Source: Pedobacter sp. ASV12 (GTDB taxonomy: Bacteria; Bacteroidota; Bacteroidia; Sphingobacteriales; Sphingobacteriaceae). From it: a stretch of DNA of 64,000 nt. The stretch spans positions 1-64,000 of the forward strand of contig NZ_JAELUC010000006.1 in the NCBI RefSeq assembly GCF_016429155.1. Reading direction: 5' to 3'. The position numbers were made by a program, and so were the translations under genes. Numbering within the stretch: position 1 is the stretch's first letter; each line of letters begins with the position of its first letter. Below are positions 1 through 64,000 of the stretch, in pieces. The notes beneath the pieces were generated by a model, which had not been told where the DNA came from, did no database searches, and saw nothing but the letters and a program-made list of their open reading frames with translations.

Positions 1-41
1 TGAATAAGGACGGTCAGGTAAAACAATACAAGAAATCTTAA
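1..41 (+). CDS. C-terminal tail of a gene upstream of ccmF (partial)
   Basis: Twelve codons are visible, ending with lysine-rich residues (QVKQYKKS) and a TAA at 39-41. The last base of the stop is the first base of the ccmF ATG (TAATG), so the two genes are translationally coupled. A CcmE-type heme chaperone is the usual neighbour of ccmF, but too little is present to identify it; that name is inference from context only. Confidence 0.4.
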   Translation, partial: NKDGQVKQYKKS

Positions 42-2515
42 TGGACATACAATTTATTGGAGAGAATCTCCTGCCTGGCAAAATCGGCCAATTTTTTATT
101 GTGCTGGCGTTTGCCTCTTCGTTGCTCTCTGCAATTGCATATTTCTTTGCGGTTAAAAACAAGGACCTTCAGGACAAATCTTGGGCCAAAATAGGCCGTA
201 TTGCTTTCTTAACCAACTTGGTGAGCATAATCGGCATCGGTTCGATTTTATTCTACCTGATTTTAAATCATTACTACGAGTATAATTACGTTTATCAGCA
301 CTCTTCTAAAACCCTGCCGGTTTATTACATCATCTCGGCATTCTGGGAAGGACAGGAGGGCAGTTTCTGGCTTTGGGCTTTTTGGCAGTCTATTTTGGGT
401 GCCATCCTGATTTGGAAGGCCAGAACCTGGGAAAATGGCGTAATGACCGTGGTGGCTTTTTCGCAGGCCTTATTAACATCTATGCTGTTGGGCGTAGAGG
501 TTTTTGGACAACGCTTTGGCAGTTCGCCTTTTATCTTGCTGAGAGAGGCCAAAAACCTGAAGGAATTTGCGCCAATGGTTTTCAACGATCCAGAAAACTA
601 TAAAAACTATTTGAAGTTTATCACCGACGGCAACGGCTTAAATCCGTTGTTGCAGAACTATTGGATGGTGATCCACCCGCCAACCTTGTTCTTAGGCTTT
701 GCCAGTATGGTGGTTCCTTTCGCCTATGGCATTGCTGCCCTTTGGCAAAGACGCTATAAAGAATGGGTTAAACCCGTATTGCCATGGACTTTGTTTGCCG
801 TTATGATTTTGGGAACAGGTATCATTATGGGGTCATTCTGGGCTTATGAGGCACTCAATTTTGGTGGTTTTTGGGCTTGGGATCCGGTAGAAAATGCTTC
901 TATCATTCCTTGGCTAACCTTGATTGCAGGCGTGCACGTACTCATTGCCTATAAAAATACCGGACATGCCTTTTTTACGGCCATGGTATTGATTTTGGTG
1001 AGTTTCTTGCTGGTGCTCTACGCCTCGTTCTTAACCCGTAGTGGCATTTTGGGCGATACTTCGGTACACTCGTTTACCGATCTGGGCATGTTTGGCCACC
1101 TGATTGCCTACAATGTCATTTTCTTGGTTATCGCAGTTTATTTTGTGGTTACCCGCTGGAAAGAATTGCCAATTACGCATAAAGACGAAGAAACCTATTC
1201 TCGCGAGTTTTGGATGTTCATCGGTGCATTGGTGCTTACCGTTGCCTGTTTGCAGATTATTTTTACCACCTCAGTACCTGTATTTAACAGGGCTTTCGGA
1301 ACCAATTTTGCACCGCCTAAAGTTGGAGCTATCCAATATTATAATCAATGGCAGGCACCTTTTGCCGTATTGATTACCCTGATTTCGGGCTTTTCGCAGT
1401 TCTTAAAATACAAACGTACCGATCCCCGCAAATTTTACAGTAGTTTAATTTCATCATTTGTATTTTCTTTGGTCATTACCGGAGGCTTTGTGTGGCTAAC
1501 CCATGTTTATACCAACTTGATGTATGTGTTGCTTACCTTTAGCTGTGTTTTTGCCGTGCTTTCCAATGCCAGGATTTTATCCGGCGCATTTGTAGGCAAA
1601 GGCAGCAAGCTTATCGGTTCGGCCATTGCGCATATTGGCTTTGCCATTTTGCTATTGGGTGCGTTGGTGGCCGCGGCTACCAGTAAGCCGATTTCGGTTA
1701 ATGAAGCTAAGTTTATTCCGGTTAGGGATTTTGAAAAAAACCAGAAGCCAGGTGAAAACATCATGCTGTATAAGAACGAGCCTAAGAAAATGGGCGAATA
1801 CACCGTTACTTACATCAGCGATACGACCATAGCGCCTAATACCTATTATAGAATTAACTTCAAAAAAATCGACGAAAAAACCGGAAAGGTTAAAGAAGAT
1901 TTCGATTTGAACCCGAATATCCAAGAGAATGGCAAGATGGGAATGGTTGCTTCGCCAGATACCAAGCATTACCTGACCACCGACATTTATACGCACATTA
2001 CCAGTGCCGCCGAGAAGAAATCAGAGCATGGCGAACACGAAGGCCATTCTGAAGACGAAAACTACAAGGCGCCCCGCATTGTAACCTTGGGCGTTAACGA
2101 TACGCTACATATCAATGGTGCTATACTTACCGTAAAACCAATCAACAGTAATCCGGTAGTCAAAGACCTGACCATTGCCCCTGGCGATTTGGCTATTGGC
2201 CTGCCTTTAGAAATTAATGTAAGTGGCAAAGTGTATAAAACCGAGCCGTTGTTTATGGTGAAAGGCAACAATACGTTCGATTTTGCCAGAAAAGTAGACG
2301 AATTGGGCTTGAGGTTCAGGTTTACCAAAGTATTGCCAGACCAAGGCAAGTTCGAACTGATGGTTTACGAAAAACCGCAACAGGCCAAAGATTGGCTGGT
2401 ATTCAAATCAATCGAATTCCCTTACATCAATTTGTACTGGGTAGGTACCATCGTCATGGTCATCGGCTTCCTGATTTCTATCTTTAGGAGAAAGAAGGAG
2501 CTGAAAGCCAACTAA
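41..2515 (+). CDS. ccmF: cytochrome c assembly protein, CcmF/CcsA family heme lyase
   Basis: Polytopic membrane protein of 824 residues that, by family, ligates heme to apocytochrome c on the periplasmic side. The tryptophan-rich heme-handling motif is seen around residues 274-292 (FGGFWAWDPVEN followed by ASIIPWL), and an HPP histidine lies near residue 211 (MVIHPPTLFLGF). The N-terminal part has many membrane segments. A soluble region of about 200 residues near 560-790 contains a His/Glu-rich patch (EHGEHEGHSEDE), and a last membrane helix is followed by a basic tail (RRKKE). Length is somewhat above the proteobacterial CcmF (about 650), as is common in Bacteroidota. The start overlaps the preceding stop by one base, implying a ccm operon entering from the left edge. 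Confidence 0.88.
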   Translation: MDIQFIGENLLPGKIGQFFIVLAFASSLLSAIAYFFAVKNKDLQDKSWAKIGRIAFLTNLVSIIGIGSILFYLILNHYYEYNYVYQHSSKTLPVYYIISAFWEGQEGSFWLWAFWQSILGAILIWKARTWENGVMTVVAFSQALLTSMLLGVEVFGQRFGSSPFILLREAKNLKEFAPMVFNDPENYKNYLKFITDGNGLNPLLQNYWMVIHPPTLFLGFASMVVPFAYGIAALWQRRYKEWVKPVLPWTLFAVMILGTGIIMGSFWAYEALNFGGFWAWDPVENASIIPWLTLIAGVHVLIAYKNTGHAFFTAMVLILVSFLLVLYASFLTRSGILGDTSVHSFTDLGMFGHLIAYNVIFLVIAVYFVVTRWKELPITHKDEETYSREFWMFIGALVLTVACLQIIFTTSVPVFNRAFGTNFAPPKVGAIQYYNQWQAPFAVLITLISGFSQFLKYKRTDPRKFYSSLISSFVFSLVITGGFVWLTHVYTNLMYVLLTFSCVFAVLSNARILSGAFVGKGSKLIGSAIAHIGFAILLLGALVAAATSKPISVNEAKFIPVRDFEKNQKPGENIMLYKNEPKKMGEYTVTYISDTTIAPNTYYRINFKKIDEKTGKVKEDFDLNPNIQENGKMGMVASPDTKHYLTTDIYTHITSAAEKKSEHGEHEGHSEDENYKAPRIVTLGVNDTLHINGAILTVKPINSNPVVKDLTIAPGDLAIGLPLEINVSGKVYKTEPLFMVKGNNTFDFARKVDELGLRFRFTKVLPDQGKFELMVYEKPQQAKDWLVFKSIEFPYINLYWVGTIVMVIGFLISIFRRKKELKAN

Positions 2516-2547
2516 CAACCACCATCATGGGTTTGCAATTGTAGTCA

Positions 2548-2586
2548 TCATGCAGCTCATGATACTTTTTAAAACGAGCTGCATGA
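2548..2586 (+). promoter_or_regulatory. 11-bp perfect inverted repeat containing the start codon of the next gene
   Basis: TCATGCAGCTC at 2548-2558 is exactly complementary to GAGCTGCATGA at 2576-2586, with a 17-base loop. The ATG of the DUF2520 gene (2583-2585) lies in the right arm, so the hairpin would hide the start codon in RNA. No U-tract follows, so it is not an ordinary terminator. A role in translation control is inference. Confidence 0.55.
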
Positions 2587-3347
2587 AAATTGTAATTATA
2601 GGTTCCGGAAATGTTGCTACGCACCTGGCCATCGCTTTAAAAGAGGTCGGCCTGCATGTGGCTCAGGTTTGGTCTTATCATTACACCAATGCCGTTCAAT
2701 TGGCCCATCTAGTAAATGCGCAACCCATTGCCAAGCTCGACGAAGTTGATCCACAAGCTGCGCTTTGCTTAATCGCTGTTAAAGACGATGCCGTAGCAGG
2801 CATTGCCGAGCAGCTGGCCGGTTTTAAGGGACTGGTTGCCCATACCTGCGGAGCGGTGCCGATGGACGTATTCGCCGGCAAATTTTCAAGCTACGGCGTA
2901 TTTTATCCTTTACAGACCTTCTCAAAAAGCAAGACTTTAAATTTTGCCGATATTCCGTTATGTCTCGAAGCCAATAGCGAAGCTTCGATGCAACTGTTGA
3001 AGCAGGTAGCCGTTAAACTGAGCAAGCGTGTATTGGAGGTAGGCAGCGATAAGCGAAAAATCCTGCATTTGGCTGCCGTTTTTGCCTGCAATTTTACCAA
3101 CCATCTTTATGCCTTGGGCGAACAGCTTTTGGAAGCCAACGGATTGGAGTTTGATATCCTGCGTCCGTTAATTAATGAAACAGCCGCCAAGGTGCAGCAT
3201 GCTTCGCCTTTGGCCGTACAAACCGGGCCTGCCATCAGAAACGACGAACAGACCTTAAAAGCGCATCAGGAGCTCCTGGTGCAACATCCACATTTGTTAG
3301 CAATCTATAGAACATTAAGTGAGAGCATTAAAAAAACAAAATCATAG
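2583..3347 (+). CDS. DUF2520 / Rossmann-fold oxidoreductase-like protein
   Basis: 254-residue cytoplasmic protein. The N-terminus carries a dinucleotide-binding beta-alpha-beta motif (IIGSGNVATHLAIAL, residues 3-17), as in F420- or NADP-dependent oxidoreductases; the C-terminal half (about residues 125-250) is the helical DUF2520 region. An ATG 33 bases upstream (2550) is in frame, but the MKIVIIGSGN start at 2583 matches where the fold begins and is preferred. Substrate is unknown for the family. It follows ccmF at 67 bases and is probably read from the same transcript, with the hairpin over its start as a possible brake. Confidence 0.8.
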   Translation: MKIVIIGSGNVATHLAIALKEVGLHVAQVWSYHYTNAVQLAHLVNAQPIAKLDEVDPQAALCLIAVKDDAVAGIAEQLAGFKGLVAHTCGAVPMDVFAGKFSSYGVFYPLQTFSKSKTLNFADIPLCLEANSEASMQLLKQVAVKLSKRVLEVGSDKRKILHLAAVFACNFTNHLYALGEQLLEANGLEFDILRPLINETAAKVQHASPLAVQTGPAIRNDEQTLKAHQELLVQHPHLLAIYRTLSESIKKTKS

Positions 3348-3369
3348 CGCGATTGCGGTTTCAGCTCCT

Positions 3370-3377
3370 TACTTTTG
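3370..3377 (+). promoter_or_regulatory. candidate Bacteroidota -7 box for fdx
   Basis: TACTTTTG fits TAnnTTTG and lies 10 bases before the fdx ATG. A TTG at 3353-3355 is closer (14 bases) than the usual 17-20, so the assignment is tentative. Confidence 0.4.
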
Positions 3378-3387
3378 CAATTAAATT

Positions 3388-3720
3388 ATGAGTATTTTTA
3401 AATTAAAGATAAATTTTGAAGAAGAAGGCAAAGAACCAGTTGAATTGCCTATCGCAACCGGAGAAGACGTTTTAGATGTTGTGCTCGACAATGGAATAGA
3501 GCTGCAGCATAACTGCGGCGGCGTTTGTGGCTGCAGCACCTGCCATATCTACGTAAACAAGGGCATGGACAACATCCAGGAAATTTCAGACAAGGAGGAA
3601 GACTTTATTGATAGGGCAGTTAGGCCAAAAATTACATCGAGATTGGCTTGCCAATGCGTGGTGATTGACGGCGATCTAGAAATTACCATCCCCGACCAAT
3701 CAGGATTTTTGGGACACTAA
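3388..3720 (+). CDS. fdx: 2Fe-2S ferredoxin, ISC/adrenodoxin type
   Basis: 110-residue soluble electron carrier. Cluster ligands follow the adrenodoxin/ISC ferredoxin spacing: Cys43, Cys49, Cys52 and Cys88 (CX5CX2C then X35 and C, in SRLACQC). Additional cysteines are at 47 and 90. ISC ferredoxins supply electrons for Fe-S cluster assembly. The gene lies 68 bases before iscX, which supports an assembly role rather than a general redox role. Confidence 0.9.
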   Translation: MSIFKLKINFEEEGKEPVELPIATGEDVLDVVLDNGIELQHNCGGVCGCSTCHIYVNKGMDNIQEISDKEEDFIDRAVRPKITSRLACQCVVIDGDLEITIPDQSGFLGH

Positions 3721-3788
3721 GCGACTAATAATTACAGACTAACGATTGAAGATTTAAGCTTCCAACATTAATATTTACGACTATAACT
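3721..3788 (+). repeat. degenerate heptamer-periodic spacer between fdx and iscX
   Basis: The gap can be cut into ten consecutive 7-base units from the fdx stop to the iscX start, for example GCGACTA, ATAATTA, CAGACTA, ACGATTG, AAGATTT. The sixth base is T in nine of ten units, and the fourth is mostly A. It is a weaker member of the family described in the findings. Confidence 0.45.
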
Positions 3789-4031
3789 ATGAACAGCGAT
3801 AAATTTGCATTGCCCATATACTGGAAAGACCACGAAGACATAGCCCAAGAGCTTTATGAGAAATTTGGCGATGAATTTGGCGAAGCCAGGATTTACCGTA
3901 TCCGTTTTACCGAATTGATCGAATGGGTATTGGAATTGCCCAACTTTAAAGGAACCCGCGAAGAATGCAACGAAGGACATTTGGAGCAGATCCAGTCGGC
4001 CTGGGTTTACGAGTGGAGAGATAACCAGTAA
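3789..4031 (+). CDS. iscX: Fe-S assembly protein IscX
   Basis: 80-residue acidic protein covering the whole IscX/YfhJ family length. The family core is present: the start LPIYWKDHEDIAQEL, the conserved FGDEFGEARIYRIRFTEL segment, and the end AWVYEWRDNQ. IscX binds the cysteine desulfurase IscS and acts as an iron-dependent regulator of cluster assembly in better studied bacteria. Its linkage to fdx is the typical ISC arrangement, although the remaining isc genes are absent from this stretch. Confidence 0.92.
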   Translation: MNSDKFALPIYWKDHEDIAQELYEKFGDEFGEARIYRIRFTELIEWVLELPNFKGTREECNEGHLEQIQSAWVYEWRDNQ

Positions 4032-4139
4032 TTAAATGCTCAGTTACGAGTTTTCAGTTGCAGGTACTTTAAGATATGATGGCCCTTACAACTTATGACC
4101 CAAAACTCATAACCTATAACTCACAACCTACAACTCAAA
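4032..4139 (+). repeat. inverted heptamer array upstream of the KdsC-like gene
   Basis: The right half (4084-4139) is eight consecutive 7-base units: CCTTACA, ACTTATG, ACCCAAA, ACTCATA, ACCTATA, ACTCACA, ACCTACA, ACTCAAA, giving consensus ACYYAYA. The last base of the last unit is the A of the next gene's ATG. The left half (about 4041-4066, words such as GTTACGAG and TTTTCAGTTG) is of complementary type, so the RNA could form a long imperfect hairpin. Confidence 0.8.
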
Positions 4140-4666
4140 TGTTTCTAGAGAACCTTAAAAATATCACCACCTTTGTTTTTGATGTTGATGGCGTTTTGAC
4201 CGATGGAACCGTAATTGCCACCGAATCGGGTGAGCTTTTGCGTTCTTTTAACATCAAAGATGGCTATGCGCTGCAATTGGCAGCTAAAAAAGGCTATAAG
4301 ATCTGCATCATCTCTGGAGGCAAAGGTCTGGCTATGCAGCAACGTTTTGAAGGCTTGGGCGTAGCCGAAGTGTTTTTGGGGGTGGGCGACAAGGTAGAAG
4401 TATTCCAGAATTACTTAAAGCAGCATTGCATTAAACCCGAACAAGTGCTGTACATGGGCGATGACATGCCCGATCATGAAGTGATGCAGCTGGTGGGCAT
4501 TGCTACCTGCCCCATAGATGCCGTAGACGAAATCAAACAAATCTCGCATTACATCTCTCCCAAAAAGGGAGGCGAAGCTGCCGTAAGGGATGTTATTGAA
4601 AAAGTGCTGAAAGTACAGCACAATTGGCATGGCCCCAAACCTTCGGCTTCCGATTCGAGCAAATAA
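4139..4666 (+). CDS. kdsC: KdsC-like HAD phosphatase (3-deoxy-manno-octulosonate 8-phosphate phosphatase)
   Basis: 175-residue HAD-superfamily phosphatase without a cap domain, the size typical of KdsC (170-190). The nucleophile motif FDVDGVLTDG has Asp15 and Asp17; the motif II region is IISGG, and the Mg-binding motif IV is MGDDMPD. KdsC releases phosphate from KDO-8-P in inner-core LPS synthesis. The start at 4139 is used because family homology begins there; an in-frame ATG at 4076 would translate the heptamer array and is rejected. Assignment to KdsC rather than another C0-type HAD enzyme rests on motif context. Confidence 0.85.
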   Translation: MFLENLKNITTFVFDVDGVLTDGTVIATESGELLRSFNIKDGYALQLAAKKGYKICIISGGKGLAMQQRFEGLGVAEVFLGVGDKVEVFQNYLKQHCIKPEQVLYMGDDMPDHEVMQLVGIATCPIDAVDEIKQISHYISPKKGGEAAVRDVIEKVLKVQHNWHGPKPSASDSSK

Positions 4667-4775
4667 AATTTTATTTCTTTGTGTTTTAAGGAGTTGAATT
4701 TGCAACAATTAAGTTACTGCATTGCGATTAAACTTTGTAATAGATTTATGTTCTAACAAAGCATAAACAACATAT

Positions 4776-4792
4776 GGGCTGATCAATAGCCC
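4776..4792 (+). promoter_or_regulatory. small hairpin in the 5' region of the next gene
   Basis: GGGCT and AGCCC (5 bp, 7-base loop) lie 28 bases before the ATG at 4820 in an A-rich leader. The role is unknown. Confidence 0.3.
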
Positions 4793-4819
4793 CAAAACAA
4801 TTAAAACAAAAACAAAAAC

Positions 4820-5230
4820 ATGAAAAAATTAGTAATGATTTGCGGGTTATTATTCAGTGTAGTAACTTTTGCTCAGGCACAACAAGGCGGAGGACAGGGT
4901 GGTCAAAGACGTATGATGGCTACCCCAGAAGACAGGGTAAAACAATTGGACGAGAAAGTTAAATTAACCGACGACCAAAAAACAAAAGCTACTGCTGTTT
5001 ATACCGAAGCTTTAGAGGCTCAGAAAAAAATGCGCGAAGAAATGCAAGGTGGCGGCGACAGACAAGCCATGATGGAAAAAATGCAAAAAATGACTGCCGA
5101 AACCGATACCAAAATCAATGCATTCTTAACCGAAGATCAGAAAAAAGCTTACAAAGCTTGGCAAGACGAAGTTAAAGCAGCCAGAGAGAAAATGATGAAA
5201 GAAAGACAGCAAGGTGGTGGCGGTAAATAA
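4820..5230 (+). CDS. secreted helical protein, Spy/DUF4890-like
   Basis: 136 residues with a clear signal peptide (MKKLVMICGLLFSVVTFAQA, cleavage near residue 20). Glycine/glutamine-rich stretches are found at both ends of the mature part. The middle is two amphipathic helices rich in Lys, Glu, Gln and Met, each led by the LTxDQKxK type motif (KLTDDQKTKA and FLTEDQKKAY). This layout resembles periplasmic Spy/CpxP-like proteins and Bacteroidota DUF4890 proteins. Its function is unknown; a chaperone role is only an analogy. The gene stands alone and is closed by a strong terminator. Confidence 0.75.
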   Translation: MKKLVMICGLLFSVVTFAQAQQGGGQGGQRRMMATPEDRVKQLDEKVKLTDDQKTKATAVYTEALEAQKKMREEMQGGGDRQAMMEKMQKMTAETDTKINAFLTEDQKKAYKAWQDEVKAAREKMMKERQQGGGGK

Positions 5231-5248
5231 TTGAACCACAGTATTTAC

Positions 5249-5284
5249 AACAACAAAAGCGGCATAATGGCCGCTTTTGTTGTT
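5249..5284 (+). terminator. strong intrinsic terminator
   Basis: A perfect 15-bp stem, AACAACAAAAGCGGC (5249-5263) with its exact complement at 5270-5284, has a 6-base loop and a T-rich flank. It is symmetrical enough to work on both strands. Confidence 0.9.
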
Positions 5285-5327
5285 TAATGGCCATGTATTT
5301 TGCTATTTTAGCGCAAATTTACCGCAG

Positions 5328-5900
5328 ATGTACAAACAGCAGCAAAAGATCATTCTGGCTTCCAAATCGCCACGCAGGCAAGAGCTGATGCACTTGATGG
5401 GCCTCGATTTTACCGTAGAACTTAAGGAGGTTGACGAAAGCTATCCAGCCGAGCTAAGTCCGGCCGAAATTGCTGTTTACATTGCTACACAAAAAGCCAA
5501 TGCCTTTGGTGCGGTGCCCGGCCAGATCGTCGTAACAGCAGATACCATCGTAGCCATTAACGGCGAGATTTTGGGCAAGCCCAAGGATCGTGCACAGGCT
5601 CAGGAAATGTTGCAAAAACTGTCTGGTTCAAGACACGAGGTGTATACCGGTGTCAGCATCATCAGCGAAAAGGGCCTGCAGTCTTTTTACGACCTTACCG
5701 AAGTTTATTGCCGGCAAAGCACCAGCGAAGAAATCGATTTCTATATCGATAATTTTAAACCCTTCGACAAGGCCGGGAGCTATGGCATCCAAGATTGGTA
5801 TGGCGTGGCTGTGGTACAACGAATTGAAGGATCATACACTAATGTAATGGGGTTGCCTACAGAGAAACTCTACCGGGAGTTAGCCAAATTGGGAGTTTAG
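5328..5900 (+). CDS. maf: Maf family nucleoside triphosphate pyrophosphatase
   Basis: 190 residues, full length for Maf/YhdE proteins, which hydrolyse dTTP/UTP or modified nucleotides to the monophosphate. The signature SKSPRRQEL is at residues 12-20, followed by the conserved VVTADTIV and GKP segments and the AGSYGIQ motif near the C-terminus. The start at 5328 is chosen because the family begins a few residues before the LASKSPRR motif; an in-frame ATG at 5277 lies inside the preceding terminator stem and is rejected. Confidence 0.93.
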   Translation: MYKQQQKIILASKSPRRQELMHLMGLDFTVELKEVDESYPAELSPAEIAVYIATQKANAFGAVPGQIVVTADTIVAINGEILGKPKDRAQAQEMLQKLSGSRHEVYTGVSIISEKGLQSFYDLTEVYCRQSTSEEIDFYIDNFKPFDKAGSYGIQDWYGVAVVQRIEGSYTNVMGLPTEKLYRELAKLGV

Positions 5901-5968
5901 GCAGTAGAGAAACCAGTATTGATCATAGGCAAAAAGCAATGCGATTAAAAAGCACGAGCCTATTAAGG

Positions 5969-6877
5969 CTATTGATTCGATAAGGAAGCTAAAACGCCCA
6001 TTTTTAAATCATAGGTTGATAGCTTCAGATTCGCAATGCCTAGCTCGTCTATCACATAATTGGTCAATATACAGGCCATCACGATCATATCTACCCGCAA
6101 AGGGATCAGCCCTGGCATATCGGCTCTTTCTTGGTGCGTTGCTCCAATAAGCTGATTCGCAAGCTTACGGTAGGCTTCCAAAGAAATGGTTGCCGTTGCC
6201 GTTTGATCGATGTCAATTGCCGGATCGATCATGCCTGCGAAGGTTTCGAAGGCACCTGCCGAACCAATCAGGGTTTGGGGGTTGTGCGCTTGGCAAATGG
6301 CTTTCAGCTCCCCAAGTTTATCGGCTAAATGGACTAAAATAAGCTGCTTGTCGTGTTCGTTAATGGGATCTGATTTAAAGAAACGTTGCATGAGGCGGGC
6401 GGCGCCAATATTGTAGCTCTTTTTCCAGATGACCTCTTCATTATTGCAGAGGATGAATTCGGTACTGCCACCGCCAATATCCATAACCAACGATTTGCCT
6501 GCGATGGCTCCGCTCCACTTTACCCCTTCATAAATGTAGGCGGCTTCCTGTTCACCGTCAATGATTTCGATGTGGATGCCTGCCTTTATTCTGGCTTCGT
6601 TTACAAATTCGGCTCCGTTTTGGGCACTGCGGACGCCAGAAGTAGCCACGGCCTTGATCTGGCTTACCTCAAACTGATCGGCTATAGCCTTGAACTCTTT
6701 TAAACAGGCAATGCCCCTTTCAAAAGCGGCCGGAATAATCAGGTTGGCTTTGGTAATGTCTTCGCCTAATTTAACAGGCTTATTGGTTTTGAAAACAACT
6801 TCCGGTCGGTTGCCGTTGTTCTCGGCAATGATCAAATGGAAGGTGTTTGTACCCAGGTCGATAACGGCTATTTTCAT
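5969..6877 (-). CDS. Ppx/GppA family phosphatase (exopolyphosphatase-like)
   Basis: 302-residue ASKHA-fold enzyme. The phosphate-1 motif is IDLGTNTFHLIIAE at residues 6-19, and the second nucleotide-binding motif is MDIGGGSTEFI near residue 140. This is the short form (no C-terminal HD domain), as is common in Bacteroidota. The family cleaves inorganic polyphosphate and/or pppGpp, and the short form does not tell which. The convergent maf gene ends 68 bases away, with no structure seen in that gap. Confidence 0.88.
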   Translation of the reverse strand: MKIAVIDLGTNTFHLIIAENNGNRPEVVFKTNKPVKLGEDITKANLIIPAAFERGIACLKEFKAIADQFEVSQIKAVATSGVRSAQNGAEFVNEARIKAGIHIEIIDGEQEAAYIYEGVKWSGAIAGKSLVMDIGGGSTEFILCNNEEVIWKKSYNIGAARLMQRFFKSDPINEHDKQLILVHLADKLGELKAICQAHNPQTLIGSAGAFETFAGMIDPAIDIDQTATATISLEAYRKLANQLIGATHQERADMPGLIPLRVDMIVMACILTNYVIDELGIANLKLSTYDLKMGVLASLSNQ

Positions 6878-6940
6878 CTACACAGCAATATTGGGCTAAT
6901 TTAACAATATGTGCCGGCAATTTCGATGGCTAAAGGCATA

Positions 6941-6976
6941 AAAACAAAGAGCGCCGATTCTTTGAACCGGCGCTCT
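6941..6976 (-). terminator. terminator of the ABC-2 exporter operon
   Basis: AGAGCGCCG (6948-6956) pairs with CGGCGCTCT (6968-6976), a 9-bp GC-rich stem. Read on the minus strand, it is followed by a T-rich tract (complement of 6941-6947). It lies 22 bases past the stop of the permease gene. Confidence 0.88.
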
Positions 6977-6997
6977 CTGCAAACCAAACGAATGGGC

Positions 6998-8335
6998 TTA
7001 GTTTCTATAGGTAAACCACTTGAACATTTCCTTAAAGGTGGTTTTTTTGCCATACATTAAAATACCTACGCGATAAATCCGGCTGGCTATCCAAACGGTG
7101 CCTATAAATCCTACCACCAAAATAGCCATCGACAGGATAAGCTCCCAATTCGATACGCCATAAGGCATGCGTACTACCATGGCAATAGGCGAGGTAAATG
7201 GAATCATCGAAAGCCAGAAAGCCACGTTGCCGTAGGGATCGTTGGTAACTACGCTCAGTGAAAGGGCGTAGCCCAAGAGCAGGGGCAGCATGACGGGCAT
7301 CATAAACTGCTGGGTTTCGGTTTCGCTGTCTACAGCCGAGCCAATAGCGGCGTAGAGCGCGCTGTAAAACAGGTAGCCTCCCAAAAAGAAGAAAATGAAT
7401 ACCGATACAATCTTGCCAAAATCAAGTCCTGCCAGGCTTTTCTGTACGTCGGCCATTGGCCCTTGTGCGGCCGCCACGCTGGCGGCTTGCGTACCTGTAG
7501 AAATCTGGCTATTGCTTTGTGCAGAGGCTGCGATTTTTTTTACATCTTCCTTGTTTACAAAAACGCTTACGGCAATGGTACTGATGGTAAAAGTAAGTAC
7601 GATCCATAAAACAAACTGCGTAAGGCCTACCAAGGCAATGCCGACAATCTTGCCCATCATGAGCTGAAAAGGCTTAACCGACGAAATCATGACTTCGATA
7701 ATTCTGCTGGTTTTTTCTTCAATTACGCCACGCATTACCTGCACGCCATAAAGCATAATGAACATGAACATGAGCACGCCGGCAATAAAGGCAATAACCG
7801 TGCTCGCGCCGGCGCTTGATTCTTCTTCTTGGCCGGTTTCGGCGATTTTTTTGGTCGAAATATCAACAGAAGTTTTCAGCTGGTCTAAATCGCTTTGCGC
7901 AATGCCCGATTCTTTCAGTTTCTGGTTGCGTATCAATTCTTCGATATCGCCCGAAATGCGGTTGCTTAACGATAAACCCGCTTGCTTGGCGCCAAACAGT
8001 TCGATGTTCTTTGGCTCTTTTAAGCTAAATTCGGGCAGGTAGAGGATATAGTCGTAGTCTGAGTTTTTGAGCGATTTCTTCATCTGTTCCAGCGACTTGT
8101 TCTCGTACACATAGCTAATGTTTTTGTCGCTCGCCAGTTTCTCGGTCAGTGTTTTGTTTTGGCTGATAACGGCAACTTTATCATGTGTATCGCTGATGCC
8201 TTTATACGTAAAATAACCGATGAGGCCATAAATGCCTGCAATAAGCAGGGGAGTGAGAAAGGTCATGAGGATGAACGACTTTTTCTTTACCCTCGACAAA
8301 TATTCTCTGCGTATGATGAGTAGAACCTTATTCAT
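6998..8335 (-). CDS. ABC-2 type transporter permease
   Basis: 445-residue integral membrane subunit. There is one N-terminal membrane helix (about residues 20-42), a large extracytoplasmic domain (about 45-175), then five or so C-terminal helices from residue 180 onward. This is the layout of NatB/YhaP-type sodium or drug exporters. The interrupted loop near 255-300 is rich in Ser/Ala/Gln. Its start overlaps the end of the ATPase gene by 8 bases, so both subunits are made together. Substrate cannot be told from sequence; Na+ efflux is one possibility. Confidence 0.87.
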   Translation of the reverse strand: MNKVLLIIRREYLSRVKKKSFILMTFLTPLLIAGIYGLIGYFTYKGISDTHDKVAVISQNKTLTEKLASDKNISYVYENKSLEQMKKSLKNSDYDYILYLPEFSLKEPKNIELFGAKQAGLSLSNRISGDIEELIRNQKLKESGIAQSDLDQLKTSVDISTKKIAETGQEEESSAGASTVIAFIAGVLMFMFIMLYGVQVMRGVIEEKTSRIIEVMISSVKPFQLMMGKIVGIALVGLTQFVLWIVLTFTISTIAVSVFVNKEDVKKIAASAQSNSQISTGTQAASVAAAQGPMADVQKSLAGLDFGKIVSVFIFFFLGGYLFYSALYAAIGSAVDSETETQQFMMPVMLPLLLGYALSLSVVTNDPYGNVAFWLSMIPFTSPIAMVVRMPYGVSNWELILSMAILVVGFIGTVWIASRIYRVGILMYGKKTTFKEMFKWFTYRN

Positions 8336-9239
8336 GTGCTTTTCCTTTCACTTTTTCAATAAAAATATCATTCATGGTTGGGATAACCTCATCCAGTCGA
8401 CTAATGGAAACATGAGGCAACAGGGTAGCCAAAACCTCGTTGGCAGTCCTGTCTTTTTGCAACTGTACCTTGATCAGGGTTTTGTTTTTTACGGTTTCGG
8501 TTTGCAGTACCTCGAATATATTCTTGGCATTTGAGGCATCGTAATCGCCTTCGTATTCAACCCAATAAGTATTGTTGCGGTAGCTGCTCTTGATTTCGTC
8601 AACCGCGCCGTCCAATATTTTTTGCGAGCGGTGGATCAGTGCAATGTTGTCGCACAGTTCTTCTACGCTTTCCATGCGGTGCGTAGAGAAGATAAAGGTA
8701 GCGCCTTGTTTGTTCAGTTCGAGGATTTCGTTTTTGATGATGTCGGCATTTACCGGGTCGAAACCAGAGAAGGGCTCGTCGAGGATAATCAACTCGGGCT
8801 GGTGCAATACCGTTGCCACAAATTGCACCTTTTGTTGCATGCCCTTGCTCAAATCTTCCACTTTTTTGTTCCACCAGCTGGCCATATCCAGTTTTTCGAA
8901 CCAAAATTTGATCCGCTTGGTGGCCTCGGCGGTGCTCAGGCCCTTTAATTTCGAGAGGTACAATACCTGCTCGCCAATCTCCATTTTTTTATAGAGGCCA
9001 CGTTCTTCGGGCAAATAGCCGATCTGTGCAATATGGTCGGCATTTAAACGCTGGCCATTAAAAAGCACTTCGCCACTGTCTGGCGCGGTTATTTGGGTAA
9101 TAATCCTGATGAGTGATGTTTTTCCTGCACCATTAGGGCCTAGCAGACCAAATATTTTGCCCCGTTCTATTTCAAGGCTTACATGGTCTAGGGCGCGGTG
9201 CGTGGCATATTGTTTAACAATATTTTTTACGCTTAGCAT
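8328..9239 (-). CDS. ABC transporter ATP-binding protein (NatA/YhaQ-like)
   Basis: 303-residue ATPase. The Walker A motif GPNGAGKTS is at residues 34-42, the signature is LSKGMQQKV, and Walker B is LIILDEPFSGFDP, followed by the H-loop in FIFSTHRM. A C-terminal extension of about 80 residues past the nucleotide-binding core (DUF4162-like) is typical of ATPases that pair with ABC-2 permeases. It is the first gene of a two-gene operon with the permease. Confidence 0.93.
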   Translation of the reverse strand: MLSVKNIVKQYATHRALDHVSLEIERGKIFGLLGPNGAGKTSLIRIITQITAPDSGEVLFNGQRLNADHIAQIGYLPEERGLYKKMEIGEQVLYLSKLKGLSTAEATKRIKFWFEKLDMASWWNKKVEDLSKGMQQKVQFVATVLHQPELIILDEPFSGFDPVNADIIKNEILELNKQGATFIFSTHRMESVEELCDNIALIHRSQKILDGAVDEIKSSYRNNTYWVEYEGDYDASNAKNIFEVLQTETVKNKTLIKVQLQKDRTANEVLATLLPHVSISRLDEVIPTMNDIFIEKVKGKAHE

Positions 9240-9310
9240 TTTCGATGTTTAGTTTTTAGTAAATATAAGATGAAGAATGCCAAGAAATGTTACGAGCTGA
9301 AGAAAATCAG

Positions 9311-10051
9311 CTAAGAAATAGCTAAAGTTGGCAATGAATGGGTTAGCTTTTGCAATTGCTTGGCATTGGTTAAGGCCCCGTTGCCCCAGGTATTGTTAAA
9401 ATAGATAAATGCCCGTTCGGTTGTTGGCGGCATTTGTTCAACCAGCTTTTCGATTGCCGTTAGGGGATAGGTTGATTTGTATAATATGGGCTTGCCATGA
9501 AAACGGTAGTAAAGGATCGCATTGTTTTTGACCAGCTCTTCGGGAAGTTGGCTGGGGTAGCTCTGTCCGCTAAAAATAATCGATCTGCTGGCCAATTGCT
9601 CATACACGGTGGCTTGCCACCAAGAGGCATGCCTAAATTCGACTACGTTGGTAAAAGCGGGGTGCAGCAGCTCGAGCAAAAGCAACAAACGCTGTTCGGT
9701 AAAATCGAATTTTGGAGGAAATTGAAAAAGCACGCAACCCAGTTTTTCTTTTAGGCCTTGATGTACGGCTTCGTAAAAATCGTTTAATAGCGATTGGCAG
9801 TCGTTTAATTGTTTATAGTGCGTAATTAAGCGAGGCGCTTTAATGGTAAACAGGAAATCGGGTGGACTTTCAACATACCATTTGGCAAAGGCATGGGCGG
9901 TAGGCATTCTGTAAAAAGTAGAATTGATTTCTATGGTGTTGAAATGCCTACCATAAAAAGGAAACCAATTTTTTTGCGCCAAGCCTTTGGTGTAGAAAAT
10001 TTCTTTCCACTCCTTGTAGTAAAAACCCGAACAGCCAATGCGCCAATCCAT
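9311..10051 (-). CDS. DUF72 (YecE-like) protein
   Basis: 246 residues with the TIM-barrel-like DUF72 fold. The family hallmark is the N-terminal WRIGCSGFYYKEW and the FNTIEINSTFYRMP strand, with the conserved FVEFRHASW-type segment (here VVEFRHASWW) and a C-terminal YFNNTWGNGAL. Biochemical function of the family is not known. The ATG at 10051 is preferred; a GTG 18 bases upstream is also in frame. Confidence 0.85.
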   Translation of the reverse strand: MDWRIGCSGFYYKEWKEIFYTKGLAQKNWFPFYGRHFNTIEINSTFYRMPTAHAFAKWYVESPPDFLFTIKAPRLITHYKQLNDCQSLLNDFYEAVHQGLKEKLGCVLFQFPPKFDFTEQRLLLLLELLHPAFTNVVEFRHASWWQATVYEQLASRSIIFSGQSYPSQLPEELVKNNAILYYRFHGKPILYKSTYPLTAIEKLVEQMPPTTERAFIYFNNTWGNGALTNAKQLQKLTHSLPTLAIS

Positions 10052-10093
10052 ACCATTTAAACAGCTCACGGCGCAGAAAGTTCGGTTGGTGGC

Positions 10094-11437
10094 TTAGCTA
10101 CTTTTTAGAATTTTGGTTTTTTCTTCGTCAAACTCGGCCTGCGACAAGATGCCGGCATCTAATAATTCCTTCAAATTAAGCAAAGCTTGTTTCTTTGCCC
10201 CCATCGTGGCCAGATCGGCAAGAGGCACTGGTGGCGTAAAACTGTTGCTTATGTTGTTGCTTGCATGGGCTGGCCCGAATTTGATGAGCAATTCGGTAAT
10301 CTCGTTCAGGCCTTTGATGTTCGAATAATCAATGGCTTTTTGCTCTTTCACGTTAATGAGCGAAGCATCGGCATTGTTCTCGAGCAGGTATTTTACAATA
10401 TCTTTTTTGCCATTCGCCGCGGCATAGTGCAAAGCGGTGTTGCCGCTTTCGTCTTGTGCATTGATATCGGCCTGTTGGTTTAGCAATAGCTTAACCATAC
10501 TGAGGTGTCCGTTTTTTGAAGCCACGTGCAATAGTCTTTCGCCGCCATAGCTGTAATCGAACACAAAATTGTTGGCGGCCGAAAGGTTGCTGGCCGTTTC
10601 TACCCAACTGAGATAAGTACCCATGCCACTGTCGGCTCCGGTTAATGGTTTGGCATAATTGACGTCTATGCCATGGTTCAAGAACAGCTCTACCACATCC
10701 TTTTGGTTATGGGCACAGGCGTACCAAATAGGCGAGAGGCCATCTTTTGCAGCAGTAAATACATCGGCACCATGGTCTACCAGTAGTTTGGTCAGCATGC
10801 GGTTCATGTCGTAGCAGGCAATGAGCAGGGCCGATACACCCGCATGGTTTACCTGGTTTACCTCGGCTCCATTGTTGAGCAACAACTCCACCAACGGCAT
10901 GTTTTTCGCTTTAACGGCGTATAGCAAAGGCGAATTGCCCTGTTGGTTGGTTGCGTTTACATTGGCACCGTTGTGCAGCAACAGTTCTACAATTGGCTTG
11001 TTGCGCCAATTGGTGGCAATCATTAAAGGCGTTTCGGCGTCGTTGTTTTCGGCATTGCCATCTAAACCAGCTTCTAAAAGCTTTTCGAAGATTTCTATTT
11101 GTCCGGTTTGGGCGGTAAGATGCAACAGGCTATTGCCGTTGTAATCTTTAATATCGGTTTTGGCGCCTTGGGCCAACAAATGCAGGGCGGTTTGTTTTTG
11201 CTTTTGCAGACAGGCAAAATAAAATGGTGTTTCGCCGGCATGGTCTTCATAATCGAGGTCGGCACCAGCGGCAATCAATGCTTTAACGAGGTCTAAAAAA
11301 CCGTGATGGGCGGCATAATGCAAGCCGGTTCTGCCTTTTTCATCGGTATAGGCAACCTCTACTTCGTTGTTAGCCAATAAAAGCTCGGCTATTTTTCTTT
11401 TTCCTCCCTCGCAAGCGAGAATAAATGACATTGACAT
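10094..11437 (-). CDS. ankyrin-repeat protein with C-terminal SHOCT domain
   Basis: 447 residues, probably cytoplasmic (no signal peptide). About ten ankyrin repeats of the G-x-T-x-L-H-x-A-A type run from residue 5 to about 375, for example KGRTGLHYAAHHG and SGNTALHYAAANG. After a linker the last 35 residues form a SHOCT-like helix pair (LLNLKELLDAGILSQAEFDEEK), a short domain often found at the end of bacterial proteins of varied function. The start lies 11 bases after the stop of a second ankyrin gene, so the two are cotranscribed. A protein-binding scaffold role is inferred. Confidence 0.85.
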   Translation of the reverse strand: MSMSFILACEGGKRKIAELLLANNEVEVAYTDEKGRTGLHYAAHHGFLDLVKALIAAGADLDYEDHAGETPFYFACLQKQKQTALHLLAQGAKTDIKDYNGNSLLHLTAQTGQIEIFEKLLEAGLDGNAENNDAETPLMIATNWRNKPIVELLLHNGANVNATNQQGNSPLLYAVKAKNMPLVELLLNNGAEVNQVNHAGVSALLIACYDMNRMLTKLLVDHGADVFTAAKDGLSPIWYACAHNQKDVVELFLNHGIDVNYAKPLTGADSGMGTYLSWVETASNLSAANNFVFDYSYGGERLLHVASKNGHLSMVKLLLNQQADINAQDESGNTALHYAAANGKKDIVKYLLENNADASLINVKEQKAIDYSNIKGLNEITELLIKFGPAHASNNISNSFTPPVPLADLATMGAKKQALLNLKELLDAGILSQAEFDEEKTKILKSS

Positions 11438-11448
11438 GGGGTCAAAAA

Positions 11449-12621
11449 TTAAATGGTTAACTTCATGAGTAACTCAACAGTCTTTATTTTAAGGTTATCG
11501 TCGGTAGCCAGCATGAGCGCCGTTTGGTCTTTGTTGTTGGTCAAACTTGCATCTGCACCATGCTCGAGCAATAGTTTAGCTTTTCTGTAGGTGTCTTTTG
11601 CCTTTTCCGTTTCATAATTAACGTTATAGGCGCAGACCTTGTGCAGCAAAGTATTGCCGTTTTCGTCTTGCCGGTTTACCTGCAGGGCGCCACTGTTGAG
11701 CACGGTTTGCAGCAGTTCTGTGCTTTTTGCGGCAAGCAGGTCTGCTGGGCTGGTTTCCGAACCATAATAAATACTGTTTTGGTATAAGTCTGCTCCATCG
11801 GCAATGAGTTGGGCCAATAGTTCAGTCTCTTTTGTGGAGGGATGATTAAGCATATTGATGTACTCGAACAAAAGCGATACCCCTTTTTTATTCAGGATGT
11901 CGAATTGCGGCATCCCGTAGTTGCGCAGCTTTTGGTAAAGCTCGAGGTTAAACTGTTGCGCTACGGCATAATAAAAAGAGCTGTTGCCGTCTTTGTCGAG
12001 CTGGTTTACATCGGCACCGTTTGCTAGCAACAAATCGATGTACTGCGGTCGGTTAAACTCGATAGCAGTAATAAGCGGTGTTTTTTGTACGATGTTCGGC
12101 GCATCTACATCTACGCCCTCGGCTATTAAAAGCTCGAGGTAGGCCAAAGAAAGCGCTGGATTTGTGGCGTACGTTTTTACGACCTGATGAATGAAGTTTT
12201 CTGTGGCGTTATTCTTGAAATTGATATCAGCTCCAGTGGCCAAAAGCACCTTTATTTTGGCAATGGAAGCCCTGTTTTCGAAGAAATAGCCCAACAGGGT
12301 TTGAGCTTCTATCTCGTCGTTAAGGTTATCGAGTTGCGTGCAAAACACTTCAAAAAATGCCATCGAAGCTTCATCATCAGGCAGGTAGCGTACCATGCTT
12401 TCAAAAATACTCCGGTTAAAGCTGCTGTACTCGTAAATGTCTTTTTCCAGGGTATTGTCTTTAACCAGGCAAAGCAAAATGTCAAACTGCCTGTCGCTCA
12501 GCAACTGATCGATGAGTTGTTGTTTCTGGAAATCCTGTAACGTGTTGGACAGTTTTTCGCCATTGGCCAAAGCCGCTAATGCTTCGCTATAGTTTGCCGA
12601 TTGGAGTTGTTCCTGTAACAT
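11449..12621 (-). CDS. ankyrin-repeat protein
   Basis: 390 residues, first gene of a two-gene ankyrin operon. The N-terminal 100 residues are helical without recognisable repeats; ankyrin repeats follow from about residue 100, with clear units such as KTPLITAIEFNRPQYIDLLLANGADVNQ (residues near 180-210) and GNTLLHKVCAYN further on. There is no signal peptide and no SHOCT tail, unlike its partner. It is similar enough in style to the partner to suggest duplication, but its repeats are more degenerate. Confidence 0.8.
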   Translation of the reverse strand: MLQEQLQSANYSEALAALANGEKLSNTLQDFQKQQLIDQLLSDRQFDILLCLVKDNTLEKDIYEYSSFNRSIFESMVRYLPDDEASMAFFEVFCTQLDNLNDEIEAQTLLGYFFENRASIAKIKVLLATGADINFKNNATENFIHQVVKTYATNPALSLAYLELLIAEGVDVDAPNIVQKTPLITAIEFNRPQYIDLLLANGADVNQLDKDGNSSFYYAVAQQFNLELYQKLRNYGMPQFDILNKKGVSLLFEYINMLNHPSTKETELLAQLIADGADLYQNSIYYGSETSPADLLAAKSTELLQTVLNSGALQVNRQDENGNTLLHKVCAYNVNYETEKAKDTYRKAKLLLEHGADASLTNNKDQTALMLATDDNLKIKTVELLMKLTI

Positions 12622-12712
12622 AGGTAGTATTGATCTGGTTAGCCTAATTCAATATCTATACCAAGATTTTAAGCTATTAGCGATTTTCGGTCGTTTTCCA
12701 GTGGCACAAAGC

Positions 12713-12743
12713 AAAAAATCCCCTTTATGGTTAAATAAAGAGG
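12713..12743 (-). terminator. intrinsic terminator after the beta-barrel gene
   Basis: On the minus strand, CCTCTTTAT pairs with ATAAAGGGG (9 bp, one G-U) around a 6-base loop and is followed by ATTTTTT. It sits 25 bases beyond the stop of the gene ending at 12768. Confidence 0.85.
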
Positions 12744-12767
12744 ATTGAGGGAGTTATATATAATCGA

Positions 12768-15179
12768 TTAGTTACCTACGCGTCCTTCTTCTTCGCTGGT
12801 TCCGGTTTTACGGCTGCGGGCTGTTTTGATCTTCATATTGCCAAATTTGTAGCTGAAATTCAATGATAATTTGCGGTTTTCCCATTCGTTTTGCCAATAG
12901 GTGTTTACATTGTTGTACTGTAGCAAAGCCCTGAATTTTCCGGTGGCGAAAACATCGTTTAGCTTGAGCGAAAGTGTAGCGTTTTTTCGCCAAAAAGTTT
13001 TCTTTACCCCCACGTTAATCGCATAAGCTTCGAGGTTGCGGAAAAGACCAGACACCGATGGCGATTGGTAATAGGCATAAATGCCGATCACATAGTCTTT
13101 GGGCAGGGTAAAGTTGTTGTCTGAACTTACCGCCCAGCTCCATTTCGCAGCGTCAAAGCCCGTACCTTGTACCTGCGAGGTCGTTTTGTCAAACGAAGCC
13201 GAAATTTCGGTATTGTTGTTCCACCACTTCACCACATCAAAAGGCGAGCCGGTTGCAAAGTACCAACTGGTTTGGTTGTTCAGGTTTTCGCCACGGGTAA
13301 TGCTTTCTTTTGTAGTGCTGTTCTGATAGATCACTTCAGAAACCGCACCTTTGGTAGTGGCATAGCTCACGGTGAGCAGGCGCATGTTTTTAAAGCTGTA
13401 ATTGAATTCGAAATTGTTCGAATAAGAAGGCTGCAGCAACGGATTGCCTTGCAAGGCCGTGTAAGGATCAGAATAAAAGGTAAAAGGATTAAGGCTGTTG
13501 TATGACGGGCGATTGATGCTTTTGCGATACGACAGTACAAGCTGGTTGTTTTCGGTGGCTTTGATCGAAGCCGCTACGTTGGGGAATAATTTCCAATATT
13601 TGCGATCGATGAGGACATTTGTGCCCGTAGAAACTCCATCACCCAAAGTCTGTTCTACCCTAAACCCTACTTTAAGGTCTATTTTACTGAACGATTGGTT
13701 GAGCGAAACATAGGCCGCATTGATATTTTCTTTGTATTGGAAAAGATTGGTGCGCTTTGGGTCGTTGATCCACCCGGCTGTTTTAAGCGAATCGAAGCGC
13801 ACATTGCTGCTGGCATCAACCCAGCTGCTTTTCCATCCAGCCTCCATTTTCAGGGTTTTGTTAAATGGATGAACATAATCCATTTTTAAGGCATAGATCG
13901 AGATGTCGCCATCGCTGGCGTTGCGCAAATTGATGGGTACGCCTATGAGCTGGTCGGTGGCGTTGTAGTAACTGTTTTGAAAACTTTGGGCCTGGTTGCT
14001 GTTGTAATGCACGTAGTCGGCATCAAAACCCAATTCCTTTCCCACGGTGTCTATTTTAAAACGGTAATTGAAATTGAGGGCATAATTGCCGGTTTTGTTC
14101 TTTTGCGGACTGTGCATGGCCACCGAACCTAACTTAACACCTTGGGCATTGTAGTTGGGCGAATTGCTGGTAACGTCGGTTTCGTCTGGCGAGCTGAAGC
14201 CTTTAAACATGACACCAACCGTATGCTTATCGTTAATAAAGTAATCGGTACCGGCCGCGTAGTTTCTGCTGTCGGTTATCGGGTGCCAGTAATTTACCTG
14301 GTTATATTGCTCGTTGCCAATGGTACGGTTAAGGGTCAGGCGGTTAAACGAGTTGTATCGACCTGCGTTAAAGCGGGCATAGCTGCTTATTTTTCCGATG
14401 TTGTAGTTGAGGTTGAGGCCTCCGTTTATTTTTTCGTATTTGCCGTAGCCACCACCCAACGACAAGCTTCCGTTCATGCCCTGCATCCTGTTTCTTTTCA
14501 GTTTAATGTTGATGAAACCACCTGTGCCGGCCGCATCAAAAGAAGCTGGAGGATTAGAAATAAGCTCTATCTTGCTGATGACTTCGCCGGGCAGCGATTT
14601 GAGGTAGGTATTCAGTTCGCTGCCGCTCATATAGCTTAGCTTGCCATCAATCATAACAGTTACGTTTTGTTTGCCCTTTAAAATGAGGTTTTCATCTTTG
14701 TCGAGCTTAATGCCTGGGGCACGGCTCAGTACTTCGAGGGCATTGTCGCCAGCGGTATTCATCTTTTCGACGTTTACAATGGTTCGGTCGGCTTTTTGGT
14801 CGATAACCGGCATTTTCGATACGATGTTAATTTCCTTAAGGTTTTGTGTACGGTGGGCCAGTAGGATGTTGGGCAGTTTGACATCGGCATCTTTTACTTC
14901 AAAAACAGCCGAAGAAGTTTTGTCAAAGCCCATCATCAAAGCTTTCACCACATAACTTCCCGGTTTAACCGATTTAAACTCATATGCACCTTGCGGGTTG
15001 GTGGCCTGAAGCAGGGCAACCGAATCGGGCAGGTGGATCAGCGTAACCGAAGCATAATCCAAAGCCTGCTTTTTGCTTTGGTCTAACACGGTGCCGCTTA
15101 CTTTAAAGGTTTGTGCCTTGGCCTGGTTAAAGGCGAAGAATATGGATAATGCGAGGATTGATTTAAGAAATGTACTCAT
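12768..15179 (-). CDS. outer membrane beta-barrel (TonB-receptor-like) protein
   Basis: 803 residues. A signal peptide (about 1-22, ending FNQAKAQ) is followed by a CarboxypepD-regulatory-like domain (about 25-110), a plug-like region (about 115-235, with IDQKADRTIVNVEKM and NPPASFDAAGTGGFINIKL), then a long outer-membrane barrel to the end. This is the outer_membrane_beta-barrel/OMP_b-brl_3 type rather than a full SusC. Such proteins are thought to be relatives of TonB-dependent receptors with unknown ligands. The gene is divergent from a LytS/LytTR operon, suggesting that the two-component system controls it. Confidence 0.87.
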   Translation of the reverse strand: MSTFLKSILALSIFFAFNQAKAQTFKVSGTVLDQSKKQALDYASVTLIHLPDSVALLQATNPQGAYEFKSVKPGSYVVKALMMGFDKTSSAVFEVKDADVKLPNILLAHRTQNLKEINIVSKMPVIDQKADRTIVNVEKMNTAGDNALEVLSRAPGIKLDKDENLILKGKQNVTVMIDGKLSYMSGSELNTYLKSLPGEVISKIELISNPPASFDAAGTGGFINIKLKRNRMQGMNGSLSLGGGYGKYEKINGGLNLNYNIGKISSYARFNAGRYNSFNRLTLNRTIGNEQYNQVNYWHPITDSRNYAAGTDYFINDKHTVGVMFKGFSSPDETDVTSNSPNYNAQGVKLGSVAMHSPQKNKTGNYALNFNYRFKIDTVGKELGFDADYVHYNSNQAQSFQNSYYNATDQLIGVPINLRNASDGDISIYALKMDYVHPFNKTLKMEAGWKSSWVDASSNVRFDSLKTAGWINDPKRTNLFQYKENINAAYVSLNQSFSKIDLKVGFRVEQTLGDGVSTGTNVLIDRKYWKLFPNVAASIKATENNQLVLSYRKSINRPSYNSLNPFTFYSDPYTALQGNPLLQPSYSNNFEFNYSFKNMRLLTVSYATTKGAVSEVIYQNSTTKESITRGENLNNQTSWYFATGSPFDVVKWWNNNTEISASFDKTTSQVQGTGFDAAKWSWAVSSDNNFTLPKDYVIGIYAYYQSPSVSGLFRNLEAYAINVGVKKTFWRKNATLSLKLNDVFATGKFRALLQYNNVNTYWQNEWENRKLSLNFSYKFGNMKIKTARSRKTGTSEEEGRVGN

Positions 15180-15391
15180 GATGTTGAAATTGCGTGTCTT
15201 TTTTGTTGTCCAAAGGTTGATAAAACTGCCTTTATGCTCAATTAAATGATACGAACCCCTTAAAATATTATCCCAACCCGATTTTTCGCCATTCAGCGGG
15301 TTTGTCCTTAAAAAGCAGGTGTTGGGATAATTTATAGCCAGATTGGCATAAGAAACTATGGCGTTGGCAAAGCTTTTTATAGTTTTATTGC
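15180..15391. promoter_or_regulatory. divergent control region with a spaced 11-bp inverted repeat
   Basis: The 212-base gap between the barrel gene and the kinase operon holds ATTATCCCAAC at 15267-15277 and its exact complement at 15321-15331. The arm centres are 54 bases apart, about five helical turns. This spacing suits two regulator molecules on one DNA face; that they are LytTR sites is inference. Confidence 0.6.
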
Positions 15392-16405
15392 ATGAAAAGA
15401 ACCCAAATGATCCTGATCCATATCGGTTGTTGGCTATTGGTACTGATTTACCGCTATGGAGCTTATCTTTTAAAAATCAACAGTTTTTACGATGCGGCCT
15501 TCGATGTTTCGATGACGATTTTACAGCTCGTAGAATTTTACATCTGTTTTCTGTGGGTTTACCCGCGTTTTTTAAAGCAAGGAAAAACAGTGCAGCTTAT
15601 TGGTGGCATTCTGTTGTCGATGGGCGTATTTATAGGAGGCAGGTATTTGATAGAAGAAATCATCTACCTGCATTTTTTTGGCTTCCATAACTATGCCGAT
15701 GGCGTTACCTTTTCTTATTACATCCTTGATAATATCTACTATAGCATTTCCTATGTTTTTATTGCCCTCGGCATTTATTCGGTACAGGAAAATTACAAAG
15801 GACAACTTACCCAGCGTAAGCTGAAAGACGAAGTGGTCAAAGCCGAATTGGCCTTTCTCAAATCGCAGATCAATCCGCATTTTCTGTATAATTCGCTCAA
15901 TTATGTTTACTCGTTGGCCATTCCAGTTTCAGAAAAGCTGGCCGATGCCATTTTACGCCTTTCTGATTTGATGCGCTATACTTTGAACGATAGTGCCGAC
16001 GGAAAAGTAAAGCTGGGCAAGGAGGTTGAGTATCTCGAAAGCTATATCGCCTTGTTCAAGATGCGTTTTGAACCCCGGTTTTATGTCGATTTTAAAACCG
16101 AAGGGCTCGACGACGAGCAGCAGATTGCTTCGCTTGTGCTGATTCCTTTTGTCGAAAATGCCTTTAAGCATGGCGTGGTCAACGATGAAAAGCATCCGGT
16201 GCGCATTGTTTTGAAAGTACAGCCAAACAGAAGGCTTGTTTTTGAAGTGAGCAACAAGATTAACCATAGCCAAAAAGACCACTCGAGCGGCGTGGGCTTG
16301 GTTAACGTGTATCGCAGGCTAGACCTCATCTACCCAGACCGGCACGAACTGTTGGTTTCTAATAATGGCAATACCTATAAAAGTACACTGATTATTAATT
16401 TATAA
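15392..16405 (+). CDS. LytS-type membrane sensor histidine kinase
   Basis: 337 residues. Four hydrophobic segments occupy about residues 5-130, then a short coiled stretch leads to the His_kinase (PF06580) domain. The phospho-acceptor motif is INPHFLYN, with His163, and the ATP-binding N-box is FVENAFKHGV; the G-box SSGVGLVNV is near residue 290. The partner regulator lies two genes downstream in the same operon. The signal sensed is unknown. Confidence 0.92.
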   Translation: MKRTQMILIHIGCWLLVLIYRYGAYLLKINSFYDAAFDVSMTILQLVEFYICFLWVYPRFLKQGKTVQLIGGILLSMGVFIGGRYLIEEIIYLHFFGFHNYADGVTFSYYILDNIYYSISYVFIALGIYSVQENYKGQLTQRKLKDEVVKAELAFLKSQINPHFLYNSLNYVYSLAIPVSEKLADAILRLSDLMRYTLNDSADGKVKLGKEVEYLESYIALFKMRFEPRFYVDFKTEGLDDEQQIASLVLIPFVENAFKHGVVNDEKHPVRIVLKVQPNRRLVFEVSNKINHSQKDHSSGVGLVNVYRRLDLIYPDRHELLVSNNGNTYKSTLIINL

Positions 16406-16410
16406 ATCTG

Positions 16411-17619
16411 ATGAAATTCCCTATTCCACGACAGACCCATTGGATTGGTTTAGCCGCTTTAATCCTCTGTGTTTGGTATGGCTGTGCGCCCATGCGGGCT
16501 GCGCGTTGGCGCGAACCCGATCTTAACGACAGTTCAAAATTTAAGTACGCCAGGCTGCAAGCGAACCAAACGCCGTTCAGGTTTGTGCCGGCCGTTGGAC
16601 AGCCTCGTTATGCCAAAATGAAGAAGTACCTGGACAGCGCCTTGCAGCAAACCAATACCCATGCTTTTTTGGTCATCAAAAACGACAGCATCATTTATGA
16701 GAACTTTGCCCAAAACGTTAACTACGGTACTTTGCATCCCAGTTTTTCGGTTGCCAAATCCTATATCGGCACGCTAATCGGCATGGCTATCGACAATGGG
16801 ATAATCGCATCGACTAATGATTTGGTGATCAAATACATGCCCGAACTCGAAAAGAACGATAGGCGTTTCCGCAAACTCACCATTCAGCACGTGTTAGACA
16901 TGCAAAGTGGTTTTGATTTCGACGAAGACAGTACAAGCCCTTTTGGCAGCATCGCGAAGCTCTACTATGGCAATTCGCTCAAAAACCAGGTGGCCCAACT
17001 CAAAATGAAAAAAGAACCGGGACAATCTTTCGAATACCAAAGCATCAATACCCAGCTATTGGCTGCTTTGTTAGAACGTGCCAGTGGCGAAAAGATAGAA
17101 AGTTTAATGGCCAAATACCTGTGGCAGCCTTTGGGGGCAGAGTCTGATGCCATTTGGAGCCTCGATGGTCGTAAAACCGTTAAAGCATTCTGCTGCCTCA
17201 ATGCTACCGCTACCGATTTTGCAAAATTGGGCAGGCTTTACCTCAAAAAAGGAAATTGGGAAGGAACACAAATCGTTTCGAACCGTTGGATAAATGGTAC
17301 GGTTAATCCGGATTCTTTGGGCAAAAGAGGCTACAAAAATCAATGGTGGGCCTGTAGCAACATCAGCTATTTCAAGGATTCGCTCAGCGCCAGTCAAAAG
17401 TTGGCCAAGCTGAATTTGAAAGTACCGATCAAGAAAATGAAAAATGGCACCTATTATTTTCAGACCAAGTCTAACGATTATAGAGCCGAAGGAATTTTAG
17501 GCCAGATTGTGTACGTAAATCCTGATAATAATGTTATTATTGTCAGGCTGGGAAATTACCCTAACAAGAACCTCTATTTTAATGGTTTCATTCCTGCTGT
17601 GGGCAGGGAAATTAACTAA
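16411..17619 (+). CDS. serine hydrolase, beta-lactamase/PBP family lipoprotein
   Basis: 402 residues of the beta-lactamase superfamily (class C/EstB-like). The N-terminus is a hydrophobic signal ending in WYGC, which could be a lipobox with Cys27 or so. The catalytic SxxK is S113-V-A-K116 (FSVAKSY), and the second motif is a tyrosine in EYQSINTQ near residue 209. It could be an esterase, peptidase or amidase. It starts 5 bases after the kinase gene and ends 11 bases before the response regulator, so an enzyme is embedded inside a two-component operon. Confidence 0.88.
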   Translation: MKFPIPRQTHWIGLAALILCVWYGCAPMRAARWREPDLNDSSKFKYARLQANQTPFRFVPAVGQPRYAKMKKYLDSALQQTNTHAFLVIKNDSIIYENFAQNVNYGTLHPSFSVAKSYIGTLIGMAIDNGIIASTNDLVIKYMPELEKNDRRFRKLTIQHVLDMQSGFDFDEDSTSPFGSIAKLYYGNSLKNQVAQLKMKKEPGQSFEYQSINTQLLAALLERASGEKIESLMAKYLWQPLGAESDAIWSLDGRKTVKAFCCLNATATDFAKLGRLYLKKGNWEGTQIVSNRWINGTVNPDSLGKRGYKNQWWACSNISYFKDSLSASQKLAKLNLKVPIKKMKNGTYYFQTKSNDYRAEGILGQIVYVNPDNNVIIVRLGNYPNKNLYFNGFIPAVGREIN

Positions 17620-17630
17620 AGACAATTGCC

Positions 17631-18356
17631 ATGATCCGTTGCCTCGCTGTTGACGACGAAGCTTATGCTTCAGAAATTATTGCTGCCTACATTAAAAAGA
17701 CACCTTTTTTAGCGCTTTTGGGTACTACGACCAATGCCTTTGAAGCATTGAACTTGGTTCAGGAAGGCAAGGTTGACCTTATTTTTTTGGATATCCAGAT
17801 GCCCGAGCTCACCGGTATTCAGTTTTTGAAGATCTGTGGAGGCAAATGCAAAGTGATTTTGACCACTGCCTATCCAGAATATGCCTTGGAAGGTTTTGAA
17901 TTGGATGTGGTGGATTATTTGTTAAAACCAGTCTCTTACGAGCGTTTTTACAAAGCGGCTTTAAAGGTACAGCAATTGCTGAGTCCTCCTGCGGCAGCGC
18001 CAGTTCAGCCAGAGGTACCTGCACCGGCCAATACCACAGATTTCATCTTTATTAAGGGCGATACCAAAAACAAGTTCATCAAAATCAAATACAGCGATAT
18101 TCTCTACATCGAAGGACTGAAAAATTATGTGTCTATTTTTACGGGAGAGCAACGCCTCATTACCTACCAAACCCTGCGCGAACTCGAAAACATATTGCCC
18201 AAACAGTCTTTTTACCGCATCCATAAATCTTATATCGTAGGGGCTGGTCATATTAAAATGATAGATGGGAATACGGTTTTTATCAAAGACCAGGCTTTGC
18301 CCATAGGCGAAACCTATCGCGACGACTTTTTTAAGATGATCAGAGAAAACAACTGA
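17631..18356 (+). CDS. LytTR-family response regulator
   Basis: 241 residues. A receiver domain (1-120) has acidic residues in VDDE at 8-10 and the phospho-acceptor Asp54 (LDIQMP); the conserved Thr and Lys are in LTTAYPEYA and LLKPVSY. A proline/alanine-rich linker (about 122-136) leads to a LytTR DNA-binding domain (about 140-240, with the DILYIEGLKNYVSIF and YRIHKSYIV segments). It is the partner of the LytS kinase in the same operon; likely targets include the divergent barrel gene. Confidence 0.93.
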   Translation: MIRCLAVDDEAYASEIIAAYIKKTPFLALLGTTTNAFEALNLVQEGKVDLIFLDIQMPELTGIQFLKICGGKCKVILTTAYPEYALEGFELDVVDYLLKPVSYERFYKAALKVQQLLSPPAAAPVQPEVPAPANTTDFIFIKGDTKNKFIKIKYSDILYIEGLKNYVSIFTGEQRLITYQTLRELENILPKQSFYRIHKSYIVGAGHIKMIDGNTVFIKDQALPIGETYRDDFFKMIRENN

Positions 18357-18394
18357 TTTGATCAGATTGCCACAGTTTTTTTACAAGATTTGAG

Positions 18395-18412
18395 CACACA
18401 AACGTTTGTGTG
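18395..18412. promoter_or_regulatory. 18-bp perfect palindrome, LacI-type operator
   Basis: CACACAAACGTTTGTGTG is a perfect palindrome 63 bases before the start at 18475. It has the central CG and AAACGTTT core typical of LacI-family operators. A near copy (13 of 14 core bases) lies at 50526-50539 in front of a GH16 gene. No LacI gene is in the window. Confidence 0.7.
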
Positions 18413-18474
18413 AAATGGATTTTCGAATTTCGCTTTAAAATAGGGTTATTTGTTATAGACAACCATTTAACCTC

Positions 18475-19857
18475 ATGAAACCGAAAAAGATCTTATTGTG
18501 TCTGGCCATTTTGGCTTGTAACATTGCACTTGCCCAACAGCCTGTTGCCCAATTGTTTAAAATACCAGCTAACAAAGGCTATGTAGAGCCTTTTAGCCCA
18601 GGCAGGCCAGGCGTTTCTGTACCTGTTGGCTACCCCGAAAGCAAAGGCATCGTGGCTAACTGGCGCGATAAAAACAAAAGCGTGGTATGGTACCTGTATC
18701 AAAAACCGGGAAGCTATGAGCTTTCTTTCAACCACACGGTTGAACAGGGCAAAAACCTGCAATTCGAATTGAAGGTAAGCGCCACCTATGCCAATAGCGG
18801 CTTTAAGGGCTTTACCAAAAAAATAACCTTTAAAGGTACAGGCCAGGCCGATAGTTTGTTTGCCACGAAAGTTGATGTGCCGCAAACAGGCTATTTCAGG
18901 TATGAACTGAAACCGATTTCAGATCCAGAATCGGCCATTAAAATAGCAACATTGACTTTCAAGTCGTTAAAACCGAGCGGACAAGTGAACCAAACCGACT
19001 ATCAATCGTCGCCTTCGGTGCACCTATCGTTTAGTACAACCGACCAGACAACCAAGGCCTATAACTGGATTTACGAAGAGATCTTGGTGCCTGAGGGCGG
19101 CGATCCTTTGGCTACCTATTACATGAGCCTCGGGTTTTTTAGAGGTTATATGGGCATTCAAACCAATAGCGAAACCGAACGCAGGGTGCTGTTTTCGGTT
19201 TGGGATAGCAAGGATGCAGAGCATGATAAAACCATTACCCAACACGATTATGTTTCGTTGGTTGACAAGGGCGAGGCCACTACCGTAAACAGTTTTGGGG
19301 GCGAGGGTACCGGTGGCCAATCGTACGTGAAAACCGCCAATTGGCAAACCGGGAAGCCGGTTAAGTTCTTGATGAACATCAGCAGGCAGGCCAATAATTC
19401 GGTGGTGCTTTCGGCTTGGTACAAACTGGAGGGGCAAGACTGGCAATATGTAGCTTCGTGGCGTGCTCCCAAAGAGCAACGCTTGTTCGATGGCTTTTAT
19501 TCGTTTATCGAAAACTATGGTTATACCAATGGACAGGTGCGTAGGGAAGCTTACTATTACAACGCCTGGGGCAAGGAAGAGGCAACCGGCAAATGGGTAA
19601 ACTTTAACAAAGTGAGGTTTTCGAATACCGATGGCAAGGAAGGGCAGCGGGTAGATTTTGAACAAGGCGTTTCGCCAAAATATCCAGATCGTTTTTACAT
19701 GGCATCTGGCGGCTATACGCCTACGCTAAAAACTGCCAATCAAATTCCGCTGTCAGTAAGTAAGATGAACCTTGATTTAAAGCCTTTTGAAGACAGGATT
19801 GCTTTGGCCTTAAAAAACGAAGACCAAAATAAAGACAAGCTGAAAAAAAGCAAATAG
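18475..19857 (+). CDS. secreted DUF3472 protein (with DUF5077-like N-terminal domain)
   Basis: 460 residues, exported: a signal peptide of about 20 residues ends in IALAQQ. Residues about 45-160 form a beta-sandwich of DUF5077 type, and about 190-420 the DUF3472 region (for example YYMSLGFFRGYMGIQ and FLMNISRQANNSVVLSAWYKL). The domain resembles concanavalin-like carbohydrate-binding folds, and family members occur in polysaccharide-use contexts. The exact function is unknown. A LacI-type palindrome upstream suggests sugar-responsive control. It ends in a lysine-rich tail. Confidence 0.82.
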   Translation: MKPKKILLCLAILACNIALAQQPVAQLFKIPANKGYVEPFSPGRPGVSVPVGYPESKGIVANWRDKNKSVVWYLYQKPGSYELSFNHTVEQGKNLQFELKVSATYANSGFKGFTKKITFKGTGQADSLFATKVDVPQTGYFRYELKPISDPESAIKIATLTFKSLKPSGQVNQTDYQSSPSVHLSFSTTDQTTKAYNWIYEEILVPEGGDPLATYYMSLGFFRGYMGIQTNSETERRVLFSVWDSKDAEHDKTITQHDYVSLVDKGEATTVNSFGGEGTGGQSYVKTANWQTGKPVKFLMNISRQANNSVVLSAWYKLEGQDWQYVASWRAPKEQRLFDGFYSFIENYGYTNGQVRREAYYYNAWGKEEATGKWVNFNKVRFSNTDGKEGQRVDFEQGVSPKYPDRFYMASGGYTPTLKTANQIPLSVSKMNLDLKPFEDRIALALKNEDQNKDKLKKSK

Positions 19858-20080
19858 CGTATTTAACCTCTGATTTGCAGAAATATATTTAAGGCGGCTT
19901 CGCTAAAAATCTGTTAATGTGCGCCCAGTGCTTTCAGTGGCCCATAGGCGCTATTTCGTTGTTTTTGCCAGTTCGATCCCAAAAGTTTTGCTTGTATCCA
20001 CGTCAGTTAATTTTGCATTTTAAAGATATACCACTGCTCAAATTAATTATATTTGGGTTAACCGGATATTCAAAATCAAG
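19858..20080. other. 223-base intergenic region with one candidate -7 box
   Basis: TATATTTG at 20048-20055 fits the Bacteroidota -7 box and is well placed for the lipoprotein gene at 20081. No -33 TTG is at the right distance. I see no repeat or RNA structure in the rest. Confidence 0.4.
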
Positions 20081-20584
20081 ATGAAAAAATTTTTAATCGT
20101 TTGTTTTCTCCTTTTTACGGTAAGCGTTGCCTGTAAAAAAGAAAATGTTGGAGGCGATAAGCTTTGTGCCTGCTCATTATTAGCTGCTCCAACTTTGCAA
20201 TTGGCTGTCAAAGGCGCAGAAGGAAAGGATTTGCTCAATACCACGGTAAGTGGTTCTTATAGCGAAGGCCAAATCCAGCTGTATCAAAAAGACAATGTTG
20301 GAAACATGAAGCAGATCCAGTTTAGGATTAGAGAGCCTTTTAATGCTGGCAACGAAAAGTTTGGCTATTATCAGATCGAATCTGCTCAGGTCATTTCTTT
20401 GGCAAGCCAAAATGCCAATCAGGTCTTTTACCTGAAACTGGGAAACAGAGCACCGTTAGAAATCAGCATGACCATACAGCAAGACAAAAGAATGATTGGC
20501 AAATTGTTGATTGACAAGCAAGAAGTGCCTGTAGTTAGCGATTATATTGCCAAGTTTGCCAACGTATATGCCATCAGTTTGTAG
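20081..20584 (+). CDS. hypothetical lipoprotein
   Basis: 167 residues. The N-terminus is a lipoprotein signal peptide (MKKFLIVCFLLFTVSVAC) with Cys18 as the lipid-modified residue; two more cysteines follow at about 30 and 32 (LCACS). The rest is predicted beta-rich and has no motif I recognise. Immunoglobulin-like or small OM lipoprotein folds are possible. It is monocistronic, ending at a terminator shared with dnaJ on the other strand. Confidence 0.7.
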   Translation: MKKFLIVCFLLFTVSVACKKENVGGDKLCACSLLAAPTLQLAVKGAEGKDLLNTTVSGSYSEGQIQLYQKDNVGNMKQIQFRIREPFNAGNEKFGYYQIESAQVISLASQNANQVFYLKLGNRAPLEISMTIQQDKRMIGKLLIDKQEVPVVSDYIAKFANVYAISL

Positions 20585-20601
20585 ACCAACGCAAAAAGCA
20601 T

Positions 20602-20632
20602 AAAAAAAGCACCGAATTTTCGGCGCTTTTTT
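20602..20632. terminator. bidirectional terminator between the lipoprotein gene and dnaJ
   Basis: A hairpin with AAAAAAGC / GCTTTTTT outer stem and CCGA / TCGG inner stem (one A-C mismatch) separates two convergent genes. The A and T runs on both sides allow it to serve both strands. Confidence 0.85.
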
Positions 20633-20633
20633 G

Positions 20634-21794
20634 TTATTCGAAATACTCTTTCATTTTATCGAAAAAGCTTTTATCGTTTTTGCCGGGCTGTGGCTTAAAG
20701 TTTGGAGATTCGCGCAGTTTTTCTAGCAGGGCTCTTTCTTCGCTGCTTAGCGCTTTTGGAGTCCAGATGTTCACATGGATAATCTCATCGCCACGGTGGT
20801 AAGAATTCACTTCAGGAATACCCTTGCCCTTTAAACGCAACAGTTTGCCGCTTTGGGTTCCAGGATCAATCTTAATTTTGGCTTTGCCATCAATGGTTGG
20901 CACTTCCACGCTGGCACCTATGGCCGCATCGATAATGCTGACATGCAAATCATAAACAATGTTGTTGCCTTCGCGTTTAAGCGTTTCGTGTGGCAGTTCT
21001 TCGATCAGGATGATTAAATCGCCCGGAATGCCGCCGTTTGGCGCAGCGTTTCCTTTGCCAGCCATGCTCAGTTGCATACCTTCGCTTACGCCAGCCGGAA
21101 TGTTGATGGTAATGGTTTCTTCGCCACGTACAGTACCTTCGCCATGGCAGGCATTACATTTGGCCGTAATTTGTTGGCCGCTGCCATGACAGGTAGGGCA
21201 GGTTGCTGTGGTTTGCATCTGGCCCAAAATGGTATTGGTTACCCTGCGCACTGCACCGCTGCCGCCACAGGTTTTACAAGTGCTTACCGACGATTTGTCT
21301 TTAGCCCCCGTGCCATCACAGGTTTTACAGGTAATCTGTTTGTTAACCTTGATCTTTTTCTCTGCACCGTTGGCAATTTCTTCTAAGGTTAATTTAACCT
21401 TGATGCGCAGGTTGCTTCCTTTAGCTACCCTGCGACCCCCACGCGATTGGCCACCGCCACCGCCAAAAAAGCTATCGAAAGGGCTGCCGCCACCACCGAA
21501 AATATCGCCAAACTGGCTAAAAATATCTTCCATGTTCATGCCGCCTCCGCCAAAGCCACCCGCCGCGCCACCAACGCCTGCATGGCCATATTGGTCGTAA
21601 CGCTGCTTTTTCTCTGGACTGCTTAATACTTCGTAAGCTTCTGCTGCTTCCTTGAATTTTTCTTCTGCCGATTTGTCGTCGGGGTTTTTATCAGGGTGAT
21701 ACTTGATAGCCAATTTGCGGTAGGCTTTTTTAATTTCCTCCGCCGAAGCGCCTTTGGCTACGCCAAGTATGTCGTAATAATCTCTCTTGCTCAT
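20634..21794 (-). CDS. dnaJ: chaperone DnaJ (Hsp40)
   Basis: 386 residues, full-length type I DnaJ. The J domain (about 1-70) has the HPD motif at 33-35; a Gly/Phe-rich region follows at about 75-125. The zinc-finger domain has four CxxCxGxG repeats ([32 protein letters not shown]), and the rest is the C-terminal substrate-binding domain. It stimulates DnaK ATPase. It follows grpE with an 87-base spacer that contains an inverted repeat element. Confidence 0.97.
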
Positions 21795-21797
21795 TGC

Positions 21798-21880
21798 TTT
21801 AATGATGGAATTTTGGATGATTGTACTTTGAATGGTTATTTAATCCATGCACATACTCATGCTAAAATTCACTAATTTAT
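21798..21880 (-). repeat. inverted repeat spacer between grpE and dnaJ
   Basis: GAATTTT at 21808-21814 mirrors AAAATTC at 21864-21870, and the bases between them continue as imperfect complements (ATGG at 21832-21835 with CCAT at 21845-21848). Parts show 7-base spacing (TTGTACT, TTGAATG). It is a weaker member of the heptamer family, filling the spacer up to the dnaJ start. Confidence 0.5.
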
Positions 21881-21881
21881 A

Positions 21882-22457
21882 TTATGCTCCTACTACTACT
21901 TTGGCGAAGCGGATTACTTTATCGTTTAGGGTATAACCTTTTTCCAGTTCGTCAACCACCTTGCCTTTTAAATCGTCGCTAGGGGCAGGAATATTGGTAA
22001 TGGCTTCGTGTTTGTCTGTATCGAAAACGGTGTGAATGCTTTCTATTTCCTTTAAGCCTTTTTGACTCAAAATACTTTTAAGCTTGGCTTGTACCAACAA
22101 AATGCCTTCGCGAATGGCGCTTACTTCTGTAGCGTTTTCGGTGGCTTTGATAGCACGCTCAAAGTCGTCTAATACAGGGAGCAAGGAAACTACTACGTCT
22201 TTTCCTGCAGTTTGCAACAACTCTATGCGTTCTTTTTGGGTACGGCGCTTATAATTGTCGAATTCGGCAAACAGACGAAGGTATTTATCGTTAAGGGCAG
22301 CATTTTCCTGTTGCAGTTTTTCTTCTGCAGAAAGTGCTGCAACCGGTTCTGTCACTTTATCCTCGGTTTGTGTTTCACCCGCCTGCGTATCTTGAACTTC
22401 TTGTTCCGCCTGATTTTCAGTAATCGGTTCTTCTTCCTTTTTCTTCTTATTAAACAT
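21882..22457 (-). CDS. grpE: nucleotide exchange factor GrpE
   Basis: 191 residues. An acidic, low-complexity N-terminus (about 1-55, Glu/Gln/Thr-rich) precedes the long coiled coil and beta-wing domain, with the family segment LRLFAEFDNYKRRTQKER and the C-terminal VVDELEKGYTLNDKVIRFAKVVV. GrpE releases ADP from DnaK. The start MFNKKKKEE at 22457 is chosen; a TTG 45 bases upstream is in frame but poor. It forms an operon with dnaJ; dnaK is not here. Confidence 0.94.
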   Translation of the reverse strand: MFNKKKKEEEPITENQAEQEVQDTQAGETQTEDKVTEPVAALSAEEKLQQENAALNDKYLRLFAEFDNYKRRTQKERIELLQTAGKDVVVSLLPVLDDFERAIKATENATEVSAIREGILLVQAKLKSILSQKGLKEIESIHTVFDTDKHEAITNIPAPSDDLKGKVVDELEKGYTLNDKVIRFAKVVVGA

Positions 22458-22506
22458 GTTGTCTACTCGTGTTTTTGTGTTCGAACTCAAAAGTTTTGCC
22501 AATCAT

Positions 22507-22526
22507 AAAAAAACAGCCATGCTGTC
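22507..22526 (-). terminator. candidate terminator downstream of ftsE
   Basis: On the minus strand, ACAGC and GCTGT form a short 5-bp stem followed by seven T. It separates ftsE from grpE. The stem is weak. Confidence 0.5.
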
Positions 22527-22586
22527 AGTTTTAATTGCTTGCTACCGAACAGAATGGCTGAAATCTAATTTTTTGTCAGCATTGCA

Positions 22587-23270
22587 CTAGGCAATCTGGG
22601 CATCTTCGTGTACAATTCCGTTTTCGCACTTGATGATGCGCGAAGGAAAGGTACGGATGATATGATAGTCGTGGGTGGCCATTAAAACCGCGGTGCCGCT
22701 TTGGCTGATCTGTTTCAATAGCAATACGATTTCTTCTGAAGTATCGGGGTCTAAGTTGCCCGTTGGCTCGTCAGCCAATATAATTTCCGGATTGTTGAGC
22801 AAGGCACGTGCAATAACCACGCGCTGCTGTTCGCCACCCGAAAGCTCGTGAGGCATTTTCTTGATTTTAGAACGCAGGCCTACTTTTTCCAATACATCTT
22901 TAATGCGCTCGTTGATAAGGTTTTTGTCGTTCCAGCCGGTAGCTTTCAATACAAAATCCAAATTTTGTTCGATGGTTCTATCGCTCAATAGCTGAAAATC
23001 CTGAAAAACAATGCCCAGTTTCCTGCGTAAAAAAGGCACTTCCTTATCGGTCAGGTTTTTAAGGTTGAAGCCGGCTACGCTGCCGTTGCCATTGCCGATA
23101 TGCAAGTCGCCGTAAATGATTTTTAGCAAGCTGCTTTTTCCAGAACCGGTTTGGCCAATCAGGAAAACAAATTCGCCTTTGGCTATATCGAGGTTAACAT
23201 TGGATAAAACCAGGTGCTTTTGCTGAAAAACGTCTACGTTCTGTAAGTTGATTACTGCGCTTTGTGTCAT
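22587..23270 (-). CDS. ftsE: cell division ATP-binding protein FtsE
   Basis: 227-residue ABC ATPase with Walker [10 protein letters not shown] (residues about 38-46), Q-loop VFQDFQLL, signature LSGGEQQR, Walker [14 protein letters not shown] and H-loop ATHDYHII. Length and motifs fit FtsE, which with FtsX controls peptidoglycan hydrolysis at the septum; a LolD-type role is the main alternative. ftsX is not adjacent, as is usual for Bacteroidota. A small ORF lies 2 bases upstream. Confidence 0.87.
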
Positions 23271-23272
23271 GT

Positions 23273-23476
23273 TCAGATATCTAATTTGGTAACCTGTCCG
23301 AAGGGAAGGTCGTTAATAACGTTCATAATTTCGTCGAGCTTATCGCCAAACCCCAGTTTCTCTAAAGATTTATCGGGCCTGTCTACCCTGAAGTAGGCCA
23401 AGAGCGTAAATTTTTCGTCCCTTAGCTGCACGTAATCAGGTATTTTGGCGATGCCTTTTACTTTAATGATATACAT
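23273..23476 (-). CDS. small conserved-looking protein upstream of ftsE
   Basis: 67 residues starting MYIIKVKGIAKIPDYVQLRD. It is soluble, mixed alpha/beta, ending 2 bases before the ftsE start, so the two are surely cotranscribed. An in-frame ATG 39 bases upstream is less likely because it would add a poorly composed extension. No family is recognised; the tight coupling to ftsE is the only functional hint. Confidence 0.65.
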   Translation of the reverse strand: MYIIKVKGIAKIPDYVQLRDEKFTLLAYFRVDRPDKSLEKLGFGDKLDEIMNVINDLPFGQVTKLDI

Positions 23477-23539
23477 TTGCCCAAAAATAACATTTCTAGC
23501 CGAAAAACGAGGCACGAAAGCAACATGATTTCATTCTTC

Positions 23540-25465
23540 CTACCTCACCAGCATTACCCAGCCGCTAATGGCTTTTAACTCGGGTTCTAACTGAATGAGG
23601 TAATAATAAACGCCCACCGGAACGGCTTTGCCCTTGTATTTGCCATCCCAAGGCTGACTGGTGTTGCCGGTAGCTTGATAAACGGTTTCGCCCGAGCGGT
23701 TCATAACCTTGATGATGACATTGGGATAGGGGCCAAGGGGAGCAATTTTCCATACATCGTTTTGTCCATCGCCATTCGTACTAAAAGTATTCGGTACGTT
23801 AAGGTTTTCATAAACCTTTACCAAAACTTCGTCTTCGCTGCTGGCACAACCACCGCTATTTTCTACGTGCAGGGTGTAGGTCATGTCTTGTGGTGGCGTA
23901 GCTATCGGGTTGAGCTTGTTGGGGTCGTCCAGGTAATCGCTTGGTGTCCAGTAATATTTGGTGTAAGGGCCTGTGGCTTTGCCGTCGAGCTGTATGGGGT
24001 TGTCTTTGAGCACCCTCTTGTCTTCGCCGGCTGAGGCGGTTACTTTTTTGATTACGTTGATGGTAATAGGCAAAGTGGCCTCACAAGCGCCGTTGGCTAC
24101 AGTTACCTGATAAGTTGTGGTTTCGGTTGGCGAAGCCGTAGGGTTGGGAATATCGGTCGCAGAAAGCCCATCAGCTGGCAACCAGGTATAAGTGGTGCCA
24201 CCAGCTGCGGTTAAAACCGTTTGGTCGCCTTCGCAAATGGTATTCGAGCTTGCTGTTACGCTTGCTACCGGAGGATCGTTAACTGTAACCACCGTGGTAG
24301 CCGTACTTTTGCAGCCACCTTCGTTACTAACCACTACGGTATAGGTGCCTTCCATGTTGTGCGAGGCGTTGTTAATGACAGGGTTTTGCTGGGTAGAAGT
24401 AAAATTATTGGGGCCAGTCCACAAATAACTGGTGCCTGCCTCAACTTTTAGCACAATAGGTTGGCCCAGGCATACCTTGTTGCTGGGGTAACTGGTTACT
24501 GTAGTGGGCGAAACTACGCTCAGGGTAATAGGCGCAGAGACGACCCTGCAATTTATACTGCTGATGTTATTGCCGTCGGCAACTGCCAACCGGTACTGAT
24601 AATTGTTTTTAGTAGCATTATTGAAGTTAACTTGGTACTGGCTGCCTGTTGCTCCGGCAATGTCGGTCCAGGTACCGTTAATCAGCTGCTGCCATTGGTA
24701 GTTCAGCTGATTAAATCCCGTACCAATATTGGCCGAAAGCAAAAAACTCTTGGTATCGCCCTCGCAGGCGTAGGTAAGCTGACTGGTAACGCCATTGATG
24801 GTAGGGTTTACCGTTGGGCCACAAGGCCTAAAAGTAATGTCGTCCAATGCAATATCGTTTCCAACCCCGCCAGGTCCGTTATTGATCATTTTAAGTACAA
24901 TGGCCGCATTGCTGGTGGTGGTAAAGGTCATGGCATACTGCTTCCAGGTGGGCTGGGCCGTTTCCAGGATATCGCCGGTATTGTAGCTTTTAAGTATGAT
25001 GCCAGTGGTAGTTTCGATGGTAAAGGTGACATTGGGCTTGTTGCCAGAATAATTCAGGATGTTGATGATCCAGGCAGCAAATTCGTAGGTAGTGCCGGGG
25101 CAAAGTCCCGAAATGGTCGACTGGTAAAAGATACCTGGCGTAGTTGAGGCATTAACCACCATCATATAACCATTGGGGTCATTAGGGGTATGGTTATTAA
25201 TTTGAAACCAACCGTTGCCCGGGCTATTGTGCATGCCGTTGGTGCTTTGTGCAATGGTGTATTGTCCATCGTTGGGGGTGCCAGCCATATAGGTGTAATT
25301 GGTAAGCGTACCGCTTAATTGTGGTCCGAAGGCATCTGTACCTCTTCCAAAATCAATATTGATAACCGGATCGCCCAATGAGCCCGTACAAACCTGGGCC
25401 TTTAATCCGGCAATGGAAAAAAGCAACGCAAACAAAGACCAAAGCAAACTTCTAATCGCTTTCAA
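23540..25465 (-). CDS. large secreted protein with gliding-motility/T9SS type B C-terminal domain
   Basis: 641 residues with a signal peptide (about 1-23, ending AGLKAQV). An N-terminal jelly-roll-like domain (about 30-210) is followed by Ig-like/PKD-type modules (about 215-550), for example YTVVVSNEGGC and TTYQVTVANGAC. The last 85 residues match the gliding motility-associated C-terminal domain: NTFSTNGDGQNDVW, then RSGETVYQ, WDGKYKGKAVPVGVYYYLIQL. That domain directs export by the type IX system and surface anchoring. Likely an adhesin; the ligand is unknown. Confidence 0.88.
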   Translation of the reverse strand: MKAIRSLLWSLFALLFSIAGLKAQVCTGSLGDPVINIDFGRGTDAFGPQLSGTLTNYTYMAGTPNDGQYTIAQSTNGMHNSPGNGWFQINNHTPNDPNGYMMVVNASTTPGIFYQSTISGLCPGTTYEFAAWIINILNYSGNKPNVTFTIETTTGIILKSYNTGDILETAQPTWKQYAMTFTTTSNAAIVLKMINNGPGGVGNDIALDDITFRPCGPTVNPTINGVTSQLTYACEGDTKSFLLSANIGTGFNQLNYQWQQLINGTWTDIAGATGSQYQVNFNNATKNNYQYRLAVADGNNISSINCRVVSAPITLSVVSPTTVTSYPSNKVCLGQPIVLKVEAGTSYLWTGPNNFTSTQQNPVINNASHNMEGTYTVVVSNEGGCKSTATTVVTVNDPPVASVTASSNTICEGDQTVLTAAGGTTYTWLPADGLSATDIPNPTASPTETTTYQVTVANGACEATLPITINVIKKVTASAGEDKRVLKDNPIQLDGKATGPYTKYYWTPSDYLDDPNKLNPIATPPQDMTYTLHVENSGGCASSEDEVLVKVYENLNVPNTFSTNGDGQNDVWKIAPLGPYPNVIIKVMNRSGETVYQATGNTSQPWDGKYKGKAVPVGVYYYLIQLEPELKAISGWVMLVR

Positions 25466-25514
25466 ATGAGCATTTGGGGATAAAGTGCCTACAAAATAGC
25501 GATAAATTTATAGG

Positions 25515-26534
25515 CTACAAAGCCTGCAGGAAATCAATTGTATTTACATTGTCGGCATAGTCCCAAAGCTTTGGGTTTTGGCTTTGGCCAAAGGCTACGG
25601 GCGCATAATTTAAAGGCATATCTACATGCGATACTACGCATTGAATCTGTTCTTCCTTTTGCTTCAGCTGCTCAGCCAGTTTGGCCGCGTCTTCATAGCT
25701 TTCGTAAAAAAGAACGGCCAAAGGCGAGGTCAATGCTTCATCTTCCTTTACCAACAAAAAACCATTGTCGAGGTGCTTCACCAAATTTACGAGGTAAACT
25801 GATTTGTTGTAATCGTAGTTGTTGTTGTATTTAAAATGGTTGATAATGTCGCTGTAGGACTCGATGGCCTCAAACAAATGATCCATCTTGTAATGTTTAG
25901 GGACGTAAATTTTAGAAACATTTCTGCATCCCATGCCGAAATAGTCGAAAATATCGTGGCCCAGGCTTTGCAGTTCGGCTTCGCTTTCTTTGCCGCTCAG
26001 TACAGCCACGCTGTTTCTGTTTTTGCGGATGATATTGGGTACATTTCCGAAATAGAATTCAAAATAACGGGAGGTATTGTTGCTGCCCGTGGCAATAATG
26101 GCGTCGAAATCCTGCAACCTTTCTGCAAAAATAATCCGGTCGTTCAGCGCAGGCACTAGTTCGGTCAGTTTTTGAAGTAGGGCAGGCAATAATTTATCGT
26201 CAGACGACGACATTTTAATCAAGGCGATATTTCCGGTTGCCAACACGCAAAGCACATCATGAAAGCCTACCAAAGGGATGTTTCCGGCTAAAATCAGTCC
26301 CACTTTTTTAGGGTTGGTGCTGAGGCTGATCGGTTCCATCCATATTTGCAAATCTTTGGTATTGAGCATCTTGCTTAGAGATGAAAGTGCTTTTTTTACC
26401 TCTTGTTCGGTAAACCAGGCATTATGCCTGCTTGCCGCTTGGATAGCCGCTTCGAACGTTTGGCCGGGATTGGCCATCCATTCGCCGAGTTTTTCAAAGG
26501 CACGAATAAGGCTTTCTTTGCTAAGTGATGACAT
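25515..26534 (-). CDS. acyl-CoA reductase (LuxC-like)
   Basis: 339 residues of the LuxC/acyl-CoA reductase family in the aldehyde dehydrogenase superfamily, which would reduce fatty acyl-CoA to aldehyde with NADPH. Visible family features include LILAGNIPLVGFHDVLCVL (about residues 88-106), the ATGSNNTSRYFEFYFG segment, and GMGCRNVSKIYVP containing the presumed catalytic Cys. It is shorter than LuxC (about 480). It diverges from a ferredoxin gene over a 77-base promoter region. Confidence 0.86.
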   Translation of the reverse strand: MSSLSKESLIRAFEKLGEWMANPGQTFEAAIQAASRHNAWFTEQEVKKALSSLSKMLNTKDLQIWMEPISLSTNPKKVGLILAGNIPLVGFHDVLCVLATGNIALIKMSSSDDKLLPALLQKLTELVPALNDRIIFAERLQDFDAIIATGSNNTSRYFEFYFGNVPNIIRKNRNSVAVLSGKESEAELQSLGHDIFDYFGMGCRNVSKIYVPKHYKMDHLFEAIESYSDIINHFKYNNNYDYNKSVYLVNLVKHLDNGFLLVKEDEALTSPLAVLFYESYEDAAKLAEQLKQKEEQIQCVVSHVDMPLNYAPVAFGQSQNPKLWDYADNVNTIDFLQAL

Positions 26535-26563
26535 ATTTAGAATTATTATAAATGATTATGTGT

Positions 26564-26584
26564 TATATTTGCACTGCAAAGTTA
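26564..26584. promoter_or_regulatory. back-to-back -7 boxes for the acyl-CoA reductase and ferredoxin genes
   Basis: TATATTTG (26564-26571) faces the ferredoxin gene, and on the minus strand TAACTTTG (26584 to 26577) faces the reductase gene. Both fit TAnnTTTG and lie about 40 bases from their starts. Neither has a good -33 TTG. Confidence 0.5.
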
Positions 26585-26611
26585 AGCTTAGCAATAGATA
26601 TAGACGAAGAC

Positions 26612-26962
26612 ATGGCAATTAAAATAACAGACGAGTGTATTAATTGTGGCGCATGTGAGCCAGAATGCCCAAATAATGCAATTTACGATGCAGGCACGGC
26701 CTGGAGATTTTCGGATGGTACCAATTTAGATGGCATCATCGATTTTGGTGACCAGCAGATTGATGCTGGCGCTTCGCAGGAAGCTCTTTCTGACGAGGTT
26801 TATTATATTGTTTCTGACAAATGTACAGAGTGTAAAGGTTTTCACGATGAGCCACAATGTGCAGCGGTTTGTCCGGTAGATTGTTGTGTTGACGATGAAG
26901 ATGTCCGCGAAACTGAAGAAGAATTATTGGCCAAAAAAGCCTGGTTGCACCAAGAAGGCTAA
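26612..26962 (+). CDS. 4Fe-4S dicluster ferredoxin
   Basis: 116 residues, small electron carrier. The first cluster motif is CINCGACEPECP (residues about 9-20). After an acidic insert of some 50 residues, the second is CTECKGFHDEPQCAAVCPVDCC, the extended spacing of Fdx-type (Allochromatium-like) dicluster ferredoxins. An in-frame ATG 60 bases upstream lies inside the promoter region, so 26612 is the likely start. The acyl-CoA reductase is divergent, suggesting shared regulation. Confidence 0.92.
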   Translation: MAIKITDECINCGACEPECPNNAIYDAGTAWRFSDGTNLDGIIDFGDQQIDAGASQEALSDEVYYIVSDKCTECKGFHDEPQCAAVCPVDCCVDDEDVRETEEELLAKKAWLHQEG

Positions 26963-26983
26963 ATCAAGCTTAAAAATAAATAG

Positions 26984-27013
26984 AGGCACGCGGTAATCGG
27001 GTCCCTTTTTTTA
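26984..27013 (+). terminator. candidate terminator after the ferredoxin gene
   Basis: AGGCACGCG and CGGGTCCCT form an imperfect stem (two mismatches) with loop GTAAT, followed by a run of seven T. Confidence 0.55.
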
Positions 27014-27039
27014 TGGCTAATGGTTTGGTTTTCAATGAG

Positions 27040-27489
27040 TTATACCTCGCTACGATTAGGTACCACCAGTACCGGGCAAGGTGCCTTTCTGGCCACATGT
27101 TCGGCCACGCTGCCCATAAAAAAATGATAGAGGCCGGTTCGGCCATGCGTACCGATTACAATCAGGTCGGCACCCCATTCTTCAGCCTGTTTTAAAATCC
27201 CGTGGCTGGCCGTGTCTAAACTGGTGAGATAAGTGGTTTTAACGTTATTGCTGAATTTTTTTTCGATTTCCTTGAGCAGCTCTTGGCTGTTTTCTTCGCT
27301 GTTGTCGTACATTTCCATAAAAACCGGGGCCAAGGTAAAGTCGGGGTTAGCTGTAGCCGGAGCTGGTTCGATAATGTTGAGCAATGCAATTTCGGCATCG
27401 AATTTACTGGCCATCTCATAGCCCGTTTTGGCTGCTTTTTCAGAACAAGTACTGTTGTCAACAGCAATGAGGATTTTTTTGTAGTTCAT
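27040..27489 (-). CDS. universal stress protein, UspA family
   Basis: 149 residues, full length for a single-domain USP. The start MNYKKILIAVDNSTCSEKA fits, and the ATP-binding signature GTHGRTGLYHFFMGSVAE (G-2X-G-9X-GS) is at about residues 112-129, so this is probably an ATP-binding UspA-like protein. The C-terminal strand CPVLVVPN is present. It stands alone and diverges from the NlpC/P60 gene. Confidence 0.93.
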   Translation of the reverse strand: MNYKKILIAVDNSTCSEKAAKTGYEMASKFDAEIALLNIIEPAPATANPDFTLAPVFMEMYDNSEENSQELLKEIEKKFSNNVKTTYLTSLDTASHGILKQAEEWGADLIVIGTHGRTGLYHFFMGSVAEHVARKAPCPVLVVPNRSEV

Positions 27490-27589
27490 GATTTCAGCAT
27501 TTGGGTTTTGTTTGTTAAAAATAACAATTTTTGGCCATAAAAGTTTGACAATGCAGTTTTTAACTTATTTTAGGGCTCGCATTTAAAGC

Positions 27590-28369
27590 ATGGAAAATTA
27601 CCAAATTTGCAGGGTTGCCATCGCGCCACTCAGAAAAGAACCGTCAGACCGTAGTGAAATCGTATCGCAGTTGTTATTTGGCGATCGGGTCAAAGTAATT
27701 GAACAGACCGAAAAATGGTGGTTGGTCCAGAATTTTGACGACGATTACCAAGGCTGGATGGATTTTAAGCAGCTGACCAGACTTGGCGAGGCGCAATATT
27801 TAGATAAGCGTTCCTATACCTACTTGGCACCAGCGGCGGTAAACAATACCCTGATTGCGGCCAATGGAAGTGCTTATTACGTGCCAGCAGGCTGTACATT
27901 GCCATTTTATGCAGACGGTTTTTGCTTTTTGGGTGAAGAAAAATTCGAATTAAAGTTCGATGCCTGGATGCCAAGTCGTCAAACCATTGCCAGCGAACTC
28001 GAAGCAACGGCAAAATTCTTCGAAAATGCGCCTTATTTATGGGGCGGCAGAACCTTGTTTGGCATCGATTGTTCGGGTTTTGTGCAAACTGTTTTCAGGC
28101 TTCATGGCCTACAGCTAAAACGAGATGCTTCGCAGCAGGCAGAGCAGGGCGAGCTGGTCGATTTCCTATCAGGTGCAACCGTTGGCGATTTGGCTTTTTT
28201 TGATAATGAAGCAGGCCAAATTACCCATGTGGGCATGATGCTGGGCAACGACAAAATTATCCATGCGGCAGGTAAGGTGCGTATCGATCCGATAGACGAC
28301 CAAGGTATTTTTAACCCCGAGCAGGGGCGTTATACGCACAAACTGCGAATCGTCAAAAGATTTTTTTAG
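27590..28369 (+). CDS. NlpC/P60 (C40) peptidase with SH3-like domains
   Basis: 259 residues. The N-terminal part (about 5-125) holds one or two bacterial SH3-like modules (RKEPSDRSEIVSQLLFGDRV). The C-terminal NlpC/P60 domain (about 130-259) contains the catalytic Cys in DCSGFVQ, the His in THVGMML and a third polar residue in IHAAGKVR. By family it cuts gamma-D-glutamyl-diaminopimelate bonds in peptidoglycan. No signal peptide is seen, so it may act on imported muropeptides in the cytoplasm (YkfC-like) or use another route. Confidence 0.9.
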   Translation: MENYQICRVAIAPLRKEPSDRSEIVSQLLFGDRVKVIEQTEKWWLVQNFDDDYQGWMDFKQLTRLGEAQYLDKRSYTYLAPAAVNNTLIAANGSAYYVPAGCTLPFYADGFCFLGEEKFELKFDAWMPSRQTIASELEATAKFFENAPYLWGGRTLFGIDCSGFVQTVFRLHGLQLKRDASQQAEQGELVDFLSGATVGDLAFFDNEAGQITHVGMMLGNDKIIHAAGKVRIDPIDDQGIFNPEQGRYTHKLRIVKRFF

Positions 28370-28468
28370 CGTTTAATTTGCGAAATTTACCGATTAAAAA
28401 ATCTTAGGTCGTCTTAGCTTCTTGTTGCAGGCGCATGTGTTTTTTTTTAGGTTCAACCCGCTAATCAG

Positions 28469-29128
28469 CTAAACACCCAGTTCCTTCATCAGTTCCTCTA
28501 GTTTGGTTTTAAGCTCGGCAAGTTCGGTTTCTACTTTGGCTAAACGTTCTTCCAATTCGCTATTCGATCTGCCTGAAGGTTCTTCTGCATTGATGTATTC
28601 TTCTTCAAAAGTTTCAATGTCGCCGGCAAACAAATGCATGTAGCGTTGCTCTTTTTGTCCGGGTCGGCGTGGCAACTGCTTGATGTAGGGCGGTTCTTCG
28701 TTGGCCAGTTTTTCTAAAACGCTTTGTACCTCTTCCAAAGTTTCGAATTCGTATAGCCTGCCCGAATTGGTGTTGATTTCGCCGGGGGGTTGCGGGCCGC
28801 GTAAAAATAGGAGACACATAACCGCCACTTCGGCTGGAACCAAAGGATAAACAATGGCAAAATTATGCTTGTATTTGATGTTTCTGATTGATCCTCCGGT
28901 AGCCGTGGCAATCAGTCCGGCGATTTTTAGAGAATTGAGTGCTGTTACAATGGTCGACTCATCATATTGCACCACCGGCTTTCGCGAGGTTTTTTGGTTG
29001 CAGGCAGCGGCCAAACCGTTTAGGGTCATCGGGTAATAATCTGGCGTTGTTTTGCATTTTTCCATCAAGGCGCCAAGCACCCTGATCTGTTCGGCATTGA
29101 GTATAGGTAGCGATTTTGGTGTGTACAT
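28469..29128 (-). CDS. YceH family (DUF480) protein
   Basis: 219 residues with the two winged-helix repeats of the YceH/DUF480 family: LPILNAEQIRVLGALMEKCKT at the start, SRKPVVQYDE in the middle, and VMCLLFLRGPQPPGEINTNSGRLYEF in the second. The C-terminal 30 residues are a coiled coil (LEERLAKVETELAELKTKLEEL). The molecular function is undefined, although the fold suggests nucleic acid binding. Leading residues match the family start. Confidence 0.88.
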   Translation of the reverse strand: MYTPKSLPILNAEQIRVLGALMEKCKTTPDYYPMTLNGLAAACNQKTSRKPVVQYDESTIVTALNSLKIAGLIATATGGSIRNIKYKHNFAIVYPLVPAEVAVMCLLFLRGPQPPGEINTNSGRLYEFETLEEVQSVLEKLANEEPPYIKQLPRRPGQKEQRYMHLFAGDIETFEEEYINAEEPSGRSNSELEERLAKVETELAELKTKLEELMKELGV

Positions 29129-29234
29129 GGCTAAATATAGGGCAATTCGGCAAAATATTTAAGAAACTGCATAAAATTTGATCGTCCGATATGGAATCGC
29201 AGTGCAAAAAGTATCTTGTAATAAACCCCCATTT

Positions 29235-32200
29235 ATGAAGATACGCTTACTTTTTTTGTTTCTTTTCTTTCTTTCCAGCTTCGTTGCGGCACAGTCTAGG
29301 CTAAATAATAGTCGCCAGATAGGACTTTACACCTACATCTATAAATTAACCGATAAGGAAATGTTCAGTTTGGCAGGAGAAGGTAAATCGGTTATCAACG
29401 ATGGTTTTTTGCATACGCTGATCGATAGCTTCAAAATCGATAAAAAATACGAAGACAAGCTTTCTTATGGTAATTATCTTTATGTAAGCCCCATAAAAAA
29501 TAAGCTGAATTATAGTCTGGTCGACAAGCGCAATGCAAACCTGGTCATTGTCAATAATCAATATAACCTGCAGTTTTATATAACAGACCTCAAAGGTAAT
29601 CTAGTATCTGATGCCAAGGTAGAGCTGGCCAATGGGCAAAAGGTAGTCTATAATCGGCAGACGCATCTTTATCAGTGTAGCTATAGCAAAAAAAGTCAGG
29701 TGGTTAAGGTAAGCTATCAGGGCGTGAGTAATTTTTTTAGCTTCGAAATCAATAACCCACGCGAAGATTGGCCCTTTTTTAGGAAAATTGCCTATTCTTT
29801 TCCAATCAGATACATTTGGCAACCCTTTAAAAACTTGTTCAAAAAGAAATACAGATACCGGAAAGAAGAACTGCACTATCAGGGCTATATGGTTTTTAGC
29901 AAACCTAAATACAAACCCTTAGATACGGTTAAGTTTAAGGCCTATGTAGTGGATGCCAAAGGCGGAGCCATCAAAAACATAGCGGCTGATGTGCTCCTTT
30001 ATGGCCAAGGCCGAGAAAGAAAGATGGGTACGATTAACCCTTATCGTGAAGGGGGCTATGATTTTAGCTTTGTACTGACCGATAGCCTGCAGTTGGTGTT
30101 GGATAGGGATTACATCATCGATTTGGTAGCCAACAACGGCAAAAAAAGCAAACTTGTGCGCTCGAACTTTAGGTATGAAGACTACGAGCTCAAATCATTG
30201 GATTTTAAGGTAAGAACCGACAAAACCGTACATCAAATAGGCTCGCCGCTTGCTGTTTTTATGAAGGCAACCGACGAAAACGAATTGGCTGTGCCTGATG
30301 GTCGCGTAGAAATAGTGGCCGTTACCAGCAGGGTTAGCGGTTATTTCGATCAGAAAGTATTTGTTCCAGATACGCTTTGGAAGAAGGAAATGAGGCTTGA
30401 TCCGGTTGGCGAAACCAAATTGATATTACCCGACAGTATTTTTCCAAAGGCAACTATCGATTTTAGGTTAGCAATTGTTTTGCGAAACAGCAACAACGAA
30501 GTGCGAAGACAGGAGCAATCGCTTTCCTATAGATACCAAAAAGAACAAAAACTGCAAGAAATTAAAGGAACTCTGCAAAAAGACAGCCTGCTGATTGCCT
30601 ACAGGGAAAACGATCAGCAGCTGCCACAACAGGCCAGCATAGTTGCTTATGCGGCATCGGGTGTACAGCTCGATTCGATGCAGCTAGCCTTGCCTGCTGC
30701 CTTAAAAGCCAATTACCATGCCGAATACTATAAAGTGAAGCTGTTGAACGGCTTTAGCGATTCGATTTATCTTCGCAATTTTTCGCCTACGCTGAACATT
30801 GGTGCGCTGCAGACCAAAGACTCGTTAAAAGTGCTGGTCAATAATGAAAACAAAGTGCCTTTTTGGTACACCATCTTTTCTGGCGACCGTATTTTGTTGC
30901 AAGGCTATGCCAACCGGCTGGATACTGCCTTGAAGCATGGCACCAGCAAGGCTGCGCATATCCGCATCAATTACTTTTGGAACGAGCAAGAAAAAAGCCA
31001 AGAAGTAAGTGCCGCTTATAGTCCAAATTACCTTAACGTCAAATTTATGGCGCCACCTGTAGTTTATCCGGGACAAAATGTAAAAATGCTGGTTAAAGTT
31101 ACCGACATTGACAATAAGCCAGTGGCTGGTGCCGATGTTACTGCACAGGCTTTTACTGCTAAGTTTGGAAATGTTTCCTCTCCCTCGTTGCCCAATTTCT
31201 CAAAGCGTTATTTTGCCCGAAAAAGGAAAAGTTTATTGGAAATAGAAGAAGTAAGCGCCAATGGTGCGCTTCAGATGGATTGGCCAAAATGGGGCAGGGC
31301 TTTGGGCTTGGATACCATTGAATATTACAAATTCATCCACCCTAGAGAAATCTACACCTATGTGGAGCAAATCAAAGGCGAATTGGCGCAGTTAGCTCCT
31401 TTTGTAATCGAAAAAGGCAACATTGATCCGGTAAGCATTGTGTATATAGACGAAGTACCTGTGTATTTTAGTCAGGCAGAACAATTGCAACGCTACGCTT
31501 TTGTAGTAAAGCCAGGCGTACACTCCATCAGGATGCGTACAGCTACCAAAATGATTTACCTGCGCGAGGTAGAAGTAGCCAAGGGAAGCAAAAAAGTGAT
31601 TAGCGTGGAAGCCAATGTAGCCAATACCAAGGCGGAGGTAACGCTGCAGAAAAATGTATTGACACCAGACGAGGCTTCGTATTTGGAGCGGTTCATGATC
31701 AAAATCACCGATAATTTCCAGTCGGAGAAAACGCAGCTCCGGGCAGATACCACATGGGTTTTGTTAAATCCTCCACCCATGGTTTCGCGTTCGAAAGAGC
31801 TATTGGTTGGGCCGTTTAAAGAAAATATCCTCGGCTTTGAAACCAAAGATTTTTCACACAATTTTATTAAGGAACCAGGCTATACCTATACTTTTTTGCC
31901 AGGATTGATCAAGCAAAAATCCTACGAAAGCCTACAGGTACCCAATTATGTAAAACGCGTATACAATCAACCGAAAAAACCGGCAGTACCTGTATCTTCT
32001 TCAGCCGTGGCTTTAGCCAATGTAGCCCAAAATGGTAACGATAATTTTAGCCAATATGCCTTAAAAAAAGGCGAAATCGATAGCATTTGGAACGAATACC
32101 TGAATTTGAGAAGCTATACAACTTTATTGTTCAGTAATGAAAGAACCACGAACAAGATGAAGGGAAGTTTGGTCATCGCCATAGATACAGCCTTTAAAAA

Positions 32201-35066
32201 TAGATTGCCGTATATCAAAAACATCGTGGTCTATAAAAATAACCAACCCGATTTTATTCATATTTACCCTGGTAATACCACTGTTTTTCCCTATTTCGAC
32301 GAAGGAAGCTACCGGATGCTGTTCTTGCTCAAAGATAATCGCTATTTCATGGCCGACGATGTTAATATTAAGGCTAATGGACAGAACTACCATGAGTGGA
32401 AAACTTTTAAGATTATGGCAGCCGATCGGTTGAGCAAAGAGCTTGATGCTTATATCAAAGCGGCCAAAAGCGGTGCTTACAATGCCATCGACGATAAAGT
32501 GCTTTACAATTACAACAGTATCAATATTGGCAAAAGCCTGCTCGTTAACCAGATGTATGGAAAAGTGATTGCCGCAAGCGACCAGTTGGCTTTGCCTGGA
32601 GCCTCGGTTAGGGTAGTTGGATTTGAACAAGGTACCGTAACAGGTGCCGATGGGCAGTTCAGCATCGCTGTTCCGGCAAACGGAAAGATCATTATTGCAG
32701 CCTTAGGTTTCGCAAGCAAGGAAATACCTATAACCAATGGAAACATCGGAACTATTGCACTTGAGGATAGTAAAAACCAGTTGAATGAGGTTGTGGTAAC
32801 GGGCTATGGCTACTCGGCCAAGCGCAGTTTAGCGATGGCATCAACTACGCTTGCTGCCAATGAGCTATCAGGACGTGTGGCAGGACTTAGCTTAAACAGT
32901 GATCAGGTGCGTTTGGTATTGAGGGGAAACAGAAGCTTGCCCGATAATAACAAAGCCATGGTGGTGCTCGATGGGGTGGTAGTGCCTTATGAAATGATCA
33001 GCAAGCTGAGCCCCGAAGAAATAGACAACCTGAGCATGCTTAGCGGTAACGATGCAACTGCCATTTATGGAGCTATGGCGGCCAATGGCGTCATTTTGAT
33101 TAAAACCAAAAAAGGAAATACAGCACTTGCCGAAACGGGAGAGCTGGTGGCGCAGCAACAGACCATGCGTCACAATTTCTCAGATGTTGGCTTTTGGCAG
33201 CCCCAATTGTTTACCGACGAAAATGGAAATGCCAGCTTTAGCGTTAAGTTTCCAGACGATATTACCAATTGGAAAACCAGGGTAATTGCCATGAACGGCA
33301 ATAAACAGAGTGGTTATGTCGAAACAGCTATCAAATCATTTAAAACATTAAGCGCCAATTTTGTTTCGCCTTTGTTTGCCGTTAATGGCGATAGCATTAG
33401 GGTGCTGGGCAAACTGATGAATTATACGCCCTTGGAAGAAAAAATGAACCGCAGGTTTGTCTATAACGGAAAAGAGCTGCTCAATGGAGAAGTAGGTTTT
33501 AAAAATGCCCACATTGATACGATGGCTATTGCGGTATATGGAAAAGACAGCTTGAGCTTTGAATACACATTGAAACAAAGCAATGGTTATTTTGATGGAG
33601 AAACCAGGAAAGTGCCTGTGGTTGAGGCAGGTGTAAAAGAAACCAAAGGTTATTTTGCTGCTTTCTTGCGCGATACAACCGTTAATTATGAATTTGATAA
33701 GAAACTGGGCAATATTACCCTAAAGGCTGAAGCTTCAGTTTTTCCGTCGTTGCTCGATGAAATGACCAAGCTGCGCAACTATGAATACCTCTGCAATGAG
33801 CAGTTGGCCTCCAAACTCAAAGCCCTGCTCCTCGAAAAGAAAGTAAGAAAATACCTCGATGAGCCTTTTACGCACGAAAAAGACATTGCATTTATTCTTA
33901 AAAAGCTTAGGCAGAACAGAAGACCCGAAGGCACTTGGGGCTGGTGGACAAACAGCAGCGAAGAAATGTGGATCAGTCTGCACGTTGTAGAAGCCCTATT
34001 AATGGCCGAAAAGGACGGCTATCCAATTGTGCTCGACAAAAAAGTGCTTTACGCCTATTTGGTTAATAAACTGGCTGTAAATGCAGACCTGAGCCAATTG
34101 CCAACAGTGAAACTGCTTTATCTGCTGGATAATAAGAACTATATTAAAGATTGGGTATTGGCCATTGCAAAAGCCAAAACAACCGAAAAGCCATCGCTGT
34201 ACAGCAACCTGCAGCTGATGCACCTCAAGCAAATGGCCGGTTTGCAGGCAAATGTCGATTCGTTGCTGTTGCTGAAGAAACAAACCATGTTTGGCAATTT
34301 TTATTGGGGCGAAGAAAATCATCGTTTCTGGAACAACAGCATCCAGAATACCTTGTTGGCCTACCAGATTTTGAAGGCCGATGGTGGCCATACCAACGAA
34401 CTCGAGAAAATACAGCTTTACTTTTTAGAGCAACGTAAAAACGGACAATGGCGCAACACCTACGAATCGTCACTAATTTTAGAAACCATATTGCCCGAAA
34501 TGCTTGCCACAAATCCAAAAGGAACACCGGCTAGCATAACCATCGGCCAAGAAACCGTTAGCACTTTTCCTTTTAGCAAAACGCTTGGCAATGCAAGCGG
34601 GTTTAGCTTGACAAAAAAAGGAGGAACGCCTATATATTTTACGGCTTATCAACAATTCCAAAATCCTAAACCCGAAAAATTGGGCAAGGATTTTACAGTG
34701 AGTTCAACTTTTATGCAAAAAGGAGCCAAGGTAAAACAGCTCAAAGCCGGAACTTTGGCTACGCTCAGCGTAGAAGTAGAGGTAAGGGCCGATGCGGATT
34801 ATGTGATGATTGAAATCCCTATTCCTGCAGGCTGTTCTTACGAAAACAAATTACAGTCGTTTTGGGGCGTTGAAACACACCGCGAATATTTTAGGGAAAA
34901 AACGGCAATCTTCTGTACTAAGCTCAAACAGGGCAAGTATACTTTTAACATCGACCTGATGCCACGCTATTCGGGTAGTTATGTGCTTAATCCGGCAAAG
35001 GCCGAAATGATGTATTTTCCAGTATTCTTTGGTAGGGAAGGGATGAAAAAGGTTGGAATAAATTAA
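29235..35066 (+). CDS. alpha-2-macroglobulin-like protein with embedded CarboxypepD-like and SusC-like plug domains
   Basis: 1943 residues, exported (signal peptide MKIRLLFLFLFFLSSFVAAQ, no lipobox). MG/MG2-like beta domains occupy about 30-900 (for example YMVFSKPKYKPLDTVKFKAY). From about 1107 a CarboxypepD-regulatory-like domain (GKVIAASDQLALPGASVRVV) leads into a SusC-like plug at about 1185-1297 (NEVVVTGYG, LRGNRSLPDNN, VLDGVVV, AIYGAMAANGVILIKT). Then comes the A2M core (FWQPQLFTDENGNASFSVKFPD) and a helical thioester-type domain with CNEQ at 1520-1523, matching the CxEQ thioester motif. The plug sits where other A2Ms have their protease bait region. The start at 29235 is preferred over an in-frame ATG 57 bases upstream because it opens the signal peptide. 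Confidence 0.82.
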   Translation: MKIRLLFLFLFFLSSFVAAQSRLNNSRQIGLYTYIYKLTDKEMFSLAGEGKSVINDGFLHTLIDSFKIDKKYEDKLSYGNYLYVSPIKNKLNYSLVDKRNANLVIVNNQYNLQFYITDLKGNLVSDAKVELANGQKVVYNRQTHLYQCSYSKKSQVVKVSYQGVSNFFSFEINNPREDWPFFRKIAYSFPIRYIWQPFKNLFKKKYRYRKEELHYQGYMVFSKPKYKPLDTVKFKAYVVDAKGGAIKNIAADVLLYGQGRERKMGTINPYREGGYDFSFVLTDSLQLVLDRDYIIDLVANNGKKSKLVRSNFRYEDYELKSLDFKVRTDKTVHQIGSPLAVFMKATDENELAVPDGRVEIVAVTSRVSGYFDQKVFVPDTLWKKEMRLDPVGETKLILPDSIFPKATIDFRLAIVLRNSNNEVRRQEQSLSYRYQKEQKLQEIKGTLQKDSLLIAYRENDQQLPQQASIVAYAASGVQLDSMQLALPAALKANYHAEYYKVKLLNGFSDSIYLRNFSPTLNIGALQTKDSLKVLVNNENKVPFWYTIFSGDRILLQGYANRLDTALKHGTSKAAHIRINYFWNEQEKSQEVSAAYSPNYLNVKFMAPPVVYPGQNVKMLVKVTDIDNKPVAGADVTAQAFTAKFGNVSSPSLPNFSKRYFARKRKSLLEIEEVSANGALQMDWPKWGRALGLDTIEYYKFIHPREIYTYVEQIKGELAQLAPFVIEKGNIDPVSIVYIDEVPVYFSQAEQLQRYAFVVKPGVHSIRMRTATKMIYLREVEVAKGSKKVISVEANVANTKAEVTLQKNVLTPDEASYLERFMIKITDNFQSEKTQLRADTTWVLLNPPPMVSRSKELLVGPFKENILGFETKDFSHNFIKEPGYTYTFLPGLIKQKSYESLQVPNYVKRVYNQPKKPAVPVSSSAVALANVAQNGNDNFSQYALKKGEIDSIWNEYLNLRSYTTLLFSNERTTNKMKGSLVIAIDTAFKNRLPYIKNIVVYKNNQPDFIHIYPGNTTVFPYFDEGSYRMLFLLKDNRYFMADDVNIKANGQNYHEWKTFKIMAADRLSKELDAYIKAAKSGAYNAIDDKVLYNYNSINIGKSLLVNQMYGKVIAASDQLALPGASVRVVGFEQGTVTGADGQFSIAVPANGKIIIAALGFASKEIPITNGNIGTIALEDSKNQLNEVVVTGYGYSAKRSLAMASTTLAANELSGRVAGLSLNSDQVRLVLRGNRSLPDNNKAMVVLDGVVVPYEMISKLSPEEIDNLSMLSGNDATAIYGAMAANGVILIKTKKGNTALAETGELVAQQQTMRHNFSDVGFWQPQLFTDENGNASFSVKFPDDITNWKTRVIAMNGNKQSGYVETAIKSFKTLSANFVSPLFAVNGDSIRVLGKLMNYTPLEEKMNRRFVYNGKELLNGEVGFKNAHIDTMAIAVYGKDSLSFEYTLKQSNGYFDGETRKVPVVEAGVKETKGYFAAFLRDTTVNYEFDKKLGNITLKAEASVFPSLLDEMTKLRNYEYLCNEQLASKLKALLLEKKVRKYLDEPFTHEKDIAFILKKLRQNRRPEGTWGWWTNSSEEMWISLHVVEALLMAEKDGYPIVLDKKVLYAYLVNKLAVNADLSQLPTVKLLYLLDNKNYIKDWVLAIAKAKTTEKPSLYSNLQLMHLKQMAGLQANVDSLLLLKKQTMFGNFYWGEENHRFWNNSIQNTLLAYQILKADGGHTNELEKIQLYFLEQRKNGQWRNTYESSLILETILPEMLATNPKGTPASITIGQETVSTFPFSKTLGNASGFSLTKKGGTPIYFTAYQQFQNPKPEKLGKDFTVSSTFMQKGAKVKQLKAGTLATLSVEVEVRADADYVMIEIPIPAGCSYENKLQSFWGVETHREYFREKTAIFCTKLKQGKYTFNIDLMPRYSGSYVLNPAKAEMMYFPVFFGREGMKKVGIN

Positions 35067-35110
35067 TTGAGCTTATGGAAACTATACTAAATGCATCCTA
35101 TTAAGAATTA

Positions 35111-35854
35111 ATGCTTATGTCGCCACTTAAAATTTCTATACCCGAGCCCTGCACCCAAAACTGGGCAAGTATGAGCCCAGCCGAAAAGGGGCGCTATTGC
35201 AACTCATGTGAGAAAGAGGTCGTCGATTTTAGAAATTGGACAAGCGAAGAACTGAAAGATTGGTTCTTCAATGATAAAGGAACAACATGTGGCTTGTTTT
35301 TTCAGGAACAAATCACTGTGGGTAGTCCGCCTGTCAAAAAATCGCGCTGGAGCTTGGTCAAAGGTGTATTTGTAGCCTCTTGTCTTACCTTATTTGCTAG
35401 CTCAAAAGCGTATTCAAAACAAGCATTAGCAACCGTATATGAAGAAAACAAAGCATCCAAATCTAATTTTACAGTTAAAGATTCAGAAACAGATACTTTA
35501 GTGACGATTAGTGGGCGAGTGAAAGATTTTAATGATAAAATAGATTTGCTAAATGTAAAAGTGTGGACATTAAGCGGGCAAAAAACAGTGACCGATGCTT
35601 ATGGAAGATTCTGCTTAGAGGCCAAAGTTAAAAAAGAAGGCAAAGTTGTGTTGTTTTTCGATTATGTAGGATATCGAACCAAAGAACTTGTTTTAAATCC
35701 TGGAGAAACTGAAAACCTGAAAATAGAGTTGGGTATGCCCGAAGAGCAAAAAAGACTGGTTTTAGGCGGAGCTGTATTGATCCAGGTGAAAAAACCTTCT
35801 TTTCCCAAACGCGTCTGGAACTTTATCAAAAGGCCGTTTGTTAAACATCATTGA
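35111..35854 (+). CDS. membrane protein with N-terminal four-Cys motif and CarboxypepD-like domain
   Basis: 247 residues (or 245 from the ATG at 35117). The cytoplasmic N-terminus carries the pattern IPEPC-x-x-x-W-x-x-M, then GRYCNSCEKEVVDF and CGLFF: four cysteines arranged like a metal-binding site. One membrane helix follows at about 85-105 (VKGVFVASCLTLFASSKAYS), then a periplasmic CarboxypepD-regulatory-like domain (about 140-225, VTISGRVKDFNDKIDLLNVKV) and a basic tail. It is 44 bases after the A2M-like gene and is probably cotranscribed. Proteins with this N-terminus are common in Bacteroidota, some as TonB-like transducers; this one lacks a TonB C-terminal domain. Confidence 0.72.
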   Translation: MLMSPLKISIPEPCTQNWASMSPAEKGRYCNSCEKEVVDFRNWTSEELKDWFFNDKGTTCGLFFQEQITVGSPPVKKSRWSLVKGVFVASCLTLFASSKAYSKQALATVYEENKASKSNFTVKDSETDTLVTISGRVKDFNDKIDLLNVKVWTLSGQKTVTDAYGRFCLEAKVKKEGKVVLFFDYVGYRTKELVLNPGETENLKIELGMPEEQKRLVLGGAVLIQVKKPSFPKRVWNFIKRPFVKHH

Positions 35855-36743
35855 AGTCCCAAACCATAATTTTTTTATCATCGCCGGTAGAGATCAGGTG
35901 TTCACCGGTTTTTGACCAGATGATCTTATTGATGGAGTGCGTATGGCCAATGCCCACTTTGTCGATATTGAGGATTTTATAGAGCTTAAAGTTTTCGGCA
36001 TCCCAAAGCTTGATGCTCTTGTCTTGGCTTCCTGTGGCAAAATAAGGAAGCTTAGGGTGGAAAATGATATCGTAAATGGCAAACAGATGGGCTGGAATGG
36101 TTTGTTTCAGTTCGTAATCGGGTAGGCTCCAAATGCGCAGCTGGGCATCGCGGCCACCGGTAATCAGGTATTTTCCCTCAGGGTGATAAGCCAATGAAGT
36201 AGCTGGTAGGGTATGGCCATCCAATTCGTGCTTCGGACTGTAATCGGCCAAATTATAAATGCGGATGAAGCCGTCTTTGCAGGCAAAAGCCACTTCGGTT
36301 TCGTTGGGCGAAATGGCGATGGCCCGGACGGTTTCTTTAGCCACCTGAACGCGGTAAATTTCCTTCAAATCGGCCAGCGACCATACGGCAACCGTGCCAT
36401 CTTCGCCGGCTGTAAGCAATTCGTTTTTGCTTTTTACGGTTTGGATGTTGAAAATAGGCTTGGTATGGGCATTGATTCGCGCCACAACTTCCTGCTTTAC
36501 AAAATCGAATACACTAAAAGCACCACTCCGTTCGCCAATAAACAGCTGGTCGTTGTAATAGTGTAGGCAGTAAACCGAACTCTGAACCGGCAATTTAACC
36601 ATGATGAAAGCCAATTTTTCAAGCGACCATTCTACCACGCCTTTATCATTGCCTGCGCTAAAAAATAGGCCTTCCTTGCCCGAATTGGCTAAAGCATATA
36701 CCGGATTTTGGTGGCCTGAAAGCGTGCGGAGGTGTTTGAGCAT
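35841..36743 (-). CDS. WD40-repeat protein
   Basis: 300 residues, nearly all WD40 repeats (about seven blades): units end in motifs such as VAVWSL, LRIWSL, IKLWDA and IMVWDF with GH starts (SGHQNPVYAL, DGHTLPATSL, IGHTHSINKI). There is no signal peptide, so it is likely a cytoplasmic beta-propeller scaffold. Its 3' end overlaps the convergent upstream gene by 14 bases, so no terminator fits between them. Confidence 0.9.
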   Translation of the reverse strand: MLKHLRTLSGHQNPVYALANSGKEGLFFSAGNDKGVVEWSLEKLAFIMVKLPVQSSVYCLHYYNDQLFIGERSGAFSVFDFVKQEVVARINAHTKPIFNIQTVKSKNELLTAGEDGTVAVWSLADLKEIYRVQVAKETVRAIAISPNETEVAFACKDGFIRIYNLADYSPKHELDGHTLPATSLAYHPEGKYLITGGRDAQLRIWSLPDYELKQTIPAHLFAIYDIIFHPKLPYFATGSQDKSIKLWDAENFKLYKILNIDKVGIGHTHSINKIIWSKTGEHLISTGDDKKIMVWDFNDV

Positions 36744-36764
36744 ATAGGGTATTGCGATTATAGA

Positions 36765-37298
36765 TTAGTTGCTATATATCTTTGGGAATCCTTTTTCGAC
36801 GCTGAATTCGTCAAGCTGGATTTCGCTTAATAAATTATATACCGAGAGCCATTCACTGGCTTTAATGGCGATTGTACTTTGAAACACAGTTTCTCGGAGC
36901 TTGGTTTCTTTTTGATAAGAGCCAAACCATAGTTTCACATCCTCTTCGGTTTGGGTTTCGTCAACGGGCCATGCTTCTATCAAGCTGTACTTTTCCGTTT
37001 TAAGTTTGGTTTTCCAAAGGCCATATGAATGCTGATAGGATACGTGGGTAACATTAACTATGATGATCTCCTCTCCAAAAATATTCCAGATCAGGTATTT
37101 TCCTAGGCTAAAAAAATAAATAAGCGGCAATAAAAAAATAAGTGGAGCGGGACCGTCTTTTTGCATCGAAATGGCCAACCACAGTAGCGTCACAAATGCG
37201 CCTAAATTGAAAAGTGTAAACAATACCTTCACATAGCGATTCGTAGAGACCGAGCTCCTGATGTATACGTTAAAAATATCAGCGTTGATTACAGTCAT
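36765..37298 (-). CDS. hypothetical membrane protein
   Basis: 177 residues. Two membrane helices at about 28-45 (LFTLFNLGAFVTLLWLAI) and 52-75 (PLIFLLPLIYFFSLGKYLIW) are followed by a soluble beta-rich region with a PH-like pattern (EEIIIVNVTHVSYQHSYGLWKTK). I do not recognise a named family; YcxB-like or bPH-type domains are loose possibilities. It lies 21 bases upstream of the WD40 gene on the same strand, so they are likely cotranscribed, downstream of the his operon. Confidence 0.65.
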   Translation of the reverse strand: MTVINADIFNVYIRSSVSTNRYVKVLFTLFNLGAFVTLLWLAISMQKDGPAPLIFLLPLIYFFSLGKYLIWNIFGEEIIIVNVTHVSYQHSYGLWKTKLKTEKYSLIEAWPVDETQTEEDVKLWFGSYQKETKLRETVFQSTIAIKASEWLSVYNLLSEIQLDEFSVEKGFPKIYSN

Positions 37299-37310
37299 TT
37301 GAGTTTTGAT

Positions 37311-37376
37311 GGAATAAAGTATAAGGCGAAAGTATAGGGGCTGAGGCCTTTCGCGTTTTGCTTTAGTCTTTACGCG
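37311..37376 (-). repeat. inverted heptamer array after hisIE
   Basis: Left units GAATAAA, GTATAAG, GCGAAAG (37312-37332) face right units CTTTCGC, GTTTTGC, TTTAGTC, TTTACGC (37348-37375). GCGAAAG and CTTTCGC are exact complements, giving a hairpin core. The right array ends just before the hisIE stop codon. Confidence 0.65.
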
Positions 37377-37979
37377 CTACTTATGTCTCTTTTCCAGGTT
37401 AAGCCCGATGTCTGCGAGTGTTTTTCCTTTGGCTTTTAGTAAAACCAGGAGATGAAATACCAGGTCGGAGGCCTCGTTTATGAAATCTTCGTCGGTTTCG
37501 TTTAAGGCGGCGATAACCGTTTCTACACCCTCTTCGCCAACTTTTTGGGCAATTTTGTTAAGGCCTTTTTGGCGAAGCTTGTTTACATAAGATTCGGCGC
37601 TTGGGTTTTCAAAACGGTCTTTGATGATGTTTTCCAGCTCGAAAATAAAGTTCTGGTTGTAGGCGGTATTGAAACAGCTGCGGGTTCCGGTGTGGCAGGT
37701 TGGCCCAACCGGACTTGCCTTAATCAGCAAGGTGTCTTGATCGCAATCGGAAGCAATGGATTTGACGAAAAGAAAATTGCCACTCTCTTCGCCCTTGGTC
37801 CACAAACGGTTTTTGCTGCGCGAAAAGAAAGTAACCTTGCCTTCGGCCTGTGTTTTGGCTAAAGCTTCGGCATTCATGTAGCCCAGCATCAGCACTTCTA
37901 AAGTTTGCTCATCCTGGATCACTACAGGGATTAATCCATTTGTTTTTCCCCAGTCGAGGGAAGTTATGTTGTCTGTCAT
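37377..37979 (-). CDS. hisIE: bifunctional phosphoribosyl-AMP cyclohydrolase / phosphoribosyl-ATP pyrophosphatase
   Basis: 200 residues from MTDNITSLDWGK. The HisI part (about 1-110) contains the zinc-binding CHTGTRSCF and the GEESGNF segment; the HisE part (about 115-200) is helical with VGEEGVETVIAAL and ASDLVFHLLVLL. It catalyses steps 2 and 3 of histidine synthesis. An in-frame ATG 36 bases upstream exists, but the family starts near 37979. It is the last his gene in the operon. Confidence 0.95.
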   Translation of the reverse strand: MTDNITSLDWGKTNGLIPVVIQDEQTLEVLMLGYMNAEALAKTQAEGKVTFFSRSKNRLWTKGEESGNFLFVKSIASDCDQDTLLIKASPVGPTCHTGTRSCFNTAYNQNFIFELENIIKDRFENPSAESYVNKLRQKGLNKIAQKVGEEGVETVIAALNETDEDFINEASDLVFHLLVLLKAKGKTLADIGLNLEKRHK

Positions 37980-38024
37980 TTTGTTTGTCGTTTCGAGGTA
38001 TGAGGCCATCTTCACAATCTAGGC

Positions 38025-38819
38025 TTATAACCTTACCGGAATATCGTGTTTTTTTAATTCTTGTTTAAGATCTGGGATCAAAATCTCTCCGTAATGAAAA
38101 ACCGAAGCCGCCAAGGCTGCATCTACGCCCGCTTGTTGAAAAACCGTTGTAAAGTGCTCGATTTTTCCGGCGCCACCCGAGGCAATGATGGGGATGTTGA
38201 TCATTTTGTTGATTTTGTCCAACAAATCGCAGTCGAAGCCTTGCTTGGTGCCATCGTGGTCCATCGAAGTTAGTAGGATTTCGCCAGCGCCCAAATTCTC
38301 CGCTCTTTTAATCCAGTCTTCGGTTTCGAGTTCGGTCATTAACCGGCCTCCATTTAAGTGCACGCGGTTTTTGCCGTCGATGTGTTTGGTGTCTACCGCC
38401 AAAACTACAAACTGAACGCCAAAGGCCTTGGCCAAATCTTCAATCAGCTGGGGGTTGCGCACGGCGGCCGAATTGATGCTGATTTTATCGGCGCCAGCAT
38501 TGAGCAAGGCCTCCGCATCGGCAATTTCGCTGATGCCACCACCAATGGTAAAGGGGATGTTCAGTTGCCTAGCCACGGCTTTTACCATTTCGATCATGGT
38601 TTTGCGCCTTTCGTGGGTTGCGGTAATGTCTAGGAAAACCAGTTCATCAGCACCTTGCTGGGCATATTGCGCGGCCAGTTCAACGGGGTCGCCCGCATCG
38701 CGCAGGTCTACGAAGTTGACTCCCTTTACGGTACGTCCATCCTTTACATCAAGACAGGGGATTATTCTTTTGGATAAGCCGCCACTTGTTAGAGGGAGTT
38801 TTGTTGATTGCTTAATCAA
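38025..38819 (-). CDS. hisF: imidazole glycerol phosphate synthase, cyclase subunit
   Basis: 264 residues of the HisF (beta-alpha)8 barrel. Catalytic Asp residues are in [13 protein letters not shown] and LAVDTKH; the phosphate-binding [10 protein letters not shown] and IIASGGAG are present. Residues 1-14 ([14 protein letters not shown]) precede the usual start [10 protein letters not shown]; no ATG/GTG/TTG lies nearer, so this extension seems real. The first codons overlap the end of the small ORF by 8 bases. It works with HisH. Confidence 0.95.
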
Positions 38820-39048
38820 AATATTGTTGTTTAATGGAAGGTTTTATCCTTTTTCCGATACCAAGGCCTGTTAAAATTAGTCCAATTAGGATAGTAGGAA
38901 GCCATAAAAAGAAAGCATATTGACCTGTAACAGACATCAGCTGGGTACAATTTCCTTGATAAGTAAACATATAGGCTCCCCAAAAGAACATTGCAATACC
39001 CAAAAGCGCGATAAATATTCCTATTGTTAGCAGATTGATGAACTTCAT
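38812..39048 (-). CDS. small two-helix membrane protein within the his operon
   Basis: 78 residues: two hydrophobic segments, about 8-27 ([20 protein letters not shown]) and 46-65 ([20 protein letters not shown]), joined by a short loop with a Cys, and a basic tail. It lies between hisA and hisF and overlaps hisF by 8 bases, so translation is probably coupled. It is not a known histidine enzyme; function unknown. The overlap argues against a chance ORF. Confidence 0.7.
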
Positions 39049-39089
39049 AAAGGCGTAAAATTAGATTGCTTCTTTTCTTTCGATGACAT

Positions 39090-39839
39090 TTAGATAGAAC
39101 TAAGTGCTTTTAGGTTCCACTCCTTGATTTCTTCGATGCTGATATGGCCTTCGTAAATGGCTTTGCCCACCACCACGCTCCTGATGTCGAGCTGGGCCAG
39201 TTCCTTAATGTCGTCCATCGAACTTACGCCACCCGAAGCAATCAACTTAATGAAAGGGGAGTGGTCGAGCAGTTTTCTGTATAAATCGATGGCCGTGCCG
39301 CCTAGCTTGCCATCTTTGTTGATGTCGGTGCACAAAAACCTGAAAAAGCCCAATTGCAGACACTTGTCTACGTAATCCATCAATTTGATTGGCGAGCTTT
39401 CCATCCAGCCAGAATATTTGATGATTTCGTCCAGTACGTCGATAGCAATGACAATGCGGTTGGCATAATCGTCTTTTTTGGCAAAAGCAGCGCTTAGATT
39501 TGGCAGGAAATCGGGATTGCTTACGGCTTGCGTGCCCACAATGACCCGGTGTATGCCTGCATCCAACAAATTGGTAACCTGTTCAATGGTTCTGATGCCG
39601 CCGCCATATTGTACGCGCATTTCGGTTTTTTTGATGATGCTGAACAGGGTTTGCTGGTTGCTGAAATCGCCTTTTGCACCATTTAGATCGATGATGTGGA
39701 TGAAATCTGTACCGTTTGAACGGTAACGTTCGATCATTTCTTCGATAGAGACATCGTATTCTGTTTTCTGATTATAGTCGCCTTCGCGCAAGCGGACAAC
39801 TTTTCCGTCTAAAATATCGATTGCTGGGATAATGTACAT
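39090..39839 (-). CDS. hisA: ProFAR isomerase
   Basis: 249 residues, (beta-alpha)8 barrel, step 4 of histidine synthesis. Typical features are IPAIDILDGKVVRL with the catalytic Asp, YGGGIRTIEQV, GTQAVSNP, and the C-terminal IASGGVSSMDD and VVVGKAIYEG. It starts 1 base after the hisH stop, so the two are tightly coupled. Confidence 0.97.
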   Translation of the reverse strand: MYIIPAIDILDGKVVRLREGDYNQKTEYDVSIEEMIERYRSNGTDFIHIIDLNGAKGDFSNQQTLFSIIKKTEMRVQYGGGIRTIEQVTNLLDAGIHRVIVGTQAVSNPDFLPNLSAAFAKKDDYANRIVIAIDVLDEIIKYSGWMESSPIKLMDYVDKCLQLGFFRFLCTDINKDGKLGGTAIDLYRKLLDHSPFIKLIASGGVSSMDDIKELAQLDIRSVVVGKAIYEGHISIEEIKEWNLKALSSI

Positions 39840-39840
39840 G

Positions 39841-40434
39841 CTAGGATCTTAAATTTGAGAAATTTTTTAATAGGCGTTCTCCGGCTTCGCCCGATTTTTC
39901 GGGGTGAAACTGAACACCAAAGAAATTGTCTTTTTGTATAGCTGCCGAAAATTTGTTTCCATAATTTACAGAGGCGATATCAAAAATAGGGTTATATTCA
40001 ATAAAATAAGAATGTACAAAGTAAAACTGTGTTCCACTAGGAACATTCTCAAATAATAAATTGTTTTTAAAATCTACCGTATTCCAACCCATGTGCGGAA
40101 TTTTGATACCCAAGTTTTTGTCGAAAAGCTTGGTTTCCAAAGGCACGATGTCGAGTAGTTTGGCATCCCCTTCTTCAGAATGTGCGGTAAGTAGTTGCAT
40201 GCCTACGCAAATGCCAAGCACGGGTTTTCGTAATGCTTTAATCGCTTTGACCATGCCGGTTTGCTCGAGTTTGTGCATGGCCGTGCCCGCATGGCCTACT
40301 CCCGGGATGATGATATGCGTGTACTGGGCTAAATCTGCTTCGCTATTAACCATGCCGTAGGCAATTTGTTGCCGTTCTAAGGCTGCGGTAAGCGAGAAGA
40401 TGTTGCCTGCTCCATAGTTGATTATTCCGATCAT
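39841..40434 (-). CDS. hisH: imidazole glycerol phosphate synthase, glutaminase subunit
   Basis: 197-residue class I glutamine amidotransferase. The nucleophile Cys76 is in LGICVGMQLL, and the His-Glu pair is in FHPEKSGEAGE near the C-terminus; the oxyanion strand PGVGHAGTAM is also present. It supplies ammonia to HisF, here three genes away. A heptamer element separates it from hisB. Confidence 0.97.
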   Translation of the reverse strand: MIGIINYGAGNIFSLTAALERQQIAYGMVNSEADLAQYTHIIIPGVGHAGTAMHKLEQTGMVKAIKALRKPVLGICVGMQLLTAHSEEGDAKLLDIVPLETKLFDKNLGIKIPHMGWNTVDFKNNLLFENVPSGTQFYFVHSYFIEYNPIFDIASVNYGNKFSAAIQKDNFFGVQFHPEKSGEAGERLLKNFSNLRS

Positions 40435-40437
40435 TGT

Positions 40438-40517
40438 TTCAGTTGTCAGTTATTAGTTATCTGTTTTCCAGTTGGGGATCATGAATTCAAACCCCACAAC
40501 TGTCAACTCATAACTAC
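40438..40517 (-). repeat. inverted heptamer array between hisB and hisH
   Basis: Left units AGTTGTC, AGTTATT, AGTTATC (40441-40461) and AGTTGGG (40470-40476) face right units CAACTGT, CAACTCA, TAACTAC (40497-40517). The right half is of complementary type (GTTGGGG against CCCCAC in the centre), so a hairpin of some 30 imperfect pairs is possible. The last unit includes the hisB stop codon. Confidence 0.75.
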
Positions 40518-41647
40518 AATACGCCTTTAGTGCTTGGTAAGACCATTTTTTCGGCATCGCGTTTAATGGCCATTTTAATTGCCTTGGCAAAAGCCTTAAA
40601 AATAGCCTCTATTTTATGGTGCTCGTTATCGCCTTCGGCCTTAATGTTCAAATTGCATTTGGCGGCATCGCTGAAAGATTTGAAAAAATGGAAGAACATT
40701 TCCGTTGGCATGTCGCCCACTTTTTCGCGTTTAAAATCAGCTTCCCAAACCATCCAGCTGCGCCCGCCAAAATCAATGGCCACCTGGGCCAGGCAATCGT
40801 CCATCGGCAAACAGAATCCATAACGTTCAATTCCCAATTTATTGCCAATGGCCTTTGCAAAAGCCTCACCCAGTGCAATTCCGGTGTCTTCAATGGTGTG
40901 GTGCTCGTCAATATGCAGGTCGCCTTTGGCACTAATTTCGAGGTCCATGCCTCCGTGGCGGGCAATTTGATCTAACATGTGGTCGAAAAAGTGCAACCCG
41001 GTATGGATGTTTGCCTTTCCGGTGCCATCTAAATCAAGCTCAATGTTGATGTCGGTTTCGTTGGTTTTGCGTTGGTGGCTTACTTTTCTTGCCCCAGCCC
41101 TTAAAAAGGTATAGATGTCTTCCCAGTTTTTGGTTTCCAGGGCAATCACATCAGCCAAGCTTTCCAGTTTGTCCATTCCTTCGTTGGCACCCAAGGCATC
41201 GTTTTGGCGCAAGTAAATAGCTTTAGCGCCCAGGTTTTTGGCCAACAATACATCATTGAGCCTATCGCCGATGACGTAAGAGTTTGCGAGGTCGTAATCG
41301 CCAGTCAGGTATTTGCCCAACAAAGCCGTGCCTGGCTTACGGGTAGGGGCGTTGTCTCTGGCAAAGGTGCGGTCGATGACCACGTCGCTAAACACTACGC
41401 CTTCGCCTGCAAAAGTGTTGATCAGGAAATTATGCACCGGCCAGAAATTCTCTTCCGGATGGGACGAAGTGCCCAAACCGTCCTGGTTGGTAACCATTAC
41501 CAGTTCGAAATCGAGTTCATGGGCAATTTTAGCCAGGTAATACAGCGATTTTGGGTAAAACTGCAACTTGGCAAAGCTGTCTACCTGTTCATCTTCAGGC
41601 TCCAGGGCCAAAGTGCCGTCGCGGTCTATAAATAATACGTTTTTCAT
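40514..41647 (-). CDS. hisB: bifunctional histidinol-phosphatase / imidazoleglycerol-phosphate dehydratase
   Basis: 377 residues in two domains. The N-terminal HAD phosphatase (about 1-165) has FIDRDGTL with the catalytic Asp8 and Asp10. The C-terminal IGPD domain (about 185-377) has the metal-binding [14 protein letters not shown] and [14 protein letters not shown] histidines and a second repeat with [11 protein letters not shown]. The fused form is found in enterobacteria and many Bacteroidota. It performs steps 6 and 8. Confidence 0.96.
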
Positions 41648-41659
41648 AGTTCAATTTAA

Positions 41660-41805
41660 TTTTGAATGATGGCGTGATAGAATGATTGAATGACTGAATG
41701 ACTGAATGACTGAATGATTGAACGACTGAATGGTGGTCGAATGTATACATGCAATTATTCATGCATTCAAAATTCACTCACTCTTTCATTCATTCATTTT
41801 TCTCA
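41660..41805 (-). repeat. inverted octamer array between hisC and hisB
   Basis: Six consecutive 8-base units TGAATGAC (three exact, then TGAATGAT, TGAACGAC, TGAATGGT) run from 41687 to 41734, with looser units before them. The other side (41776-41800) reads ACTCACTCTTTCATTC and ATTCATT, the complementary type, and includes the hisC stop. This is the only member with an 8-base period. Confidence 0.75.
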
Positions 41806-42832
41806 ATAAATCTATTAATTGATCGTTTTCCGAGGCGGTGCCGATGGTGATCCTTAAGCAGCCTTCGCAAAGCGTAACCTTGGAACGGTCGCGCACAATA
41901 ACCCCTTGATCTACCAACTTGTTGTAAACATCAACGGCATTCGCTATTTCGGCCAGTATAAAATTGGCATCCGATGGGTAGACTTTTTTCACCATCGGTA
42001 TTTTAGCCAGTTCGGCACTCAGTCTTTCCCTTTCGGCAACGGTAATTTTAATCCATTCGTTCACCTGCTGGATATTTTCCAAAGCGGCCAAAGCCAAATC
42101 CTGGGTAGCCTGGTTGATGTTGTAGGGCGGTTTTACCTTGTTCAGGATGTCGATAACCGGACGCGACGAAAAGGCCATGCCCAAACGCAAGGCGGCCAGG
42201 CCCCAAGCTTTAGAAAAAGTTTGCAAGACCACCAGGTTTACGTATTCGGTCAGTTCCTGGATAAATGTTTTTTGCTTGGCAAAGTTGATGTAGGCCTCGT
42301 CAATCACCACCAAGCCTTTAAAGTTGGCTAAAATGGTTTCGATATCGGTTCTATTAAGCGAATTGCCGGTAGGGTTGTTAGGCGAGCAGATGAAGATCAT
42401 TTTGGTATTGGCATCGATGGTTTCTGCAATCTTCTCCAAATCGAGCTGGAAGTTAGGGAGCAAGTTTACCTTTCTTACCTCTACATCGTTAATGTTGGCC
42501 GATACTTCGTACATGCCATAGGTTGGAGGCAGGATAATGACATTGTCCTTGCCAGGATTGCAAAAAGCCCTGAACAACAAGTCGATGGCCTCGTCGCTGC
42601 CATTGCCCAAAAAAGTGTTTTCTATCGGAACGCCTTTGATTTTGCTGATGGCTTCCTTCAGATCCAGTTGCAAAGGGTCGGGGTAACGGTTGTAGTTGGC
42701 CGGTAGGGGCGAACCAAAACTGTTTTCGTTGGCATCTAAAAATACGCTGGCCTGGCCCTTAAATTCGTCCCTGGCTGTAGAGTAGGGGCGAAGTGTTTTT
42801 ATGTTTTCTCGTTGTAAGTCTTTAATGTCCAT
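41786..42832 (-). CDS. hisC: histidinol-phosphate aminotransferase
   Basis: 348-residue class I/II PLP aminotransferase. The PLP-binding lysine is in FSKAWGLAALRLG, the ICSPNNPTGN motif precedes it, and VIDEAYINF carries the PLP Asp; a C-terminal RITIGTASEND is typical for HisC. It catalyses step 7. The last codons and stop (ATGAATGAATGA) already belong to the octamer pattern. Confidence 0.96.
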   Translation of the reverse strand: MDIKDLQRENIKTLRPYSTARDEFKGQASVFLDANENSFGSPLPANYNRYPDPLQLDLKEAISKIKGVPIENTFLGNGSDEAIDLLFRAFCNPGKDNVIILPPTYGMYEVSANINDVEVRKVNLLPNFQLDLEKIAETIDANTKMIFICSPNNPTGNSLNRTDIETILANFKGLVVIDEAYINFAKQKTFIQELTEYVNLVVLQTFSKAWGLAALRLGMAFSSRPVIDILNKVKPPYNINQATQDLALAALENIQQVNEWIKITVAERERLSAELAKIPMVKKVYPSDANFILAEIANAVDVYNKLVDQGVIVRDRSKVTLCEGCLRITIGTASENDQLIDLLRKMNE

Positions 42833-42886
42833 TTTTTGTTGGAGTTAACTGCGAAGCAAAGGTTTCGCAAGCACAAAAGTTGATGT

Positions 42887-44179
42887 TTATGGATTCTTAA
42901 TTTTTTCTAACCTGATGGTAACGGCGTTTTTATGGGCCTGCAGGCCTTCGGCTTCGGCCAGGCTTTCTACCGTTTGGCCGATGTTAGCCAAGCCTTGTTG
43001 GCTCAGGTGCTGGAAAGTGATTTTTTTGAGGAAAGTATCGACCGAAACACCGGAAAAAGCTTTGGCAAAACCGCTTGTTGGCAAGGTGTGATTAGTGCCT
43101 GAGGCATAATCGCCTGCACTTTCGGGTGTTAGGTTGCCCAAAAATACCGAACCTGCATTAACGATTAATGGAATCAGCGCTTCGAAGTTTTCTGTGGCCA
43201 AAATCAGGTGCTCCGGTGCGTAGGCATTGCTAAAAGCCATGGCTTCCTCCAAGGTCTCTGCAAGAACTGCATAGGAATTGGCGATGGCTTGTGTGGCAAT
43301 ATCCCGACGAGGCAAATCGGCCAGCTGCTGTTCGATGGCGATTAACGTTGCATTGATCAGGTCTTTCGAGGTGCTCACCAATATCGCCTGGCTATCGGGG
43401 CCATGCTCGGCCTGTGCCAGCAGATCGGCCGCCACAAAGCTGGAGTTGGCCGTTTCATCGGCAATCACCAAAACCTCCGATGGTCCGGCAGGCATGTCGA
43501 TAGCCACTAGGTTTTGCAGTTGCTTTTTGGCTTCGGTTACATAGCGATTTCCAGGTCCGAAGATCTTGCTCACTTTGGGTATGCTCGCCGTGCCATAAGC
43601 CATGGCGGCCACGGCTTGCGCGCCTCCGGCCAAGTAGATTTTTTCAATGCCCAAGCGCATGGCCACATAGGCCAGATAGGTATTTACCTTGCCGTCGTTT
43701 TGTGGTGGCGAGCATACAATAATTTCGTGGCATCCGGCAATTTTTGCAGGGATGCCCAGCATTAAAAAAGTACTCGGCAATACTGCTGTTCCACCCGGAA
43801 TATACAGACCAACACGCTCAATAGGGCGGGCTTCTCGCCAGCAGTTTACGCCAGGCATGGTTTCTATTTTGGCTTCGGTTTTGAGTTGGGCCTGGTGAAA
43901 TTTGTAGATGTTTTGGTAAGCGACGTCAATGGCATTTTTTACCGGTTGGGGAATGGCTTTTGCCAAGGTATCGAGTTCCTCCTTACCGATGTAAAGTTGT
44001 TCCAGCTTTACTTTGTCGAATTGCGAAGCAAAGGCCTTCAGGGCATTATCACCTTCGTTTTTTACCGTAGCTATAATGTCTTTTACGCGTGTTTCGACCA
44101 ACTGATCGTCGGCAATCTGCCTGGAACAAATTTCTTCTATTTTTTGTTGAGATAAATCTCTATAACTATAGATTTTCAA
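42887..44179 (-). CDS. hisD: histidinol dehydrogenase
   Basis: 430 residues, zinc-dependent NAD enzyme for the last two steps. Typical motifs are ERVGLYIPGGTA, IFGPGNRYVTEAK, MPAGPSEVLVIAD, the zinc ligands in QAEHGPDSQA and the catalytic region APEHLIL. The start codon is TTG (44179-44177); no ATG is in frame nearby upstream. Confidence 0.96.
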   Translation of the reverse strand: MKIYSYRDLSQQKIEEICSRQIADDQLVETRVKDIIATVKNEGDNALKAFASQFDKVKLEQLYIGKEELDTLAKAIPQPVKNAIDVAYQNIYKFHQAQLKTEAKIETMPGVNCWREARPIERVGLYIPGGTAVLPSTFLMLGIPAKIAGCHEIIVCSPPQNDGKVNTYLAYVAMRLGIEKIYLAGGAQAVAAMAYGTASIPKVSKIFGPGNRYVTEAKKQLQNLVAIDMPAGPSEVLVIADETANSSFVAADLLAQAEHGPDSQAILVSTSKDLINATLIAIEQQLADLPRRDIATQAIANSYAVLAETLEEAMAFSNAYAPEHLILATENFEALIPLIVNAGSVFLGNLTPESAGDYASGTNHTLPTSGFAKAFSGVSVDTFLKKITFQHLSQQGLANIGQTVESLAEAEGLQAHKNAVTIRLEKIKNP

Positions 44180-44249
44180 TTTATTATGTTTTTGATTTAA
44201 CTATTAGTTAATATGTTTTTTAAGTAATTTTCAACGGAGAACGTCGAAT

Positions 44250-45101
44250 TTACGTTATGATTTTCTCGATGGGCATTACCACGATGCCTTGTGCACCTGC
44301 CGCTTTGAGGCTGTTGATCTTTTCCCAAAAATCCTGCTCGGCAATAACCGAATGAACAGCTACCCAGCCTTCTTCAAACAAGGGAACAACGGTAGGACTT
44401 TTTACGCCTGGCAATAAATCTACAACGGCTTGCAGGTTTTCTTTGCTCACGTTGAGCACCACATATTTGGTGGCTTTGGCGCGCAGCACCGATTGGATCC
44501 GCTGCACCAATTCTTTCACTTCGGCATTGAATTCGATCTCTTTGTTGCCAATCAAAACAGCCTCCGAATTCATCACGTCCTTGAAGGGTTTCAGGCCGTT
44601 GCTCTTTAAAGTTCCACCAGTAGAAACGATGTCGAAAATGGCATCGCTCAAGCCCAAGCCCGGACCAATTTCTACCGAGCCCGAAATGTTTCTGATCTGC
44701 GCATCAACGTTGTTGGCCTTCAGGTATTTTTCGAGAATTACCGGATAAGAAGTGGCGATTGCCTTGCCGTTTAATTGGGCCAGTTCGGTGATGTCGCTCG
44801 TGCTCTGCACGGCGATTTTTAGGGTGCATTTGCCAAAGCCGAGCTTCTGCAGGTAACAAACGTCGGCACCTGCTTCTACAATTACATTTTCACCCACAAT
44901 GCCCAAATCGGCAATGCCGTCCTGCACATATTCTGGAATATCGTCGTCTCTCAGGAAAAGGATTTCCAAAGGAAAATTAGTGACTGTTGAGATGAGGGAA
45001 CTTTTGTAGTTTTCGAAAGATAAACCACAATTTTTAAGGATTTCTACTGATTTTTCGTTGAGCCTACCCGATTTTTGGATAGCGATTTTAAGTGTTTTCA
45101 C
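44250..45101 (-). CDS. hisG: ATP phosphoribosyltransferase, long form
   Basis: 283 residues, the long form with its own C-terminal regulatory (ACT-like) domain (about 210-283), so feedback inhibition by histidine is likely without HisZ. The catalytic part shows LKIAIQKSGRLNEKS, LGIVGENVI and the PRPP-binding segment VSTGGTLKSNGL. The start codon is GTG. First structural gene of the operon, 70 bases after the leader peptide. Confidence 0.96.
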   Translation of the reverse strand: MKTLKIAIQKSGRLNEKSVEILKNCGLSFENYKSSLISTVTNFPLEILFLRDDDIPEYVQDGIADLGIVGENVIVEAGADVCYLQKLGFGKCTLKIAVQSTSDITELAQLNGKAIATSYPVILEKYLKANNVDAQIRNISGSVEIGPGLGLSDAIFDIVSTGGTLKSNGLKPFKDVMNSEAVLIGNKEIEFNAEVKELVQRIQSVLRAKATKYVVLNVSKENLQAVVDLLPGVKSPTVVPLFEEGWVAVHSVIAEQDFWEKINSLKAAGAQGIVVMPIEKIIT

Positions 45102-45142
45102 TTGTTATAAAATTAGGAATAAGAAATATGGAGTCTATTGTT

Positions 45143-45165
45143 AAAAACCGTTTTGCGTACAAAAC
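45143..45165 (-). terminator. his attenuator terminator hairpin
   Basis: On the minus strand, GTTTTG (45165-45160) pairs with CAAAAC (45155-45150) around TACG, then GG and five T follow. It lies 7 bases past the leader stop and 41 bases before hisG. The stem is only 6 bp, so it is a modest terminator. Confidence 0.7.
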
Positions 45166-45171
45166 ATTTAT

Positions 45172-45234
45172 CTATCTATCGCCGTAATGGCGATGATGAT
45201 GTAAATGTGCATAATGGTTTAAAACTTGGATCAT
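45172..45234 (-). CDS. hisL: histidine operon leader peptide
   Basis: Twenty codons from ATG (45234-45232) to TAG (45174-45172), reading MIQVLNHYAH then LHHHRHYGDR: six His codons within ten positions (7, 10, 12, 13, 14, 16). A GGAAAG ribosome site is about 10 bases upstream. A perfect hairpin, ATCGCC / GGCGAT with a 5-base loop (45178-45194), overlaps the end of the frame and may act as pause structure. A terminator hairpin follows. The whole arrangement is a classical amino acid attenuator: stalling at His codons would favour readthrough into hisG. Confidence 0.88.
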   Translation of the reverse strand: MIQVLNHYAHLHHHRHYGDR

Positions 45235-45273
45235 ATATTACTTTCTTTCCGTAATTTTGGCCAGAAGATGTTG

Positions 45274-45302
45274 CAAATATAACTTTGTAAATGTGAAATC
45301 AA
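45274..45302 (-). promoter_or_regulatory. promoter of the his operon
   Basis: On the minus strand, TTG (45302-45300) and TATATTTG (45281-45274) are 18 bases apart, matching the Bacteroidota sigma-A consensus (TTG, about 19, TAnnTTTG). Transcription would start about 30 bases before the leader ATG. Confidence 0.75.
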
Positions 45303-45351
45303 AAAAATATGGCATTTTATTTGCCATGTAAGTGCCAGGCCCGCAGGCCAA

Positions 45352-46953
45352 ATGATACTTAAACCTCACAGAAAATTGAAAAAAACGCTCCTATTTGTAG
45401 CCGTATGTTTGTTTTTGAGCTCTTGCAGCTGGTTTCGCACCAAGCCTGAGATTGCCGTTGTTTTGTCTAAACATTTCGACAATAAACTATACAATGATTT
45501 TGATACGGTTGCTTATGATTCGGTATTCGTCAAAAAAATGGACGAACTGAGCAGTAAATTGTCCAACCCCAAAGTAATCAAGGCATATTACGCGCATCAC
45601 CAAGACCGGCCGTTGCTGGTTACGCGTTTTTATGTAAACGGTGCACTGGATACCTTGAAAAGTTACATCCAGCGAAGCAAAGCCGATGGGTTTAATCCCG
45701 AAATATTCAGGGTAAATGAACTGGAAACCCTTTTGCAAACCCTTGATGCGAACAAATTCAAAAAGATAAGCGAGGTTTATCCTTTAATAGCCGATCTGGA
45801 AATCAAGGCTGCCGATGCCCTTTTAAAGTACAGCACCTTCATCAAATACGGCAGCGTAAATCCCAGGAAGCTGTTTAACCGCTATTACATTGCCAGTAAA
45901 CGACCAGATAGCCTGAAGCTCGATTCGATGTTGAATACCACGGATCTGGTTGCTATATTGAAAGATGCGCAGCAGACTTCAAAAAATTACCTCGACCTGA
46001 AAAGGGCCTTGGCGCTTTACCGCGACAGCTTGGGTACCGACGAAAATCCGGCCATCAAAGCCATCAAGCTCAACATGGAGCGCATGCGTTGGCAACTGCC
46101 GGTCAAAACCGAGGAAACCGTGTTGGTCAATATCCCCGATTTCTCGCTAACCTGGTTTAAGGGCCAAGATACCTTAACGCACATGAACGTATGTGTTGGC
46201 GGTAAGCGCGAAGAAGGCTATGCCGATAAAATGAAGGCTTACTTAAAGTCTAAAAATTTAGACGACAAGCCCAAAAACCACGAAACGCCACAACTGGTGA
46301 GCGTATTTAATGCCATACAGGTAAATCCGGTTTGGAATATTCCGGTAAGCATTGCGCAGAGCGAAATTTATTGGCAGGCGGTTAGAGACCCTTATTACCT
46401 GTCTAACAACAACATTAAGGTATACCTGAAAGGCAAACTGGTAAATGATCCGGATACCATCCAATGGAATAAATACTCGCGCGAGAAATTGCCTTTTCAA
46501 TTTAAGCAAGGCTCAGGCGAAGGCAATGCCTTGGGCAAGTTCAAATTCATTTTCGACAACAGTTCAAGCATTTACCTTCACGATACCAACAACAAAAATG
46601 GTTTTAGGCTGGCCAACAGGGCAATCAGCCATGGTTGTGTGCGTATTGAAAAGCCGCTCGAGTTTGCACAGCTGATGGTGAGAGACAAATACCAGTACGA
46701 CCAGTTGCGCATGGAGGTGAACCTGCCGCCGGTTGATACCACCAGGATGAAGCAGTATCAGAAAAAACTGGCTAAAAGAACCGATACGCTCAATACCTTC
46801 CAATTGAAGCCAAGCTGGTTCGCTACTCGGAAAAACGTGGCCGTGGTAATTGGCTATTTTACCGCTTGGGCCGAAAACGGCAAGGTTCAGTTCAGACCCG
46901 ATGTTTACGATTACGACGAAACTTTGTGGGAAGCCATTAAAAAATACATGTAG
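45352..46953 (+). CDS. L,D-transpeptidase (YkuD family), lipoprotein
   Basis: 533 residues, long form with an N-terminal lipoprotein signal (FVAVCLFLSSC), a helical scaffold of about 250 residues, then a YkuD catalytic domain. The active-site motif SHGCVRIE has the nucleophilic Cys near residue 431, preceded by the conserved GKFKFIF and SIYLHDTN segments. It resembles the YcbB/LdtD class, which makes 3-3 peptidoglycan crosslinks or anchors proteins. Divergent from the his operon. Confidence 0.92.
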   Translation: MILKPHRKLKKTLLFVAVCLFLSSCSWFRTKPEIAVVLSKHFDNKLYNDFDTVAYDSVFVKKMDELSSKLSNPKVIKAYYAHHQDRPLLVTRFYVNGALDTLKSYIQRSKADGFNPEIFRVNELETLLQTLDANKFKKISEVYPLIADLEIKAADALLKYSTFIKYGSVNPRKLFNRYYIASKRPDSLKLDSMLNTTDLVAILKDAQQTSKNYLDLKRALALYRDSLGTDENPAIKAIKLNMERMRWQLPVKTEETVLVNIPDFSLTWFKGQDTLTHMNVCVGGKREEGYADKMKAYLKSKNLDDKPKNHETPQLVSVFNAIQVNPVWNIPVSIAQSEIYWQAVRDPYYLSNNNIKVYLKGKLVNDPDTIQWNKYSREKLPFQFKQGSGEGNALGKFKFIFDNSSSIYLHDTNNKNGFRLANRAISHGCVRIEKPLEFAQLMVRDKYQYDQLRMEVNLPPVDTTRMKQYQKKLAKRTDTLNTFQLKPSWFATRKNVAVVIGYFTAWAENGKVQFRPDVYDYDETLWEAIKKYM

Positions 46954-47044
46954 ACGCGCTTGTGCCCAAATCTCCTCATTTCCATTATTGCAACAACTTG
47001 TGTTCAATAGCTCAAAAGCTTAACTTGCGCTAACAATGAACCTT

Positions 47045-47896
47045 ATGGATTTTAAAAACAGTTTGTTTGTATGTGCGTTGTCTGCCAGCTTTTTGGCTGC
47101 CTGTCAGTCGGCAAATGATAAGACGCCGCAAGCCGCTGTGGCAAAGAAAACCGATTCGGTAGCTAAACAGGCGCCTGTCGCTAGCGTTGCAAAATCGGAG
47201 CTGATTGCGGTTAAAGCGCCTTTAGATTTTAATGGATTTTGGAACTACTACACCAGTAACATAAAGCTTTACGAAAACTTTGTAGCCCATGATGTAAACG
47301 GTAAGGTAATGGATAAGGAGGCTTTCCTGAAACAAATGAAAACGGAACATTACCTGCCGATGTTGCTCGCTTCGGCAGAACCTGATCCGCATTACCAGTT
47401 GTTCCGCATACCCCAAGGCGCAGACCCGAACATAGGTACCTACATGAGGCAGTTTGCCGCCGACGAGCTGAAGTATGGTCAGATGAAGGGCAAGCCCATT
47501 CCGGCTTTCAGTTTTAAGGATGTGGACGGCAAACTGTATACCTCGGCCAATACCAAAGGCAAAATCGTACTCTTTAAATGTTGGTTTATCGGCTGTGTAG
47601 CCTGTGTACAGGAAATGCCCGCCCTGAATGAGCTGGTTCAACAATATAAAGACCGTAACGATATCCTGTTTGTAAGCCTGGCTATAGATGCCAAGCCCGA
47701 ATTGCAGGCGTTTTTAGCTAAAACCAAGTTCGATTATGCCACGGTTCCCAATCAGGAGCATTACATGGCCGAAAAACTGCTGGTCAATGCTTATCCGACC
47801 CATTTTTTAATCGATAAAAAAGGCCTATTGGTTAATGTGGTCAGCGAAGAAGACGCAATTGCCAGTTTGTTGGAGCGTGAAGTAGCCAAGAACTAA
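47045..47896 (+). CDS. TlpA-like thioredoxin-fold lipoprotein
   Basis: 283 residues. The N-terminus is a lipoprotein signal (LFVCALSASFLAAC). A 100-residue helical region is followed by a TlpA/AhpC-TSA type domain (about 150-283) with the redox motif C-V-A-C in WFIGCVACVQEMPAL and a cis-Pro region AYPTHFLID. By family it is a periplasmic thiol-disulfide reductase, for example for cytochrome c maturation. An in-frame ATG 9 bases upstream is also possible. Its 3' end overlaps the convergent exporter gene by 4 bases. Confidence 0.88.
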   Translation: MDFKNSLFVCALSASFLAACQSANDKTPQAAVAKKTDSVAKQAPVASVAKSELIAVKAPLDFNGFWNYYTSNIKLYENFVAHDVNGKVMDKEAFLKQMKTEHYLPMLLASAEPDPHYQLFRIPQGADPNIGTYMRQFAADELKYGQMKGKPIPAFSFKDVDGKLYTSANTKGKIVLFKCWFIGCVACVQEMPALNELVQQYKDRNDILFVSLAIDAKPELQAFLAKTKFDYATVPNQEHYMAEKLLVNAYPTHFLIDKKGLLVNVVSEEDAIASLLEREVAKN

Positions 47897-48873
47897 TCCT
47901 GCTGGGTAAGGGCAGGTTCCAGTTTTGGCTGTTGGGCGGCTTTCTTGTTGTTTCGGTATTTGCTCAGGTTAATGAGCAATACACTTCCTAAAATAACCAC
48001 CAGCCCAGCTATTTGCAGCAGACTGATCTTTTCATTGGTAAAACAGAGGCTTAACAGTACGGCCACTACCGGATTTACGTAGGCGTAGGTGCTTACCTGT
48101 GTTGCCGGACGTACCTTTAACAGCCAAACATAGGCGCTAAAGGCTGCGATAGAGCCAAATATGATCAAATAACCTACCGAAAGCCAGGCGTCAAGCGGAA
48201 TGGTCGTCCAGTTAAAAGTCTTAAACTCGCCAGTAAACAAACCACCTGGGATAAATGCCATACCGGCGGCCAGCATTTGCCAGGCCGTACCAACAGCAAC
48301 CGAATCGTCGGGATTGGATTGGTGTTTGGCATAAAGCGAACCTGCTGCCCAGGCCACAGGGCCCAGCACCAAAAGGATCATGCCGGCAATTTGGGTTGGA
48401 CTTTGGCTGGTGCCCAAAATTTGGATCAGTTGTTCGCCAAACAGCAGAATTACACCGATAAAGCCAACAATTAGTCCCGCAACGGTTGAGGTGCTGCCGA
48501 AATTCTCCTTCCATTTGGGCTTGTCTAAAATAACGAACCAGATGGCGGCCGAGGCAACCATAATGGCTACCAACCCGCTTGGAATAAACTGTTCGACCCA
48601 AATAACAATGCCATTGCCTATGCCCAGCATTAAGATGCCGGCAATGGCGGCGTGTTTGATGAGGCGTTTGTTGAAGATGGGCTGTCCGGTAAATGCGCAC
48701 CAGGTAATGAGGAGCAAACCGGCCAGGATAAACCTAAAGGAACCGAGGATAAAGGGCGGAAAGCCCGCCAGGGCCTTTTGGATGAAAAAATAAGTGGAGC
48801 CCCACACAATGTAAACAATGGCAAAAGCGAGGTAGACGAAAAGGAGGGGCGCTGTTTTTTTTACATTTGCCAT
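47893..48873 (-). CDS. DMT/EamA family transporter
   Basis: 326 residues with ten hydrophobic segments in two EamA repeats, the layout of YedA/RhtA-type metabolite exporters. The conserved start IVYIVWGSTYFFIQKAL and the second-repeat AAFSAYVWLL / PVVAVLLSL segments are visible. The C-terminus is polar (NKKAAQQPKLEPAL). It lies 7 bases after an Lrp-family regulator on the same strand, which points to an amino acid as substrate (inference). Confidence 0.9.
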   Translation of the reverse strand: MANVKKTAPLLFVYLAFAIVYIVWGSTYFFIQKALAGFPPFILGSFRFILAGLLLITWCAFTGQPIFNKRLIKHAAIAGILMLGIGNGIVIWVEQFIPSGLVAIMVASAAIWFVILDKPKWKENFGSTSTVAGLIVGFIGVILLFGEQLIQILGTSQSPTQIAGMILLVLGPVAWAAGSLYAKHQSNPDDSVAVGTAWQMLAAGMAFIPGGLFTGEFKTFNWTTIPLDAWLSVGYLIIFGSIAAFSAYVWLLKVRPATQVSTYAYVNPVVAVLLSLCFTNEKISLLQIAGLVVILGSVLLINLSKYRNNKKAAQQPKLEPALTQQD

Positions 48874-48880
48874 CATGATA

Positions 48881-49351
48881 TTATTTAGTGTTGATGTCTG
48901 GGATGATTAATTGTTGGTTTTCTTTTACGGTTTCGAGCACAATGGTGGTGCGCACCGAAAGAATGTTTGATATTTTGCTGAATTCATCGCGCATCAAAGC
49001 CATGAGCGAGGCCGAGTCGCGGGTTCTTACCTTCACCAGGTAGCAGTCTTCGCCGGCAATAATGTGTACTTCCTGTACTTCTTTGATCTTCGAAAGCTCA
49101 TCGGCAGTAGTGGTGCAGCCCACAGTATTCGACGTTTTCATCGAAATGAAGGCCAGCAGGCTCATGTCAATGGCGGCGGGATCTATTTTGGTGGTGTACT
49201 GCGTAATTACCTTTCGCTGTTCCAGTTTCTTTACCCGCTCTAGCACTGCCGATGGGGCCATTTCCAGTTCCTTGGCCATGTCAACGTTCGAGATCCGCGC
49301 ATTTTCCTGCATGAGCCTCAAAATGGACAGGTCTATTTTATCTAAGTTCAT
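48881..49351 (-). CDS. Lrp/AsnC family regulator
   Basis: 156 residues. An N-terminal helix-turn-helix (about 1-60: LDKIDLSILRLMQENARISNVDMAKEL and PSAVLERVKKLE) is followed by a ligand-binding RAM domain (about 68-150). The usual Lrp motifs such as VHIIAGEDCYLVKVR are present. It precedes the exporter gene in the same operon and likely controls it and itself in response to an amino acid. Confidence 0.95.
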   Translation of the reverse strand: MNLDKIDLSILRLMQENARISNVDMAKELEMAPSAVLERVKKLEQRKVITQYTTKIDPAAIDMSLLAFISMKTSNTVGCTTTADELSKIKEVQEVHIIAGEDCYLVKVRTRDSASLMALMRDEFSKISNILSVRTTIVLETVKENQQLIIPDINTK

Positions 49352-49575
49352 ATGCTGATTTTAGTTCAGTAAATCTAGTTATTAAAAGAATAATATTCAT
49401 AATTTATTTATTAAAAATGATTTTTATTCTATAAAAGCAGGGTTGTGTCGTTGTTTATACGACAACATCAGCCAAAGGGAAAAGCTGAATTAACCCAAAA
49501 GAAGCAGGACAAGAAATAAAGAAATGTTCGGGAATGAACCGAATTGCCAGTAATAGCACAAGAAATGCCAATTCT
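49352..49575. other. AT-rich gap between the Lrp and GH16 genes
   Basis: 224 bases with a very AT-rich part (about 49370-49438), as expected for an Lrp promoter/autoregulatory site. A hairpin of the type TGTCGT / ACGACA lies at about 49446-49467. No gene, and no T-run marking a clear terminator. Confidence 0.4.
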
Positions 49576-50409
49576 TTATTGATAAACCTTAACCCAGTCT
49601 ATTTCCATTTGTACAGGCAGGTTGTCGGGATTGATCTTTCCTACCCAACTGCCACCTAGCTGCTGATCGATAAGAACGTAAAAAGGCTGGTCGTAAGGCC
49701 ATTGGCTCGGGTCTACGCCGTTTATGCGGGGATAGCGAAAGGTTTCTTTCCCGTTTAGGGTAAATATCAATTTGTCGGGATACCACTGCAAGCCAAAAAT
49801 ATTGAACTGATTAGGATCTAGCTTGGCGGTTCCAGAATGTGGGGGTTTGTCTTTTTGCTTAAGTTCCAAAGTGTAGTATGAATGGGTGGTTTGATAGATG
49901 ATCTTGTCGAAATTAAGATGCTCCATGATGTCTATCTCTCCATTTCTGGGGTATTTTCCGTACTTGTTGTGTTCGGCCAACATCCACATGGCCGGCCAGG
50001 CGCCCTGTGCGCAGCCCAATTTGGCGCGGATTTCTATTTTGCCATATTGAAAGGCGAATTTCCCCTTGCTGTAAATGCCACCGGTTAAAAAGGGACGCTT
50101 ATCTGAGGCGGTATCCGGATTTTTGATGCCTTTCAAAAACAACTGGCCATCCTGGAGTTTGTAGCACAAGGGGTTGCTGCTCATGTGTTTGCCCCAATCG
50201 GCAGTATTGGCAGGTATTTTTGTCCATTTGGTGGTGTCGAGCGAAGTTGCATTAAAATCGTCGAACCAAACCAGTTTCCAGTCTTTGCCGGCTCTTCCAT
50301 CTTTCTGGATGTAGGAATAACCATTCTCGACTCTTGCAGGCACGTTGCAACTTAGGCAACAGGCCGCTGTCAGTAGGAAGATCAGGAGAGAAGGCAGTAA
50401 TTTGTTCAT
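49576..50409 (-). CDS. GH16 family glycoside hydrolase lipoprotein
   Basis: 277 residues: a lipoprotein signal with cysteines in LLTAACCLSC, then a beta-jelly-roll of GH16. The catalytic signature is GEIDIMEHL (E-x-D-x-x-E), followed by IFGLQWYPDKLIFTLNG and the C-terminal MEIDWVKVY typical of laminarinase/beta-glucanase members. It probably hydrolyses a beta-1,3 or mixed-linked glucan at the cell surface. A LacI-type palindrome lies 117 bases upstream. Confidence 0.92.
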   Translation of the reverse strand: MNKLLPSLLIFLLTAACCLSCNVPARVENGYSYIQKDGRAGKDWKLVWFDDFNATSLDTTKWTKIPANTADWGKHMSSNPLCYKLQDGQLFLKGIKNPDTASDKRPFLTGGIYSKGKFAFQYGKIEIRAKLGCAQGAWPAMWMLAEHNKYGKYPRNGEIDIMEHLNFDKIIYQTTHSYYTLELKQKDKPPHSGTAKLDPNQFNIFGLQWYPDKLIFTLNGKETFRYPRINGVDPSQWPYDQPFYVLIDQQLGGSWVGKINPDNLPVQMEIDWVKVYQ

Positions 50410-50525
50410 GGCAATTACAAATAAGCATGGCTATGGAGGTTGAAGATAAGGTTAATGCTGGTTTTCTTGCTCAACCGATACCTAATGATAGCACAAATTC
50501 CTTACATCTGGCTTTGGTGTCTGAA

Positions 50526-50539
50526 CGCAAACGTTTGTG
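50526..50539. promoter_or_regulatory. second LacI-type palindrome
   Basis: CGCAAACGTTTGTG matches 13 of 14 bases of the operator at 18397-18410 and is palindromic but for one pair. It lies between the divergent GH16 and BatA-like genes. GH16 is the more plausible target. Confidence 0.62.
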
Positions 50540-50606
50540 CCTGGAGCTTGAGTTTGTCGTCGAAATAAGTTCTTTTTTTGACTGTTAGTAATCTCCATAT
50601 TTTTTC

Positions 50607-50614
50607 TATCTTTG
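50607..50614 (+). promoter_or_regulatory. -7 box close to the BatA-like start
   Basis: TATCTTTG fits TAnnTTTG and ends only 7 bases before the ATG at 50622, which would give a nearly leaderless mRNA. The TTG upstream is 26 bases away, longer than usual. Confidence 0.4.
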
Positions 50615-50621
50615 GTTTTTA

Positions 50622-52670
50622 ATGAATTTCCTTTATCCGGGCTTTCTTTTTGCACTTTTAACGGTCGCTATTCCGGTCATTATCCATTTATTCAATTTCA
50701 GGAAATTTAAAAGAGTCTATTTTAGCAATGTCGCCTTTTTAAAGGAGATCAAAGCGCAGCAATCATCGAGAGAAAGGCTAAAAAACCTGCTCATCCTCTG
50801 TTGCCGTATCTTGGCCATCGTGTTTTTGGTGTTCGCCTTTGCACGTCCGTTTTTGCCCTCAACCAGCAAGATAGACCAAAGCAAGGGAAATATCGTCAGC
50901 ATTTACATTGATAATTCGTACAGCATGGAAGCTGTAAACAAGGAGGGAAGCCTCTTAGACGAAGCCAAGCGCAAAGCCAAGGAAATTGTAAAGGCCTTCC
51001 AGCTCAACGACCGCTTTCAGCTGCTGACCAACGATTTTGAAGGCAGGCATCAGCGTTTGCTCAATGCCGACGAGCTGATCCAGGCGGTTGACGAGGTGAA
51101 AATCTCTGCGGCCAGCCGACAGCTGCAGCAGGTTATCAATCGGCAACAAAGCATTTTTACCGGCGCCAGCAACCGTTTTGCCTACATCATCTCCGATTTT
51201 CAGCAGGGTTTTGCCGGAAACCAGCCGATCAAAACCAACCCCAATACCAACGTCTCGCTCATTAAGCTCAATTCGAATGCCTTGCCTAATGTAGCGGTCG
51301 ACAGTGCTTGGTTGCTGTCGCCAACGCACCAGGCCGGAACTACCGAAAAACTGGTGGTGCAGCTGCATAATTATGGCGACGAAGATGCGAAGAACATTCC
51401 GATCAAACTCACCATCAATCAACAACAAAAGGCCATCAGTAGCTTGAATATCGCAGCCGGTAAAACCCAAACCGATACTTTGGCCTACAGTGGCTTGGGC
51501 TTGGGCTGGCAGAGGGGAACCCTCAGCATCAAGGATTTTCCCTTGACTTTTGACGACCAGCTCAATTTCAGTTTCAGGGTAAACGCCAACCAAAAGGTAT
51601 TGAGCATTAATGGACAAACCGCCGAGAAATACATCAAGGCGCTGTTTGGTGCCGACCCGTATTTTCAGCTTACCGAGATGCCCGAGCGCAATATCAATTA
51701 CTCGGCCTTGGCCAGCTATAGCCTGATTGTGCTGAACAGCCTCGATAATCCCGCTAGCGGATTGGCTCAGGAGCTCAAAACCTATATCGCCAATGGCGGT
51801 TCGGTTGTTGTTTTTCCAAATGTAAAAGCCGATAAAAATGTTTATTCCTCGTTTTTAACGTCACTGGGCCTTCCGGCAATTGCCGATGTAAATGCTAGCG
51901 CCACCAAGGTGAGCCATATTGAACTGAAGCATCCTTTGTTCAAGGAAGTGTTCGAAACCTTGCCGCAAAACATAGACCTGCCTCAGGTAAACCATTATTT
52001 TAACTTTGTAGAAAACAACCAGCGCAGCAAGGAAGACCTGTTGTCGTTGCCTGCCGGCAAATTGTTTTTTGCACGTTATCCGATGGGCAACGGACAGGCG
52101 TATTTGGCGGCAACCGATTTGAACAACGAAGATAGCAACTTGGCCAAGCATCCAGTTTTTGTGCCTTTAATGTACAAAATAGCCTTTGCCAGCGCCAAAG
52201 AACAGCCCATTTACTATACCGCAGGTCGGAACAACGTGCTTGAGAGCCAAAAAATAGTATTGGGCGCCAATCAAACGCTGAAGCTGGTGGCCGACAATTT
52301 CGAGGTGATACCCGAATTGCGCCAAACCAATGGCAAAACCTTGCTTTACGTGGCAGACCAAGTGAAAAAAGCAGGTTATTACGAGCTTAAAAAAGCAGAT
52401 TCAACCTTGGCCGTTATTGCCTTTAATGATAACCGCACTGAATCGGACATGCATTACAGTTCGGCCGATCAGATCAAAGAACTATTTGGAAAACAGCCCT
52501 TAACGTTTTTGGACCCGAAATCCGATAGCATTGCTTCGGCCGTTTCTTCCAAAAATAATGGAACCGAATTATGGAAACTTTGCCTAATTTTGAGCTTGGT
52601 TTTCTTGGCTATTGAAATTTTACTGGTACGATTTTATCATACCCAAAAACCGGGCTTACCAGCTCATTGA
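50622..52670 (+). CDS. BatA-like membrane protein (aerotolerance regulator N-terminal domain)
   Basis: 682 residues. The start MNFLYPGFLFALLTVAIPVIIHLFNFRKFKRVYFSNVAFL is the BatA-type N-terminal membrane domain; a second helix follows at about 58-80. A vWA-like domain (about 85-210, with IYIDNSYSM instead of a complete MIDAS DxSxS) and a long extracytoplasmic beta region come next, and a last membrane helix near 650-672. In Bacteroidota such proteins occur with MoxR/Bat genes; none are adjacent here. Function is not known. Confidence 0.84.
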   Translation: MNFLYPGFLFALLTVAIPVIIHLFNFRKFKRVYFSNVAFLKEIKAQQSSRERLKNLLILCCRILAIVFLVFAFARPFLPSTSKIDQSKGNIVSIYIDNSYSMEAVNKEGSLLDEAKRKAKEIVKAFQLNDRFQLLTNDFEGRHQRLLNADELIQAVDEVKISAASRQLQQVINRQQSIFTGASNRFAYIISDFQQGFAGNQPIKTNPNTNVSLIKLNSNALPNVAVDSAWLLSPTHQAGTTEKLVVQLHNYGDEDAKNIPIKLTINQQQKAISSLNIAAGKTQTDTLAYSGLGLGWQRGTLSIKDFPLTFDDQLNFSFRVNANQKVLSINGQTAEKYIKALFGADPYFQLTEMPERNINYSALASYSLIVLNSLDNPASGLAQELKTYIANGGSVVVFPNVKADKNVYSSFLTSLGLPAIADVNASATKVSHIELKHPLFKEVFETLPQNIDLPQVNHYFNFVENNQRSKEDLLSLPAGKLFFARYPMGNGQAYLAATDLNNEDSNLAKHPVFVPLMYKIAFASAKEQPIYYTAGRNNVLESQKIVLGANQTLKLVADNFEVIPELRQTNGKTLLYVADQVKKAGYYELKKADSTLAVIAFNDNRTESDMHYSSADQIKELFGKQPLTFLDPKSDSIASAVSSKNNGTELWKLCLILSLVFLAIEILLVRFYHTQKPGLPAH

Positions 52671-52709
52671 TACAGAAACATTATAAGCTAATCCATAACA
52701 TATACATTC

Positions 52710-53972
52710 ATGAACCTCTTAGTAAAGGGAATTACTATTGCAGATCCTAACAGCGAGTTTAACCAGCAAAAAGCTGATGTACGCGTTGAAGGCGGAAAAA
52801 TTGTTGCTGTCGAAAAACAATTATCGCCTTTAAAGAACGAAACTGTTGTAGAAGCCAGTGGCGCTATACTTTCGCCAGGTTTTTTCGACCTGAATTGTAT
52901 GATTGGCGATCCTGGGCTCGAAACTAAGGAAGACCTGCAAAGCGGAACGGCCGCGGCCAAAGCTGGTGGATTTACCGGTATTGCCGTTTTGCCTACCACC
53001 AAGCCGGTGGTGCAAACAAAAGGAGCTGTCGAATATATCCTGAACAGGGCCAAAAACAACTTGGTTGATGTGCACCCCATTGGCGCCATCAGCAACGATT
53101 TGGAAGGCAAGGAGCTGGCCGAGCTTTTTGACATGAAAAATGCCGGGGCTGTTGCCTTTTCTGAGGGCAGCAAGGCTATTGCCGACGATGGCTTTATGAG
53201 CCGCGCCCTGCAATATGCTTTAGGTTTTGAGGGGCTGTTGATGGTTTATCCAGAAAATAAATCCATTGCTGGCAAGGCCCAGGTAAACGAAAGCAAAAAC
53301 AACGTGCTTTTAGGCATGAAAGGCATTCCGGCGTTGGCCGAAGAAATGCAGCTAGCCCGCGATATTTATTTAGCAACCTACCACAATGCACCCATCCACA
53401 TCAGCCAGATTTCTACGGCAGGTTCGGTAGCATTGATTAAAAAGGCCAAAAAAGACGGCCTGAAAATTACCTGCGACGTGGCGGCACACCAGTTGGTATT
53501 TACCGAAGACCTGTTGAACGATTTTGACAGTAACTACAAGGTAAAGCCACCATTGCGAAGCAAAGCCGATAATAAAGCCCTAATTGCTGGATTGAAAGAC
53601 GGCACCATTGATGCCGTGACCTCGCAGCACCGTCCGCACGAGATTGAGTTTAAGGATGTAGAGTTTGAAATCGCCTCTTATGGTATCATTGCCCTGCAAA
53701 CGGTTTTGCCTTTATTGCTGCAGGCTGGATTAGATGCAGGCCTCATTGCCGAGAAGCTGGCTATCAACCCGCGTAAATTGCTAAAGCTCGAAGTTCCGGT
53801 AATCGGCATAGGAGCCACCGCCAATTTTGTGGTCTACCACCCGCAACAGGAATGGGAGTATAACGTAAACAATAACCGTTCAAAAGCGGCCAACTCTCCT
53901 TTGCTGGGCAAAACCCTGAAAGGAAAGGTGCAGCTGGTTTATAACAACAAACAATTCGAAACGTATGAATAA
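52710..53972 (+). CDS. dihydroorotase-like protein lacking catalytic residues
   Basis: 420 residues with the overall dihydroorotase/amidohydrolase sequence. The metal-binding HxH that normally follows the first barrel strand (VDLHVHxREPG) is replaced: FFDLNCMIGDPG has no His. The HIxHxST site reads HISQIST, and the TDHAPH motif is TSQHRPHE, so the catalytic Asp is gone. This predicts an inactive partner or an unknown role, as seen for PyrC-like pseudoenzymes that support aspartate transcarbamoylase in other bacteria. Its end overlaps the next gene by 8 bases. Confidence 0.88.
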   Translation: MNLLVKGITIADPNSEFNQQKADVRVEGGKIVAVEKQLSPLKNETVVEASGAILSPGFFDLNCMIGDPGLETKEDLQSGTAAAKAGGFTGIAVLPTTKPVVQTKGAVEYILNRAKNNLVDVHPIGAISNDLEGKELAELFDMKNAGAVAFSEGSKAIADDGFMSRALQYALGFEGLLMVYPENKSIAGKAQVNESKNNVLLGMKGIPALAEEMQLARDIYLATYHNAPIHISQISTAGSVALIKKAKKDGLKITCDVAAHQLVFTEDLLNDFDSNYKVKPPLRSKADNKALIAGLKDGTIDAVTSQHRPHEIEFKDVEFEIASYGIIALQTVLPLLLQAGLDAGLIAEKLAINPRKLLKLEVPVIGIGATANFVVYHPQQEWEYNVNNNRSKAANSPLLGKTLKGKVQLVYNNKQFETYE

Positions 53973-54636
53973 CAAAATAGAAAAAGCATTGGCTGCTTCT
54001 CTGGCTGCTTTTGCAAAGGCTAAAGGAATCGATGCCAAAGAAGTAGAAAAAAGACTGGCCGATGTTTTTGCATTAGACATCAATTTTTTGGACAAGGTTG
54101 CGAAATTCGATGAGGTTTTTGACGATTATCCGGCTTTCGACGAGTTGCGCGAAGTGTATTTCGATACCCTGATGATCAATTTCTTTACCAGCGACGTGAA
54201 CAAGCTGGAAGAAAACTATCTCGAATCCAAAGAATGGGAAGCCATTGAAGAAGAAACGATCGATAGGGGCACCGAGTTGCTCAACCTGCTGTTGTACATC
54301 AACGAGTGCCACGATGAGCAGATCAACCCTGAATTAGACGATTTCCTGAAAGAGTTTCTGTTGGTTGACGAAGATGAGTTTCAAGACGAGTTCCATATCT
54401 ACGAAGACCTGATCAGCAACCAGCAGTTGGCCGAAAGCAGCGTAGAGGACATCTGCAAAAATGGTCAGACCCTTGATTTGAAGGAAGAAATGGAAGAACT
54501 GTTTGTGCCTTTTATGACGTTTTTCCTTCACCCCAACGGTGGCGAAGCAGTAGAAGCCGATTTGTTGAAGTATAGCAGTAACAAAGGTTACGATGTTGCA
54601 GTCTATAGCTTAATTGCTAACTTTAATAAAAAATAA
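53965..54636 (+). CDS. acidic hypothetical protein
   Basis: 223 residues, strongly acidic, all-helical in appearance, no signal peptide or membrane segment. Runs such as LEENYLESKEWEAIEEETIDRG and EFLLVDEDEFQDEFHIYEDL. I recognise no family. It overlaps the dihydroorotase-like gene by 8 bases and is followed 11 bases later by a DUF4199 membrane protein, so the three form one transcription unit. Confidence 0.72.
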   Translation: MNNKIEKALAASLAAFAKAKGIDAKEVEKRLADVFALDINFLDKVAKFDEVFDDYPAFDELREVYFDTLMINFFTSDVNKLEENYLESKEWEAIEEETIDRGTELLNLLLYINECHDEQINPELDDFLKEFLLVDEDEFQDEFHIYEDLISNQQLAESSVEDICKNGQTLDLKEEMEELFVPFMTFFLHPNGGEAVEADLLKYSSNKGYDVAVYSLIANFNKK

Positions 54637-54647
54637 ACTAAACTAAC

Positions 54648-55235
54648 ATGGAAATTAAATTTAACGATAAGGACTTAAAGGTCGAAGCAATCAAGAACGG
54701 CTTGGGCTTAGGTCTGATTATGGTGGTATTAGGTCTTGTTTCGGCTTACCTGATTATGAACTCGACTTCCATTTGGGCCATCTTCCTTTATCCCGTTTGC
54801 CTAAATATTATTCTTCCTATTGTTATTGCGGTTTTCTTCAGCAAAGACCTTCGTAAAAAAATAGGGGGCTACTGGAATTTTAGAAGGGCTACCTCAGGAA
54901 TATTCATCATGTTCCTAACCAGCTACCTGATTTCTTCGGTAGTAAACGTAGCGTACGTTAAGTTGGTTGAGCCTGACATGCAGGCCAAGATCCAAACGTC
55001 CATTACGGATGCTACAACAAAAATGATGGAAAAACAAGGCGTAGACAAGGCCAAAATCGATGAAGTAATCAAGCAAAAAGACGAAGAGTTTAAAAAGAAA
55101 AACAGCGGTACGGTTATGCAGTCTGTACAAGGCTACCTGATCGGTGTACTTTTTGTGTTTGTGTTTGCGTTAATATTCGGAGCCATCTTTAAAAAAGAGC
55201 CTCCCTTGTTTGTAAGTGATACCAACGAAAATTAA
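54648..55235 (+). CDS. DUF4199 membrane protein
   Basis: 195 residues with four hydrophobic segments: about 20-40, 45-68, 82-104 and 160-182, and a lysine-rich region with a coiled stretch at about 115-155. This is the DUF4199 pattern, widespread in Bacteroidota and of unknown function. It is the last gene of the unit starting with the BatA-like or dihydroorotase-like gene and is followed by a strong terminator. Confidence 0.8.
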   Translation: MEIKFNDKDLKVEAIKNGLGLGLIMVVLGLVSAYLIMNSTSIWAIFLYPVCLNIILPIVIAVFFSKDLRKKIGGYWNFRRATSGIFIMFLTSYLISSVVNVAYVKLVEPDMQAKIQTSITDATTKMMEKQGVDKAKIDEVIKQKDEEFKKKNSGTVMQSVQGYLIGVLFVFVFALIFGAIFKKEPPLFVSDTNEN

Positions 55236-55255
55236 GTATAATTAGTAATCGAATA

Positions 55256-55298
55256 CGTGCAGGTTTTGTCATTTAATTTGATGAAATTTGCACGTTTT
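55256..55298 (+). terminator. strong terminator after the DUF4199 gene
   Basis: CGTGCAGGTTTTGTCA pairs with TGATGAAATTTGCACG (16 pairs, several G-U) around TTTAATT, then TTTT. It spans 55256-55294 plus the T-run. Confidence 0.88.
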
Positions 55299-55409
55299 AA
55301 TTTATACAAACCGTACGTTGTTGCAAACAAAAGAACAGATAGGAACCGGGCTGGCAGCAATCCGGTTGCAGAGTACCCTTTTTGAAACAATGACGACAAC
55401 TCTAAATTA
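55299..55409 (+). promoter_or_regulatory. structured leader upstream of the first glycosyltransferase
   Basis: AACCGG (55347-55352) pairs with CCGGTT further on, with GCTG/CAGC inside the loop. A six-codon mini-ORF, ATGACGACAACT then CTAAATTAA (M-T-T-T-L-N), ends with TAATG over the glycosyltransferase start. I cannot match it to a known riboswitch. Confidence 0.4.
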
Positions 55410-56360
55410 ATGGATATATCAATAGTAATTCCACTCTATAACGAAGAGGAATCGTTGCCTGAGCTGATCGCTTGGATAGATAAGGTGATGACCGAAAACA
55501 ACTTCTCGTACGAAGCCATTTTTATTGATGATGGCAGCAAGGATACTTCATGGTCGGTCATTACGCAGCTCAAAGAAAGTTATGGCAGCGTAAAAGGCAT
55601 CAAGTTCAGGAGGAATTACGGCAAATCTGCGGCCCTGAATGTGGGTTTTGAAGTGGCGCAAGGCGATGTGATCATTACCATGGACGCCGACTTGCAGGAT
55701 AGTCCGGATGAAGTGCCGGAACTTTACAGAAGGATCAAAGAAGAAAACTTCGATATCGTGTCGGGCTGGAAAAAAAAGCGCTACGACCCGATTACCAAAA
55801 CTATACCCACCAAGCTGTTTAACGCGGCTACCCGCAAAATGAGTGGCATACAGCTCAACGATTTCAACTGTGGCCTAAAAGCCTACCGCAAAGATGTAGT
55901 CAAAACCATCGAAGTATACGGCGAAATGCACCGCTACATTCCGGTAATTGCCAAATGGGCGGGTTTCAGCAAAATTGGCGAACAGGTAGTAGAGCACCGG
56001 GCCAGGAAATATGGGGTAACCAAATTTGGCCTGAGTCGTTTTATCAATGGCTTTTTAGACCTGCTTTCTATCTTTTTTGTGGGCAAGTTTGGCAAAAGGC
56101 CCATGCATTTTTTCGGCTCGCTGGGCGTATTGAGCTTTTTTGTGGGCATGATCATGACCTTGTGGATGATAGGCGTAAAACTTTATCATATTGCCGCACA
56201 TATTCCTTACAAAAGAGAAATTACAGACCAACCCTTGTTTTATATAGCTTTGGTAGCCATTATCGTCGGTTCACAAATGTTCCTTACCGGATTTGTGGCC
56301 GAACTGGTCACGCGCAACGCTCCAGAAAGAAACCAGTACTTAATTGAGAAGGAACTTTAA
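55410..56360 (+). CDS. GT2 family glycosyltransferase, DPMS/GtrB-like
   Basis: 316 residues. GT-A domain (1-230) starts ISIVIPLYNEEESLPEL, with FIDDGSKDTSW, the metal-binding DADLQDSPDEV and GWKKKRYDP motifs; two membrane helices (about 235-258 and 275-300) close the protein. The layout matches dolichyl/undecaprenyl-phosphate sugar synthases such as GtrB. It would load a sugar on a lipid carrier. Another GT2 gene follows. Confidence 0.9.
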   Translation: MDISIVIPLYNEEESLPELIAWIDKVMTENNFSYEAIFIDDGSKDTSWSVITQLKESYGSVKGIKFRRNYGKSAALNVGFEVAQGDVIITMDADLQDSPDEVPELYRRIKEENFDIVSGWKKKRYDPITKTIPTKLFNAATRKMSGIQLNDFNCGLKAYRKDVVKTIEVYGEMHRYIPVIAKWAGFSKIGEQVVEHRARKYGVTKFGLSRFINGFLDLLSIFFVGKFGKRPMHFFGSLGVLSFFVGMIMTLWMIGVKLYHIAAHIPYKREITDQPLFYIALVAIIVGSQMFLTGFVAELVTRNAPERNQYLIEKEL

Positions 56361-56423
56361 GGCATAGGGCGTAAGGTATATTCACGCCGTAAACCTTCAA
56401 CCTTTTACCTTTTACCTTAACAC
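56358..56423 (+). repeat. inverted heptamer array between the two glycosyltransferase genes
   Basis: Left units AAGGCAT, AGGGCGT, AAGGTAT (56359-56379) face right units AACCTTC, AACCTTT, TACCTTT, TACCTTA (56392-56419), again of complementary type. The array ends four bases before the next ATG. Confidence 0.75.
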
Positions 56424-57392
56424 ATGTTTTTCTCTATCATCATACCACTTTACAACCGTCCGCAAGAAATAGACGAACTGCTGGAAACCCTAACCAGGCA
56501 AACCTATACGCAGTTTGAGGTGCTGGTTATTGAAGATGGTTCGGTAAACGATGCCAAGGATATTGTGGCTTCTTATGCCAACCGCTTAGACGTAAAATAT
56601 TTTTTTAAGCCCAACGAGGGGCAAGGCTTTTCGCGCAATTTTGGTTTCGAACGCGCCAAAGGCGACTATTTTGTCATCTTCGATTCGGATTGCCTCATCC
56701 CGGCCGATTATCTCGAAATCGTAAAAGACTATTTATTCGAGCATCAGCTGGATGCCTATGGCGGTCCTGATGCCGCGCACGATACCTTTACGCCTGTACA
56801 AAAAGCCATCAGCTACGCCATGACGTCGCCGTTTACTACCGGTGGTATCCGCGGCAATAAACAGCATATTGGCCAGTTCCATCCGCGTAGCTTTAACATG
56901 GGCGTATCAAGAGAAGTTTGGGAAAAGGTAGGAGGCTTTATCCTCACCCGTTTGGGCGAAGACATCGAGTACAGCATCCGTATCCACGAAAGCGGCTTTA
57001 AAATCGGCCTGATTCCGGCCGCCAAGGTTTTTCACAAGAGAAGAACCAGCTTTAAGCAATTTTATAAGCAGCTCCACTTTTTTGGGCGGGCAAGGATCAA
57101 TATTTACAAACATTTCCCAGCAGAACTGAAATTGGTGCATTTCTTTCCGGCGTTTTTTGTTGTCGGATTGGGCATTACCCTATTGTGCAACTTTATTTAT
57201 TGGCCATTGGCCTGGGTATGCAATTTCTTTTTGCTGCTCTTTTTTGTGTTGATATTTTTTCATGCCTGGCAGGTCAACAAATCAATAAAAATTGCATTTT
57301 TGAGTGTAGTTGCATCTTTTATACAACTTACGGCCTATGGTTTAGGCTTTATACAGGATTTTTTTAAGCGAATTATATTTAAACAATCATGA
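56424..57392 (+). CDS. GT2 family glycosyltransferase
   Basis: 322 residues. GT-A domain (1-230) has FSIIIPLYNRPQEIDELL, VIEDGSVNDAK, the metal-site FDSDCLIPADYLE and LGEDIEYSIRIHESGF; two or three hydrophobic segments follow at about 240-310. Acceptor unknown. It ends inside the next gene (4-base overlap). Confidence 0.88.
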   Translation: MFFSIIIPLYNRPQEIDELLETLTRQTYTQFEVLVIEDGSVNDAKDIVASYANRLDVKYFFKPNEGQGFSRNFGFERAKGDYFVIFDSDCLIPADYLEIVKDYLFEHQLDAYGGPDAAHDTFTPVQKAISYAMTSPFTTGGIRGNKQHIGQFHPRSFNMGVSREVWEKVGGFILTRLGEDIEYSIRIHESGFKIGLIPAAKVFHKRRTSFKQFYKQLHFFGRARINIYKHFPAELKLVHFFPAFFVVGLGITLLCNFIYWPLAWVCNFFLLLFFVLIFFHAWQVNKSIKIAFLSVVASFIQLTAYGLGFIQDFFKRIIFKQS

Positions 57393-58264
57393 TAGATTAT
57401 CTAAAGGAAAGCACATTTGCGGTTAAGGATGTCGTGTTGCAGGCCTGGAAGGTAACCAAAGAAAATTATTTTTCTATTGCTACGCTTTGCTTCCTGATCT
57501 TCATCACCGCATCTACCTCAACCTTTATGGCCTTCTTTATGGAAGAGCTGCATATTGGCATCAAGATCGTGATGCTGCTCATTTTCATCATGTGCTATTG
57601 CGTGATAGAGCTTTGCATGATCAAGTATATTTTTCATTTGCTCGACGATGAAAATGCCGATATCAAGATTATCGATACCTTGCCTACCCGAAAGGAAATA
57701 GGCCGCTTCTTGTTGGGCACCATTTATTTTGGTATCAGTATCTTCTTAGTAGGTATTCTGCTCATGCCGGTGCTGTATATTTTAGACCTGGTTTTCAAAT
57801 TTGCGGTAAGTCAGCATATTATTGCCGGTTATGCCGAAACCGGCAAGATCATTGTTAACATAGCGGTGGTTATTGCCATGATCAGTATTTTCTTTACGTT
57901 TATCCGCATCATTTTCTTTCCTTTTTTCATCATCGATAAGCATTCTCCGCCTTTCGAATCCATTAAGCTGAGCCTGGCCACTACCAAGGGCAACTTTATC
58001 AAGCTCATGTTTTTTTTGCTGGGTTTGGTCATTGTACAAGCTATTGTATTTGGCTTTTTCTATGTAGTAGTGACCACAGGCTTCCGCTTGATCAATTTCT
58101 TCTTCGATACCGATATCAACCAATACATTTCGCTGATTGTGGTCATATTCAGCTCGTTTGTGATTGTGCCTTTTACGACGGCTTTTTTTGCGGTGGCCTA
58201 CCGCAAGATCATGGGCGACTACAAAGGTGACGAGCATCCGGATATTATCCATAACATTGTTTAA
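57389..58264 (+). CDS. integral membrane protein of unknown function
   Basis: 291 residues with six long hydrophobic segments (about 28-50, 57-80, 108-135, 150-175, 205-232, 240-268). No catalytic motif is seen. The overall pattern resembles the glycerophosphoryl diester phosphodiesterase membrane region or DUF975-type proteins. Cotranscribed with the glycosyltransferase before it (4-base overlap). Confidence 0.72.
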   Translation: MIDYLKESTFAVKDVVLQAWKVTKENYFSIATLCFLIFITASTSTFMAFFMEELHIGIKIVMLLIFIMCYCVIELCMIKYIFHLLDDENADIKIIDTLPTRKEIGRFLLGTIYFGISIFLVGILLMPVLYILDLVFKFAVSQHIIAGYAETGKIIVNIAVVIAMISIFFTFIRIIFFPFFIIDKHSPPFESIKLSLATTKGNFIKLMFFLLGLVIVQAIVFGFFYVVVTTGFRLINFFFDTDINQYISLIVVIFSSFVIVPFTTAFFAVAYRKIMGDYKGDEHPDIIHNIV

Positions 58265-58300
58265 TTTAAAGTGCACAGGTTTGTTAGCCATGGCTTCATT

Positions 58301-58350
58301 GGCAACTGAAAACCGAGCATTGTAAACGGGTAACTGTAAACTGAAAAATG
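58301..58350 (+). repeat. heptamer array running into the GH3 start codon
   Basis: Seven consecutive 7-base units from 58302: GCAACTG, AAAACCG, AGCATTG, TAAACGG, GTAACTG, TAAACTG, AAAAATG. The last contains the ATG of the next gene. The complementary half, if any, is only weakly visible upstream (GGTTTGTTAGC at about 58278). Confidence 0.7.
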
Positions 58351-59850
58351 GGATTTAAAGCAGCATTGAGCAAGCCGTTTGCGGCATGGGTGGTAAAAGG
58401 AATTGACAAGTGGAAAAAGGATGCGGTAAAAGCGCAGCAAACCATCTTCCAATCGTTGATTAAAGGGGCTTCTGCTACGGTGTTTGGACATGACCATGAT
58501 TTTGCATCCATAAAGAGCTATGCCGATTTCAAGGCGAAGGTGCCCATCCGCGATTACGAAACCTTGAAACCTTATGTAGATAGGGTTGTAGCTGGCGAAA
58601 AAAATATCCTCTGGAAAGGGAAACCAGCCTATTTTGCCAAAACTTCGGGCACCACTTCTGGCGTAAAATACATTCCTATTTCAAAGGAATCGATGCCCGA
58701 ACACATCAAGGCGGCCCGTAATGCCTTGTTAACCTATATTCATGAAACAGGCAAGGCCGATTTCGTAAATGGCAAAATGATCTTCCTGCAGGGTAGTCCG
58801 ATTTTAACCGAAAAGCATGGCATTAAAATAGGGCGTTTATCGGGCATTGTAGCCCATCTGGTACCGGCATACTTGCAAAAAAACAGGCTGCCTTCATACC
58901 CAACCAATTGCATCGAAGATTGGGAGGAAAAGGTTGATGCGATTGTAGGCGAAACGATCAGCCAGGATATGACCCTGATTTCGGGTATTCCGCCATGGGT
59001 ACAAATGTATTTTGATAGGCTCAAAGTAAAGTCTGGTGGCAAAAAAATAAAAGATATCTTCCAAAATTTTAGCCTGTTTGTTTATGGTGGCGTTAATTAC
59101 GAACCTTACCGCGCCAAGATAGAGGCCAGCATTGGCAAAAAGATCGATTCGATAGAAACCTATCCGGCATCAGAAGGTTTTATTGCCTATCAGGACAGTC
59201 AACAGGAAAAAGGACTTTTGCTATTGGCCAACGCCGGCATTTTTTACGAATTTATTCCCGCCGACGAGTACTATAATGAAAATCCAACCCGGTTAAGTTT
59301 GGGCGAAGTGGAGCTGGACAAGAATTACGCACTGATTTTAAACACCAATGCCGGTTTATGGGGCTATAGCATTGGCGATACCGTGAAATTTGTGTCGAAA
59401 AACCCCTATAAGATTTTGGTCACCGGTCGCATCAAGCATTTCATTTCGGCTTTTGGCGAGCATGTTATCGGCGAGGAGGTAGAGCATGCGTTGCTTTCGG
59501 TAGCCAACGAGGAAGGGGTAGAAATTACAGAATTTACTGTAGCGCCGCAGGTGAATGCGCCAGATGGGCAATTGCCTTACCATGAGTGGTTTGTAGAGTT
59601 TGGTACGGAGCCGAAAGACCCGCAAGCCTTCGCCGCTAAAGTAGATAAGGCTTTGCAAAAGAAGAATATTTACTATTTTGACCTCATTGAAGGCAAAATC
59701 CTGCAACCGTTAATTATCCGTACCTTGCAGCAAGATGCTTTTGTAAACTATATGCGCGCTGCTGGCAAGCTTGGCGGACAAAACAAAGTGCCTCGTTTAA
59801 GCAACGATAGAAAGATTGCCGACGAGCTAACGCAGTATGTGAAGACGTAG
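58348..59850 (+). CDS. GH3 auxin-responsive promoter family protein (acyl-adenylating)
   Basis: 500 residues of the GH3 family: ATP-dependent acyl-adenylate/amide synthetases related to plant auxin-conjugating enzymes. The phosphate-binding loop AKTSGTTSGVKYIPIS is at about residues 92-107. The second nucleotide motif is seen in ETYPASEGFIAYQD, and a hinge Asp/Lys in the C-terminal domain as GRIKHFISAFGEHV. The bacterial substrate is unknown. The preceding 83 bases contain a heptamer array. Confidence 0.88.
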   Translation: MGFKAALSKPFAAWVVKGIDKWKKDAVKAQQTIFQSLIKGASATVFGHDHDFASIKSYADFKAKVPIRDYETLKPYVDRVVAGEKNILWKGKPAYFAKTSGTTSGVKYIPISKESMPEHIKAARNALLTYIHETGKADFVNGKMIFLQGSPILTEKHGIKIGRLSGIVAHLVPAYLQKNRLPSYPTNCIEDWEEKVDAIVGETISQDMTLISGIPPWVQMYFDRLKVKSGGKKIKDIFQNFSLFVYGGVNYEPYRAKIEASIGKKIDSIETYPASEGFIAYQDSQQEKGLLLLANAGIFYEFIPADEYYNENPTRLSLGEVELDKNYALILNTNAGLWGYSIGDTVKFVSKNPYKILVTGRIKHFISAFGEHVIGEEVEHALLSVANEEGVEITEFTVAPQVNAPDGQLPYHEWFVEFGTEPKDPQAFAAKVDKALQKKNIYYFDLIEGKILQPLIIRTLQQDAFVNYMRAAGKLGGQNKVPRLSNDRKIADELTQYVKT

Positions 59851-59902
59851 ATTGCTATCCCTATGGTAATTCCAGAATGGATGGTACTTAAAAAAGAATG
59901 AA

Positions 59903-61081
59903 TTGAAGAATATAGCTATACTAGGCAGTACAGGATCAATAGGTACACAAGCTTTGGAAGTGGTTCGGAGCAATCCAACGCAGTACCGCGTAAATGCGCT
60001 CACTGCGCAGCGCAATGCCGATCTGCTGATTGAACAGGCACTCGAATTTAAGCCAGATTTGGTGGTGATTACTTGCGAAGACCATTATCAAACGGTTAAA
60101 AATGCCTTGCCCCATACGCAGGTGTTGTGTGGCGAAGACGCTTTGTTGGCGGCTGTTCAACTGCCCCAAACCCAATTGGTTTTAACGGCCATTATGGGTT
60201 CGGTAGGGCTCAAACCTACCATTGCCGCGATCGAAGCTAAAAAAGACATCGGCTTGGCGAATAAGGAAACCCTGGTGGTAGCCGGCGAATTGGTGATGCA
60301 GCTGGCCAAACAAAACGGTGTTAGCATCATTCCGGTTGATTCGGAGCACTCGGCTATTTTTCAATGCCTGGTTGGTGAAGCAAACAACACCATCGAAAAA
60401 ATCATGCTCACCGCTTCTGGCGGACCTTTCAGGGGCAAGGATAGGGCTTTCTTGGCTCATGTAACCAAGGCACAGGCTTTAAAGCATCCCAATTGGGTAA
60501 TGGGAGCCAAAATCACCATCGACTCGGCTTCGCTGATGAACAAAGGCTTGGAGGCTATAGAGGCCAAATGGTTGTTTGGATTAACCGGCAACCAAATTGA
60601 GGTTGTTGTCCATCCACAGTCGATCATCCATTCGATGGTACAGTTTAGCGATGGCTCTATCAAAGCGCAAATGGGGCTTCCCGACATGAAATTGCCTATC
60701 CATTATGCTTTGGCCTATCCTCATCGCATGGTTAGCAACTTCGAGCGTTTCAACTTTTTGAACTATCCTGAACTGAGTTTTGCACAAGCAGATACCCAAA
60801 CCTTCAGAAACCTCGGCCTGGCTTATCAGGCCATGGAAAAAGGAGGGAACATGCCCTGTATCATTAATGCCGCCAACGAAGTGGTAGTTGATGCTTTTTT
60901 AAAGGATAACATCGGTTTTTTACAAATGAGCGATGTCATCGAAACCTGTATGGAAAGCATCGGCTTTATAGCGCATCCAACGCTCAACAATTATTTAGAA
61001 ACCGACCGGCAGACACGTATATTTGCCAGCGAACTCGTAACAAAACAAAATTTAACCAATCTAAAAACAAAAACACACTAA
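59903..61081 (+). CDS. dxr: 1-deoxy-D-xylulose 5-phosphate reductoisomerase
   Basis: 392 residues, second enzyme of the MEP isoprenoid pathway. NADPH-binding GSTGSIGTQAL (residues 7-17), the NKETLVVAGELVM motif, metal site and active site in DSEHSAIFQ, SGGPFRG and SLMNKGLEAIEAKWLF. The start codon is TTG; the nearest upstream ATG is out of frame and closes at TGA just before (59899-59901). Followed by rseP at 7 bases, a conserved pair in many bacteria. Confidence 0.97.
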   Translation: MKNIAILGSTGSIGTQALEVVRSNPTQYRVNALTAQRNADLLIEQALEFKPDLVVITCEDHYQTVKNALPHTQVLCGEDALLAAVQLPQTQLVLTAIMGSVGLKPTIAAIEAKKDIGLANKETLVVAGELVMQLAKQNGVSIIPVDSEHSAIFQCLVGEANNTIEKIMLTASGGPFRGKDRAFLAHVTKAQALKHPNWVMGAKITIDSASLMNKGLEAIEAKWLFGLTGNQIEVVVHPQSIIHSMVQFSDGSIKAQMGLPDMKLPIHYALAYPHRMVSNFERFNFLNYPELSFAQADTQTFRNLGLAYQAMEKGGNMPCIINAANEVVVDAFLKDNIGFLQMSDVIETCMESIGFIAHPTLNNYLETDRQTRIFASELVTKQNLTNLKTKTH

Positions 61082-61088
61082 ATACGAT

Positions 61089-62492
61089 ATGAATGGACTG
61101 ATTATGGCGGGCCAGCTTTTGCTGGGTTTATCAATACTAGTAATCTTACACGAGTTAGGACATTTTTTGGCGGCGCGTGCCTTTGGCATAAAAGTAGAGA
61201 AGTTCTATCTTTTCTTCGATGCCTGGGGAGTGAAGTTGGTTAGCTTCAAAGTGGGCGAAACTGAATATGGAATTGGCTGGCTGCCTTTGGGGGGCTACGT
61301 CAAGATTTCAGGTATGATAGACGAGTCTATGGATACCGAGCAAATGGCTTTGCCGGCAGAACCTTGGGAGTTCCGTTCAAAACCTGCCTGGCAGCGTTTA
61401 ATCGTTATGCTGGGCGGTATTATTGTCAATATCGTCGTAGGTATCTTCATTTTTTGGATGATTACCTTTAAATACGGCGAAAACTATACGCCTAACGACC
61501 AGTTGACAAATGGCGTATCGCCAGGAGTTATCGGCAAAAGTTTGGGACTACAAAACGGCGACAAGATTTTGGCGATCAACGGACAAAAAGTAATCCGTTT
61601 CGAAGAACTGATGAGCTCGAAGGTACTTTTGGGTAGTCCTAAGCTTACCATTGCCAGGAACGGCAAAGCCATGGACTATAAAGTGCCAGAAACCGTATTG
61701 GATAGTATCAGCGAATATGGGATAAAAGAATTTGTAGCACCGAGGTTTGCGGTAAAAAACATCAACCTTGTATTTAAACCATCTGATAATAAGGTCAATC
61801 CAAAAGGTCTTATCGATAAAATCAAAAATCTTTTTGGCAAATATAAACAAGTACAATATTCTACCGCTGCATACGATGCCGGAATTAGAACTGGCGATAG
61901 CATCATAACGGTTAACGGCAAAACGCTTCCACTCAGGGATCAGGTTATTGCAGAAGTCAAGGCATCGGCTGGCAAAACAATCGCAGTTCAAGTATCCAGA
62001 AAAGGAAAAATCATAGATTTTAATCCTAAAGTTGCCAAAGACGGTACTATCGGAATTGGATTTGCAGTTTTCGACTTGCCTGAAAAGCATGTGGATTATA
62101 GCTTTTTAGAGTCGTTTTCAGTTGGTACAGACAAAGCCTGGACAACGTTTTCTGATAATGCCAAGGGTATTTGGAAGATGATTACCGGAAAAGTAAGCGC
62201 GCGTAACATCAGCAGCCCGATTGGCATCGCACAGGTTTACGGAAGCGATTTCGATTGGGAGAACTTCTGGCGCTTAACCGGCCTTATCTCTATTGCATTG
62301 GCTTTTATGAACTTGTTGCCTATTCCGGCACTTGATGGTGGCCACGTGGTGTTTTTGATTATTGAAATGATCAAAGGCAAGCCATTGAGCGATAAGTTCA
62401 TGGAACGTGCCCAAATTGTAGGTTTCGTGATCCTGCTCAGCTTGATGGTTTTCGCCTTCGGCAACGATATACTCAAACTGTTTGGCAAATAA
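61089..62492 (+). CDS. rseP: site-2 intramembrane protease RseP
   Basis: 467 residues, membrane metalloprotease. The zinc motif HELGH is at residues about 21-25 (VILHELGHFLAAR), and the second metal site is LPIPALDGGHVVF near the C-terminus. Two PDZ-like regions lie between (about 125-205 and 245-325). It cuts anti-sigma factors and signal peptides within the membrane. It is downstream of dxr, probably in one operon. Confidence 0.95.
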   Translation: MNGLIMAGQLLLGLSILVILHELGHFLAARAFGIKVEKFYLFFDAWGVKLVSFKVGETEYGIGWLPLGGYVKISGMIDESMDTEQMALPAEPWEFRSKPAWQRLIVMLGGIIVNIVVGIFIFWMITFKYGENYTPNDQLTNGVSPGVIGKSLGLQNGDKILAINGQKVIRFEELMSSKVLLGSPKLTIARNGKAMDYKVPETVLDSISEYGIKEFVAPRFAVKNINLVFKPSDNKVNPKGLIDKIKNLFGKYKQVQYSTAAYDAGIRTGDSIITVNGKTLPLRDQVIAEVKASAGKTIAVQVSRKGKIIDFNPKVAKDGTIGIGFAVFDLPEKHVDYSFLESFSVGTDKAWTTFSDNAKGIWKMITGKVSARNISSPIGIAQVYGSDFDWENFWRLTGLISIALAFMNLLPIPALDGGHVVFLIIEMIKGKPLSDKFMERAQIVGFVILLSLMVFAFGNDILKLFGK

Positions 62493-62499
62493 TATGTAC

Positions 62500-62582
62500 G
62501 AGGTTAGCGGCTTGAGCAATCATCTTAAGCCTCTGGCCTTTAGCCATCCACTTTAGTTTTCAAGCTTTAACCTTCAACCCAT
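62500..62582 (+). repeat. inverted heptamer array between rseP and hscB
   Basis: Left units GAGGTTA, GCGGCTT, GAGCAAT (62500-62520) face right units AAGCCTC, TGGCCTT, TAGCCAT, CCACTTT, AGTTTTC, AAGCTTT, AACCTTC, AACCC (62527-62580) that run to the ATG of the next gene. The left units are the complementary type of the right ones. Confidence 0.75.
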
Positions 62583-63102
62583 GGACTACTTCGAATTTTA
62601 CGAATTGCCTATCAGCTTTCATCCCGACCAACAATTGGTGAGGCAAAAGTTTTATGAGCTGAGCAAGAAATATCATCCCGATTTTTATATCAACGAAGAC
62701 CAAGCCAAGCAAGACGAGGTTTTGGAGCTTTCTACGCTTAACAACAAAGCTTTTCAGGTGTTGAAAGACCCGCAGAAAATACTGCATTATGTGCTAAGTT
62801 TAAAGGGCCAGTTGCAAGATGGAGAGCATTACGTATTGCCCCAAGGTTTCTTAATGGAAGTGATGGATGTAAACGAAGCTTTGATGGAACTGGAGTTTGA
62901 GCCAGAGGCCGGCAAGCTGGAAGAAGTAAAAGCCCAGATTGCGCAGATCGAACAGGCGCTTCATCAAGAGCTGGAAACCTTAACAGTAAGTTTCGATCGG
63001 CAACAAGGTAACGAAGAAACAAAGCTCAAAGCCATCAAGGATTTGTATTACCGCAACAAATACCTGCAACGGTTAGCCGAAAGCCTGGCCAAGTTGGGTT
63101 AA
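62581..63102 (+). CDS. hscB: Fe-S assembly co-chaperone HscB-like
   Basis: 173 residues. An N-terminal J domain (about 1-75) has HPD in KKYHPDFY; the C-terminal helical domain (about 90-173) matches HscB, including the QRLAESLAKL end. HscB brings the scaffold IscU to the HscA ATPase. hscA is not adjacent; it shares the window with fdx and iscX 58 kb away. Confidence 0.88.
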   Translation: MDYFEFYELPISFHPDQQLVRQKFYELSKKYHPDFYINEDQAKQDEVLELSTLNNKAFQVLKDPQKILHYVLSLKGQLQDGEHYVLPQGFLMEVMDVNEALMELEFEPEAGKLEEVKAQIAQIEQALHQELETLTVSFDRQQGNEETKLKAIKDLYYRNKYLQRLAESLAKLG

Positions 63103-63165
63103 AGCAAATAAGGTTAAAGGATTGTCAAAAAGGAAAATCGAGCCATTCGCTCAGTCTTGAATGGT

Positions 63166-63173
63166 TACTTTTG
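63166..63173 (+). promoter_or_regulatory. candidate -7 box for the DUF3817 gene
   Basis: TACTTTTG fits TAnnTTTG and lies 18 bases before the ATG at 63192. No -33 TTG at the right distance. Confidence 0.4.
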
Positions 63174-63191
63174 AGGCATACCCTTAAATTT

Positions 63192-63488
63192 ATGACTTCT
63201 TTACACATTTTCAGAAAAGTAGCTGTAGCCGAAGGAATTTCTTACCTGCTGCTGCTGTTTATTGCCATGCCTTTAAAATACCTGGCCGATATACCTTTGG
63301 CGGTTAAATATACCGGATGGGCGCACGGTTTATTATTTGTGGGCTATGCCGCTTGCTTGGTCATGGCCTGGCAAGAAACCAAGTGGAAATTTAGCAAGGC
63401 GGTACTTATTTTTGTGGCTTCTTTATTGCCTTTTGCACCATTTTTTGTAGATAAAAAATTAAAGGACGAAGAGCCACAGGCTGATTAA
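63192..63488 (+). CDS. DUF3817 membrane protein
   Basis: 98 residues with three hydrophobic segments (about 12-30, 40-58, 69-87). The DUF3817 pattern is visible in VAEGISYLLLLFIAMPLKY and the conserved GWAHGLLFVGY. Function unknown. An in-frame ATG 21 bases upstream overlaps the promoter region and is less likely. Its stop overlaps the next ATG by one base (TAATG). Confidence 0.86.
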   Translation: MTSLHIFRKVAVAEGISYLLLLFIAMPLKYLADIPLAVKYTGWAHGLLFVGYAACLVMAWQETKWKFSKAVLIFVASLLPFAPFFVDKKLKDEEPQAD

Positions 63489-64000
63489 TGGAAGCGCTTA
63501 TCGAATTTATACAGATAGATAGTTCGGCAACGGAAGCACTGGTAGCCATAAGCACCGAAACTTTTACAGAAACCTTTGCGCCGACCAATTCGGCCGGGAG
63601 CATGGCGCAATATGTAGCTAATAACCTAACTGCAACCAAACTTAGTAAAGAACTGGATTGTAGGGATTCGGCATTTTATTTGGTCAAAGTCAATTCGGAG
63701 GTAGCCGGTTACCTCAAGCTCAATTTTAACGAGGCGCAAAGCGATGTAAAAGATGCAAATGCCGTAGAAATAGAACGCATTTATTTGAAGAGAGCTTTTC
63801 AGGGGCAAAAACTAGGGCTTTTTCTGATAAACAAGGCCATAGAAATAGCCAAACTCGAAGGTAAGCGGTACGTGTGGCTGGGCGTATGGGAGCATAACCA
63901 CAAGGCCATCAGTTTTTACCAGAAAATAGGTTTTGTGCAATTTGATAGCCACGAATTTAAGCTTGGCGATGAAATACAGCTAGACCTGATGATGAAGCTG
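63488..64000 (+). CDS. GNAT family N-acetyltransferase (cut by the window edge)
   Basis: 171 codons visible, no stop. The GNAT acetyl-CoA loop is seen as IYLKRAFQGQKLGLFLINKAIE, followed by VWLGVWEHNHKAISFYQKIGFVQ. The length is close to the usual 170-180, so only a few residues are missing. Substrate unknown. Coupled to the DUF3817 gene by TAATG. Confidence 0.9.
   Translation, partial: MEALIEFIQIDSSATEALVAISTETFTETFAPTNSAGSMAQYVANNLTATKLSKELDCRDSAFYLVKVNSEVAGYLKLNFNEAQSDVKDANAVEIERIYLKRAFQGQKLGLFLINKAIEIAKLEGKRYVWLGVWEHNHKAISFYQKIGFVQFDSHEFKLGDEIQLDLMMKL

Follow-up and report, generated by a model that had tools for sequence, protein, structure and literature searches.

The enterobacterial his attenuator (hisL; Rfam family His_leader, RF00514) has a short His-rich open reading frame (ORF) ahead of hisG, and the position of the ribosome on this ORF picks the RNA fold. 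The locus described here, ahead of hisG in Pedobacter sp. ASV12, appears to share both properties. Unlike hisL, it belongs to a family (Sphingobacteriaceae) in which we found no strong terminator after the leader, and a putative long-range helix, P1, joins its leader and hisG start regions. It also resembles translational attenuators of the erm type (ermB, ermC), in which a stalled leader ribosome refolds the RNA and frees the start of the next gene; the erm stall is caused by a drug, whereas here it would be caused by lack of histidyl-tRNA. The actinobacterial LEU element, an amino-acid leader proposed to control translation, differs from the his leader in amino acid, fold, and phylum. The comparative work of Lopatovskaya et al. 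(2010) on attenuation may also take in Bacteroidetes.

Within the Bacteroidota, excerpts of a study of Flavobacterium psychrophilum describe strong hints that leader peptides attenuate amino-acid operons, as well as a structured 5' element without an Rfam hit before hisG in this species and other Flavobacteriaceae (PMC9723704). This element shares gene and phylum with ours, but those excerpts describe neither a His-codon leader nor a helix anatomy (PMC9723704). A map of Bacteroides thetaiotaomicron mentions short ORFs reminiscent of leader peptides (PMC7366714), and the word "leader" is absent from the main text of a survey of his genes in the superphylum (PMC8305728). Sensing of histidyl-tRNA by a leader peptide is classical, and the F. 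psychrophilum excerpts already suggest leader attenuation for a flavobacterium (PMC9723704). As far as the literature searched goes, what is new is the spread of the leader in the sampled Bacteroidota, with no Rfam match in the sequences scanned, and, in one family that kept the sensor, an apparent change of output in which masking of the start site takes the place of the terminator. The literature searches covered mainly non-subscription papers; neither a his leader from Sphingobacteriaceae nor a helix between a leader and the hisG start appeared among the matches listed. Rfam gave no match at gathering score in our sequence, nor in 15 relatives scanned; the five hits under E 10 in our sequence were to snoRNA and miRNA models far below their gathering scores, and His_leader was not among them.

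The window, by which we mean the whole stretch of DNA analyzed, is 64,000 nucleotides long, and all positions below refer to it. The parts of the leader locus and the surrounding genes are as follows.

45352-46953, divergent, across the gap from the leader: L,D-transpeptidase-like gene (NCBIfam match below cut-off)
45274..45302, minus strand: promoter, from sequence (TTG at 45302-45300, 18-bp spacer, TATATTTG at 45281-45274)
45241..45259, minus strand: X, putative 5' partner in the long-range helix P1, covering the region where leader translation starts; predicted to form a duplex with Y
45250-45245, minus strand: ribosome site GGAAAG, from sequence
45172..45234, minus strand: leader ORF MIQVLNHYAHLHHHRHYGDR and stop codon, 63 nt, 20 codons, from sequence and conservation
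45208..45221, minus strand: 5' strand of helix H1, leader codons 5-9, from folding and family co-variation
45178..45194, minus strand: hairpin A, ATCGCC-ATTAC-GGCGAT, perfect 6 bp, over the last leader codons
45150..45165, minus strand: hairpin B, GTTTTG-TACG-CAAAAC, dG -2.5, the proposed starvation-state hairpin
45144..45157, minus strand: 3' strand of helix H1, overlapping the 3' arm of hairpin B and most of the T-run
45147-45143, minus strand: T-run TTTTT, preceded by GG, 3' of hairpin B, from sequence
45108..45127, minus strand: Y, putative 3' partner in helix P1, at -26 to -7 relative to the hisG start
44250..45101, minus strand: hisG, GTG start (TIGR00070, TIGR03455)
37377..44179, minus strand: remainder of the his operon, whose order is hisG-D-C-B-H-A-F-IE, hisG first
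44179-42887, minus strand: hisD, his operon
42832-41786, minus strand: hisC, his operon
41647-40514, minus strand: hisB, his operon
40434-39841, minus strand: hisH, his operon
39839-39090, minus strand: hisA, his operon
38819-38025, minus strand: hisF, his operon
38015-37377, minus strand: hisIE, his operon

A first-pass annotation of this DNA had placed upstream of hisG a 20-codon minus-strand peptide with six His in ten positions, a GGAAAG ribosome site, a Bacteroidota promoter (TTG, 18 bases, TATATTTG), and a perfect 6-bp hairpin overlapping the end of the peptide. All four are present, the hairpin (ATCGCC/GGCGAT) at 45194-45178, with His at leader codons 7, 10, 12, 13, 14, and 16. The TAnnTTTG motif of the promoter recurs in 148/155 family upstream regions, versus 71/775 shuffles, at a median start of -45 from the leader ATG; transcription would be expected to begin near 45267 on the minus strand. 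The annotation had also described a second hairpin followed by a T-run. Both exist, but GG separates the T-run from hairpin B, and three of its five T's (45147-45145) are paired with leader codons 5-6 in the predicted minimum-energy fold; the T-run of the window would therefore make a poor terminator tail. The folding energy of the window leader lies 4.4 standard deviations below that of shuffles, and the mean folding z was -3.2, which we count toward the explanation favored below. The nearest named relatives of the window HisG are from Pedobacter (P. planticolens, 91%; P. namyangjuensis, 90%). Farther down the operon, the gap between hisA and hisF (38820-39089, approximately 270 bp) exceeds the other operon gaps, and the ORF list shows nothing convincing there.

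The annotation had asked whether the His codons are conserved in related genomes, and they are. We scored as a leader any ORF of ≤60 codons with at least four His in 10 residues and lying ≤300 nt from hisG. After removal of six duplicate upstream regions, a leader preceded hisG in 45/45 distinct upstream regions from the genus, 129/133 from the family (Sphingobacteriaceae: Pedobacter, Mucilaginibacter, Sphingobacterium, Olivibacter, Daejeonella, and others), and 167/193 overall. In the first 30 loci of the same genus, our own included, every hisG has a His-rich ORF, whose ATG lies 124-133 nt before hisG. A count that kept duplicates found leaders in 116/139 hisG upstream regions, compared to 0/139 when the reverse strand was scored and an average of 0.9/139 across ten shuffled sets, so that a chance His-rich ORF without function is refuted by conservation, and we put its probability at virtually nil. 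Leaders were found in 69 of 80 named records; among the 11 misses, L257 has just 34 nt of upstream sequence. The threshold undercounts, since L275 and L262 have three-His leaders ahead of terminator-like hairpins. No leader qualified upstream of 13 distant HisG types (25-35% identity; L127, L129-L133, L135-L137, L139-L142), in a comparison that omits three further distant-HisG upstream regions without an alignment (L128, L134, L138). Beyond the family, we sampled genomes both of the same class and of other classes in the phylum, and what we say of them applies to a sample of the phylum, not to a class. Their leader peptides have little in common beyond the His run (for example, MTFIQLHHHHHHICTQAN, MKKHLHIHHHAVPQG, and MENISRNIEFLANAQHAHMLHHFHHSS). 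Both His codons are used in 155 family leaders (CAT, 627; CAC, 228). A short ORF of His codons before the first his gene fits ribosome-mediated amino-acid attenuators of the general kind, and, from sequence comparison, the leader almost certainly senses histidine.

Outside the family, many leaders appear to act through a terminator, which we call strong if its hairpin reaches dG -8 kcal/mol or better and a U-tract follows with no gap (hairpins of up to 36 nt were scored). The outside-family set began with 136 distinct upstream regions; 43 had no leader by our threshold and 4 had a leader too near the end of the stretch. Of the 89 remaining leaders, 48 are followed by a strong terminator, and a smaller outside-family set gave 75% of 51, versus 3% of shuffles. 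Named cases include Fulvivirga lutimaris (L261) and several metagenome-assembled genomes related to Chitinophagaceae (L267, L271, L272, L277, L281). RNA after the last His codon pairs and co-varies with the 5' arm of the terminator (z -9.5; 0/5000 permutations; reversed control z +0.7), in a test of 46 of the 48 terminator leaders with close relatives retained. Judged by sequence, this is the layout of ribosome-mediated transcription attenuation. Such ribosome-controlled terminators would mean that transcription and translation in this phylum are coupled closely enough that a ribosome can steer RNA polymerase. The other 41 of the 89 leaders have no strong terminator, including 17 of the 18 leaders with HHSS in the peptide.

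Of the enterobacterial layout proposed by the annotation, the conserved His leader is present in the family, and the full layout is present in many leaders outside it, but a strong terminator directly before a U-tract was found in 0/152 family leaders (46 from the genus and 106 others). An earlier count with 60 of the other family leaders sampled gave 0/112. When a gap of up to 3 nt was allowed, hairpins of dG -8 appeared in 4/46 genus leaders and 0/106 other family leaders. Weaker hairpins are common in the genus: one of dG -2 or better lies directly before a U-tract in 33/46 genus leaders, and a U-rich tract begins 0-3 nt after hairpin B in 50 of the 57 genus leaders in which this hairpin was located (17/88 in other family leaders); because of this tract, transcription may still terminate early near 45145. 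Weak hairpins preceding a U-tract also occur in 63% of a largely Pedobacter class, compared to 18% in shuffles; this "Pedobacter-type" class was set by peptide motif and includes some Mucilaginibacter leaders, and was later recounted by genus. We rejected hairpin B itself as a strong terminator: its stem is weak (dG -2.5 in the window; family median, -2.9; range, -0.4 to -6.8), it is favored by stalling, and the T-run is offset.

These observations bear on whether transcription attenuation operates in Pedobacter too. A longer rod (hairpin A with extensions up to H1) and the U-tract might together be the terminator, hairpin B the antiterminator, and P1 a structure of readthrough RNA only. The U-rich tract in 50/57 genus leaders, the 63% of weak hairpins before a U-tract, and the four genus leaders that reach dG -8 with a gap all speak for such a rod, as do the promotion of hairpin B by stalling and the use of terminators with co-varying antiterminators by many leaders outside the family. 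We nevertheless judge it unlikely, while giving it more weight than the other alternatives below: 0/152 family leaders reach dG -8 directly before a U-tract (a count confined to hairpins of ≤36 nt, shorter than the long rod), the U-tract occurs in just 17/88 other family leaders, the T-run in the window is offset by GG with three of five T's paired within the rod itself, and P1 at the hisG start is left unexplained.

What the family leaders share instead of a strong terminator is a set of paired strands whose partners appear to depend on ribosome position. RNAalifold on group alignments recovered hairpin A and/or hairpin B only, and the P1 and H1 pairings shift in register from one species to another; for these reasons, we used partner-swapping tests, in which z describes own pairs relative to pairs swapped between species. 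H1 co-varied over the family (z -7.3; reversed, -1.6; 42 representatives), with strands that are altered yet complementary (GCUUUAC/GUGAAGC, ACUCGC/GCGAG, UUUGAA/UUCAAA). Within Pedobacter alone, H1 was not resolved (z -2.0 versus -1.5 reversed), and it is weak in the Mucilaginibacter-like leaders L057, L058, L164, L174, and L247. Hairpin A co-varied at z -3.9 (reversed control, -1.0). The stem of hairpin B gave z -8.1, but its reversed control was also high, at -4.2; relatedness inflates these values, as seen in the reversed controls of this stem and of P1 (-2.7).

Hairpin B and H1 have a 3' strand in common, and two mutually exclusive folds, chosen by ribosome position, are predicted. Averaged over 41 folded representatives, the hairpin B score rose from 0.24 without a ribosome to 0.95-1.00 when one occupied the first His codon; it was 0.86 when the ribosome had reached the last His codon and fell to 0.09-0.13 once it stood at the stop codon. 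In L005 (0.82) and L058 (0.74), hairpin B forms already in free RNA, and folding shows no switch there. Starvation should favor hairpin B according to these models. Hairpin B would thus form on stalling at the His codons, which is the wrong sign for a his-type terminator. We also considered pairing between the leader codons HHVH and the hairpin B loop, seen in several leaders (L041, L092, L102, L147), and rejected it as a common switch since it is broken where V is replaced.

Evidence for an output at the hisG start comes from P1. From the 155 distinct family leaders used (leader found; stop-to-start distance, ≤100 nt), we drew 43 representatives. X:Y duplexes averaged -10.0 kcal/mol for own pairs and -7.2 for pairs swapped between species, and 0/20000 permutations were as low as the own pairs. 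The signal was located to X(-40..-1) with Y(-30..-10) (z -8.5) and X(-20..0) with Y(-45..-1) (z -7.5); with fixed segments, z was -7.7, compared to -2.7 with Y reversed. In the same 43 representatives, X gave no signal with hisG +1..+45, with the leader ORF, or with the 35 nt after the leader stop. Pedobacter alone (17 representatives) gave z -4.4, with a reversed control of +0.7. Combined by Fisher's method over 43 representatives treated as independent, p was 2.6e-11, versus 0.96 for the promoter segment with Y. Leader by leader, p was <0.05 in 13/43 representatives and 0.08 in the window; P1 had no individual support (p >0.4) in L053, L057, L083, L102, L164, L174, L191, and L193.

An open map of 345 segment pairs in 41 representatives placed P1 in a larger structure. 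It omits two of the 43 (hairpin B was not located in L083 and L086), hairpin B is misplaced in L004, and the spread of all z values is 1.7, so that moderate values carry little meaning. The strongest hits were an antiparallel chain of couplings, which runs from -21 with hisG -21 and -14 with hisG -28, through -7 and 0 with a stretch 14 nt after the hairpin B loop and +7 with the loop and 3' arm of hairpin B (z -7.6), to +14 with +56. Chained together, these couplings would form one long rod. In folded free RNA, the unpaired fraction of Y(-25..-8) averaged 0.44 and was 0.15 in the window, and the hisG start region is thus predicted to be sequestered in a leader helix, as a translational attenuator needs. 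We examined 155 family hisG starts and found UUG or GUG in 153; weak start codons seem to be kept across the family, and masking of the start site could therefore matter.

The same P1 test outside the family gave z -1.0 in the terminator clades (37 representatives) and -1.6 in terminator-less leaders (31 representatives). The leaders we sampled there thus differ from the P1 design: they have a terminator or neither device, and no significant P1 signal. There is a broader reading that we hold tentatively, giving it somewhat less than even credence. The Sphingobacteriaceae may have replaced the terminator of a his attenuator common across the phylum with a terminator-less switch, in which one helix would join the leader and hisG ribosome-binding regions, the fully folded leader would silence both, and each new mRNA would be judged by its first leader ribosome; an amino-acid operon would then be under translational attenuation.

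P1 also bears on a simpler role for the leader, which would merely raise or set basal translation, through reinitiation or stability of the mRNA 5' end, and sense no histidine. P1 lies near the predicted 5' end, and reinitiation has been proposed for leader genes near start codons (PMC4833913). Such a role does not account for dense His codons that persist throughout the phylum sample in otherwise variable peptides, nor for a co-varying antiterminator beside the His codons of terminator leaders, and we consider it very improbable.

We lean, a little more than evenly, toward control of the his operon in Sphingobacteriaceae by a ribosome-mediated attenuator whose output is the hisG translation start. 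Slow or fast translation of the leader probably refolds the mRNA and so turns the his pathway on or off. The sensor is almost certainly the His-rich leader peptide, and conservation of its ORF and His codons is well supported by comparison. In the free leader, P1 and H1 (codons 2-8 with the hairpin B 3' arm, family-wide) would build a rod covering both start sites. A ribosome waiting at the first His codon would cover the 5' strand of H1, which in folding allows hairpin B to form and disrupts the rod. When histidine is plentiful, the first ribosome would complete the peptide and leave, the rod would close, and hisG would be barely translated; Rho-dependent polarity might then lower expression of the entire operon. 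When histidine is scarce, the stalled ribosome would keep P1 from forming until other ribosomes have had time to load on hisG.

The weak link in this model is release itself, because folding alone does not predict that hisG is freed on stalling. When P1 was able to close around the stalled ribosome, Y was unpaired at 0.45, compared to 0.44 in free RNA, and 9.4 of 11.1 expected X:Y pairs persisted; these pairs fell to 1.07 only when a ribosome was initiating at the leader. Under the assumption that the ribosome holds the two strands apart, Y becomes unpaired at 0.65, and equally at 0.65 with a ribosome at the stop codon. The -15..+3 region of hisG was nearly constant in every state (0.60-0.63). 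Kinetics would have to carry the output: a stalled first ribosome would hold the leader open while hisG is first exposed.

Rho may also enter in a different way. The RNA between hairpin B and hisG, rich in C and U and poor in G, might serve as a Rho loading site once the leader ribosome is gone, and a CCCC- and U-rich stretch follows hairpin B in a number of family leaders. We find Rho-dependent attenuation improbable, given that the C-rich stretch is short and may instead represent an internal loop within the rod; it could act jointly with the translational switch.

Our survey turned up other leaders. A group with FHHSS at or next to the peptide end, a variable N terminus, and mostly no terminator includes L061, L064, L076, L287, L288, and L297, with Pontibacter (L274) and Marivirga (L265, L266) as named members; in L061, a hairpin (UUCCUC/GAGGAA) spans the stop codon. 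In nine leaders from an order we guess to be Bacteroidales (L120, L122, L125, L126, L313, L314, L336, L339, L340), His residues are scattered along much of the peptide, and there is no terminator; by our threshold, six of these nine start with GTG. One locus labeled as flavobacterial (L206; JASCOD010000003.1, "Flavobacteriaceae bacterium PS02338") encodes a HisG 88% identical to that of the window and has a Pedobacter-type leader; it is probably a mislabeled Pedobacter.

The window's own genome also has short ORFs before other amino-acid genes. At L342 (C367), the Tyr/Phe-rich ORF MNLTTTYWFGYFYYFSKSRD occupies -64 to -1 before the first ATG of a prephenate dehydratase frame, and this ORF, ahead of a pheA-type gene, is likely an aromatic leader peptide. 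Similarly, at L345 (C363), the Ile-rich ORF MFVFNVNNDMNLITNIISNIIIVISSTRGGIRCV occupies -196 to -91 before the first ATG of an ilvD frame and is likely a branched-chain leader peptide. This Pedobacter genome may use a set of amino-acid leaders.
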